Source: Niabella sp.
Lineage (GTDB): Bacteria; Bacteroidota; Bacteroidia; Chitinophagales; Chitinophagaceae
Direction: 5' to 3'
Assembly: GCA_017744795.1 (NCBI GenBank)
Contig: JAGIAQ010000033.1
Span: 1-38,444 of the forward strand
DNA: 38,444 nucleotides
Shown: piece by piece, positions 1 to 38,444 of the stretch
Position numbering within the stretch: position 1 is the stretch's first letter
How the letters are laid out: every line of letters starts with the position of its first letter
Translations under genes and position numbers: made by a program
Notes under the pieces: generated by a model
What the model saw: the letters and a program-made list of their open reading frames with translations, nothing else
Database searches by the model: none
Told to the model about the DNA's origin: nothing

Positions 1-108
1 GCCCAGCACACCGCTGGCGGCGCGATCGCCGTCGGCAGCGTGTTCGCCGTGGGTCAGAAGGTCGACGTGCAAGGCACCTCGATCGGCAAGGGCTACGCCG
101 GCACCTAA
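1..108 (+). CDS. rplC: Ribosomal protein L3 fragment (foreign, chimeric end of contig)
   Basis: Frame 1 reads through from the window edge and ends in [19 protein letters not shown], which matches the central region of bacterial ribosomal protein L3, where the family continues with IKR and a basic tail. Here a TAA follows at once (106-108), exactly where the sequence switches to typA. The first 60 bases are about 73% GC with GC-ending codons, unlike everything after base ~106. The fragment therefore seems to come from a high-GC bacterium, probably a gammaproteobacterium (inference), and not from this genome. It is not a functional gene. The L3 assignment is fairly secure; the donor taxon is a guess. 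Confidence 0.8.
97..106. other. Chimeric junction with short shared sequence (L3 to typA)
   Basis: Bases 97-105 (GCCGGCACC) fit both partners: codons Ala-Gly-Thr of L3 in frame 1 and Pro-Ala-Pro of TypA in the typA frame. Composition, codon use and reading frame all change here. A shared tract of about nine bases is typical of a false join in assembly or of a chimeric read. Confidence 0.75.
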
Positions 109-1333
109 AGTAGCCGAAGGACCGCTGCAAATGCAGATCACTTCTCTGGATTATTCTTCCTTCCTGGGCCGTATTGCTGTAGGAAAAGTAGGTCGCGGTG
201 TTATTAAAGAAGGGCAGCAGATCGCCCTGATGCAGGCAGAGGGAACAAAGAAGACCCGTGTAAAAGAACTGTATGTGTTTGAAGGGATGGGTAAGAAAAA
301 AGTGACTGAAGTGCAGGCCGGCGACCTTTGTGCAGTGGTAGGTATTGAAGATTTCAACATCGGCGATACTATTGCGGATGCGGAAAACCCTGAGGCATTG
401 CCCCGGATCAGCGTGGATGAACCTACAATGAATATGCTGTTCGGTATCAACAATTCTCCTTTTTATGGTAAGGATGGTAAGTTTGTTACCAGCCGCCACC
501 TGCGGGATCGTTTGGAGAAAGAAACTGAAAAGAACCTGGCGCTTCGCGTGGAAGAAAGCGAAGGCGGGGAAGCGTTCCTGGTTTACGGGCGTGGTATCCT
601 GCACCTGGGCGTATTGATCGAAACCATGCGCCGGGAAGGATATGAATTGACCGTAGGACAACCACAGGTGATCACTAAACAGATCGATGGCAAGAAATAC
701 GAACCTTTTGAAACCCTGGTGGTGGACGTACCAGAAGAATTTGCCAGCAAGGTAATTGACCTGGTAACCCGTCGCAAAGGGGAAATGCTGGTGATGGAAA
801 CCAAAGGGGAAATGCAGCACCTGGAGTTTGAAATACCTTCCCGTGGTTTGATCGGACTGCGTACGCAAATGCTGACCGCTACAACCGGAGAGGCAGTGAT
901 GGCGCACCGTTTTTCTGATTACCAGCCCTGGAAAGGTGTTATTCCCGGAAGGAACAACGGCGTGTTGATCTCCAAAAACCAAGGCAGAACCACCGGTTAT
1001 TCTATTGATAAATTACAAGACAGAGGTACTTTCTTTGTAGATCCGGGTGATGAAGTATATGCAGGGCAGGTACTGGCAGAGAACATCAAGCCCGGGGATC
1101 TGGTGGTGAACGCAACGGAAGAGAAGAAACTGACCAACCACCGTGCGAGCGGCAGTGATGATGCTACCCGCATCGCTCCCAAAACCCTGATGACGCTGGA
1201 AGAATGTATGGAGTATATCCAGCAGGATGAGTGCATCGAGGTAACACCTAACTTTATCCGGATGCGTAAAGTAGTGCTGGACGAAATTGAGCGGAACAAG
1301 ATCGCCAAAAAAATGGCGGCTGAATCTGTATAA
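98..1333 (+). CDS. typA: Ribosome-associated GTPase TypA/BipA, 5'-truncated
   Basis: Translation factor-like GTPase that binds the ribosome and acts in assembly and stress adaptation. About 411 residues of a normally ~600-residue protein are present. The typical TypA sequence around [19 protein letters not shown] can be read upstream of the first ATG (131), so that ATG is internal and the frame runs into the junction at ~98-106. The whole N-terminal GTPase domain (P-loop, switch regions, NKxD) is missing. What remains is the domain II beta-barrel (from [18 protein letters not shown]), the EF-G-like domains III and V ([18 protein letters not shown], then [13 protein letters not shown]) and the C-terminal domain. 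The truncation coincides with the L3 joint, so it reflects the contig end, not a real gene defect. A terminator follows 23 bases after the stop. Confidence 0.95.
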
Positions 1334-1356
1334 ATAATTTATAGATAAATAATTAT

Positions 1357-1389
1357 ACGCTTCCGGAGCCCTCCGGGAGCGTTTTTTTT
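1357..1389 (+). terminator. Rho-independent terminator of typA
   Basis: A 12-bp stem (1357-1368 with 1371-1382, one G-U pair) with a two-base loop is followed by eight T residues. It sits 23 bases after the typA stop on the same strand. Confidence 0.93.
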
Positions 1390-1469
1390 ACCGCCTCACC
1401 GCTTTTCCGGCAGCAGAATTTCATACCATAAACCGCAACAATTACGAAAGCTTTATTGTTTAAGAGAGA

Positions 1470-1477
1470 TATCTTTG
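1470..1477 (+). promoter_or_regulatory. Bacteroidota -7 box (TATCTTTG), near-leaderless
   Basis: Exact match to the TAnnTTTG consensus, ending four bases before the ATG at 1482. Transcription from it would begin at or next to the start codon. No clear -33 TTG was identified at the standard spacing. Confidence 0.7.
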
Positions 1478-1481
1478 CAGC

Positions 1482-1703
1482 ATGAAAAAAATAGTCCTGT
1501 TAACAGGTATTTTAATGATAAGTCTTTTTCGGGCAACACAATCCTTTGCCCAATGTTCTATCTGTACCAAAACGGCGCAGCAACTGGGCGACGGCCCCGC
1601 CCGGGGATTTAATACCGGCATCCTCTACCTCGCTTTTCTTCCTTTGGGGCTCATTGCCTTTTTCGGAATACGCTGGTGGATCAATGAAAAGAAGAGCTCC
1701 TAA
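1482..1703 (+). CDS. Small exported membrane protein with CxxC motif
   Basis: A 73-residue protein with a signal peptide (residues ~1-23, ending FAQ), then a CSIC motif at residues ~25-28 directly after the predicted cleavage site, the segment GFNTGILYLAFLPLG and one transmembrane helix (~47-66) ending in a basic tail. The layout suggests a small membrane-anchored periplasmic protein with a possible redox or metal-binding cysteine pair. I recall similar short proteins in Bacteroidota but cannot assign a function. It is a stand-alone unit: typA's terminator lies upstream and a long gap lies downstream. The -7 box directly before the ATG supports this start. Confidence 0.8.
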   Translation: MKKIVLLTGILMISLFRATQSFAQCSICTKTAQQLGDGPARGFNTGILYLAFLPLGLIAFFGIRWWINEKKSS

Positions 1704-1894
1704 AAATGAAAAATAAGAAATATTGAATAAGGAATGTAAGAGTAGATTGCGTTTCAGCATTGCAAATTTCTAATCTGAAACTTGGTGTCCTTTCTTATCT
1801 TATTTCCCGTTTTATTCCCTAATGTTCGCTCTTTTTGATGTTTCTGACTAGGGTAAAAGCATCTGATTTGCAAAAACGATTTTATTTAAATGGA

Positions 1895-1915
1895 TTTTGG
1901 CATAGTTTCTGCATC
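1895..1915 (+). promoter_or_regulatory. Sigma-54-like promoter, upstream copy
   Basis: TTTTGGCATAGTTTCTGCAT carries GG at 1899-1900 and GC at 1911-1912 with exactly ten bases between, the invariant -24/-12 geometry of RpoN promoters (consensus TGGCAC-N5-TTGC). The predicted start is near 1924. No coding region follows on this strand before 2113. The match is by eye only. Confidence 0.5.
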
Positions 1916-1990
1916 TAACAAACAGAAGTTCTTTATATAAAAAATGCAGTTACTGGTTCTTTTAAATTCTTTTAACAATTAAAGAATAAT

Positions 1991-2010
1991 ATTGGCAAGA
2001 ATCTTGCGTT
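1991..2010 (+). promoter_or_regulatory. Sigma-54-like promoter, downstream copy
   Basis: ATTGGCAAGAATCTTGCGTT matches TGGCAC-N5-TTGC at all but one core base; GG (1994-1995) and GC (2006-2007) are ten bases apart. The predicted start is near 2019. It lies ~95 bases after a second copy with the same geometry. An AT-rich inverted repeat (TTCTTT...AAAGAA, about 1967-1986) just upstream could be an activator site (speculative). Confidence 0.6.
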
Positions 2011-2018
2011 TATATAAG

Positions 2019-2113
2019 TATAACGAACATTTAGATTTAAAAAAGATAGTCAATTTTCTCATAAGCAGTTAGTTTTGGTTGCGACCCCTGTTTCCACAGG
2101 GGTCTATTTTTTT
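2019..2113 (+). ncRNA. Possible small RNA, sigma-54 driven
   Basis: The interval between the predicted sigma-54 start (~2019) and a strong terminator (2083-2113) is ~95 nt, has no ATG-led reading frame of note, and contains no annotated gene on this strand. The terminator has its T-run only on the plus strand, so it does not serve the convergent vanZ-like gene; something on the plus strand must end here. A read-through end for the small gene at 1482 is the alternative, although ~380 bases away. The 3' end overlaps the last codons of the vanZ-like gene in antisense. Confidence 0.45.
2083..2113 (+). terminator. Rho-independent terminator, plus strand
   Basis: Perfect 8-bp stem GACCCCTG/CAGGGGTC (2083-2090, 2097-2104) with a six-base loop, followed by TATTTTTTT. 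It overlaps the stop codon of the convergent minus-strand gene. The T-run is on the plus side only. Confidence 0.88.
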
Positions 2114-2478
2114 CTAAGCAGGTACTTGCTCGCCAGCAATCCAATTATACAGCCTACTCCATCGGCGGCCATGTCGGTCACGTCAAAGGAACGTCCCGGG
2201 ATCCAGTATTTCTGTACAAATTCCATGAGGATACCATAGGCTAATGCCACAACGCCAACAATAATAAATTTTTTAAAGGGAGTGATCTGTTTCCCTCCGG
2301 CCAGCCAGGCATCCCATAAAAAAACAAGTAGGGCAAACATGCCGATATGCACCCATTTGTCGAAATGGATCTTTTCCAAAAAATCGGCTTTAGGAAAGTC
2401 AGATCCCGGAAGCGTTAGCAGGATAACGGTAACGATAAAATAAATCAGTGCAATAATTAAAATGAATTTCCTTTTCAT
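2104..2478 (-). CDS. VanZ-family membrane protein
   Basis: Small integral membrane protein of 124 residues from the preferred ATG at 2478 (a start ten codons upstream, at 2508, gives an unlikely extension). There are four hydrophobic segments: ~3-21, ~46-62, ~73-93 and ~106-120. VanZ-like signatures are DKWVHIGMFALLVFL in the second segment, GILMEFVQKYWIPGRSFDVTDMAAD and the final GxxxGLLAS helix. The family is named for VanZ of enterococcal teicoplanin resistance, but most members have no known role. It lies 79 bases after gcvH on the same strand, a pairing I recall from other Bacteroidota, and is probably co-transcribed with it. Confidence 0.85.
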   Translation of the reverse strand: MKRKFILIIALIYFIVTVILLTLPGSDFPKADFLEKIHFDKWVHIGMFALLVFLWDAWLAGGKQITPFKKFIIVGVVALAYGILMEFVQKYWIPGRSFDVTDMAADGVGCIIGLLASKYLLRKK

Positions 2479-2557
2479 AATAGTAGAGAGGAGATATAAA
2501 AAAACCATTTACTGCAGAACAGCAAATGGCTATGTAGTAATTTATTTGAGCGGCTGA

Positions 2558-2935
2558 TTAACCAACCAATGCCTCATATCCCGCAGCATCCAGCAGTGCA
2601 TCCACCGCGGCCGGGTCGTTAACTTTCATTTTGATCATCCAGCCATCGCCATAAGGATCGGTGTTGACCAGCTCCGGGGCATTGGCCAGGGCGTCATTCA
2701 ATTCGGTAATGGTACCATCAACAGGCAAAAAGAGGTCAGACACTGTTTTTACTGCTTCAACCGTACCAAAAACAGCACCCGCCTGCAGGGCCTTGCCAAT
2801 GGTTTCTACCTCCACATAAACAATATCGCCCAACTCCCGCTGCGCAAAATCTGTAATGCCGATGGTGGCCACATCGCCCTCCAGGCTAATCCACTCATGA
2901 TCTTTGGTATAACGCAATGTTTCAGGATAACTCAT
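2558..2935 (-). CDS. gcvH: Glycine cleavage system H protein
   Basis: Lipoyl carrier of the glycine cleavage system. It shuttles the aminomethyl group from the P protein (GcvP) to GcvT and electrons to the L protein in the cytoplasm. At 125 residues it is normal length. The lipoylation motif GTVEAVKTVSDLFLPVDG is present with the modified lysine at about residue 63, and the conserved start (RYTKDHEWI) and end (DPYGDGWMIKMK) are clear. gcvP and gcvT are not in the window, so the system is dispersed. A vanZ-like gene follows on the same strand. Confidence 0.97.
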   Translation of the reverse strand: MSYPETLRYTKDHEWISLEGDVATIGITDFAQRELGDIVYVEVETIGKALQAGAVFGTVEAVKTVSDLFLPVDGTITELNDALANAPELVNTDPYGDGWMIKMKVNDPAAVDALLDAAGYEALVG

Positions 2936-3109
2936 AACAATAATTTAGGGCACAAATATGCGCTATAATTCCCGTTTTGCAGCAATAAATTTTCCACTTG
3001 TTAAATTCTATAAAAAGCATTGGTTCGGGTGTAACATTTTTCCCGTTTTTTCGACTTTGTGGTTTACGAGATCTCCGCGGGTTGTAAATAGCCCAACCAC
3101 TTAAATGGC

Positions 3110-3150
3110 GTTTTATCCCAATTACGGGATGTTTTACCCCATTTACCGGA
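3110..3150 (+). promoter_or_regulatory. 21-bp direct repeats upstream of receptor 1 (LytTR-like operator)
   Basis: GTTTTATCCC (3110-3119) recurs as GTTTTACCCC (3131-3140), and AATTACGGGA (3120-3129) recurs as ATTTACCGGA (3141-3150); both pairs are offset by exactly 21 bp. The last element ends 30 bp before the -7 box at 3180, the same geometry as upstream of receptor 3. LytTR-type regulators bind paired ~9-bp direct repeats two helical turns apart. The regulator type is inference. Confidence 0.55.
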
Positions 3151-3179
3151 AATAGGTGGTCAGGGGCAGCACATAAGAA

Positions 3180-3187
3180 TAGTTTTG
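3180..3187 (+). promoter_or_regulatory. -7 box (TAGTTTTG) of receptor 1
   Basis: Matches TAnnTTTG and leaves a short leader to the ATG at 3207. No clear -33 TTG was found, which fits a promoter that needs an activator bound at the repeats upstream. Confidence 0.6.
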
Positions 3188-3206
3188 TTGCCATAACAAT
3201 AACACA

Positions 3207-5645
3207 ATGAGAAAAATTATTTTGCTTGGATTGAGTTTATGGAGCATTGTAACACACGCCCAGCATCTATCCGGAAAAGTAACCGACGCGGAACATAAGC
3301 CGTTGGAAAAAGCATCCGTAGCACTTTTAAAAGCCGCAGACTCTTCTGTTGTAGTAGTGAAAGCGACCGGGAAGGACGGTGGTTTTCTCTTTGACAAAGT
3401 GCCACAAGGAACTTATCTGCTGACCGCATCAACCGTTGGATATGCAAAAAGTTATTCTGACACCCTTACGTTTGCCGGAGACGCGATCACAATGGCGCCA
3501 ATCGTATTGCAGAAGGCCAGCACCCAGCTTGCCGGGGTGGTGGTTACAGCAAAGCGCCCGCCTGTTGAGGTTAAAGCCGGCAAAACGGTGGTAAATGTGG
3601 AAGCTTCTCCTTCCAATGCGGGGTTAAATGTGCTCGAGATCCTGGCAAAATCGCCCGGTGTATCGGTGGATAATGATGATAATATAAGCCTGAAGGGAAA
3701 AGGCGGCGTGCTGATACTGATCGATGGAAAACCCACCTATCTCAGCGGAACCAACCTGGCCGCCTTTTTAAAAAGTATACAGGCCAGCGGATTGGACCAG
3801 ATTGAAATTATGACCAACCCGCCTGCAAAATATGATGCGGCGGGCAACGCAGGGGTGATCAATATAAAGACCAAAAAGGGAACCGTACGGGGGTTGAACG
3901 GCAATGTGAACCTGAATTATGGACAGGGATTTTACCCGAAATATAACGGCGGCTTTAACCTGAACTACCGGTACAACAAGGTGAATGTGTTTGGCAGTTA
4001 TAATGGCGGCGCCTGGGAAGGTTTGGGTACGTTAACCATCAACCGAAATTTTTATAAAGACAACGCTCTAACCGGCTCTTCAGATCAGATTACACAGCGG
4101 CATAATAAAAGCAGCTGGCATAATGCGAAGCTGGGAGTAGATTACTTTTTTTCAAAAAAGGATGTAGCCGGCATTGTGATAAGCGGCAATATCAATCCCT
4201 GGAACAGCTGGCAAAACAGCACTTCGAACCTGAGGGATGTTGATAAAACGATCAATACAACCCTGGCTTCTGAAGCCTATAACGCCAATAAATCAAAAAA
4301 TATTACCACCAACCTCAATTATAAGCACAGTTTTGATTCCCTGGGAAGAGAGCTTTCCATGGATATTGACCAGGGCTATTATGAAAGCCGGGGCAATAAT
4401 ACCCTGGCAACAAAAGTGTTTAATCCGGACCATAGCCAGCGCGGCAATACGGTTTTATTAAATGGGAATTTGCCTTCCGTAATTAAAATATATAGCGGTA
4501 AAATAGATTACGTGCATCCCTTCAGCAAAACGATGAAGCTGGAAGCAGGAGTGAAAAGCAGTTTCGTCAATACAGATAATAACGTCAACTATCTGCGCGA
4601 TACGAGTACCGGCTGGTTTATGGACCTTCAGCGGACGAACCATTTTATTTATAAAGAGAATATCAATGCGGCCTATACGATATTAACGGCAACCATAAAA
4701 AAATGGGAGCTTACCGCCGGTTTACGGCTGGAGAACACGAACGCACAGGGAACACAAATGCAGAATGATTCCAGCTTTAAAAGAAACTATACAAACCTGT
4801 TTCCCAACGCCGGTGCGGTATACAACGTAAATGACAAGAATCAGCTGAGTTTGAGTTACAGTCGCCGCATTCGCCGGCCCGATTATAGCGACCTGAACCC
4901 GTTTATCTTCTTCCTGGATTCACTCACCTACGGCCAGGGAAACCCCTATCTGCAGCCGGAGTTTTCCAATAATATTGAAATGAGCCATACGCTTAATCAT
5001 TTTTTAACCACCACTATCAACTATACACAAACCACCAATATCATCACCCAAATATTAAAACAGAACACCGAAAAGAAAACAACCTTCCAGACACAGGAAA
5101 ATTTTGCACGGAGACGGCAATGGGGGCTTTCTGTTTCGGCCAATAAACAATTGAAAAAATGGTGGAACCTGAACGTGTACACCAATGTTTTTAATAACCG
5201 GTATGATGGCTTGTACAATAACGGAACACAAAATATTCCTGTAACCCTGAATGTGGCTGGTTTTTCGGGCAACCTGAGCAGCAGCTTCAGCTTTGCCAAA
5301 ACCTGGACCACCGAGCTCAGCGGCTGGTACACTTCCAGTGCATCCGAAGGGCTTTTGGTGGGCGGCCGGATGGGCGCGATGAATATTGATCTGGCAAAAC
5401 AGATCCTCAAGAAGAACGGAACTATTAAGATAGGGGTGCGGGATCTTTTCCGTACGCAAAACTTTAGCGGCTATTCCCGTTATGCGGATGTGGACATAGA
5501 TGTGCGGAATGACAGAAGAAAAGACGCCCGTCAGTATAATATTTCATTCACTTATAAATTCGGGAAAAACAATATTGCCCCGGCCCGACGCAGAACGGGT
5601 GGCGCAGGCGATGAGCAAAGCCGGGTGAAAAGTGGGGGTAACTAA
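3207..5645 (+). CDS. TonB-dependent receptor-like outer membrane protein, paralog 1
   Basis: An 812-residue outer-membrane protein. In order: signal peptide (1-19, ending THAQ), carboxypeptidase-regulatory-like beta-sandwich (~20-105), the linker GVVVTAKRPPVEVKAGKTVVNVEAS, a plug domain (~125-225, with KGKGGVLILIDGKPTYLSG and PPAKYDAAGNAGVINIKTK), then a long 'OMP beta-barrel family' domain (RRIRRPDYSDLNPF, GNPYLQPEF) ending FTYKFGKNN plus a ~25-residue polar tail. This subfamily differs from SusC: no SusD partner is adjacent, and the substrate cannot be told from sequence. It is the first of three tandem paralogs; paralog 2 is clearly the closest relative and shares the unusual end GDEQ-RVKSGGN. 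Confidence 0.92.
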   Translation: MRKIILLGLSLWSIVTHAQHLSGKVTDAEHKPLEKASVALLKAADSSVVVVKATGKDGGFLFDKVPQGTYLLTASTVGYAKSYSDTLTFAGDAITMAPIVLQKASTQLAGVVVTAKRPPVEVKAGKTVVNVEASPSNAGLNVLEILAKSPGVSVDNDDNISLKGKGGVLILIDGKPTYLSGTNLAAFLKSIQASGLDQIEIMTNPPAKYDAAGNAGVINIKTKKGTVRGLNGNVNLNYGQGFYPKYNGGFNLNYRYNKVNVFGSYNGGAWEGLGTLTINRNFYKDNALTGSSDQITQRHNKSSWHNAKLGVDYFFSKKDVAGIVISGNINPWNSWQNSTSNLRDVDKTINTTLASEAYNANKSKNITTNLNYKHSFDSLGRELSMDIDQGYYESRGNNTLATKVFNPDHSQRGNTVLLNGNLPSVIKIYSGKIDYVHPFSKTMKLEAGVKSSFVNTDNNVNYLRDTSTGWFMDLQRTNHFIYKENINAAYTILTATIKKWELTAGLRLENTNAQGTQMQNDSSFKRNYTNLFPNAGAVYNVNDKNQLSLSYSRRIRRPDYSDLNPFIFFLDSLTYGQGNPYLQPEFSNNIEMSHTLNHFLTTTINYTQTTNIITQILKQNTEKKTTFQTQENFARRRQWGLSVSANKQLKKWWNLNVYTNVFNNRYDGLYNNGTQNIPVTLNVAGFSGNLSSSFSFAKTWTTELSGWYTSSASEGLLVGGRMGAMNIDLAKQILKKNGTIKIGVRDLFRTQNFSGYSRYADVDIDVRNDRRKDARQYNISFTYKFGKNNIAPARRRTGGAGDEQSRVKSGGN

Positions 5646-5657
5646 CCCGGCAGGCGG

Positions 5658-5667
5658 CCTTTTATCG
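5658..5667 (+). promoter_or_regulatory. Single half-site-like element before receptor 2
   Basis: CCTTTTATCG resembles the CCNTTTATCGG elements before receptor 3, but no convincing partner 21 bp away is present and it lies ~70 bp before the -7 box. It may be a decayed operator or chance. Confidence 0.25.
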
Positions 5668-5737
5668 CGTAATAGGACCATTGAACAAAAAACTACAATA
5701 TTAACATGATAAATGATAACCACATGAGCCGCCGGCC

Positions 5738-5745
5738 TAATTTTG
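5738..5745 (+). promoter_or_regulatory. -7 box (TAATTTTG) of receptor 2
   Basis: TAnnTTTG match located inside the region that a longer reading of the gene (start 5706) would translate. It therefore argues for the downstream ATG at 5775 and a leader of ~25 nt. Confidence 0.55.
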
Positions 5746-5774
5746 CACCTCAGTTAAAAGAGCTAATTAAATTT

Positions 5775-8207
5775 ATGAGAGTACCAACACTATTTCTATT
5801 AATCGCCATGCAAACAACCGTGCAGGCTCAAAGTATTTCGGGAACCGTCGCCGGAACCGATCGCCAGCCGGTGGAAAAAGCATCCGTTTCCCTGCTACAG
5901 GCAAAAGATTCAGCTGTAATCACCACAACGGCTACTGATAAAGCCGGACGGTTTCGTTTTGATAAGATAAAAGCGGGCAGCTGCCTTATTCTGGCGTCCA
6001 GTGTTGGGCATATGCCAATATATTCATCGCTTATCAACCTGGATCAATCTGCTATTGCAATTGATACTCTTATTCTTGAAAAAGCAACTACTCAAATGAA
6101 AGGAGTGGTCGTTACCGCTAAAAGACCTCCCTTTGAAGTAAAGGCTGGAAAGACGGTGGTAAATGTGGATGCTTCCCCAACCAATTCCGGTTTAAATGTG
6201 CTGGAGCTGCTGGAAAAATCGCCCGGCGTTTCTGTAGACAACGATGGAAATGTAAGTTTGAAGGGGAAGGCAGGCGTTACCATTCTGGTTGATGGAAAAC
6301 CCACCTATATGAGCGGTCAGCAGCTGACCAATTTTTTAAAAAGCATGCAGAGCAGCCAGCTGGATCAGATCGAGATCATGACGGCGCCGCCCGCAAAATA
6401 TGATGCAGCGGGCAATTCCGGGGTCATCAATATCAAAACCAAAAAGGGTACTATAAAAGGTATGAACGGTACCGCTAATGTTGGTTATGATCAGGGCTTT
6501 TATCCGCGCTACAATGCCGGACTCAATATCAACTACCGCAACGACAAGCTGAATATTTTTGGTGGTTATGAAGGAGGGCACTGGGATAATAAAGGATCAC
6601 TTTATTTAAACCGGAAATTTATCGACCCCAATACTAATGCTGTCACCGGAACATCAGATCAGCTTTCCGCCCGGCGCAACTTTGGCAACTATAATAACCT
6701 GAAGGCTGGAATGGATTATAATTTCACCAAAAAAGATGTGGCAGGCTTTGTGGTGAACGGCGGATTTGGCCAGTGGAATGAGGAGCAGAACAGTCCGTCC
6801 AATATTCGCTATCCCGACGGAACAATTAATTACAAACTGTTATCCATAGGAAAAAATAAAGGCGACTTTAGTAATATAACCACCAATCTGAATTACAAGC
6901 ACAGCTTTGATTCGGCAGGTAAAGAATTATCGGTAGATCTGGATCAGGCCTACTACAATAACAAAGGGCTGGCAACGCTGCAAACAAAGGCATTGGATGC
7001 TCATGATGTTCAAAACGGAAATATCGTGAACCTGCTGGGACACCAGCCTTCGGAAATCAATATTTACAGCTTTAAAACGGACTATGTACATCCCTTTAAT
7101 AAAACGGCAAAGCTGGAAGCCGGTATTAAAACGAGTTTTGTAAATACCAATAACCGCGTGGAATACCAGCGCGATACCAGCACGGGCTGGTTTCCGGACC
7201 TTGCCCGGAGCAATCATTTTATTTACAAGGAAAACATCAATGCGGCCTATGCCACGCTTTCAAAAACAGTGAAAAAATGGGAGCTGACGGGTGGGCTGCG
7301 GGTGGAGAACACCAGCTCGAAGGGAGACCTGATCACCGGGGATTCTATTTTTAAACGCAATTATACTAACCTGTTTCCCACTGCCGCAATCGGTTTTACC
7401 GCAAATGATAAAAACCAGTTTAATATAAGTTATAACCGGCGGATCACGCGCCCGGACTACGATAACCTGAACCCCTTTGTCTATTTCCTGGACTCGCTGA
7501 CCTTTGGTAAGGGAAACCCTTATTTGAAACCGCAGTTCACCAATAATATTGAGTTGAGCCACACGTTTAAAAAATTCCTGACTACAACGCTGAACTATAC
7601 GGTTACGAACGACATCATTACCCAGTTATTGAAACAGGAGGGCGACAAAACCTTTCAGACCAATGAAAACTTCAGCAAGATGCGGCAGCTGGGCATTGCT
7701 GTTACGGCCAACTTCCCCGTGACCAAATGGTGGAACCTGAACCTGTATACTAATTTGTATAACAATGACTTTGAGGGCTTGTACAACGACGGGCATAAAA
7801 ATTACCCGGTATCGCTGCACATAACTTCTTTTACGGGTAATGGAACGTCTACAATGACCTTTGCTAAATTATGGGCCTTTGAATTGAGCGGCTGGTATCG
7901 CAGCAAGGCCACCGAAGGGCTGATGGTATCCAATAGCATGGGCGCACTGAACGCGGCGCTCTCCTATAAAGTAATGAAAGAAAAAGGAACAGTAAAAGTT
8001 GGCGTTCGTGATATTTTTAAAACCCAGATATTTAGTGGTTATGCGCGTTATGCGATTGTGGATACGGATCTTAAAGAATCCAGGGATAGCCGCCAGTTTA
8101 ACTTATCCTTTACCTACAAATTCGGAAAGAATAATATCGCTCCTGTACGTAACCGCCGCAGCGGCGCCGGGGATGAGCAAAACCGGGTAAAAAGCGGAGG
8201 AAACTAA
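5775..8207 (+). CDS. TonB-dependent receptor-like outer membrane protein, paralog 2
   Basis: The preferred start is the ATG at 5775. It gives 810 residues beginning MRVPTLFLLIAMQTTVQAQ, a proper signal peptide; the in-frame ATG at 5706 adds 23 residues that would bury it and contains a promoter box. Domain order matches paralog 1: regulatory-like domain, GVVVTAKRPPFEVKAGKTVVNV linker, plug (KGKAGVTILVDGKPTYMSG, PPAKYDAAGNSGVINIKTKKGT), barrel (RRITRPDYDNLNPFVYFLDSLT, GNPYLKPQF) and the polar tail GDEQNRVKSGGN. Identity to paralog 1 runs over nearly the full length, indicating recent tandem duplication. The substrate is unknown and no SusD-like lipoprotein is nearby. Confidence 0.92.
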   Translation: MRVPTLFLLIAMQTTVQAQSISGTVAGTDRQPVEKASVSLLQAKDSAVITTTATDKAGRFRFDKIKAGSCLILASSVGHMPIYSSLINLDQSAIAIDTLILEKATTQMKGVVVTAKRPPFEVKAGKTVVNVDASPTNSGLNVLELLEKSPGVSVDNDGNVSLKGKAGVTILVDGKPTYMSGQQLTNFLKSMQSSQLDQIEIMTAPPAKYDAAGNSGVINIKTKKGTIKGMNGTANVGYDQGFYPRYNAGLNINYRNDKLNIFGGYEGGHWDNKGSLYLNRKFIDPNTNAVTGTSDQLSARRNFGNYNNLKAGMDYNFTKKDVAGFVVNGGFGQWNEEQNSPSNIRYPDGTINYKLLSIGKNKGDFSNITTNLNYKHSFDSAGKELSVDLDQAYYNNKGLATLQTKALDAHDVQNGNIVNLLGHQPSEINIYSFKTDYVHPFNKTAKLEAGIKTSFVNTNNRVEYQRDTSTGWFPDLARSNHFIYKENINAAYATLSKTVKKWELTGGLRVENTSSKGDLITGDSIFKRNYTNLFPTAAIGFTANDKNQFNISYNRRITRPDYDNLNPFVYFLDSLTFGKGNPYLKPQFTNNIELSHTFKKFLTTTLNYTVTNDIITQLLKQEGDKTFQTNENFSKMRQLGIAVTANFPVTKWWNLNLYTNLYNNDFEGLYNDGHKNYPVSLHITSFTGNGTSTMTFAKLWAFELSGWYRSKATEGLMVSNSMGALNAALSYKVMKEKGTVKVGVRDIFKTQIFSGYARYAIVDTDLKESRDSRQFNLSFTYKFGKNNIAPVRNRRSGAGDEQNRVKSGGN

Positions 8208-8239
8208 AGCCGGGATCTGTTCACCCGAAAAAAACAACC

Positions 8240-8270
8240 ATTTATCGGAGCTTAGTTGCCGTTTATCGGA
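8240..8270 (+). promoter_or_regulatory. 21-bp direct repeats upstream of receptor 3 (LytTR-like operator)
   Basis: ATTTATCGGA (8240-8249) and GTTTATCGGA (8261-8270) are offset by exactly 21 bp and end 30 bp before the -7 box at 8300, the same position as the repeats before receptor 1. The first is preceded by CC and the second by GCC, giving a consensus near CCNTTTAYCGGA. Confidence 0.6.
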
Positions 8271-8299
8271 AACGGCTTCCTTATACTGTTAGTGGGCAA

Positions 8300-8307
8300 T
8301 AGATTTG
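8300..8307 (+). promoter_or_regulatory. -7 box (TAGATTTG) of receptor 3
   Basis: TAnnTTTG match 28 nt before the ATG at 8336, placed 30 bp after the direct-repeat operator. Confidence 0.6.
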
Positions 8308-8335
8308 CCAAATAAAACACAAACCAACAAAAATT

Positions 8336-10801
8336 ATGAAACTCTTAGCTGCATTAGCATTGTTGCTTACCTGCCAGATCACCACACAGGCACAACAAAT
8401 TTCGGGAACGGTAAAAGATGAAACCGGAAAAAACATCGATAAGGCAACAGTATCTTTATTAAAAGCCAAAGACTCGTCAATCGTAAAATTAAATGCAACA
8501 AAATCCGGGAGCTATACATTTGAAATTGCCGCCAGTGGAAAATACCTGGTAATGGCCACCAATGTGGGTTATACAGCTGCTTACTCACAGCCTTTCGATT
8601 ATAGCGGAGCCGCGGTAAAGCTGAACGATATCATTTTGCAAAAAGCAAGTACCCAACTTGCGGGTGTGGTGGTTACCGCAAAAAAACCATTGGTTGAGGT
8701 AAAAGCTGACAAGATGGTTGTGAATGTGGAAGGTACCATCAATGCCACTGGTAATGACGGTATTGACCTGCTGCGGCGCTCTCCGGGTGTGATCGTTGAT
8801 AAAGATGATAATATTTCCATGATGGGAAAAAGCGGCGTAGAGGTTTATATAGATGGGAAACCCAGTCCGCTCAAAGGATCTGACCTGGGCAACTACCTGC
8901 GTTCGCTGCAATCCTCCAGTATTGAGAGCATTGAACTGATCACTAATCCATCTGCTAAATATGAAGCATCCGGCAATGCGGGCATCATCAACATCAAACT
9001 CAAAAAAGATAAAACGCTGGGTACAAATGGTAGCGTTACGGCGGGTTATAATATCGGGATCTACAGTAAATACAATGGCGGGATCTCTCTAAATCACCGG
9101 ACAAAAAAATTCAATATTTTTGGGAATTATAATTATAGTCAGGGCTTAAACGCCACCAATCTGGGGCTCTATCGTGATGTTGCTGACTCTATCTTTGATC
9201 AGCATACCAATATGAACGGTAAGCTGCGTAGTCACAATATAAAAGCCGGGGTGGATTATTATATCAATAAAAAAAGTACCGTCGGTATTGTAGCTAATTC
9301 TGTACTGAGCAATAATGGCTTTTACAGCGTCGGTCCGATGGCAATCATTCCTAAATCGACAGGGATAACCGATCGCACCCTGTATGCTAATACCTCCGCC
9401 GATGGCAAAAGAAATAACTATAGCGTGAATGGTAACTACCGGTATGCCGATACCAGTGGCCATGAACTGAATGTAGACCTGGATTACGCTCGCTACGATA
9501 ATAATACGGATCAGCATATTTCAAACATTTATTACCAGGGAACAGGCGGTGCTATTCTAAGTAAAAACCTGTACAGTATGTATACGCCCACAGGTATCGA
9601 TATTTATTCTATAAAAACAGATTACCAGCAGCGGTTTTTAAAGGGTACATTGGGGTATGGTTTTAAACTGGGATGGGTAAACACCGATAATAATTTTCAG
9701 CGGTTTAATGATAATGTGACGCCCGCTCAGCCAGACCGGGATAATAGTAACAAATTCGATTACAAGGAAAATGTGAACGCCGCCTATGCAAATTATAACC
9801 GCCAGTACAAAGGATTTATGGTACAGGCCGGATTGCGGGTAGAGAATACGCATTCCCAGGGGCGTTCGACCGGTGAGGTGTGGGATAAAAACAGTAATCA
9901 GTACCTCCCCTATGATTCGAGTCTGAACCGGAACTATACCGGCCTGTTTCCCAGCGCAGCTGTGACTATTAACAAGAACCCGATGAAGCAATGGAACTTT
10001 ACTTTCAGCCGCCGGATCGACCGCCCCAATTACAGCGCCCTTAATCCTTTTGTAATGGCGCTGAATGACTACACCTACCAAAAAGGGAATACGCAGCTGA
10101 CCCCGCAGTACACCAATAGCTTTGGCATTACCTACACCTATAAATATAAATTAAACACCACGCTGAACTATAGTCATGTCAAAGATCTGTTTGCCCAGAT
10201 CCCGGAAGTTGTAGATTCATCTAAATCACTCCAAACAACAAAAAATCTGGCATCGCAGGATGTGGTAAGTCTGAACATCAGTTATCCGTTCAGCTATAAA
10301 TCCTACAGTTTATTTACTAACCTGAGCTCGAACTATTCAAAGTATAAAGCCAACTATGGACCGAACAGGCAGATCAACGCTGATGCATTTGCAATGAACC
10401 TTTTTACACAGAGCACGCTGAAGTTTGCCAAGACCTGGACGGCAGAGGTGAGCACCTTGTATCTTTCCCCTTTTGTGTGGCAGGGTGCCTTTAAAGGAAA
10501 GGCGATGGGCTTTGTAGATGCAGGATTGCAAAAGACAGTATTAAAAGGACAAGGGACGTTGAAAGCTTCTGTAAGTGATATTTTTAAAACCATGCACTTC
10601 AGAGGGAACAGTGATTACGCCGGGCAAATTGTGAATGTACACGCCAACTGGGAAAGCCGCCAGTTTAAACTCAACTTTACCTACCGCTTTGGTAGTGCGC
10701 AGATAAAAGCTGCCAGACAGCGGAAGACAGGGCTGGATGAAGAAAAAGGCCGTACCGGGGATTCAGGAGGCACTCCCGGCAGCTCTGGTCAAAAGCAATA
10801 A
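8336..10801 (+). CDS. TonB-dependent receptor-like outer membrane protein, paralog 3
   Basis: An 821-residue outer-membrane protein with the same architecture as its two upstream neighbours: signal peptide (1-20, ending QAQ), regulatory-like beta-sandwich, GVVVTAKKPLVEVKADKMVVNV linker, plug (MMGKSGVEVYIDGKPSPLKG, NPSAKYEASGNAGIINIKLKK) and barrel (RRIDRPNYSALNPF, GNTQLTPQYTNSFG). It is more divergent: the plug has GTINATGNDGIDLLRRSPGV, and the tail after FTYRFGSAQ is different and rich in Gly, Ser and Lys. It carries its own operator-like repeats and promoter, so it need not be co-transcribed with paralog 2. A strong terminator follows 32 bases after the stop. Confidence 0.92.
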   Translation: MKLLAALALLLTCQITTQAQQISGTVKDETGKNIDKATVSLLKAKDSSIVKLNATKSGSYTFEIAASGKYLVMATNVGYTAAYSQPFDYSGAAVKLNDIILQKASTQLAGVVVTAKKPLVEVKADKMVVNVEGTINATGNDGIDLLRRSPGVIVDKDDNISMMGKSGVEVYIDGKPSPLKGSDLGNYLRSLQSSSIESIELITNPSAKYEASGNAGIINIKLKKDKTLGTNGSVTAGYNIGIYSKYNGGISLNHRTKKFNIFGNYNYSQGLNATNLGLYRDVADSIFDQHTNMNGKLRSHNIKAGVDYYINKKSTVGIVANSVLSNNGFYSVGPMAIIPKSTGITDRTLYANTSADGKRNNYSVNGNYRYADTSGHELNVDLDYARYDNNTDQHISNIYYQGTGGAILSKNLYSMYTPTGIDIYSIKTDYQQRFLKGTLGYGFKLGWVNTDNNFQRFNDNVTPAQPDRDNSNKFDYKENVNAAYANYNRQYKGFMVQAGLRVENTHSQGRSTGEVWDKNSNQYLPYDSSLNRNYTGLFPSAAVTINKNPMKQWNFTFSRRIDRPNYSALNPFVMALNDYTYQKGNTQLTPQYTNSFGITYTYKYKLNTTLNYSHVKDLFAQIPEVVDSSKSLQTTKNLASQDVVSLNISYPFSYKSYSLFTNLSSNYSKYKANYGPNRQINADAFAMNLFTQSTLKFAKTWTAEVSTLYLSPFVWQGAFKGKAMGFVDAGLQKTVLKGQGTLKASVSDIFKTMHFRGNSDYAGQIVNVHANWESRQFKLNFTYRFGSAQIKAARQRKTGLDEEKGRTGDSGGTPGSSGQKQ

Positions 10802-10832
10802 CCCTCTTAGTTTTGTTGGTGAACAGGTAAAA

Positions 10833-10862
10833 GGTTGCCGGAATTTTCCGGCAGCCTTTTTT
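10833..10862 (+). terminator. Terminator of the receptor cluster
   Basis: An 11-bp stem (10833-10843 with 10846-10856, one G-U pair) and a two-base loop are followed by six T residues, 32 bases after the stop of receptor 3. Confidence 0.92.
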
Positions 10863-10970
10863 ATTGGAATTTAAAGTTGTACCAGGCCGGTAAGGCGGCA
10901 AATCAGAGGAGACTGCAAAAGAAAATTTTCCCGTTTTTCCGGCTTCCCGGCTATTAAGTCACTCTTGAAC

Positions 10971-10978
10971 TATCTTTG
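10971..10978 (+). promoter_or_regulatory. -7 box (TATCTTTG) of tsaE, near-leaderless
   Basis: Exact TAnnTTTG match ending four bases before the tsaE ATG at 10983. It decides the start: an in-frame alternative at 10965 lies upstream of and across this box. Confidence 0.75.
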
Positions 10979-10982
10979 TCCT

Positions 10983-11396
10983 ATGGAAAAAGTATTTTCT
11001 TTAAGCAATATAATACAAGCCGCCAGCTGGCTGCTGGAAAACCTGGGCGATAAAAAAGTTGTTGCTTTTTACGGCGAAATGGGGGCCGGCAAAACCACGT
11101 TCATTTACACCCTGTGCCAGATAATGGAAGTGGAAGATATGGTAAGCAGCCCTACCTTTTCCATTATTAATGAATACAAGTTTACTGATGGCTCTATCTA
11201 TCATATGGATCTGTACCGGTTGCGGGATGAAGAAGAAGCCGTAAGAGCCGGAGTAGAGGATTGTTTATACAGCGGACATTATTGCTTTGTGGAATGGCCC
11301 GAGAAAGCCCCGGATCTGTTTCCGGAAGCAACCCTGTTTGTGTCCGTTTCAGTAGTGGACGATCAAAACAGGAAAATAGAAATACTCCCAAAATAA
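10983..11396 (+). CDS. tsaE: tRNA t6A biosynthesis ATPase TsaE
   Basis: Cytoplasmic ATPase that works with TsaB and TsaD to place threonylcarbamoyl-adenosine at position 37 of ANN-decoding tRNAs. The 137-residue length is typical. The P-loop GEMGAGKT is at residues 31-38, followed by the family segments SSPTFSIINEY and HMDLYRLRDEEEA and the C-terminal CFVEWPEKAPDLFP. The start at 10983 is chosen because the -7 box ends four bases before it. The tsaB partner is also in this window (37 kb, minus strand) with the same box-to-ATG spacing. Alanine dehydrogenase follows after a 160-base gap rich in repeats. Confidence 0.95.
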   Translation: MEKVFSLSNIIQAASWLLENLGDKKVVAFYGEMGAGKTTFIYTLCQIMEVEDMVSSPTFSIINEYKFTDGSIYHMDLYRLRDEEEAVRAGVEDCLYSGHYCFVEWPEKAPDLFPEATLFVSVSVVDDQNRKIEILPK

Positions 11397-11420
11397 GCTA
11401 ACTTTGTTTACCGCAGTTGT

Positions 11421-11498
11421 GCAGCTATTCGAGGCGTCTTTCGCAGCTATTCGGGGCGTCCTTCGCCTCGAATCCTTATTCTATCGCCTAAGGCGATA
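11421..11498. repeat. 22-bp tandem duplication with nested inverted repeats
   Basis: Two adjacent 22-bp copies (11421-11442 and 11443-11464, two differences) start GCAGCTATTCG. ATTCGAGGCG (11427-11436) is the exact reverse complement of CGCCTCGAAT (11464-11473). A separate hairpin TATCGCC-TAA-GGCGATA follows at 11482-11498. The tract lies in the tsaE-ald gap and could fold into stacked hairpins in RNA. Confidence 0.75.
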
Positions 11499-11506
11499 AA
11501 TGAAAA

Positions 11507-11541
11507 GACCGGGTTGCTGTGCATTCAACCGGATCATTTTT
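11507..11541 (+). terminator. Possible terminator between tsaE and ald
   Basis: Imperfect stem CCGGGTTG / CAACCGG (one bulge) around an eight- to nine-base loop, then ATTTTTT. It ends ~15 bases before the ald start, so it could also act in the ald leader. Confidence 0.4.
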
Positions 11542-11556
11542 TAGTATACATCTTTT

Positions 11557-12771
11557 ATGAGTAAGATAAAGGCCATAGTGAGCACCTCGTTCAGTTATGA
11601 AACCCAGGCTGAAACGCTGGATATCCGTATAAAAGGCGGTGGCCTTACGATCGGCATCACTAAAGAAATTGCTTTTCAGGAAAACCGGGTGTCTCTTACG
11701 CCGGATGCGGTTGCCGTTCTGGTAAGTAACGGTCACACAGTAATGGTAGAGCACAATGCAGGAGATGCGGCTCACTATCGCGATGCGGAATACAGCGAAG
11801 CCGGGGCCAAAATCGTTTATTCCAGGGAAGATGTGTTTAAGGCGCCCATTCTTTTAAAAAGCGCACCGGTTATAGAAGAAGATCTGCCACTGCTTCAGTT
11901 TGGGCAGATCATCATTTCCCCCCTGCACTTATCCGTTTTGCAAAGGGAAGTGCTGCACGCCATGATGCAAAAAAAAATTACGGCACTTTCTTTTGAGAAC
12001 CTGAAGGACGATACCGACAATTATCCCATCGTGCGCAGCATGAGTGAGATCGCCGGGAGTGCTGTGATGCTCATCGCGGCACAATACCTGAGTTCTGCAA
12101 ATTATGGAAAGGGGGTATTGTTGGGAGGGATCACGGGTATTGCACCTACCAAAGTGGTTATCATTGGTGCAGGCATTGTAGGGGAATATGCGGCCCGCGC
12201 GGCACTGGCATTAGGAGCTTCTGTAAAATTATTTGATAGTAATATTTCCCGTTTAAAGCGATTGGAAAATACCATTGGTCACCGGTTGTGGACCTCGGTA
12301 CTGGAGCCTAAACTGCTGGCTAAACAATTAAAAACCTGCGAAGTGGCGGTGGGGGCGCTGGCCAATGAATCGGGCAGAAGTCCGCTTGTGGTTACGGAGG
12401 AAATGGTAAGCGGCATGCGCCAGGGCTCGGTGATCATTGATGCTACTATTGACCGGGGCGGCTGCTTTGAAACTTCAGAGGTTACTTCTCATGAAAGTCC
12501 GATCTTTTTGAAATACGGCGTTATCCATTATTGTGTGCCCAATATTCCTTCGGGCTTTGCACGTACCGCCTCGCAGGCCATCAGTAATGTATTAACCCCC
12601 CTGCTGGTTGAAGCCGGCGACGAAGGCGGTATTGAAAAGCTGGTATGGCACCAGCTGCACCTCCGGAACGGTATTTACCTGTTCCGCGGGCACCTCACCA
12701 ATTTTTATTTAAGTCAGCGGTTTGACCTGAAATATACGGATCTGAACCTGCTGATTGCTAGTCAGCGATAA
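11557..12771 (+). CDS. ald: Alanine dehydrogenase
   Basis: NAD-dependent interconversion of L-alanine with pyruvate and ammonia. At 404 residues it is longer than the ~370 of Ald from Mycobacterium or Bacillus, mostly because of a ~28-residue N-terminal extension before the usual start (LTIGITKEI). Conserved elements: K101 in LLKSAP and H124 in ISPLH, equivalent to the catalytic Lys/His pair; ENLKDDTDNYPIVRSMSEIAGSAV; the dinucleotide-binding GAGIVGE at 204-210; and a C-terminal CVPNIPSGFARTAS. The family includes lysine-oxidising relatives (saccharopine dehydrogenase-like), but the match is to the Ald branch. A perfect 11-bp hairpin lies just after the stop. Confidence 0.9.
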   Translation: MSKIKAIVSTSFSYETQAETLDIRIKGGGLTIGITKEIAFQENRVSLTPDAVAVLVSNGHTVMVEHNAGDAAHYRDAEYSEAGAKIVYSREDVFKAPILLKSAPVIEEDLPLLQFGQIIISPLHLSVLQREVLHAMMQKKITALSFENLKDDTDNYPIVRSMSEIAGSAVMLIAAQYLSSANYGKGVLLGGITGIAPTKVVIIGAGIVGEYAARAALALGASVKLFDSNISRLKRLENTIGHRLWTSVLEPKLLAKQLKTCEVAVGALANESGRSPLVVTEEMVSGMRQGSVIIDATIDRGGCFETSEVTSHESPIFLKYGVIHYCVPNIPSGFARTASQAISNVLTPLLVEAGDEGGIEKLVWHQLHLRNGIYLFRGHLTNFYLSQRFDLKYTDLNLLIASQR

Positions 12772-12776
12772 CAGAT

Positions 12777-12802
12777 CTATAAGGTTTCCTAAAACCTTAT
12801 AG
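12777..12802 (+). terminator. Hairpin after ald (weak terminator)
   Basis: Perfect 11-bp stem CTATAAGGTTT / AAACCTTATAG with a four-base loop, six bases after the ald stop. There is no long T-run (GTCTTTAC follows), and the hflX promoter begins ten bases later. Confidence 0.55.
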
Positions 12803-12812
12803 GTCTTTACGC

Positions 12813-12820
12813 TAACTTTG
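12813..12820 (+). promoter_or_regulatory. -7 box (TAACTTTG) of hflX, near-leaderless
   Basis: TAnnTTTG match ending seven bases before the hflX ATG at 12828, directly after the ald hairpin. Confidence 0.7.
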
Positions 12821-12827
12821 CCGGCTA

Positions 12828-14015
12828 ATGCTAGACAAAAAGAATGTAATACAGGGAACGGAAACCGCTGTTATTGTTGGGGTGGTTACCAAAGAGCAAA
12901 CTGAGCAACAGGTAAACGAATATCTGGATGAACTGGCGTTTCTGGCGGAAACCGCCGGCGCGGAAACCAAAAAAAGATTTATTCAAAAACTGGCGCATCC
13001 GGACACGCGCACTTTCGTAGGGAAAGGAAAGCTGGAAGAGATCAATCAATATATCAAAACGCATGGAATTAACCTGGTGATCTTTGATGATGAGCTTACC
13101 GGAGCGCAACTCAATAATATTGAAAAGGTCATCAACACTAAAACCATCGACCGCTCGGATCTTATCCTGGATATTTTCGCCCGCAGGGCAAAAACCGCAG
13201 AGGCAAAGGCACAGGTAGAACTGGCGCAATACCAATATATTTTGCCACGCTTACGCGGGATGTGGAAACACCTGGAACGCCTCGGGGGCGGTATTGGCAC
13301 AAGAGGCCCTGGGGAAACGGAGATCGAGACGGACCGTCGTATCGTTCGTGAAAAAATCTCTTTGCTGCGTAACCGTTTAAAAGAAATAGACAAACAATCA
13401 GCAACCCAGCGAAAGAACCGTGGCGAATTTATACGTGTGGCATTGGTGGGCTATACCAACGTGGGCAAAAGCACGCTGATGAATCTGCTGAGCAAGCGGG
13501 ATGTGTTTGCCGAAAACAAATTATTCGCCACGCTGGATACAACTACCAGCAAAGTGGTTTTTGAGAACACGCCTTTTCTTTTGAGCGATACGGTAGGGTT
13601 TATCCGCAAGTTGCCGCATCACCTGATCGAGAGTTTTAAAAGCACGCTGGACGAAGTACGGGAATCGGATATACTGATCCACGTCATTGATATTTCGCAT
13701 CCGCAATATGAAGACCAGATGGCGGTAGTGAACAAAACCCTGCAGGAGCTGAAAGCCGGCGATAAACCCGTGATCACGGTGTTTAATAAAATGGACCTTT
13801 ACGAGAAAAATACTTTTGATGAGTGGCTGGGCGCCGATACCAAAAAAGAGATCCTTCAGGATCTGTACGACCGGTGGAACAATGAAACCGGTGGGAACGC
13901 TGTGTTTGTGTCAGCAACAGAACGGAGAAATGTAGAAGGTCTGCGATCCACCATTTTAAATAAAGTGAAGGAATTATACCAGGTGCGGTATCCATATAAG
14001 ACAATGTTTTATTAG
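12828..14015 (+). CDS. hflX: Ribosome-associated GTPase HflX
   Basis: GTPase that binds the 50S E-site region and splits or rescues stalled ribosomes under stress. The 395-residue protein has an N-terminal HflX domain (~15-130, with HPDTRTFVGKGKLEEI), a coiled-coil linker with glycine-rich GGGIGTRGPGETEIE (153-167), and a G domain with G1 GYTNVGKST (208-216), G3 DTVGF (254-258) and G4 NKMD (320-323). Length is slightly short of E. coli HflX (426), lacking much of its C-terminal tail. It has its own promoter. No hfq or miaA neighbour, unlike in enterobacteria. Confidence 0.96.
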   Translation: MLDKKNVIQGTETAVIVGVVTKEQTEQQVNEYLDELAFLAETAGAETKKRFIQKLAHPDTRTFVGKGKLEEINQYIKTHGINLVIFDDELTGAQLNNIEKVINTKTIDRSDLILDIFARRAKTAEAKAQVELAQYQYILPRLRGMWKHLERLGGGIGTRGPGETEIETDRRIVREKISLLRNRLKEIDKQSATQRKNRGEFIRVALVGYTNVGKSTLMNLLSKRDVFAENKLFATLDTTTSKVVFENTPFLLSDTVGFIRKLPHHLIESFKSTLDEVRESDILIHVIDISHPQYEDQMAVVNKTLQELKAGDKPVITVFNKMDLYEKNTFDEWLGADTKKEILQDLYDRWNNETGGNAVFVSATERRNVEGLRSTILNKVKELYQVRYPYKTMFY

Positions 14016-14338
14016 GAGTATCAACGCTTAATTACGGAAGCGACGACATACAGTCGCGCCGTTCTTCAACAAACAATCCTTCAACTACAACGCTTCATCT
14101 CGACTAGAGGATTTGTGTGCACAAAATCCATGAATGGGGTGACATAGTAACTTTGAAGAAGCAGACTACAGCGGCGGTGCTGGCTGCAAAAAGTATTGTT
14201 AGTATAAGGAAGTTTAATTTCATGGTTGTGTTTGAAATGATTGTTGCCATGACTTATGATTTATACGTCCTGGCCGGAAAGCTGTGGAACATATGTGACC
14301 TGCGCGACGGAGAGCTGAAATTGGGGGTTAGTTTTCTT
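14016..14338. other. Gene-poor interval hflX to Kelch lipoprotein
   Basis: About 320 bases with no convincing gene. A 76-codon plus-strand frame (14117-14347) has no recognisable domain or ribosome-binding site and runs into the convergent lipoprotein gene. A TAACTTTG box occurs at ~14147-14154 inside it but leads to no good start. A short GCGAC...GTCGC inverted repeat lies near 14040-14056. No terminator with a T-run was found. Confidence 0.5.
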
Positions 14339-16036
14339 CTACTTTAATACCAGTTTGGTAACTGTTTTTGTGTAGGTGTCTCCAACTCCGTTCACGCCCT
14401 TTCCTGCAAAAATGAATTCATTGTTATTGGAATACAGCATGCCTCCGGATACATCATACAACGGGGAAACAACTTCCCTGAGCTTTTCCGTGGCCGGATC
14501 GAACTCCCAGTTTTTAACCCTGGTATAACCATAACCCACTCCCCCGGCAAATCTTTCCCAACAGTCGAAAATATATCCTTTGCCATTGTAACTAAAACAG
14601 GTCGAACTGGTAAAGGGATATGGGCCGGCCCCGGGCCCCGGAGACCTGATCAGCCTCCAGGAGTCATTTGGGATATCATATTCCCAGATCTCATTTGTAA
14701 ATAAGTAACTGTCATAATTGCTTTCCAGCCAGCCGCCAGCCATATAGGCTTTATTGCCGATAACAAAGCTTCCGGCTTGCGTCCGGCTTCGGCCGGGAAA
14801 ATCCCTTAGTCGCGTCCATTGGCCATTGGCGGTGTTATATTTCCAGAATTGATTTCTGAAATACTGGGTGTAATATCCGTCGGAAGTGAAAATATCTTTT
14901 CCCGAGGTTCCCGTACCAAAATATATAGAGCCATTATATTGAAACGCATAGGTTTGGCTGCGAACGCCTTCCGGAATGGAGTCCCTTTTGATCCAATCGT
15001 TATTTGAAAAATCGTATTCCAATACATTCGCCAGCGGCGACCTGGGCTTAAAAAGCTGAGGCGGTAAATCCGGGTCGTCATACGCGCCGCTGATCACCAA
15101 AAACCGGTCGCCCACGGGCTGAACAAGTGGAGTGGTGAATTTCATAGCGTGCTTAGGAGCAATAAATTTCCATTCATTTGTTGCGGGATTATATTCTCTG
15201 ATCTCATTAAAACTCACAGTTTCGCCGGAGGCGCCAAGATACCATTGCGAATAGGCGCCTCCAACCAGGTACCCTTTTCCCTTAAATGGAACAGCCGAAA
15301 AGCTTTGTATATTATTGTCCGCATTTGTATTGGGGTTTACCTGAACCTCATAAGCGCCGAGAGAGAACCATTTCCCGAAATAGATATAACAGAAATCATT
15401 TGTTTCAAGTCCCAGACTTGAAATTTTAATTCTTCTGCTGCCTGAAGCAATCGTTTCCGGAATTTTAAAAAATATCGTGTTCTCCTGCCGTCCGGTAACC
15501 TTACACTCAGTTGTATCAATCCATACCCGCACCTCTGGTTTACTATTTCCTTTTGAATTGATGCGGATGGCATTAAGTTCTGAAGGGCTGCAATAGCTGT
15601 AGCTTGCGGAGCCGGTTGGGTAATCAATTTTAAGACTACCTGTTTTTATGATTTCTTCCATGCTAAAAGCAGAGTCCTTTCCATTGTTAACAAATAATTT
15701 TACTGAATAGGTTGTATTTCCTTTCAGACCGTCAATAATTGTTTTGTCAGAAACATTGGCCGCGGCGTCTTTACCAAGAATAAGCACTTTTTTGCCTGCA
15801 TTTGCATCGTCAGCCGGTTCTATAATCAGTCCATAGGAATTCAGTGATCCGCTTTTACTAAGGTCGACGGAATAGGAAATCTGAAAAACATTTAAATCTG
15901 TTTGAGTAACCTGGCTGATCCCGAGTTTTGAATTGGGGAGAAGATTGGGAAGCTCTTTTTTCTCCTGGGTTTTAGAGCAGGAAAAACCAAGCAGGCAGAT
16001 GATGAACAGCAAAGGCAAGCATGTTAGTTTAAACAT
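14339..16036 (-). CDS. Kelch-repeat outer-surface lipoprotein
   Basis: Predicted lipoprotein of 565 residues from the ATG at 16036: signal sequence ending LLGFSC with lipidated Cys20. An upstream in-frame Met (16063) lies in the -7 box, so the later start is preferred. An Fn3/IPT-like N-terminal half (~30-215, with GLKGNTTYSVKLFVNNGKD) precedes about five Kelch-type beta-propeller blades, visible as repeated GKGYLVGG / EYNPATNEWKFIAP, EYDFSNNDWIKRDSIPEG, KYNTANGQWTRLRDFPG, EYDIPNDSWRLI and EFDPATEKL. Such proteins usually mediate surface binding; the ligand is unknown. It is transcribed alone. Confidence 0.85.
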   Translation of the reverse strand: MFKLTCLPLLFIICLLGFSCSKTQEKKELPNLLPNSKLGISQVTQTDLNVFQISYSVDLSKSGSLNSYGLIIEPADDANAGKKVLILGKDAAANVSDKTIIDGLKGNTTYSVKLFVNNGKDSAFSMEEIIKTGSLKIDYPTGSASYSYCSPSELNAIRINSKGNSKPEVRVWIDTTECKVTGRQENTIFFKIPETIASGSRRIKISSLGLETNDFCYIYFGKWFSLGAYEVQVNPNTNADNNIQSFSAVPFKGKGYLVGGAYSQWYLGASGETVSFNEIREYNPATNEWKFIAPKHAMKFTTPLVQPVGDRFLVISGAYDDPDLPPQLFKPRSPLANVLEYDFSNNDWIKRDSIPEGVRSQTYAFQYNGSIYFGTGTSGKDIFTSDGYYTQYFRNQFWKYNTANGQWTRLRDFPGRSRTQAGSFVIGNKAYMAGGWLESNYDSYLFTNEIWEYDIPNDSWRLIRSPGPGAGPYPFTSSTCFSYNGKGYIFDCWERFAGGVGYGYTRVKNWEFDPATEKLREVVSPLYDVSGGMLYSNNNEFIFAGKGVNGVGDTYTKTVTKLVLK

Positions 16037-16060
16037 AAGTTTAAGTTTTGTAAAGGAAGC

Positions 16061-16068
16061 CAAATTTA
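16061..16068 (-). promoter_or_regulatory. -7 box (TAAATTTG) of the Kelch lipoprotein
   Basis: On the minus strand CAAATTTA reads TAAATTTG, a TAnnTTTG match ending 24 bases before the ATG at 16036. Confidence 0.6.
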
Positions 16069-16137
16069 AAAAATAAATCTAAAACGACATCAGCGATTTT
16101 TTTGATTCCAAGTTTCGCGATGCTGGTGCCCACGCGG

Positions 16138-16758
16138 CTATTCTCCGCTTAATACAAAAACACTCACATCGGTCTCCGTATTATTAAGAATAATAGCAGT
16201 ATTCCACTGCTGTGTTGTTTTTGGAAGCAACGTTGTAATGAAGGGCTTTGCTACCAGCCGCTGCGGCGTGCTGATGATGATGGTAACTTTATGTTGCCAA
16301 AAATGGTTAATTACTTTTTTAAGCTCCACAAATACGGCGGGTTCATAATTTACATCGCTGAGCAAAACCACATCGGGCAAAGGCCGGGTTACGGCATCCC
16401 GCCAATCTAGGGCTATGGCAGTTACATTTTTCAGCTGTAATTGCTCCGCTGATTTTTTTATATAATCTGTGGCAAGGGCTTCTTTATCACTGATGGTTGC
16501 GTGTTGGGCGAAGGCGGCAGCATATAGGCCGGGCAAACCCAGGCCGGCCGCCAGTTCCAGCACTTGCTTGTTGGTAATATATTGAGGGTGCTGCTGTAAA
16601 AACACGCACAACCCTATTGCTGCGGGCCATACCTGCGCCCAGTAGGCTGCGTTTTTATTGCGCTGGTAGGTTTGTTGTACGAACTCGGGAGCGGGCATGC
16701 AAATTTCCAGCTTGTGATTGCCTATTACAAAGGCTTTTGATATAACGGGAAGCTGCAT
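16138..16758 (-). CDS. Class I SAM-dependent methyltransferase
   Basis: A 206-residue methyltransferase with a Rossmann fold: YWAQVWPAAIGL before motif I, then VLELAAGLGLPGLYAA (SAM-binding motif I), DKEALATDYIKKSAEQL (motif II region) and VVLLSDVNYEP (motif IV, the DxxY-like position). This arrangement resembles the METTL21/ETFB-lysine methyltransferase group, which methylates protein lysines, but small-molecule N-methyltransferases share it. The substrate is not predictable. It is isolated, with gaps of ~75 bases to the Kelch gene and ~240 to the nuclease, so the context gives no hint. Confidence 0.8.
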   Translation of the reverse strand: MQLPVISKAFVIGNHKLEICMPAPEFVQQTYQRNKNAAYWAQVWPAAIGLCVFLQQHPQYITNKQVLELAAGLGLPGLYAAAFAQHATISDKEALATDYIKKSAEQLQLKNVTAIALDWRDAVTRPLPDVVLLSDVNYEPAVFVELKKVINHFWQHKVTIIISTPQRLVAKPFITTLLPKTTQQWNTAIILNNTETDVSVFVLSGE

Positions 16759-16937
16759 GTGGGGTGATTAAAGCGGTAAATATAAAGCAGCAGCTTGATA
16801 TTTTGGCGGTCAGTTGATTCTTATTGAGGTGCTGAAGAGTGCGATCCCGCCTTCAGCGGGACAGGCTCCACGCAGCTGCTACTTGCACTGCTGCCCGGAC
16901 AATAATTACTGTGTATTCATTACAGCACATACTCCAA

Positions 16938-16965
16938 TAAAAAAGCGGGCCTTTTAAAAGCCCGC
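16938..16965 (-). terminator. Terminator of the nuclease operon
   Basis: On the minus strand GCGGGC-N9-GCCCGC (16945-16965) is followed by TTTTTTATT, starting ~30 bases after the nuclease stop. Confidence 0.88.
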
Positions 16966-16995
16966 CTGGTATAGAAAGTTTGGCTCTGTTATGAA

Positions 16996-18369
16996 TTATT
17001 GCCCGGAGTCTTTTTGTGTTTCAACAGCGTTCTGAACATCGGTGCTTAAGCTGGAAAGCAGGTTGTAGCCAGTGGCAGTTTCAATATCCCGCACAGTGGT
17101 GATATATTGTTTCCAGTCGGCACTTACGGTACTGGTGTTGGGCGTATTTACAGCCAGCACCCGCGTGGTGGCGCTTACCCTTGAAAGATCGTTGTTGCCG
17201 TTATCGAGGAATACGACCACCTTCCATACATTGGTGGGTACGGTGATGTTACCATTGCTGATCGTGCCGGCATTGCCATAGCTGCCCATAATAACGTAAG
17301 CCTCTTTGCCCGCCGTTACCTGTGTGCGGATGTACTGCTCCAGGTTGTTCCAGGTTTGCTGGTTGTTTTGCGGCGTTTGAGGGATCATGTTGGTCATCAG
17401 GAACGTTGAAGAGTTGGCGGCTACACTGCTGGTACGGTCGGCACTGGGACAGTTGTGGCCGCGGTCGTACCCCGAACCGGTGTAGGAGCTGGATTGCACT
17501 TTGTACCACGAGCTGTTGAGCCCGGCCCAGGAGGCAAAATCATTCTGGCGATCGGCCACGCCGGTAATATTGGTGGCATCCAGGTGCCAGGAAACCCAAT
17601 TGGGAGTGGCCCTTGAACTGGAGTAAGATTCGATATAATAAAATTGGTTGATGAGGTAATTATTGGCCATGCTGAGCACTGAATCTGCACCGGAGGGGTT
17701 GCCGAAAAGCAGGTTGGAATTATCGCCCAAAGCGGGCGGCGCATCCGAACCCGGTATCACATATCGCCCGGCTGCAGGAACCGTGCTATCGCCGGTGGGT
17801 AAGGTATCCGTTACATTTTTAAAACCGGGATTATTGGAGGCACCGGTAAAAATAATATTATCGATATTGATGCGGGTAGTGCCGGTTTTAATGATACGCA
17901 CCTGCACGGGATCGGTACTGGTAATAAGAAAACTATCTAACTGGAAGGTTTTGCTGCTTACCGTAACGGGGCTGCCTACGTTTGTAAACGTTTGCCCGTC
18001 GGTACTGGTCTGGAAATTCCAGGTAGAGTGACCATCGGTTCCATAAGTAGCAGAGCTTACATACACTTTTTTTAACCCGGTAATTTTGAAGTTGGTGGTA
18101 ATGCTTCCGTTGCGCAGGCGTACGGACCAGGAGCTGTCTTTAGTGTCGGCTGCGGTGTTTCCGATAAGGGCATCATTGAAGGACCAGCTGCCGGTCCGGA
18201 GGTCTACATCGGCAAGGGCATAGGCAGCCTTGCGGCCCGATTCAAAGCTTTCCGTAACGGAGTAGCTGCTGTCTTTAGCCGGCGGCGGAACGTCAATAGG
18301 TGGTATTTTGGCGCAGCTGTAGGCGCCTACCAGTACAAGTAGTGTTAAGAGGTAATTTATGTGTTTCAT
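16996..18369 (-). CDS. Secreted DNA/RNA non-specific endonuclease lipoprotein
   Basis: Predicted lipoprotein nuclease of 457 residues. Lipobox VGAYSC places lipidated Cys at 19. Residues ~35-178 form a beta-sandwich-like module (SFESGRKAAYALADVDLRTG...INIDNIIFTG) typical of adhesion or carbohydrate-binding add-ons. The nuclease domain (~215-440) has the beta-beta-alpha-Me motif YDRGHNCPSADRT, with His305 as general base and DRGH at 302-305, and the metal site N336...E344, the same spacing as Asn119/Glu127 of Serratia nuclease. It should degrade DNA and RNA without sequence preference outside the cell. Its probable inhibitor gene lies 15 bases upstream in the same operon; a terminator follows. 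Confidence 0.93.
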   Translation of the reverse strand: MKHINYLLTLLVLVGAYSCAKIPPIDVPPPAKDSSYSVTESFESGRKAAYALADVDLRTGSWSFNDALIGNTAADTKDSSWSVRLRNGSITTNFKITGLKKVYVSSATYGTDGHSTWNFQTSTDGQTFTNVGSPVTVSSKTFQLDSFLITSTDPVQVRIIKTGTTRINIDNIIFTGASNNPGFKNVTDTLPTGDSTVPAAGRYVIPGSDAPPALGDNSNLLFGNPSGADSVLSMANNYLINQFYYIESYSSSRATPNWVSWHLDATNITGVADRQNDFASWAGLNSSWYKVQSSSYTGSGYDRGHNCPSADRTSSVAANSSTFLMTNMIPQTPQNNQQTWNNLEQYIRTQVTAGKEAYVIMGSYGNAGTISNGNITVPTNVWKVVVFLDNGNNDLSRVSATTRVLAVNTPNTSTVSADWKQYITTVRDIETATGYNLLSSLSTDVQNAVETQKDSGQ

Positions 18370-18384
18370 AATTAAAGGGGGAGT

Positions 18385-18786
18385 TTACGATTCTATGGAG
18401 GTTGTTTTTACACCGGCAACGGTTTGGTCCGGTAAAAAGCCGAGGATATAAATGGGCACCTGCACGCCGGTTGCTACCCGGTACACCTGAAGGTGGGAAA
18501 GCTGGCTGTTTAAAAATGCATAAAGGGTTTTTATTTTTTGCAGATTGGCCACAATGGGAGCATCGCCGGGGTCTGCGCTGCGTTCGAGCTGGGTCATCAA
18601 CTGTTCGGGAGCAATGGTTTTCACCTGTGCGGCTGGAGTACCGGAATGCGCTGCTACAGCGGCTGGAATGGCGGCTGCATCCAGCAAACCCAGGTTTTGG
18701 GGTTCAAACGGGTATTCTGATTCGCTGATAAAAAGGACGCCCTGGACTTGTGTTTGCAATTGGGTTAAAAAGTTGGATGTATTCAT
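18385..18786 (-). CDS. NuiA-type nuclease inhibitor
   Basis: A 133-residue protein with no signal peptide, so cytoplasmic. It resembles NuiA, the Anabaena inhibitor that blocks nuclease NucA: LLFISESEYPFE in the N-terminal part, then IVANLQKIKTLYAFLNSQLSHLQVYRVATG and the end YILGFLPDQTVAGVKTTSIES, all in the same order as in NuiA. The central region is shortened and more Ala-rich. The start at 18786 is preferred; an extension to 18831 would cross a palindrome. It is the first gene of an operon with the DRGH nuclease, 15 bases apart, which strongly supports a protective role. Binding of this particular pair is inference. Confidence 0.88.
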   Translation of the reverse strand: MNTSNFLTQLQTQVQGVLFISESEYPFEPQNLGLLDAAAIPAAVAAHSGTPAAQVKTIAPEQLMTQLERSADPGDAPIVANLQKIKTLYAFLNSQLSHLQVYRVATGVQVPIYILGFLPDQTVAGVKTTSIES

Positions 18787-18790
18787 GCGG

Positions 18791-18798
18791 CGAAAGTA
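18791..18798 (-). promoter_or_regulatory. Possible -7 box (TACTTTCG) of the inhibitor-nuclease operon
   Basis: One mismatch from TAnnTTTG, ending four bases before the inhibitor ATG, the same spacing as at tsaE and tsaB. Confidence 0.4.
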
Positions 18799-18810
18799 AT
18801 TAAATAGCCG

Positions 18811-18835
18811 CTTTTTGTTATATGTTAACAAAAAG
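18811..18835. promoter_or_regulatory. Perfect palindrome upstream of the inhibitor-nuclease operon
   Basis: CTTTTTGTTA-TATGT-TAACAAAAAG is a 10-bp perfect inverted repeat with a five-base spacer, 25-49 bases upstream of the inhibitor start. There is no T-run placed for termination, so an operator for a dimeric regulator is the better reading. Confidence 0.5.
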
Positions 18836-19061
18836 ATAATGGGGGCTGGGGCGTTGTTTTGGTCGCAAATGATCGTGAATTAGTTTTCATCATATTTGTT
18901 GGGATTTCTCCTCATCCGCCTTTGGCGGACTCATCGAAATGACGATGCCCTGAGTATTCGCGTTCAACGATTTACGGTAGTTGTCGTTAACGGTCTAATA
19001 AACCGAAATTGTTGTAGTTGGCTTTAGCTGTTAAATCAGGAAATAAACCTCAACGTGAAAT

Positions 19062-19544
19062 TCACGGCCGATCCCGGCCAACAAATCTTCCCTTTCCTGA
19101 TAAAAAGTCAATAGCACGGATGATATTTTTATCAACACTGGTTTCCGTTTTTAAAGAAGCAATGTAACGCACGATCTCAAACTGTTTTGAGGGAGCCAGG
19201 TTATTAAATATCTTTTGGGCTTCGGGATGCTCGTTAAGAGCTTTTACCAGTTTTGGATGGGGGGCAATCGTTCGTTCTTCCGGGTCAAAAGCAATGGTGA
19301 TTTCGATGGTTTCGCCGATTCGTTTCGGGGAGTTTTTCAGCATGATGGTGTTGATGTACAAGCGCCATTCGCCGCTGTATTTTACAAGGGTCTGCCGGAA
19401 AGCGTTTCCGTTCACGGTGCCGCGAACCTGAATGTGCCCTTTTTCTTTCGCTGCCTGTTTGAAAATACTTTTTAAAACCGGTTCCGGCAAAAAAACAAAA
19501 GGGTTAATGCCGATGATCATTATTATTGCCTTAAATCGCTTCAT
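19062..19544 (-). CDS. DUF1905 / YdeI-OmpD-associated family protein
   Basis: A 160-residue cytoplasmic protein. Residues ~35-95 fit the DUF1905 barrel (HIQVRGTVNGNAFRQTLVKYSGEWRLYIN...), and ~95-155 fit the YdeI/OmpD-associated ('bacteriocin-protection') tail with LVKALNEHPEAQKIFNNLAPSKQFEIVRYIASLKTETS and a closing FLSGKGRF. The molecular role of this pair of domains is not established. The first hydrophobic stretch (~7-20) looks like part of the fold or a weak alternative start; the annotated ATG at 19544 is kept. It sits between the sensor kinase and the nuclease operon on the same strand, 34 bases after the kinase, so may be co-transcribed with it. Confidence 0.8.
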   Translation of the reverse strand: MKRFKAIIMIIGINPFVFLPEPVLKSIFKQAAKEKGHIQVRGTVNGNAFRQTLVKYSGEWRLYINTIMLKNSPKRIGETIEITIAFDPEERTIAPHPKLVKALNEHPEAQKIFNNLAPSKQFEIVRYIASLKTETSVDKNIIRAIDFLSGKGRFVGRDRP

Positions 19545-19578
19545 TGCCTTTTAAATAATCTTTTATGTTAGATGAGTT

Positions 19579-21474
19579 TTATCCCCTTGGCAATGCCAGC
19601 TTAAAAGTAGTGCCTTGCCCGGGATTGCTTTCTGCCAAAAGGGTTCCGTTCATGAGTTTGGTCATTTCGTGGCAAATGATCAAAGCCAACCCGGCGCCTT
19701 TTGAAATATTGCTGCTGGTAAAATCATTGTTTTGAAGAGAGAAAAGGGCCGTCAATTTTCCCTGCTCCATACCCGGTCCGCTGTCGGTTATTGAAATGAC
19801 TACCTCCTGCTCTTGTGGAGTGATTGTAGCACTGATAACACTATCCTGCGGCGCATACTGTGTGGCATTGCTTAACAGGTTTCTAAGAATGAACGTCAGC
19901 ATTACCTTATCTGCGGCTACTGTACCTGAAGCAGTGTCTGTTATCTCCAGCCGTAAGCCTTTTTCTTTTTGTTTGGATGCAAAAAAAGCATTGGCTTCCA
20001 ACAGTATTTCATGCACGGGCAAGCTCCGCGGAGCGTATTTGAAATCTTCCCGTTTTGATTTAATCCAATTCAGTAATCCGTCCATAAACTGAATACCCCG
20101 CGCCGACACCTCGTTCAGCTGGTGCAATACTGCCCGCAACTCTTCCTGCGAAAGAGATTCATCGGCTTCCATAACTGTGGACAGCGTGATGATGGACGCA
20201 AAGGGCTGACGGATGTCGTGGGCCATTACGCCCAGCAACATGTTATTAAACTCATCCCAGGATTGCAGCTGCTGATTGTGCTGTTGCAGCGTATTGCTGA
20301 GCTGCTGCTGAACAGTGGCTGACTGATGCGACTTTTTATAAAGCCAGAAAATGGCGATAAATGCAATAAGCAAAACAACAAGCAAGATGGCAGAGATAAT
20401 AATGATACGGATTTCGGCTGCCGACCGGTTTTGCGCCAGTTGCAGGTTTTTTTCCCGCAGCACGTAATTGGTATAAGTATAGCCTGATTTTTTAAGATAT
20501 TCCTGCTGCCTTTCTTTCTCCTCCGAAATGAGGGAAGCATATTTATACGCATTTTTATAATCGTCAGAATCCGCATAAAATTGCTTGAGGCTCTCCAGAG
20601 CAAAAATGATGATAGAGTGATTTTTATTCAGTTGTGCCCGGAAAAGGGCCTGGTTGTTATAAAATAAGGCTTTGTTTTTGTTCCCCTTTTGGGCAAATGC
20701 ACCCGCCAGTGCAGTATAAACCTGAGGTAGCAAATAGTTTGACTCATCGGCTTCCAGCACCCTTGCAAAGTCTTCCAGCTGCGCTATGCTCTTATCAGAT
20801 TTTGTGGTGTTTAAATCGGTTGTCAGCCGGAGAAACGTGAGATACCGCAATAGTAGTGTATCCTGGTATTTTTGTATGATCTGTTGGGCTATGCCTCTTA
20901 ATGAATCAGCGCTGGAATAGCTGAGCGTGGTATCGGTCATAGACCAATTGAGCAATATCACCGCCCGGATTGAATCTCTTTGTAACGACCGGGTTATATC
21001 ATTGGCCTGCCTGAGCAGCCGTGTAGCGGTACCCAGATCATTATCGGATTGAGAAAGAACGGCAAGATTATTATACAGTTGTCCGATGTTTGCAGTATCC
21101 TGCAGCTGCTGGTATAATTGCAGGGATTGATTATAATACCGGGTAGCCAGGTATCGGTTGGTGGAGGAATAATAGATGCCTAACACATTAAGCGAACCCG
21201 CAATACCCGGGGGATAATGGATCCTTTTGGCGATATCATTTGCTTTTTTGCCATAATAATAACAGGAATCCCAGGTTTTTTGATAATAGAGCAACCCCAG
21301 TTTGTTCAGGGCATCTACATACGCTGTGCTGTCTTTTATAAATGGCAGGCGTTCCTGCAGGTTGCGAATAGCAGCCAATTGAGCTGTCGCATTTAGACTG
21401 ATGATAAAAAAGACGGTATATAGAAATAGTTTATAAGGGTATGATCTGTTGTTCATGTTGTTGAATAGTTTCAA
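19579..21474 (-). CDS. TPR-containing sensor histidine kinase
   Basis: Membrane sensor kinase of 631 residues. Signal peptide ~1-31; periplasmic TPR-like helical repeats ~45-320; one transmembrane helix ~356-378; coiled-coil linker (Gln-rich, ~385-405); DHp domain with phospho-acceptor His419 in MAHDIRQP; ATPase domain with N-box RNLLSNATQYA, G1 TDSGPGM and G2 KGAGLALII. A second Met at residue 7 is also possible. No response regulator or DNA-binding gene is adjacent, so this is an orphan kinase and its partner is elsewhere. The signal is unknown; TPR sensor domains of this kind often read a protein partner. Confidence 0.9.
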   Translation of the reverse strand: MKLFNNMNNRSYPYKLFLYTVFFIISLNATAQLAAIRNLQERLPFIKDSTAYVDALNKLGLLYYQKTWDSCYYYGKKANDIAKRIHYPPGIAGSLNVLGIYYSSTNRYLATRYYNQSLQLYQQLQDTANIGQLYNNLAVLSQSDNDLGTATRLLRQANDITRSLQRDSIRAVILLNWSMTDTTLSYSSADSLRGIAQQIIQKYQDTLLLRYLTFLRLTTDLNTTKSDKSIAQLEDFARVLEADESNYLLPQVYTALAGAFAQKGNKNKALFYNNQALFRAQLNKNHSIIIFALESLKQFYADSDDYKNAYKYASLISEEKERQQEYLKKSGYTYTNYVLREKNLQLAQNRSAAEIRIIIISAILLVVLLIAFIAIFWLYKKSHQSATVQQQLSNTLQQHNQQLQSWDEFNNMLLGVMAHDIRQPFASIITLSTVMEADESLSQEELRAVLHQLNEVSARGIQFMDGLLNWIKSKREDFKYAPRSLPVHEILLEANAFFASKQKEKGLRLEITDTASGTVAADKVMLTFILRNLLSNATQYAPQDSVISATITPQEQEVVISITDSGPGMEQGKLTALFSLQNNDFTSSNISKGAGLALIICHEMTKLMNGTLLAESNPGQGTTFKLALPRG

Positions 21475-21740
21475 TCTGTCCGGGTGTGCGAACCAAGGCC
21501 GTAATTATTGGTAAAATTACAAAGCCGGAAAATAAGTTCAAAGCCTAAGTTAACTGAATCGGGGATTGGATGACCGGTTTACTGACGGATCGTTATTGAC
21601 ATATCCCCTTAAATGGTGCGAAACTACGAGGGTGATTGCTTTCCCTCGCGTCCTGGCCTTTGCGATTCATTATTTAGGATACGGGACGTACGTACACTCG
21701 AGAATTATTTTGTACCTTTTAGCCATTAAAATAATAACCT

Positions 21741-22307
21741 ATGCAAATTATTCGCAGTATTCAAAACCGTATTTATGAGGTCAGGGGTGAGCGAGTGATG
21801 CTGGATTTTGATCTGGCCGCCCTCTATGAGGTAGAAACCCGGGTGCTCAACCAGGCCGTCAAAAGAAATAGTAAACGATTTCCGGCTGACTTTATGTTTC
21901 AGCTTTCGTTGGAAGAATTCGATAGGCTGAAGTCGCAGATCGAAGCGGTAAGTCATGGATCACAAGGACTTATGAATATGTCATCACAATCTGTGATGAC
22001 ATATTCCGAAAAGCGCCCCAGATCCGCGCTGCCGTATACTTTTACTGAACAGGGTATAGCTATGCTTAGTGGTATCTTAAACAGCGATAAAGCAATCCAG
22101 ATGAACATTTCCATTATGCGGGCATTTGTGGAAATACGGCGTATCATTTTACAGCAAGGCGATATGCAGAACCAGCTGCGGCAAATTCAGCAGCGCATCA
22201 ATGAGCACGATGTTCAGCTATCTTCCATTTATGATGCCATTGAGAATTTGCTGGATGAAAAGGCTGCGCAACGAAAATGGAATGAGCGGGAGCGAATTGG
22301 GTTTTAA
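21741..22307 (+). CDS. ORF6N-domain DNA-binding protein
   Basis: A 188-residue protein with the ORF6N domain at ~5-95 (VRGERVMLDFDLAALYEVETRVLNQ, then AVKRNSKRFPADFMFQLS), then LPYTFTEQGIAMLSGILNSDKAI and MNISIMRAFVEIRRI, and a C-terminal coiled coil (~135-188). The domain occurs in phage antirepressors and in many chromosomal proteins of Bacteroidota. It probably binds DNA, but targets are unknown. No phage genes lie nearby. It is a single gene on the plus strand among minus-strand neighbours. A perfect 11-bp inverted repeat sits within the coding sequence at 21978-22002, in the segment between the two conserved blocks. Confidence 0.88.
   Translation: MQIIRSIQNRIYEVRGERVMLDFDLAALYEVETRVLNQAVKRNSKRFPADFMFQLSLEEFDRLKSQIEAVSHGSQGLMNMSSQSVMTYSEKRPRSALPYTFTEQGIAMLSGILNSDKAIQMNISIMRAFVEIRRIILQQGDMQNQLRQIQQRINEHDVQLSSIYDAIENLLDEKAAQRKWNERERIGF
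21978..22002. repeat. Perfect 11-bp inverted repeat inside the ORF6N gene
   Basis: ATGTCATCACA-ATC-TGTGATGACAT. It encodes residues NMSSQSVMTY, in a segment where ORF6N proteins vary. It could be an operator for the protein itself, an mRNA hairpin or a recombination point. Confidence 0.8.
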
Positions 22308-22341
22308 GAAGCTAAAATTGTTTAAACAACATCGCTGCAGA

Positions 22342-23268
22342 CTACACATGCAGCGTATCTTTCAAATAATGAATACTGGTGGTAATGCTGGCAAAGGGAT
22401 CTTTGGGCATATCATGTTCTACAAAGTAATGCTTCAGTCCCGCGGTTTTTGCGTTCTCAAAAATCCGTTTAAAATCAACCACGCCTTCTCCTGCAGGGGC
22501 AGGTCCCTGCCGGTTTTTATCCAGATCTTTCACATGCCAGAGCGGGAAACGGCCGGGATGTTTTTTAAATAATTCCACAGGATCAATTCCGGCTTTGGTA
22601 ACCCAACAGAGATCCAGTTCCATTTTTATATCCGGACTTAACTGGGACAGGAAAAGGTCATAAGGCATCTTGCCGCCCACTGCTTTAAACTCCCTGTCAT
22701 GATTATGATAGCAAAGCGTAATGCCCGCCTTTTTACAGGCTTCTGCGGTCTTGTTTAAGGTTTCAATTGATTTTTGTATTTCCTCCGATGTGTCGATGGG
22801 TGTGCTGGCGCATACCAGGAAGGGGATGCCGGCATCTACAACATCATTGACGATCTCCTGCATGTTCTCCCGGAGATTCTTCATAGGTGGGATCTTGATC
22901 GGGTTTCCACTGGCATCTGTAGGCATTTTTGCGCCTGCGGGCAATTTAAAAGGGGCACCCAGCGCATGATGCGATTTCCAGGCCATGCCCTGGTCCGTCA
23001 CCATTTTTGAGAATGCTTTGGCACTTAGCCCGTAAAATCCTCCTTTTTTAGAAAAGGCCGATTCAATTTCTTTATAGCCGATGGCGGCTACTTTTTTCAA
23101 CGTGCCTTCCACATCAGCATCAATGATATTAAATAAGGTAAAAAGCTGCAGGCCCGGAGGGGGGTAGGCCTGTTTTGCAAAAACGGAAGCAAAGGATCTG
23201 GGTTGTAACAGGATGCTGCCGGCGGCAAGCATGCCTGCGGAACGGATAAATTTTTTTCTATTGATCAT
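22342..23268 (-). CDS. Sugar phosphate isomerase/epimerase-like TIM-barrel protein
   Basis: A 308-residue exported protein from the ATG at 23268. The N-terminus MINRKKFIRSAGMLAAGSILL resembles a Tat-type leader with RK in place of RR, as is common in this family in Bacteroidota. The xylose-isomerase-like/AP endonuclease-2 barrel has metal-ligand motifs in order: YKEIESAF, CYHNHDREF, MELDLCWVTKAG, LWHVKDLD and YFVEHD. Substrate is likely a sugar or polyol but is not predictable. The protein stands alone, convergent with the ORF6N gene 35 bases away. Confidence 0.85.
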   Translation of the reverse strand: MINRKKFIRSAGMLAAGSILLQPRSFASVFAKQAYPPPGLQLFTLFNIIDADVEGTLKKVAAIGYKEIESAFSKKGGFYGLSAKAFSKMVTDQGMAWKSHHALGAPFKLPAGAKMPTDASGNPIKIPPMKNLRENMQEIVNDVVDAGIPFLVCASTPIDTSEEIQKSIETLNKTAEACKKAGITLCYHNHDREFKAVGGKMPYDLFLSQLSPDIKMELDLCWVTKAGIDPVELFKKHPGRFPLWHVKDLDKNRQGPAPAGEGVVDFKRIFENAKTAGLKHYFVEHDMPKDPFASITTSIHYLKDTLHV

Positions 23269-23416
23269 ATAGTTTTTTTTGTGCAATCGCTGAACGTCAG
23301 GAGCAGTCCGCTTTTCAGGCGAATCTTTCCTGATCCACCTTTAAACGGCAACGCTGCGCCCGATCTGTAATTTACAACTTTTTGTGATTAAAAAAAACGG
23401 CAGCAATAAAAATCAA

Positions 23417-24214
23417 CTATCGCATATTAACAGGCGGCTGTTCTAAAGAAGGGCTGAATCTTTTTGCCTGCACTTTATCATATTCAGCAACGTAGATGGG
23501 GTTTTCCGTACTCATTAGGCGGTCCCAGATCCGGAAGTAGAGGCCGTAGTTGCCTTTAAATTTACTGTGGTGCAGGTTGTGGTAAACGGAAGTGGTGATG
23601 ATCCCGAATAGCCAGCTGTATCTGAATTTTTTGGGCATCACCTCGTAGCCCAAATGGCCGTAAACGTTGATGAGAAAAGCCGCGGTGGTGAATAAAAATA
23701 TTGCAGTAAGATGTATGGGAATGGTGAAAGCGATCACAAATAATACGCCCCCTTCGGTAACGGCTTCAAGAACGTGAAAACTATAAGAAGTCCAGGGCGA
23801 GGGGTTGGTGCTTTTATGATGGGTGCGATGTATTAGTTTAAATAACTTTTTATGATGCAGTACCCGATGCATCCAGTAAAAATAAGTATCGTGAATGATG
23901 AGGCTTATTACAACCGACAAGGCCAGGTACCAAACCGGAAAATCATTAATATGATCATACACCCGGGAATGCTGTTTCAATGGCGTTAACAGCAACAGGC
24001 AGGCGGCTGCCGTAATGACGATGGAGGTTTGTGCAGAATGCCCGATCTCCCTGAAGAAATCTTTTTTACCAGCCAGCCGTTTTTGTATTTTCATTCGCGC
24101 CGCTTTGAATGGGAACAGCAGGTAAAAAAACACAAAGGCCCCGCCTGCAACCAGGAAATACCGCGTTAATGTGGTTCCCAAAATTCTTGTTGCTATTGCT
24201 GTACCGGCATTCAT
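23417..24214 (-). CDS. Sterol desaturase/fatty acid hydroxylase-family membrane protein
   Basis: Integral membrane di-iron enzyme of 265 residues with at least four hydrophobic segments (~15-38, ~66-80, ~92-112, ~155-180). The histidine clusters that bind iron are intact: HDTYFYWMHRVLHH, HRTHH, and C-terminal YHNLHHSKFKGNYGLYFRIWDRLMST. Family members hydroxylate or desaturate lipids, including carotenoids and sterols. In Bacteroidota such genes often modify sphingolipids or fatty acids, but the substrate here is unknown. The next gene upstream on the strand is a Crp/Fnr regulator 67 bases away, which could control it. Confidence 0.88.
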   Translation of the reverse strand: MNAGTAIATRILGTTLTRYFLVAGGAFVFFYLLFPFKAARMKIQKRLAGKKDFFREIGHSAQTSIVITAAACLLLLTPLKQHSRVYDHINDFPVWYLALSVVISLIIHDTYFYWMHRVLHHKKLFKLIHRTHHKSTNPSPWTSYSFHVLEAVTEGGVLFVIAFTIPIHLTAIFLFTTAAFLINVYGHLGYEVMPKKFRYSWLFGIITTSVYHNLHHSKFKGNYGLYFRIWDRLMSTENPIYVAEYDKVQAKRFSPSLEQPPVNMR

Positions 24215-24280
24215 ATTGGAGGTTTAATTCACCTCAAAGTTAAAATCGTTCTGCATCTTACTGGTTAACAAAAGATAATT

Positions 24281-24889
24281 TCAGGACGGGTTTCGTTTTC
24301 CTTTGTTGTACATTCTTTTCTTGATCCGGCTCAACGAAACGGGTGTTACCCCCAGGATGGAAGCAATGTATTTGTCCGGAACCCTGCGCACTATGGTGCC
24401 GCGGGTATTGATCAGCTCCTGGTAGCGCCCTTCGGGCGTCAGTAATACAAATGTCTCAACAAGCCGTAACGTGTCTGCCAGCATTTTTAACAAAAAATGA
24501 CTGCGCACGGCTTCAAGTCCGGGATATATTTTAAGCAGCTCTTCCAGTTTAGCGTAGTCTATTTCAAAAACGGTGGTGGGTTCCAAAGCGCGATACCGAA
24601 ATCTTGAAGGACGGTGATAGATAATAGTATCATGGGAAGCGATCGTATGCCCTTCCCACCGGAGAAACAGGGTAGCTTCATCACCGTTATCTTTAATAAA
24701 GTAAGTGCGTAACAGGCCCTTTTCAATAAAGGCAATTTTTTTATGGGTATCACCTTCTTTGATGTACAATGCGCCCGGCGGAAGGTGCACCGGCGTTATA
24801 AATTGAAGCAGGGGGGCTAAAGCGGCCGAAGGCACAATCCCGGTAAGTTCCTGTATTAATTTCTGATATACATTATTGGGAGCAGGCAA
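24281..24889 (-). CDS. Crp/Fnr-family transcriptional regulator
   Basis: A 202-residue regulator with a cyclic-nucleotide-binding-like beta-barrel (~25-120: IKEGDTHKKIAFIEKGLLRTYFIKDNGDEATLFLRWEG) and a C-terminal helix-turn-helix (VPDKYIASILGVTPVSLSRIKKR). No cysteine cluster for an iron-sulphur centre is present, so it is not an Fnr-type oxygen sensor. The barrel lacks the Arg of the cAMP-phosphate motif (RFRYRALEPTTVFEI at that position), so cAMP binding is doubtful. These short regulators are common as single genes in Bacteroidota. It lies between the hydroxylase and the VKOR fusion on the same strand. Confidence 0.9.
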   Translation of the reverse strand: MPAPNNVYQKLIQELTGIVPSAALAPLLQFITPVHLPPGALYIKEGDTHKKIAFIEKGLLRTYFIKDNGDEATLFLRWEGHTIASHDTIIYHRPSRFRYRALEPTTVFEIDYAKLEELLKIYPGLEAVRSHFLLKMLADTLRLVETFVLLTPEGRYQELINTRGTIVRRVPDKYIASILGVTPVSLSRIKKRMYNKGKRNPS

Positions 24890-24998
24890 AAGCGTACGGG
24901 ATTTTGATTAAAAAGTTGGTGGTTATATATAAAGTTATATGAATGTATAGTAAAGGCCCAAATTTTTTATAAAGACATATAGGATGCGACCGTTGATT

Positions 24999-26177
24999 TT
25001 ACCGGGATGCCAGACGGGCTTTTTGCAGCGTTCGGGTAATAAGGGCTTCAACCACACCGGGCCGGGTATCCTTTATTTGCCGGCCGTTTAGGAAAACAGC
25101 GGGCGTACCGGTAATGCCGAGGCTGTTGCCTTCCTGTATGTTTTTTTGAAGGATTGCGGATGCGGTATCACTGTTGCGGAATGCATTAAAAAGATCGGGC
25201 TGTAATCCACATTTTTGGGCAGCGTTGGTAATATCTTGCTGGCGAAACAAGACATCGTGGTATTCCCAGAATTTTCCCTGTCGGGAAGCGGCTAGGGAGG
25301 CTTTTGCAGCTTCGCAGGAATGTGGATGAATGTTTGTTGTGATGTAGGGATTACAGTTTGTGCATAGTGGATATTGCTTAAATACGACATAACAAACACT
25401 GTTAAAATATTTGAGCACGCTGTCTGTTTCTGCGGAAAAGCGGTAGCAGGCCGGGCAATTAAAATCGCTGAAAACAACCAGGGCTAGTTTTCCTGTGGTA
25501 TCAGCTGACAAAGGATCCCCGGCGTCCACGGGAATGATCCGTTGGGGCTGCGCATCATAGTCGGCAAAGGCCTGTTTTAAATTTACCCTTTGCGCGTTGT
25601 CTGCTGCCAGGGTATAAGCTTTTAGTCCATAAAAAGCGGAAAGAATAAAAACCCCGCTGATCAAAAAACTACTGCTTTGCCATAGCAGGGCCGACCCGGC
25701 TTTTTTTCGCGGCGCGTTTCGGGTTGTACTAATGAATTGCCTGAATCCGTAACGATGCTGCCTTGCAAAAAGAAAAAATAGGGCAAAGTTACAGAGATGG
25801 ACTGTAAGACATAACGGGCAAAACAGAGACGGATGCACGATCATAGCCCCGATTAAAAAAACACCGGTGAGCAGGCCTATGCCGGTGAGCAGAAAAATGA
25901 ATGTATGGGTGCTTTTTTTCAGAGAAGCGCCAAATAGCGGCGGCATGAGCAACAACAAAAGAATCGCCAAATAATACAGCAAGCCCCAGCCTCCCAGGGG
26001 CAGGCCCCACAATTGTGACAAGCTTCCGGACAATGCACCGCTGCAACTGGAATGGAACAGGGCGGAACAAATATCTGGCCCCTTTATATAAAGATGCTTA
26101 TAAAACAGGTAGCCGGACAGCAATGCTGCCAGCACAAACACAACAACGGTTGCTGTTTTGATCGGGATCCGTTTCAT
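24999..26177 (-). CDS. VKOR-DsbA fusion, disulfide-bond forming enzyme
   Basis: A 392-residue membrane enzyme joining a vitamin K epoxide reductase domain to a DsbA-like thioredoxin. The VKOR part (~1-150) has loop cysteines C37 and C45 and the quinone-proximal pair C120-P-L-C123 in transmembrane helices. One more helix (~169-188) leads to the periplasmic thioredoxin domain (~190-390) with CPAC at 241-244 and a cis-Pro in GITGTPAVF. Electrons run from substrate to CPAC to the loop and CPLC pairs, then to quinone. The thioredoxin part has extra cysteines (C272, C275, C288). The gene directly upstream encodes a small four-cysteine exported protein. Confidence 0.93.
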   Translation of the reverse strand: MKRIPIKTATVVVFVLAALLSGYLFYKHLYIKGPDICSALFHSSCSGALSGSLSQLWGLPLGGWGLLYYLAILLLLLMPPLFGASLKKSTHTFIFLLTGIGLLTGVFLIGAMIVHPSLFCPLCLTVHLCNFALFFLFARQHRYGFRQFISTTRNAPRKKAGSALLWQSSSFLISGVFILSAFYGLKAYTLAADNAQRVNLKQAFADYDAQPQRIIPVDAGDPLSADTTGKLALVVFSDFNCPACYRFSAETDSVLKYFNSVCYVVFKQYPLCTNCNPYITTNIHPHSCEAAKASLAASRQGKFWEYHDVLFRQQDITNAAQKCGLQPDLFNAFRNSDTASAILQKNIQEGNSLGITGTPAVFLNGRQIKDTRPGVVEALITRTLQKARLASR

Positions 26178-26256
26178 CGTTTACATAAGAAAATAGGCAA
26201 TAAAGGGCACTGTAAAATACAATGCCCTTCCAATAGTGTAGCCCGTTTTTTTTGTC

Positions 26257-26613
26257 TTAATGCACATGGCAAATAAGAGTAGCCTCACCGCTGGCGCTCA
26301 CAGTCTCATGCCAGTCTTTTGTGAAAACTCCTAATGCGTTGCAGGGAACTCCTTTATTTTCTGCATTAAACATAACCTCGCTTCCCATAGGATTAGCCAG
26401 GCCTGAGGCCTTGCATACCACATTCCTGTTGTCGCTATGGGTAATTACGGCATTGCCGCTACCCATGGCATCCACTAAATGCCCGGCTCCATTATAAAGC
26501 CAGCAATTAAAATCTGTAATGTGTACTGCTGCGTTGTCGGATGCAGCTTTCCAGCTGATAACGAAAGTGGCAACAGCCAGCACTGCCGCCAATAGAATAC
26601 TTCTCTTTTTCAT
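26257..26613 (-). CDS. Small secreted four-cysteine protein
   Basis: A 118-residue exported protein from the ATG at 26613 (an upstream in-frame Met at 26697 would hide the signal peptide): signal peptide ~1-24 (MKKRSILLAAVLAVATFVIS), then a mature domain with cysteines at 37, 67, 91 and 115, enough for two disulfides. No known domain is recognised. It is followed 80 bases later by the VKOR-DsbA gene on the same strand, so the two are likely co-expressed, and the protein is a plausible substrate of it. The leader from the -7 box at 26739 is about 120 nt. Confidence 0.75.
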   Translation of the reverse strand: MKKRSILLAAVLAVATFVISWKAASDNAAVHITDFNCWLYNGAGHLVDAMGSGNAVITHSDNRNVVCKASGLANPMGSEVMFNAENKGVPCNALGVFTKDWHETVSASGEATLICHVH

Positions 26614-26738
26614 TGTAAAAATTTTTGGAGTGAAAAAAGTGAAATGAAACAACCGATGTCCGGCAGTTGTTTTGGCTCTTTTCCGGGCAAACACCAATAA
26701 TATTTAAAGTGAAGTTAATATGTTCGGACGGCCGTATC

Positions 26739-26746
26739 CAAATTTA
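26739..26746 (-). promoter_or_regulatory. -7 box (TAAATTTG) upstream of the four-cysteine protein
   Basis: TAnnTTTG match on the minus strand, giving an unusually long leader of ~120 nt to the ATG at 26613. No -33 match at the usual spacing was seen. Confidence 0.5.
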
Positions 26747-26874
26747 GGGGGTCGCCAATTTGGGGGATGCGCGGAAGCGTCCCGTTTAGCGGTCGGTGCA
26801 GGTTAGCTTTTCAAATGAGATCCCGGTGTTTTTGATTTGAGCGCATTTGAACCAGTCGTTTTTATAGGTGTAAT

Positions 26875-28233
26875 TTATAAACCATATTGATCAATCAAAT
26901 AGATCAATGCCGCAATATTCACTGCGCCCAGTTCCAGCTCCCGTTTATTTACGGCTTCAAATACATCATTACGGGCGTGGTGCAGGTCGAAGTAGCGCTG
27001 GGAATCGGGCAGCAATTCACTCATGGGTGTCTTTAATTTTTCGTGAAGGGCGCTGATGTCGCTGCCACCGCCGCCCGCGCTGATCTCGCCGGCGCCGTAA
27101 GGTTCCAGCAAAGGCGCCCAGCTTTTTAATTTTTTAAGCTGCGCTTCAGGCCCCGTAAACCCAAACCCGCGCGGGGTAAATCCTCCGGCATCGGTTTCCA
27201 GCGCAAATAAATGTTTTTCGTTATTTTTTATTGCCGCATCGGCGTAAGCGGCCCCGCCCCGGGTCCCGTTTTCTTCGTTGGCAAATAATACAAAACGCAG
27301 GGTGTGTTTGGGCTGGTAGCCCAGGGCTTTTAAGGCACGTAGCACCTCGATGGTTTGAACGATCCCTGCTCCGTCATCCTGCGCCCCTTCATTCACATCC
27401 CAGCTGTCCAGGTGGCCGCCAATGGTAATGTATTCATCAGGGAACTGGCTGCCTTTTAATTCACCAACGATATTGTGCCCTTTTACATCCGGTAAAAAAT
27501 GAGCCATTGTCTTTAAAGTAACGGTACTATTTTTTTGCCCGGCCAGCCAATCGGCGTCTTTAAGTCCGATAGCTACCGCAGGTATTTTTTTATAAGCAGA
27601 ATCATAACGCATCGCGCCGGTATGCGGGTTGTTGTCGGTGCTGTGGCTCATACTGCGAACGATTACGGCCACGGCTCCGTATTTAGCCGCTGCGGAAGCC
27701 CCCATGACCCGGTATTTGACCGCATCGGCATAAGCTGCGAACGTGCGTACGAATTTGGGATTGAAATGATAATTATAAAAAACGATCCGGCCTTTTACCT
27801 GGTCCTTTTTCTGCTCCAGTTCTTCAAAGGAATTTACGAGCAGCACGGGAGCGCTCACGCCTTTTTCCCCGGTGCCCAGGGAATTACCCAGCGCAAGAAC
27901 ATCCAGCTCTTTTTTCGAATGATCGGGAAGCAGGGCCGTGGCCTGGTCTTTACCGCCCCTTACCCAATGGGGTACCATACATTCCTGTTTAAAAGTGTGC
28001 TGACTGCCGCTTTGTTGTAACAGGTTATAGCCCCAATCCTCCGCTTTATACATCTGCGGGGATCCTGCCAGGCGCCCGCCGATGGTTTTGGTGAGGGTTC
28101 TTAAATTGTCGTAGGCTTTCCCGTTTACGAGCACTTCATCGGCCATTTTTCGTATAAATGCCTCGTCAGTTGTTTGGGCCGCCAGGCCGGATACTAAAAA
28201 TAAACCGCCAATTAAAAACAATTTTCTCCTCAT
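26875..28233 (-). CDS. M28-family exported aminopeptidase
   Basis: A 452-residue exported metallopeptidase from the ATG at 28233 (signal peptide MRRKLFLIGGLFLVSGLAAQ). A PA-like insert (~115-235: APVLLVNSFEELEQKKDQVKG) precedes the M28 core with zinc ligands: GGHLDSWDVNEGAQDDGAG (His, bridging Asp), NEENGTRG (catalytic Glu and ligand Glu), LETDAGG and C-terminal HHARNDVF. The order of ligands fits the dizinc aminopeptidase family. It acts outside the cytoplasm on peptides; specificity is unknown. It is divergent from bshA, sharing an ~100-base intergenic region. Confidence 0.9.
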   Translation of the reverse strand: MRRKLFLIGGLFLVSGLAAQTTDEAFIRKMADEVLVNGKAYDNLRTLTKTIGGRLAGSPQMYKAEDWGYNLLQQSGSQHTFKQECMVPHWVRGGKDQATALLPDHSKKELDVLALGNSLGTGEKGVSAPVLLVNSFEELEQKKDQVKGRIVFYNYHFNPKFVRTFAAYADAVKYRVMGASAAAKYGAVAVIVRSMSHSTDNNPHTGAMRYDSAYKKIPAVAIGLKDADWLAGQKNSTVTLKTMAHFLPDVKGHNIVGELKGSQFPDEYITIGGHLDSWDVNEGAQDDGAGIVQTIEVLRALKALGYQPKHTLRFVLFANEENGTRGGAAYADAAIKNNEKHLFALETDAGGFTPRGFGFTGPEAQLKKLKSWAPLLEPYGAGEISAGGGGSDISALHEKLKTPMSELLPDSQRYFDLHHARNDVFEAVNKRELELGAVNIAALIYLIDQYGL

Positions 28234-28324
28234 GCTGTTATTTCTTTCCGGTAAAGTTAACGGATTCATAGTACTTGTAATGAATTCATAACCACGCCAA
28301 ATGAGTAATTATCAAAGCAAAACA

Positions 28325-28332
28325 TATCTTTG
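28325..28332 (+). promoter_or_regulatory. -7 box (TATCTTTG) of bshA, near-leaderless
   Basis: Exact TAnnTTTG match ending three bases before the bshA ATG. It overlaps an in-frame TTG at 28330, so that codon should not be used as the start. Confidence 0.72.
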
Positions 28333-28335
28333 GGT

Positions 28336-29463
28336 ATGCGAATAGGAATCGTATGTTATCCCACCTATGGTGGAAGCGGTGTGCTGGCAACCGAATTAGG
28401 AAAAGCGCTGGCGGAAAAAGGGCATCAGGTCCATTTTATTACGTATCAGCAGCCTGTGCGTTTAAATGGGTTTATTCCCAATATTTATTACCATGAAGTG
28501 CAGGTGCCCAAGTACCCGTTGTTTGATTTTCCGCCTTACGAAACGGCCCTGGCCAGTACGATGGTGGATGTCATAAAAAATTATAACCTCAACCTGCTGC
28601 ATGTGCATTATGCTATTCCACATGCCTCTGCGGCTTATATGGCAAAGCAGATCCTGGAAAAAGAAGGGATACAGATACCGGTGGTTACCACCCTGCACGG
28701 AACGGATATTACGCTGGTGGGACGTGATAAGACCTATGCTCCGGTGGTGGCTTTTTCCATTAACCAGAGCGATGTGATCACGGCGGTGTCCAATAACCTG
28801 CGGGAAGAGACCTATCGGAATTTTGACATCAGGAAGGAGATAGAGGTCGTTTATAATTTTATCGATGTTACCCGGTTTAACCGCAAGCCCCTGGATGCTT
28901 TTAAAAAGGTACTGGCGCCGAACGGCGAACGTATTCTGTTGCATGCCTCTAATTTCCGTAAAATAAAACGGGTGCAGGACGTAGTAAAAGTGTTTTACAA
29001 CGTGCAGAAAAAGATCCCTGCAAAACTTTTATTTGTGGGCGATGGCCCTGAGCGCCAAACGGCAGAAGAGCAGGGCCGGGAGCTGGGCATTTTTGACCAG
29101 CTGGTGTTTGTAGGCAAACAGGAGCAGATGGAGGAGATATTTGCCGTGGCCGATCTGTTCTTGCTGACCTCAGAATATGAAAGCTTTGGATTGGCTGCAC
29201 TGGAAGCGATGGCTTCACGGGTGCCGGTAATTTCTACCAATGCCGGTGGACTGGCAGAAGTAAATGTGGAAGGGGTAACGGGTTTCCTGGCAAATGTGGG
29301 GGATATTGAAACCATGAGTGAAAAAGCCCTTTACATTCTAAAGGATGATGCTACACTGGAAAAATTTAAGGAGCAGGCTTTTGAGCACGCCCAGCAGTTT
29401 AATATTGATATGATCATTCCTCAGTATGAGGCTATTTACAGAAGGTTTTGCAAGGATTGTTAG
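28336..29463 (+). CDS. bshA: N-acetyl-alpha-D-glucosaminyl L-malate synthase BshA
   Basis: First enzyme of bacillithiol synthesis: transfers GlcNAc from UDP-GlcNAc to L-malate. The 375-residue protein has a GT4 fold with MRIGIVCYPTYGGSGVLATELG at the start (GGSG binding loop), VTTLHGTDITLVG, and the C-terminal donor-site motif EYESFGLAALEAMASRVPVISTNAGGLAEV with the E-x7-E arrangement. The start at 28336 is supported by the -7 box just upstream. bshB and bshC are not in the window. Bacillithiol is found in Bacteroidota as well as Firmicutes. Confidence 0.94.
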   Translation: MRIGIVCYPTYGGSGVLATELGKALAEKGHQVHFITYQQPVRLNGFIPNIYYHEVQVPKYPLFDFPPYETALASTMVDVIKNYNLNLLHVHYAIPHASAAYMAKQILEKEGIQIPVVTTLHGTDITLVGRDKTYAPVVAFSINQSDVITAVSNNLREETYRNFDIRKEIEVVYNFIDVTRFNRKPLDAFKKVLAPNGERILLHASNFRKIKRVQDVVKVFYNVQKKIPAKLLFVGDGPERQTAEEQGRELGIFDQLVFVGKQEQMEEIFAVADLFLLTSEYESFGLAALEAMASRVPVISTNAGGLAEVNVEGVTGFLANVGDIETMSEKALYILKDDATLEKFKEQAFEHAQQFNIDMIIPQYEAIYRRFCKDC

Positions 29464-29470
29464 AGCTTTT

Positions 29471-29536
29471 AATTTCCCGCGGAATGCGCAGAAGGAAAGA
29501 ATGAGCCGGGAAGACGCAAAGACGGGAAATTTTTTA
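29471..29536 (+). repeat. Long-range inverted repeat after bshA (possible terminator)
   Basis: AATTTCCCG (29471-29479) and CGGGAAATT (29523-29531) are exact complements separated by 43 bases, followed by TTTTT. The distance makes it a weak terminator; the block in between is purine-rich and low in complexity. Confidence 0.4.
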
Positions 29537-29591
29537 ATTGTTTACCGCCTCCCCGCCTTACCGGCGATTAGATACTTTTTAAAGCCCAATA

Positions 29592-30935
29592 TTATTCTGC
29601 ATTCAGCAGTTTGCCATATGCCGTATGCACGGCCTCAAAATCAAAAGAAGCAATGGTTTTATCCATCAGGTCTTTTATTTCCTTCGTGCATAAATTCTGG
29701 ATGCTGCCTTCATGTGGATTTTTGATTTCTGTATGTTCAGGTATTTTATAACTGCCGTCCTCAACTGATTTACCCACCTGAATATAAGCATCCCGGAAGG
29801 GAACGCCCTGTAATACCAACTGATTCACCAGGTCTACCGTAAACAGGTATTTGTATTTTTCATCTTTTAAAAGATCGGCTTTTACTTCGATGTTGGACAA
29901 CATCAAGCCAGCCATTTCAATACAATTCTTCAGCACTTTAAATGCAGGGAACAGGTGTTCCTTCAATAACTGCAGATCGCGGTGATAACCGGAGGGCAGG
30001 TTGGTGGTCATCAAAGTAATTTCGTTGGGCAATGCCTTTATACGGTTACAATACGAACGGATCAGTTCAAAAACATCGGGGTTTTTTTTATGCGGCATAA
30101 TGCTGCTGCCCGTAGTAAGTTCCGGCGGGAAGCTGATGAAACTGAAATTCTGATTCAGGTACAAGGTAGCATCCATACTCATCCTGGACAAGGTGTCTGC
30201 AATATTGGCCAATGCCTGTGCCACCACCCGTTCTGCCTTGCCCCGGCCCATTTGTGCATATACTACATTATAGTTTAATGTAGAAAAACCAAGCAATTGG
30301 GTTGTAAGCGTACGGTTAATGGGGAAGGAAGAACCGTAGCCTGCCGCAGATCCCAACGGGTTCTTATTGATAATGTCGTAGGCTGCTTTCAGGCTGATTA
30401 GGTCGTCCACCAGGCTTTCGGCATAAGCGCCAAACCAAAGACCAAAGGAGGAAGGCATGGCCAGTTGCAGATGTGTATACCCTGGAAACAAGAATGCTTT
30501 ATATTTTTCGCTTTGCGTTTGCAGCAGCTCAAAAAACGGGAGAATCGCTTTTACGGTTTGTTCAATTTCGCTGCGTAAAAATAATTTCAGGTCCACCAGC
30601 ACCTGGTCGTTGCGACTGCGGGCGCTGTGTATCTTTTTACCGGCTTCGCCGATCCGTTGCGTAAGCAATACTTCTACCTGGGAGTGGATATCCTCCACAT
30701 CATCCTGTAATTGAAAATCGCCTTTTTTAATATCGGCATAAATAGAACGCAATGCTTTTTGCAATTCGGTAAGTTCGTCCTTTTTCAGTAAACCCACCGA
30801 TTCCAGCATTTGAATATGTGCAAGTGACCCCAGCACATCAAAAGGCGCCAGGTACTCATCCATTTCGCGATCCTTACCTACTGTAAAGGATTCTACTTCT
30901 TTTAACGAATCCGTATTTTTTTTCCAGAGTTTCAT
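29592..30935 (-). CDS. argH: Argininosuccinate lyase
   Basis: Last step of arginine synthesis: argininosuccinate to arginine and fumarate, cytoplasmic, homotetramer with active sites shared between subunits. At 447 residues it is normal length. Superfamily signature GSSIMPHKKNP at 276-286, SARSRND at 104-110 and YTHLQ at 153-157 (catalytic His) are all intact. It is the last gene of the arg cluster. The whole 104-base gap to the upstream gene is a heptanucleotide array that begins right at this ATG, so no ordinary ribosome-binding site can be seen there. Confidence 0.97.
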   Translation of the reverse strand: MKLWKKNTDSLKEVESFTVGKDREMDEYLAPFDVLGSLAHIQMLESVGLLKKDELTELQKALRSIYADIKKGDFQLQDDVEDIHSQVEVLLTQRIGEAGKKIHSARSRNDQVLVDLKLFLRSEIEQTVKAILPFFELLQTQSEKYKAFLFPGYTHLQLAMPSSFGLWFGAYAESLVDDLISLKAAYDIINKNPLGSAAGYGSSFPINRTLTTQLLGFSTLNYNVVYAQMGRGKAERVVAQALANIADTLSRMSMDATLYLNQNFSFISFPPELTTGSSIMPHKKNPDVFELIRSYCNRIKALPNEITLMTTNLPSGYHRDLQLLKEHLFPAFKVLKNCIEMAGLMLSNIEVKADLLKDEKYKYLFTVDLVNQLVLQGVPFRDAYIQVGKSVEDGSYKIPEHTEIKNPHEGSIQNLCTKEIKDLMDKTIASFDFEAVHTAYGKLLNAE

Positions 30936-31040
30936 GATTCTGTTTCAGGTTTCAGGTTTCAGGTTTCAGGTTGCAGGTTGCAAGTTCCAAGGTTCAGGTT
31001 GCAGGTTACATTCATCCGCTTGTAACCTGTAACCTGCAAC
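30936..31040. repeat. Heptanucleotide array A, fills the whole argE'-argH gap
   Basis: Fifteen consecutive 7-bp units (105 bp) run from the base after the argH ATG to the argE' stop. Units include TTTCAGG (four in a row), TTGCAGG, TTGCAAG, TTCCAAG and GTTCAGG. The last three on this side read TTGTAAC, CTGTAAC, CTGCAAC, the reverse-complement sense. GTTGCAGGTTACA (30998-31010) pairs perfectly with 31028-31040. The transcript would have a stable hairpin between the two coding regions. Confidence 0.92.
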
Positions 31041-32104
31041 TAGATTACTACTCTTCCCACAATCTCAATATAATCCTTAATGCCACCCTCAATTTCATTC
31101 AGATAAATAAATTCATCCGCGGTATGACTACGGGCAGAGTCACCAGGCCCCATTTTTAACCCGGGGAAGGGCATCAGGGCCTTGTCGGAGGTTGTTGGGG
31201 AACCATACGTGGTTTTTCCCATCTCGATACCCGCCTTTACGATAGGATGCTCCAAAGAAATTGAGGTAGAACGCAGGCGGGTAGAGCGTGGCTTTACCTC
31301 GCTGGAAACATTCTTATGGATGGCATCCAGGATGTCTTCAAAACTGTATAATTCATTTACACGCACGTCCACTACGTATTTACACGAAGAAGGTACTACG
31401 TTGTGTTGCTTGTTCTCCGTTTCAATAACCGTGCAGGTCATGCGGCTGTCACCCAGCAGGGGAGATACCTTTTCAAATTTATAAGAATGAAACCACTCAA
31501 TATCTTTAATGGCTTTTACAATAGCATTTTCTCCCTCATTGCGCGCAGCATGGCCCGCTTTACCGTGTGCGGTGCAGTCCAACACCATCAGCCCCCGTTC
31601 TGCTACCGCCATCTGGAGCTTTGTCGGCTCTCCCACAATAGCAAAGTCGATCGGCGGCAAAATATTTACAGCAGCCTCAATGCCATTGTAGCCGGAGATC
31701 TCTTCTTCGGCACTGGCCACCAGCATGATATTGTATTTTAAATTTTCCTTTTCGTAGTAGTAAACAAAAGTAGCGATCAGCGACACCAGGCAGCCGCCGG
31801 CATCGTTACTGCCCAGCCCGTATAGTTTGCCGTCTTTTTCAATCGCTTTGAACGGATCTAATGTGTATTTGGGGTTGGGTTTTACCGTATCGTGGTGCGA
31901 GTTCAGCAACAGCGTGGGTTTGGCAGCATCGAAGTACTTATTTTTTGCGATGATATTATTGCCCAACCGCTTGATGGGAACCTGGTGCTGCGCCAGATAT
32001 GCGATGATGAGTTCCGCGGTATTATCTTCCTCCTTGCTGAAGCTGGGTGTTTCGATCAGTTGTTTTAAAAGCGCTATCGCTTCCCGGTAAAGTTGTTCCT
32101 GCAT
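31040..32104 (-). CDS. M20-family deacylase, probable N-acyl-citrulline or -ornithine deacetylase
   Basis: Removes the N-acyl group in the arginine pathway (ArgE-like). The 354-residue protein has zinc-ligand motifs: SHHDTV (H70, D72), GSNDAGG (D101), ASAEEEISG and a C-terminal GDSARSHTADEFIYLNE. Because the cluster carries an acetyl/succinyl-ornithine type carbamoyltransferase, the likely substrate is N-acyl-citrulline, as known from Xanthomonas and inferred in Bacteroides. The alternative, acetylornithine, cannot be excluded. It lies 16 bases after argB, clearly co-transcribed, and its stop codon is joined to a heptanucleotide array. Confidence 0.88.
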   Translation of the reverse strand: MQEQLYREAIALLKQLIETPSFSKEEDNTAELIIAYLAQHQVPIKRLGNNIIAKNKYFDAAKPTLLLNSHHDTVKPNPKYTLDPFKAIEKDGKLYGLGSNDAGGCLVSLIATFVYYYEKENLKYNIMLVASAEEEISGYNGIEAAVNILPPIDFAIVGEPTKLQMAVAERGLMVLDCTAHGKAGHAARNEGENAIVKAIKDIEWFHSYKFEKVSPLLGDSRMTCTVIETENKQHNVVPSSCKYVVDVRVNELYSFEDILDAIHKNVSSEVKPRSTRLRSTSISLEHPIVKAGIEMGKTTYGSPTTSDKALMPFPGLKMGPGDSARSHTADEFIYLNEIEGGIKDYIEIVGRVVI

Positions 32105-32120
32105 AAAATAAAATTGCTGA

Positions 32121-32918
32121 TTAATAAATCAAAGTGCCTTCGTTATTGTCTGTTGTATTTTTTATAAGATCCCTCGCATCACCAATCAATACCTGGTGCA
32201 CACCCGCATTGATCGCGTTGAACGCATTGTCGATCTTTGGCAAAATGCCTTCAAATAATTTTTGTTCCTGTTTTAATTGCGTATACAATTCTTTATTCAG
32301 CCTGCGGATCACGGTATCGTCATTATTGACATCTTCCAGTACGCCCTTCTTTTCAAAACAATAGATCAGGCGCACTTTATAATGGGCGGATAACGCTACC
32401 GCCAATGAGGACGCAATGGTGTCGGCGTTCGTGTTGAGTATATGTCCGTGTGTGTCGTGCGTTAATGGTGCAAATACCGGCGCGATATTGTGTTCGATAA
32501 ACGAAAGCAAACTTTGAACATTAAACTTTGAACTTTCAACATCGCCTACCCAGCCATAGTCGATGGTTTTCACCGGGCGTTTTTGAGCGGGGATAATATT
32601 GGCGTCTGCTCCGGTAAGACCAATGGCATTAGTGCCCAGGGCCTGTAATTGGGCAACGATCTTCTTGTTCACCAATCCGCCGTATACCATGGTAACCAGG
32701 TCGATGGTTTCATCGTCTGTGATCCTTCTGCCGTCTATGTAGTTGGATTGAATCCCGAGCTTTTCGCCGATCTTGGTTGCGATCTTTCCACCGCCATGTA
32801 TGAGTATTTTGGCTCCCTTTATGGCCGAAAAATCTTTTAAAAAGGCGTCCAGGGCGGAAGGGTTATCGATGATATTTCCGCCGATCTTTATGATAAAGAG
32901 TTGTTGTAAATCTTCCAT
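32121..32918 (-). CDS. argB: Acetylglutamate kinase
   Basis: Second arginine-pathway step: phosphorylates N-acetylglutamate. The 265-residue protein has amino acid kinase motifs: start IIKIGGNII, HGGGKIATKI (~41-50), GLTGADANII (~100-109), LTHDTHGHILNTNADTIASSLAVAL and the C-terminal INAGVHQVLIGD. A 35-base tract of five heptanucleotide units lies in the coding sequence (residues ~126-137, ESSKFNVQSLL). Compared with what I recall of Bacteroides ArgB (DVERVDAKLLSLLL), this seems to add about three residues in a loop. It lies 16 bases after the carbamoyltransferase gene. Confidence 0.96.
   Translation of the reverse strand: MEDLQQLFIIKIGGNIIDNPSALDAFLKDFSAIKGAKILIHGGGKIATKIGEKLGIQSNYIDGRRITDDETIDLVTMVYGGLVNKKIVAQLQALGTNAIGLTGADANIIPAQKRPVKTIDYGWVGDVESSKFNVQSLLSFIEHNIAPVFAPLTHDTHGHILNTNADTIASSLAVALSAHYKVRLIYCFEKKGVLEDVNNDDTVIRRLNKELYTQLKQEQKLFEGILPKIDNAFNAINAGVHQVLIGDARDLIKNTTDNNEGTLIY
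32510..32544. repeat. Heptanucleotide array B, inside argB
   Basis: Five units: AACTTTG, AACATTA, AACTTTG, AACTTTC, AACATCG. It keeps the argB frame open and encodes residues ~126-137. Confidence 0.75.
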
Positions 32919-32934
32919 TGTGTAGCGTACCGGG

Positions 32935-33918
32935 TTAAATTTTTTGCAACATCTCGCTCAATACGGCCTGTGCTGCCCAAACGCGGTTACCTGCCTCTTG
33001 GGTGACAATGCTGTTCGGACTGTCTAATACTTCATCGCTTAATTCTACATTTCTGCGTACGGGCAGGCAGTGCATCACGCTCGCATTGTTGGTAAGCGCC
33101 AGTTTGTCCAGCGTTAACATCCAGGAGGGATCATTATTGTAGATCTTGGCATAATCCGTATAAGTGCTCCAGTTCTTCACATATACATAATCTGCATCCT
33201 TCAGCGCCTCATCCTGGTTATGCAAAATCGTAGCGTTTCCAGTAAATTTCGGATCCAGCTCATAATCTTCGGGGTGGGTGATCACGAAATCCACTTCGCC
33301 CCAGGCGTTCATCCATTGTGAAAAGCTATTGGCCACGCATTGCGGCAACGGCTTTACATGCGGCGCCCAGGTAAGAACGACTTTGGGTTTCCTGTTCCTG
33401 GTTTCTGGTTTCTGGTTTAACGTTTCACGTATGGTGATAACATCTGTTAATGATTGCAGGGGGTGCAGGGTCGCGCTTTCCAAGCTCAGTACCGGTATGC
33501 CGGCATATTTAATGAACTGGTTGATATACAATTCGCTGTAATCATCTTCCTTATTGGCCAAAGAGGGAAACGTACGGATGGCCAGGATATCAAAATATTT
33601 GCCCATGATCGGCGCCGCATCTTTTACGTGCTCAGAAGTAGTGCCGCTCATGATGGCTTCATCTTCAAACTCTAATTGCCATCCCTCGGAGCCTACATTA
33701 AATACGATGGACTCCATACCCAGGTTCTGCGCCGCAATCTGGGTGCTTAAGCGGGTGCGCATGCTGGGGTTTAAAAACAAACACCCGATCCTTTTGCCCG
33801 TGCCGAGGGTTTTATCGCGGAACGGGTTGGCTTTGTATTCCAGGGCCTTGGCCACTAATGCGTTGATGTCGGTAACATCATTCGCGCTGATGAAATTGCT
33901 TGTTTTTAAAAGAGACAT
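32935..33918 (-). CDS. N-acetyl- or N-succinyl-ornithine carbamoyltransferase
   Basis: Transfers carbamoyl from carbamoyl phosphate to N-acyl-ornithine. The 327-residue protein has the phosphate site SMRTRLS (52-58), GSEGWQLEFED (~77-87), HVKPLPQ and the C-terminal MHCLPVRR. The GW-LEFED and SEHVKDAAP segments mark the acyl-ornithine type and not ordinary ArgF. Whether acetyl or succinyl is used depends on one proline/glutamate position (Shi and colleagues' work on Xanthomonas and Bacteroides enzymes) that I cannot align with confidence here. A heptanucleotide tract encodes residues ~164-177, an apparent insertion before VVLTWAPH. It is 16 bases upstream of argB. Confidence 0.9.
   Translation of the reverse strand: MSLLKTSNFISANDVTDINALVAKALEYKANPFRDKTLGTGKRIGCLFLNPSMRTRLSTQIAAQNLGMESIVFNVGSEGWQLEFEDEAIMSGTTSEHVKDAAPIMGKYFDILAIRTFPSLANKEDDYSELYINQFIKYAGIPVLSLESATLHPLQSLTDVITIRETLNQKPETRNRKPKVVLTWAPHVKPLPQCVANSFSQWMNAWGEVDFVITHPEDYELDPKFTGNATILHNQDEALKDADYVYVKNWSTYTDYAKIYNNDPSWMLTLDKLALTNNASVMHCLPVRRNVELSDEVLDSPNSIVTQEAGNRVWAAQAVLSEMLQKI
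33388..33429. repeat. Heptanucleotide array C, inside the carbamoyltransferase gene
   Basis: Six units: TTTCCTG, TTCCTGG, TTTCTGG, TTTCTGG, TTTAACG, TTTCACG. On the coding strand it specifies residues ~164-177 (RETLNQKPETRNRK), a polar, lysine- and arginine-rich stretch where relatives are shorter. Confidence 0.8.
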
Positions 33919-33998
33919 TTTACTGTTTCGGTGCTTGTTTTGTGTTTGTAAATTTTTCTAGCAGACCGCCGGCTCTGGTCTGTAGCCAATAGCTTCAA

Positions 33999-34019
33999 AC
34001 CGTGACGAACCGTCACGGT
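33999..34019. repeat. Hairpin between argD and the carbamoyltransferase gene
   Basis: Perfect 9-bp stem ACCGTGACG-AAC-CGTCACGGT. No T-run follows in either direction. A second, shorter hairpin (CAGACC...GGTCTG, 33962-33983) is next to it. These are possible mRNA-processing or attenuator structures or an operator. Confidence 0.6.
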
Positions 34020-34040
34020 ATTATTTCCTACGGCCTTCAC

Positions 34041-35189
34041 TTATGCTGTTGCATGCAGCGCCGCTATTTCTTCCTTCAGCGCTTCAATAAATTCTTCTGC
34101 ATCCTTTTTCTTCAATGCTAAGGAAGGAAGCAGCCGGATCACATTGGGTTTGGCTTCGCCCGTAAAGATCTTGTGATTGGCCAGCAGGTTCTTTTTCAGT
34201 GGGCCCAGGGCCTCCGGAACATCAAAACCGATCATCAGGCCACGACCCCGTACATTCTTTAACTCTGGAATAGCGGATAGTTCTTCCCGCAAATATTTTC
34301 CTACCATTACAGCGTTACCCATCAGTTTTTCTTCGCGGATCACTTCCAGTACGGCTAAGGCCGCGGCACAAGCCAGATGGTTGCCGCCAAATGTAGTACC
34401 CAGCTGAAAATGTTTAGGCTTGATATGCGGCGCAATGATGATTCCTGCCACAGGGAAACCATTTCCCATGCCTTTTGCCATCGTGTAGATATCGGCATTT
34501 ACGCCCGCAAAGTCATGACTAAAAAATTTCCCGCTGCGTCCGTAGCCACACTGCACGCTATCCGCGATATATACAGCGCCGTATTTGTCGCATAGCGCGC
34601 GTATCGTTTTTAAGAAAGATTCGCTGGCTACATTGATACCGCCTACGCCCTGGATGCCTTCTACAATTACCGAGGACACTTCTTTGCCGTGCTGCTCAAA
34701 ATAAGCGGCAAGGGCGTCTTCATCATTGAAAGGAAGAAAAACAACATTGTCGGTTTCATTAACCGGCGCTACAATATTTTTATTATCGGTTGCGGCTACT
34801 GCCAGCGATGTTCTGCCATGAAAGGACTTGCTGAAGGCCACAATTTTTTTACGGCCATTAAAAAAAGAAGCCAGCTTTAAAGCATTCTCATTTGCCTCTG
34901 CCCCTGAGTTGCAAAGGAATAACTGGTAATCTTCCTTGCCAGATACTTCACCCAGCTTTTTGGCTAATTCCTGCTGCAAGGGAATTTTTATAGAGTTGGA
35001 ATAGAAAGCAATTTTTTCCAGTTGCTCTTCAATACGTTTTACCCAGTGGGGGTGGGTATGTCCGATACTGATAACGGCGTGGCCGCCATAGAGATCCAGG
35101 TACTGGTTGCCCTGGTCGTCCCAAACGTACGATCCTTTTGCTTTTACAATGGTAACGTCGTTAAGTGGGTAAACATCAAATAAATTCAT
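34041..35189 (-). CDS. argD: Acetylornithine aminotransferase
   Basis: PLP enzyme that makes N-acetylornithine (or its succinyl analogue) from the semialdehyde and glutamate. At 382 residues it is normal length. Conserved elements: CNSGAEANENALKLA (phosphate binding, ~93-107), FHGRTSLA, ADSVQCGYGRSG (Asp binding pyridine nitrogen) and the Schiff-base lysine in MAKGMGNG (K239), then GTTFGGNHLA. It starts the arg cluster here; argC, argG and argJ/A are not in the window, so the pathway is split. Upstream on the strand is a heptanucleotide array and a rhodanese gene. Confidence 0.93.
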   Translation of the reverse strand: MNLFDVYPLNDVTIVKAKGSYVWDDQGNQYLDLYGGHAVISIGHTHPHWVKRIEEQLEKIAFYSNSIKIPLQQELAKKLGEVSGKEDYQLFLCNSGAEANENALKLASFFNGRKKIVAFSKSFHGRTSLAVAATDNKNIVAPVNETDNVVFLPFNDEDALAAYFEQHGKEVSSVIVEGIQGVGGINVASESFLKTIRALCDKYGAVYIADSVQCGYGRSGKFFSHDFAGVNADIYTMAKGMGNGFPVAGIIIAPHIKPKHFQLGTTFGGNHLACAAALAVLEVIREEKLMGNAVMVGKYLREELSAIPELKNVRGRGLMIGFDVPEALGPLKKNLLANHKIFTGEAKPNVIRLLPSLALKKKDAEEFIEALKEEIAALHATA

Positions 35190-35278
35190 CAGTAATTTTT
35201 TTACAAAACTTTCACTTCCGGGTTAAAAAAAAGATGCCTGTAACCAGGCAATCAAGGGCATAAAAATAAGCTAAAAAG

Positions 35279-35362
35279 TTCATAGTTCATAGCGTATGGT
35301 TCATAGCTTATAGATCATAGTTCATAGCCAGACCATGAACTATGATCCATGAGCTATTGACT
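35279..35362. repeat. Heptanucleotide array D, between rhodanese and argD
   Basis: Twelve 7-bp units: TTCATAG occurs four times, with CGTATGG, CTTATAG and ATCATAG between; the spacer CCAGACC is also 7 bp; then ATGAACT, ATGATCC, ATGAGCT, ATTGACT in the opposite sense. The array runs into the rhodanese stop codon (35361-35363). Confidence 0.9.
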
Positions 35363-36005
35363 AATTAAGCATTCCCGGCTCTTTTACGATCTGGGCCTTG
35401 GGCTCTTCCTTAATTTTTTTCCATCCGCCGGCTACATTGCGCAGGTTATGGACGCCCTGTCGTTTTAGTACAGAGGCTGCGATCACACTTCGGGTGCCGC
35501 CGCCGCAATGCAGGTACAGGTTGTCGTGGTCCTCTATTGCCGCAATACGCAGCGGATCATTTAGATCGTTCAGCGGCAGATTCACCGCGTCTTTCAGATG
35601 GCCTTCCGCAAATTCTATAGGTTTGCGCACATCCATTACTACCAGATGTTCGTCGAAAGGAATATCCATCATCAGTTCATCGGGCTCCACATCAATGATC
35701 AGGTCAACCGGCGCACCGGAATCTTTATAAGTATCAAATCCTCCGGCCAGCCAGCCGGCAACGGTAAATCCGGATGTCGTAAGCAGTTCTATGGCAGCGG
35801 TTTCTGCTCCCGGGTCGCTCACTATTAGAATGGGTTCTGTATTGTCCAGTACCGCGGTGCTCCATTCGGCAAATTGTTTGGCTTTTAATGGAATATGAAT
35901 ACTTCCGGGAATAAAGCCTTCTTTAAATAAGGTTGTATCACGCACATCTGCAATAACTGCATTTTCCGAGGCACGCAGAAAAGCGCTCAGATCAAGACCA
36001 TTCAT
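35361..36005 (-). CDS. Tandem rhodanese-domain protein
   Basis: Two rhodanese domains in 214 residues. Domain 1 (~1-95) lacks the active-site cysteine (IVSDPGAETAAIEL in its place), so it is probably structural. Domain 2 (~105-195) has active-site Cys in LHCGGGTRSVIAASVLKRQG. It resembles the C-terminal half of the larger MBL-fold/rhodanese fusions (persulfide dioxygenase-sulfurtransferase type) but lacks the metallo-beta-lactamase part, and no remnant is upstream. A persulfide sulfurtransferase role is likely. A TACCTTTG box lies 19 bases upstream, and an ArsR gene is the neighbour. Confidence 0.88.
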   Translation of the reverse strand: MNGLDLSAFLRASENAVIADVRDTTLFKEGFIPGSIHIPLKAKQFAEWSTAVLDNTEPILIVSDPGAETAAIELLTTSGFTVAGWLAGGFDTYKDSGAPVDLIIDVEPDELMMDIPFDEHLVVMDVRKPIEFAEGHLKDAVNLPLNDLNDPLRIAAIEDHDNLYLHCGGGTRSVIAASVLKRQGVHNLRNVAGGWKKIKEEPKAQIVKEPGMLN

Positions 36006-36024
36006 AATTTATTCGATTTTGGAA

Positions 36025-36032
36025 CAAAGGTA
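36025..36032 (-). promoter_or_regulatory. -7 box (TACCTTTG) of the rhodanese gene
   Basis: TAnnTTTG match on the minus strand with a 19-nt leader to the ATG at 36005. Confidence 0.6.
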
Positions 36033-36082
36033 AGCGTAAAGCAAGCACTACCGAAACCGGTGAATGGGGGCTTAAAGCGGGA

Positions 36083-36421
36083 TCAGGCAAGTAACTCCGA
36101 AACAAACTGGTTGAGCTCAGTCATGCGGCCGGTGTTCACGGTATAGTAAATAAATTTTCCGTCGCGCTCTGTATTTACAAACTCTGCTTTTCGCAAAATA
36201 GCAAGATGCTGTGAAGCCACAGATTGCTCAATACGCAATTTTACATAGATTTCAGTAACAGTAATCTTATCATGCGTGTCGATCAGCTTCAAGATCTGTT
36301 GTCTTAGTTTGTGATTAAAGGCCCGAAGGATCAGAGAGGCTTTTTTCACGTTGAGGGTATCAACCGTAATTGGGCTGTTTTCCTCTTTTTTTTGGGCAAA
36401 GGAAATCTGATAATTACTCAT
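36083..36421 (-). CDS. ArsR-family transcriptional regulator without cysteines
   Basis: A 112-residue winged helix protein from the ATG at 36421; an alternative upstream start at 36457 lies in the promoter box and is rejected. The ArsR HTH is visible in LRQQILKLIDTHDKITVTEIYVKLRIEQSVASQHLAILRKAEFVNTERDGKFIYYTVN. It contains no cysteine, so metal or persulfide sensing through Cys thiols, as in ArsR, CzrA-like alpha3 sites or BigR, is ruled out. The ligand is unknown. It sits 77 bases upstream of the rhodanese gene on the same strand. Confidence 0.87.
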   Translation of the reverse strand: MSNYQISFAQKKEENSPITVDTLNVKKASLILRAFNHKLRQQILKLIDTHDKITVTEIYVKLRIEQSVASQHLAILRKAEFVNTERDGKFIYYTVNTGRMTELNQFVSELLA

Positions 36422-36454
36422 CGTACGAATTGAATAGATTTTTTGAATAGCATA

Positions 36455-36462
36455 CAAAGTTA
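36455..36462 (-). promoter_or_regulatory. -7 box (TAACTTTG) of the ArsR gene
   Basis: TAnnTTTG match, 33 nt before the ATG at 36421. It overlaps a possible TTG start at 36457, which is therefore rejected. Confidence 0.62.
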
Positions 36463-36523
36463 TACATCCGTTTAAATTTTTTGCAAATAATTGCCGTTAA
36501 AATCGTATATTATTTTCTTTAAT

Positions 36524-37186
36524 CTAAATTTTGTTAAAATATACAGGTTTTATATAAAAGGGCTCAATGTAGGAAAGATCGTCGAAAGCTTGTTGATGAT
36601 AGCGATTAAACGATAAAGCAGGCATTGCGGCAGCGTCATAAACTGCGTTGTTAAAGATTGCGTTAGAGTGCTTTATAACCTGTTTTAGTTTGGTAACCGC
36701 ATTTCCGGTAAAGAGGATCTTACGTGCATCTAGTTCTGCAGCAAAACTATTCTCGTCTACAATCATAGCCTGCGGCGGCATTATAATTGTTAAATCTTTG
36801 TCATATATGGCGGTATAAATTTCCATCCTCCGGGCATCAATAACAGGGCAAATGAGGTCCGGGGCATCCTTTTTGACCATTTGTGCCATTATAGTCAGTG
36901 TATTTAAACAAATGAGGGGTTTATCCAGCGCAAAACACAGGCCTTTGGCCGTCGAAAGTCCAATCCGCAGGCCGGTATAGGAGCCGGGACCATTGCTCAC
37001 GGCGATGGCATCCAGGTCGGTCAGGGAGTGGTCGGCTGAGGCAATAACTGCTTTAATGGCGTCGTTGATCCAGGTAGCGTGGGTGTTGGGCACCTCATTT
37101 TTTGCCGTTGCAAGAACTGTTGCGTTTTTTGCAACACATAAGGATGCTCCATCAACGGCAGTATCGATATTTAAGATCAGGGCCAT
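36524..37186 (-). CDS. tsaB: tRNA t6A biosynthesis protein TsaB
   Basis: Inactive sugar-kinase-fold partner of TsaD in t6A synthesis. The 220-residue protein from the ATG at 37186 starts MALILNIDTAVDGASLCVA and has the family core DAIAVSNGPGSYTGLRIGLSTAKGL. The C-terminal half is divergent, as is usual for TsaB. The start is fixed by a TACTTTTG box ending four bases before it; a longer reading (37234) would be intergenic. Its partner tsaE is also in the window; tsaD and tsaC are not. Divergent from ridA, with a gap of 76 bases between starts. Confidence 0.93.
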   Translation of the reverse strand: MALILNIDTAVDGASLCVAKNATVLATAKNEVPNTHATWINDAIKAVIASADHSLTDLDAIAVSNGPGSYTGLRIGLSTAKGLCFALDKPLICLNTLTIMAQMVKKDAPDLICPVIDARRMEIYTAIYDKDLTIIMPPQAMIVDENSFAAELDARKILFTGNAVTKLKQVIKHSNAIFNNAVYDAAAMPALSFNRYHQQAFDDLSYIEPFYIKPVYFNKI

Positions 37187-37190
37187 AGCG

Positions 37191-37198
37191 CAAAAGTA
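37191..37198 (-). promoter_or_regulatory. -7 box (TACTTTTG) of tsaB, near-leaderless
   Basis: TAnnTTTG match ending four bases before the tsaB ATG at 37186, the same spacing as upstream of tsaE. Confidence 0.68.
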
Positions 37199-37262
37199 AT
37201 GCAATCCGCATTTGGTACATACGTTCCGATCCAACTATATTCGTAGCCTAAAATATCCGCAA

Positions 37263-37643
37263 ATGGAAAAAAGAATCATTCAAACCCCAAACGCACCTGC
37301 TCCCATTGGTCCCTATAACCAGGCGGTTTTTGCCGGGGATACCTTATATATATCGGGCCAGATCGCCATTGATCCGGCCTCCGGGGAGTTAAATAATAAG
37401 AGTCTTGAAGAAGAAACCCATCAATGTATGCGGAACCTGAAAGCGATCCTGGAAACAGCCGGACTAAGCTTTGGCAATGTGATCAAATCCACCATATTTA
37501 TTACAGATATGAATCAGTTCGGAGTAATCAATGGCGTTTATGGTCAATATTTTACGGGTGATTTCCCGGCCCGCGAAACCGTGCAGGTGGCAGCCTTGCC
37601 CAAGTTTGTAAATGTGGAAATCAGCATGATTGCCGTACGGTGA
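37263..37643 (+). CDS. ridA: RidA-family enamine/imine deaminase
   Basis: Trimeric enzyme that hydrolyses reactive 2-aminoacrylate made by PLP enzymes to pyruvate and ammonia. The 126-residue protein, from the ATG at 37263, has the typical start (PNAPAPIGPYNQAV), LYISGQIAIDP, and ARETVQVAALPK with R104, equivalent to Arg105 of Salmonella RidA. Upstream starts would overlap tsaB promoter sequence. Its stop codon (37641-37643) is the beginning of heptanucleotide array E. Confidence 0.95.
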   Translation: MEKRIIQTPNAPAPIGPYNQAVFAGDTLYISGQIAIDPASGELNNKSLEEETHQCMRNLKAILETAGLSFGNVIKSTIFITDMNQFGVINGVYGQYFTGDFPARETVQVAALPKFVNVEISMIAVR

Positions 37644-37787
37644 GTAGTGATCAGTTAGTAGTTATCAGTTAGTAGTTATCAGTATTCAGTAGTCAGTATT
37701 CAGAACCGATCACTGAATACTAAAAACTAAGTGCTGATAACTAATGACTTACAACTGATGACTTAAAACTGACGGCTGATTGCTGCC
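37641..37787. repeat. Heptanucleotide array E, downstream of ridA
   Basis: Twenty-one 7-bp units (147 bp) begin with the ridA stop as TGAGTAG. Forward units: TGATCAG, TTAGTAG, TTATCAG, TTAGTAG, TTATCAG, TATTCAG, TAGTCAG, TATTCAG. After AACCGAT the units invert: CACTGAA, TACTAAA, AACTAAG, TGCTGAT, AACTAAT, GACTTAC, AACTGAT and more. The halves are largely complementary and would form a long, imperfect hairpin between ridA and the next gene's promoter. Confidence 0.93.
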
Positions 37788-37794
37788 GGCGTTG

Positions 37795-37802
37795 TACCTT
37801 TG
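37795..37802 (+). promoter_or_regulatory. -7 box (TACCTTTG) of the oxidoreductase gene
   Basis: TAnnTTTG match eight bases after the last heptad, 19 nt before the ATG at 37822. Confidence 0.6.
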
Positions 37803-37821
37803 CATCCCAATAATTTTAGAT

Positions 37822-38444
37822 ATGGTTCGAAATCAGGAGGTGCTACAGGAAGTAGTCATCAAATTTGCAGGAGACAGTGGCGATGGGATGCAGTTAACAG
37901 GATCGCAATTCACCAATAATACAGCTTTATTAGGCAATGACCTTTCTACATTCCCCGATTTTCCGGCGGAAATACGTGCCCCGCAGGGCACGTTGCCGGG
38001 GGTGAGTGGCTTTCAGCTGCGTTTTTCATCGGATAGCATTTATACGCCCGGCGATAATTATGATGTGCTGGTGGCTATGAACGCAGCCGCGCTTAAAGCC
38101 AACCTGGGCCGGTTGAAGAAAGGCGGTAAGATCATCGTTAACACGGATGGCTTTGACGCCAAGAACCTGCGCCTGGCAAATTATCCTGATGGAGAGAACC
38201 CGATAGCTGATGATAGTCTCCAGAATTACGAGGTCATAAAGATGGATGTTACCAAAATGACCCGTGAGGCGCTGAAGGAATTTACCATGGGCACCAAAGA
38301 AAAGGACCGCGCAAAGAACATGTTTGTGCTCGGCTTTTTGTATTGGCTGTACGACCGCGATATGGAAAGTACGGTCGATTTTCTTACCGAAAAATTTGGA
38401 AAACGGGCCGATATCCTGGACAGCAACCTGAAAGTGCTGAAAGC
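37822..38444 (+). CDS. 2-oxoacid:ferredoxin oxidoreductase alpha subunit, 3'-truncated
   Basis: The first 207 codons of a normally ~600-residue protein run off the window end without a stop. The start MVRNQEVLQEVVIKFAGDSGDGMQLTG, then LSTFPDFPAEIRAPQGTLPGVSGFQLRFSS and DVLVAMNAAALKANLGRLKKGGKIIVNTD, are typical of the gamma-domain portion of fused alpha subunits of 2-oxoglutarate/2-oxoacid:ferredoxin oxidoreductases (KorA type), which make an acyl-CoA and reduced ferredoxin with a TPP-binding beta subunit. The beta subunit would be expected just beyond the window. The 2-oxoglutarate specificity is assumed from family, not shown. Confidence 0.92.
   Translation, partial: MVRNQEVLQEVVIKFAGDSGDGMQLTGSQFTNNTALLGNDLSTFPDFPAEIRAPQGTLPGVSGFQLRFSSDSIYTPGDNYDVLVAMNAAALKANLGRLKKGGKIIVNTDGFDAKNLRLANYPDGENPIADDSLQNYEVIKMDVTKMTREALKEFTMGTKEKDRAKNMFVLGFLYWLYDRDMESTVDFLTEKFGKRADILDSNLKVLK

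Follow-up and report, generated by a model that had tools for sequence, protein, structure and literature searches.

Intergenic heptanucleotide palindromes in a Niabella genome as probable gene-less copies of S23p elements

The intergenic heptanucleotide palindromes of Niabella sp. and its relatives are probably gene-less copies of elements that carry an S23p gene and act through the RNA-stem and S23p mechanism proposed below. For three arrays of the window (the whole stretch analysed, 38,444 nucleotides of contig JAGIAQ010000033.1), arrays 1, 4 and 5, we conclude that they are such gene-less S23p elements, akin to the intervening sequences (IVSs) of 23S rRNA but placed between protein genes. 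A complete element comprises an (A/G)G-phased array of 7-nt (sometimes 8-nt) units, an S23p gene (PF05635, a four-helix bundle) and the same array inverted. It sits between adjacent genes, often just past a stop codon; related S23p proteins go with related words, so that several subfamilies give several words in one genome. Two loose ends meet here, namely the over-represented bacterial heptamer repeats and the enigmatic S23p family, which the consulted part of one account says has “no known function” (PMC4990558). The heptamer-repeat literature covered, as far as the parts consulted go, names no demonstrated protein partner. If the proposal is true, each S23p brings its own candidate binding sequence, making binding and function testable together, and many intergenic arrays become readable as traces of one element class.

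All five heptamer tracts reported for the window in the original prediction are present near the positions it gave (Table 1). The window maximum of the period-7 score is 27/28 (array 1), arrays 2–5 score 19–23, and 30 shuffles reach at most 18. Arrays 1, 4 and 5 have inverted halves and start at a stop codon, so the predicted reverse-complement second half and abutting stop both hold. The predicted heptamer units are real but their register is not unbroken, array 1 containing one 8-nt and one 6-nt unit; likewise each array does have a distinct word, but the words are degenerate (e.g. GTTNCAG, GTYNATR) rather than fixed heptamers. RNA structure, suggested at the outset, is likely: of five folds tested, four are strong, with z between −4.2 and −7.0 (−4.2, −6.9 and −7.0 for arrays 1, 4 and 5), and the remaining one has z −1.6. 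A search of Rfam with positions 30001–38444 gave no family match at gathering score.

Table 1. Heptamer arrays and neighbouring genes in the window.
Feature	Positions	Strand	Remarks
argH, argininosuccinate lyase	29592..30935	-	TIGR00838, above cut-off
Array 1, inverted heptamer element without gene, word GTTNCAG	30936..31042	.	fills gap from argE stop to argH start
ArgE/DapE-family deacylase (“argE” here)	31040..32104	-	TIGR01910, below its cut-off
argB, acetylglutamate kinase family	32121..32918	-	TIGR00761, above cut-off
Array 2, direct heptamer tract within argB, word GTTCAAA	32510..32544	-	no insertion relative to orthologues
argF-like N-acyl-ornithine carbamoyltransferase	32935..33918	-	NF003384, 3 bits short of cut-off
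Array 3, direct heptamer tract within argF, word GTTTCTG	33382..33430	-	5-residue in-frame expansion, also in sister genome
argD-like aminotransferase	34041..35189	-	TIGR00707, below its cut-off
Array 4, inverted heptamer element without gene, word GTTCATA	35276..35363	.	abuts stop of rhodanese-like gene, upstream of argD
Rhodanese-domain protein	35361..36005	-	PF00581
ridA, Rid-family protein	37263..37643	+	TIGR00004, above cut-off
Array 5, inverted heptamer element without gene, word TTATCAG/TCAGTTA	37641..37787	.	from ridA stop codon; 2-oxoacid oxidoreductase gene next

S23p genes, identified with the PF05635 and TIGR02436 profiles, often lie between matching inverted arms (arm score 30 or more). 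The Niabella sp. genome has 14 PF05635 matches and its sister 12; ten genomes have 5–20 each (fragments and a few below cut-off counted), and none of 14 control genomes has any. In ten related genomes, 42 of 70 S23p loci have such arms, against 12/400 for mispaired flanks and 2/150 for control genes; for other Bacteroidota the figure is 13 of 30, against 28/600 when mispaired. Across nine or more phyla such arms occur at 44 of the 76 loci that had long enough flanks among the best 80 of at least 590 matches (mispaired 17/1000). Cyanobacterial plasmids have them at 7 of 14 loci (mispaired 9/182; 14 records examined out of 29, picked from the cyanobacterial ones), and viral contigs at 14 of 23 (mispaired 14/506). 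The arm score is below threshold at 28/70, 17/30, 32/76 and 7/14 loci of the first four sets. Heptamer arrays with S23p are found in Bacteroidota, Cyanobacteriota, Planctomycetota, Acidobacteriota, Bacillota, Pseudomonadota and others.

The arms have a characteristic period and polarity. Among 97 arms the period is 7 in 80 and 8 in 15, and the phase upstream of the S23p gene is AG/GG in 83, CT/CC in 7 and tied in 7. In 52 of 63 pairs, an element's own arms match each other better than they match those of other elements with the same word. The S23p homologue 2gsc (E 5.5e-16) and the weak homologue 2rld (E 0.007) both have five chains; because arm length ranges from about 2 to more than 30 units, a fixed 5 × 7 match between ring and arm is unsupported. 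S23p loci are mostly between long ORFs, and the gene has the strand of both neighbours in 62 cases and the opposite in 7 (turned loci, 99 of 100, L184 having no frame); in 80 named loci the counts are 42 and 1. Since ordinary short genes behave similarly (99 with, 11 against), this bias reflects operon-like placement, not RNA function. Across 296 Bacteroidota genomes, the number of arrays with the GTT pattern correlates with the S23p count (rho 0.59, uncorrected for kinship). Such arrays occur in 44 of 49 genomes with at least 10 S23p genes and in 9 of 64 without S23p (up to 15 candidates were scored per genome, a count of 15 thus meaning at least 15).

Comparison of the same site between genomes connects gene-less arrays with S23p genes. 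In the argE–argH gap, L060, L064 and L069 have an S23p gene between inverted repeats (arm scores 36, 25 and 26); the window and L059 lack the gene there, and the window has the gene-less inverted array 1. An S23p gene in one sister faces arm remnants alone in the other at two places (L225 vs L082, L237 vs L402). L225 and L237 are themselves related genes with the same word at different places in the sisters, and one site in sister species holds different elements, with no target duplication recognised there by eye. At the array 4 site, inverted GTTCATA-like tracts are seen by eye in the window and seven relatives (L059–L065). Words and presence shift between close species at one site. Array length and units also differ between sister genomes. 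Assembly error, named in the original prediction as a possible refutation, is rejected: 7 of 31 arrays of this genome could be located in examined stretches of the closed sister, and a similar tract is present by eye in 7/7.

The word of an array is related to the S23p subfamily. Arm-word similarity climbs with S23p identity, from a mean cosine of about 0.13 below 45% to 0.51 at 60–80%. Over all pairs the relation is weak (Mantel rho 0.19; 0.10 below 45% identity), the link being carried by pairs above about 45–60% identity, and it could be linkage without recognition. That words go with S23p subfamilies explains why no two window arrays share one. Four of the five window arrays match the arms of particular S23p subfamilies, three of which have members in the same genome. 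The similarities are 0.87 (L225) and 0.81 (L237) for array 1, 0.69 (L192) and 0.65 (L214, own genome) for array 4, 0.70 (L174) and 0.64 (L173, own genome) for array 5, and 0.61 (L182) for array 2. No S23p arm with the GTTTCTG word of array 3 was found; its value, 0.22, is under both nulls. Reversed arrays give a null with a 95% point of 0.53 and a maximum of 0.81, every value of which array 1 alone beats; random window stretches (95% point 0.29) are too easy a null.

Beyond the window, the predicted excess of period 7 is confirmed in an 834-kb sample taken from the Niabella sp. genome and that of its nearest relative, with 58 arrays at 20/28 or more vs 0 in one shuffle (the G000 part of the sample was chosen partly for pattern hits). 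Period 8 is also in excess (11 arrays, shuffle 0), as are multiples of 7; period 18 gives 8 arrays and periods 15 and 16 give 4 each. General slippage is rejected because periods 2–6 and 9–13 are without excess (0–2 arrays per genome). In a larger sample, 107 of 125 arrays are intergenic. The expected enrichment after stops is borne out, 45 of these 107 lying within 6 nt of a stop (overlaps included) against 22.6 for random placement in the same gaps; 15 lie within 6 nt of a start, with 19.5 expected. A rough extrapolation from the sample gives a few hundred arrays per genome, most without a gene, and a gene-bearing relative was traced for few of the gene-less ones. Counting rules out a uniform AG-first polarity of the strong gene-less palindromes, 14 of 17 being AG-first and 3 CT-first; at a looser cut-off of 10 there are 19 AG, 5 CT and 1 tie. 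The three CT-first palindromes belong to one word family, GATNCT, and, judged by eye, face the same way.

In the proposed mechanism, the element would be transcribed with its operon and the arms would pair into a stem. RNase III might cut this stem as in the 23S rRNA IVS, leaving the insertion harmless to both neighbours. The S23p ring may recognise AG-phased units in the element that encodes it and be needed for that element's spread or upkeep; gene-less copies would be served in trans or be derelict, and slippage may still set array copy number. A wider and more tentative extension, to which we give somewhat less than even odds, is that heptamer repeats across bacteria stem largely from a single class of parasitic elements that intervene in mRNAs throughout the bacteria; an S23p pentamer would read AG-phased heptamers with its own word per subfamily (a protein–repeat code), and gene-less arrays would be non-autonomous satellites.

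A rather unlikely alternative places the events at the DNA level: the arms would be terminal inverted repeats bound as DNA by S23p, a host or trans-acting enzyme would move the element, gene-less copies would be MITE-like and RNA pairing would be incidental. The several S23p copies per genome fit this, as do the different elements at one site in sisters, the displaced L225 and L237 and the Y1 transposases found in 10 of 10 genomes checked. Against it, the elements read contain no transposase, no target duplication was recognised (judged by eye only), and heptamer arms are absent at the three Y1 genes inspected, which score 19, 28 and 33, the 33 coming from a repeat that does not look heptameric. 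Like the arrays, REP/RAYT and MITE elements are short palindromes scattered between genes that carry no transposase of their own; the arms here differ in being tandem heptamers, and it is S23p rather than a transposase that shares the ends. A very remote further alternative is retro-mobility, in which a reverse transcriptase with Avd-like S23p would copy the element. Avd, the accessory protein of diversity-generating retroelements (DGRs), is a pentameric four-helix bundle, and the S23p of L173 has a weak hit to its model NF033474 (22.8 bits against a cut-off of 80). This is below the family cut-off, G000 and G008 have no PF00078 match, and a reverse transcriptase in trans was rejected because such a match is missing from five of the ten genomes searched, among them the closed sister with its 12 S23p matches.

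The original prediction had favoured slippage plus templated inversion or a selected RNA structure. Protein-free replication slippage of 7-nt units with inversion, for which a polymerase-footprint idea is cited in the part of PMC4692102 consulted, would account for the dominance of period 7, the differing array lengths and units in sisters and the local in-frame expansion in argF. It predicts neither arm polarity nor arms matching across an S23p gene, the word–subfamily link or the count correlation; as a full account it is already disfavoured and improbable. A further reading with similarly poor prospects is that the host selects the arrays as RNA hairpins or as signals in translation (terminators, RNase barriers, leader control), a kind of role put forward by MacGregor for the TAACTGA repeats of Beggiatoaceae. 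The strong folds, the placement after stops and the recurrent tracts at the array 4 site suit this reading, but word and presence vary at one site between close species, and S23p and the word families are left unexplained.

The reading as gene-less S23p elements has its closest parallel in the 23S rRNA IVS with an S23p ORF of Leptospira and Coxiella, where terminal inverted repeats form a stem with the S23p gene inside; the parts of the source consulted call it selfish and report that the Coxiella IVS is cut by RNase III and has heptameric repeats right before the S23p start codon (PMC4990558). The elements share complementary, stem-forming termini, and complete elements, not the window copies, also contain the S23p/IVP ORF. 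Unlike the IVS, they lie between protein genes rather than in 23S rRNA helices and are many per genome; their arms consist of heptamer arrays whose words go with the S23p subfamily, and most arrays are gene-less.

Cyanobacterial heptamer repeats are named STRR, and the original prediction rightly saw the likeness of the arrays, with their shared layout, to this class: they too are tandem 7-nt units, mainly intergenic. The same is described, in the parts consulted, for TAACTGA of Beggiatoaceae (PMC4679880) and the GGGAATC type of Xanthomonas and Nostoc (PMC4692102). The belief that no Bacteroidota equivalent had been described is mistaken, as TAACTGA and other heptamer arrays are reported in five Bacteroidetes in the same portion of PMC4679880; TCAGTTA, the reverse complement of TAACTGA, occurs in array 5. 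The portions consulted further report strain differences in 7-nt length steps (PMC4679880) and, for Xanthomonas, repeats arranged as convergent pairs in 70 and 75 cases (PMC4692102), and contain no mention of S23p. Unlike in those descriptions, the arrays here are tied to S23p elements. No paper was found that links S23p elements with heptamer repeats as a general class; the Coxiella paper reports heptamers in one IVS.

The in-gene arrays 2 and 3 are weaker cases for an S23p-element origin. They were considered as inserted elements and rejected as such, the argF tract being a small expansion only. At roughly the array 2 position, argB of L061, L069 and L071 has period-7 tracts with other words. 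At the array 3 place in argF, one sequence from outside the genus (G023) carries an insertion unlike this one.

All five heptamer tracts claimed in the window were found on re-reading. Array 1 has a period-7 score of 27/28 (at most 18 in shuffles), and the other four score moderately higher than shuffled sequence. Hits to the strict pattern (GTTN4)x4-GTT number 65 in the window's 4.57-Mb genome (G000), versus one for the reversed pattern; the sister genome G008, which is closed, has 77 versus 0. The period-7 scan proposed in the original prediction, run on 834 kb of G000 (stretches chosen partly for pattern hits, hence a non-random sample) and G008 (first 400 kb, chosen regardless of such hits), returned 58 arrays versus 0 in shuffles. 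An excess was also seen at multiples of 7 and at period 8 (11 arrays); periods 15, 16, and 18 gave 4, 4, and 8 arrays. One weak tract lies at the 3' end of argH; adjacent to it, the sister carries additional sequence.

The arrays lie mainly between genes. In 1.23 Mb, with genes called by a simple home-made caller, 107 of 125 arrays fell in intergenic gaps (some overlapping a gene end), 15 within genes, and 3 at stretch edges; the non-genic share of the sampled DNA is 15.7%. Crowding close after stop codons, named beforehand as a check, was indeed present: 45 of 107 array-to-stop distances were at most 6 nt, versus 22.6 expected under random placement in the same gap, and the corresponding distances to starts gave 15/107 versus 19.5. 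Inverted-arm scores of at least 10 were reached by 25/107 intergenic arrays versus 0/15 coding arrays, and the left arm of the 17 strongest palindromes has AG/GG phase in 14 and CT/CC in 3.

The arrays claimed inside genes are present, and one is a small insertion. In argF, the tract amounts to an in-frame insertion of 5 residues, borne only by G000 and its sister among 15 sequences, with a different insertion at that place in another genome (G023); the argB tract is not inserted, lying in a variable stretch whose length is unchanged among the compared sequences. Coding arrays are of the AAC (R) type on the sense strand in 11 of 15 cases. In-gene arrays are taken as tolerated local expansions rather than elements.

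Comparison of the arg region in sixteen relatives, another suggested check, showed arrays recurring in the same three gaps (argE–argH, rhodanese–argD, and ridA–oxidoreductase) with words that change between relatives. At argE–argH in loci L060, L064, and L069 (genomes G016, G010, and G001), inverted repeats with arm scores of 36, 25, and 26 flank a small gene; this gene is S23p (PF05635, '23S_rRNA_IVP'). In this gap the window and the sister have a palindrome alone, with the GTTNCAG kind of word found in L064. By eye, the S23p of L064 (= L196) belongs to the same subfamily as those of L225 (G000) and L237 (sister), whose arms bear GTTNCAG. In two relatives (L073 of G002 and L074 of G003) many genes appear split into shifted frames, probably through sequencing errors in these assemblies. 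The hairpin with a T run before argD is possibly an attenuator; comparable hairpins with T runs were seen by eye in relatives, array present or absent.

S23p genes often lie between matching inverted arms. When 220–250 bp of upstream flank was aligned to the reverse-complemented downstream flank, a score of at least 30 was reached by 42/70 S23p loci in ten genomes, by 12/400 randomly mispaired flanks, and by 2/150 control genes of 270–700 bp. Arrays occupied both flanks at 23/70 of these loci versus 8/273 control genes, and neither flank at 26/70. The same score was reached by additional Bacteroidota loci (13/30 versus 28/600 mispaired), named genome-collection loci (44/76 versus 17/1000; 76 used from the best 80 of at least 590 matches), viral-contig loci (14/23 versus 14/506), and cyanobacterial plasmid loci (7/14 versus 9/182; arms such as GGGAGTA and GGGAACA), all S23p counts being partly non-independent, with orthologues among them. 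The collection loci at this score include Planctomycetota, Bacillota, Acidobacteriota, Pseudomonadota, Myxococcota, Kiritimatiellota, Bacteroidota, and two candidate phyla. At the cyanobacterial plasmid loci L373, L375, and L382, S23p lies within CRISPR-cas gene rows, flanked by cas6 and cas4 or by cas10 and a Cmr3-family gene; excerpts of an earlier paper note S23p in cas loci (PMC3936711).

S23p-bearing IVS are already known within 23S rRNA, and that of Coxiella has heptameric repeats GACAGAT (in the other phase AGATGAC) directly before the S23p start (excerpts of PMC4990558). The heptamer/S23p elements are akin to these IVS, yet are sited between protein genes. Heptamer arrays are likewise on record from cyanobacteria, Beggiatoaceae, Xanthomonas, and a few Bacteroidota (PMC4679880 and PMC4692102, in part); the prediction named no described Bacteroidota equivalent. 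No account joining heptamer arrays and S23p IVS as a between-protein-gene element class was found in searches of the open literature.

The arms share a grammar. Among 97 arms (score at least 30, or at least 29 for 8 cyanobacterial arms), 80 have 7 as their best self-period, 15 have 8, and 2 have another value; on the S23p-upstream side the phased dinucleotide is AG/GG in 83, CT/CC in 7, and tied in 7, most commonly followed by T (208/376). Words found in period-8 arrays resemble those in the octamer arms at the S23p loci L228, L229, L232, and L233. The word tracks the S23p subfamily: across 51 loci, mean arm-word cosine is 0.11–0.14 below 45% S23p identity, 0.20 at 45–60%, 0.51 at 60–80% (21 pairs), and 0.79 higher (5 pairs). 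An element's two arms match more closely with one another than with arms of same-word elements in 52/63 non-independent pairs. The best cosine to an S23p arm exceeds 0.4 for 75/107 intergenic arrays versus 28 when read backwards. Each window array has its own word, as claimed, probably because the arm word goes with the S23p subfamily; the four matched arrays fit different S23p arms.

Features and best S23p arm matches (cosine; null from reversed arrays, 95% point 0.53, maximum 0.81; asterisk, locus of the window's own genome)
Feature	Coordinates	Arm match
Array 1, argE–argH gap		L225* 0.87, L237 0.81
Array 2, in argB		L182 0.61
Array 3, in argF		none among the set (best 0.22)
Array 4, rhodanese–argD gap		L192 0.69, L214* 0.65
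Array 5, ridA–oxidoreductase gap		L174 0.70, L173* 0.64
Further weak period-7 tract	29593-29629	
Further weak period-7 tract	1700-1737	
Hairpin then T run, upstream of argD, just before its start	35225-35253, minus strand	
Y1 transposase gene	L402:3141-3584 (G000:C122)	
Dispersed repeat, ~130 bp	L102:14265-14430 (G000)	

S23p is codirectional with both neighbours at 62/99 Bacteroidota loci and opposed to both at 7/99; among the best 80 named loci of at least 590 matches these numbers are 42 and 1, the remainder being mixed or undecided. Ordinary short genes gave 99 codirectional and 11 opposed of 171. The placement of the element is therefore that of an operon gene, and it is probably cotranscribed with its neighbours, which fits, and does not prove, an RNA-level life. 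RNA folding, also proposed at the outset, gave strong folds for the three window palindromes (z -4.2, -6.9, and -7.0; G008 copies -5.4 and -1.6). By analogy with the 23S rRNA IVS (PMC4990558, in part), RNase III would cut the stem and leave both neighbours intact. An S23p ring might read the AG-phased units. S23p is termed a 'homopentamer' in the same excerpts, and PDB entries 2gsc and 2rld (the latter a weak match) have five chains; unit number in the arrays is too variable for a strict five-unit fit. Reverse transcriptase had no match in G000 or G008, and heptamer arms were absent from the three Y1 transposase genes checked.

At the L225 site G000 has arm–S23p–arm, and the sister lacks the gene, retaining fragments of the two arms with a word of the same kind. 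At the L237 site the sister's S23p gene has an in-frame stop and G000 retains the downstream arm. The L214 site holds an S23p element in G000 and a palindrome with a different word in the sister; neither was seen in six other relatives. Elements therefore appear and vanish in the same gaps, and these sites indicate that S23p gene loss leaves bare arms. In G000, a Y1 transposase gene lies in the gap that holds an S23p element in the sister. Another short palindrome family (GACCTGTGAGGTTT...AAACCTCACAGGTC-like) follows the same stop codon at the L214 site in other species (L387, L388, L390, and L391). The ~130-bp repeat recurs in similar form at roughly a dozen sites in G008 and has inverted ends (CCACATAG...CTATGTGG); it is MITE- or ncRNA-like and, by eye, unrelated to the heptamers.
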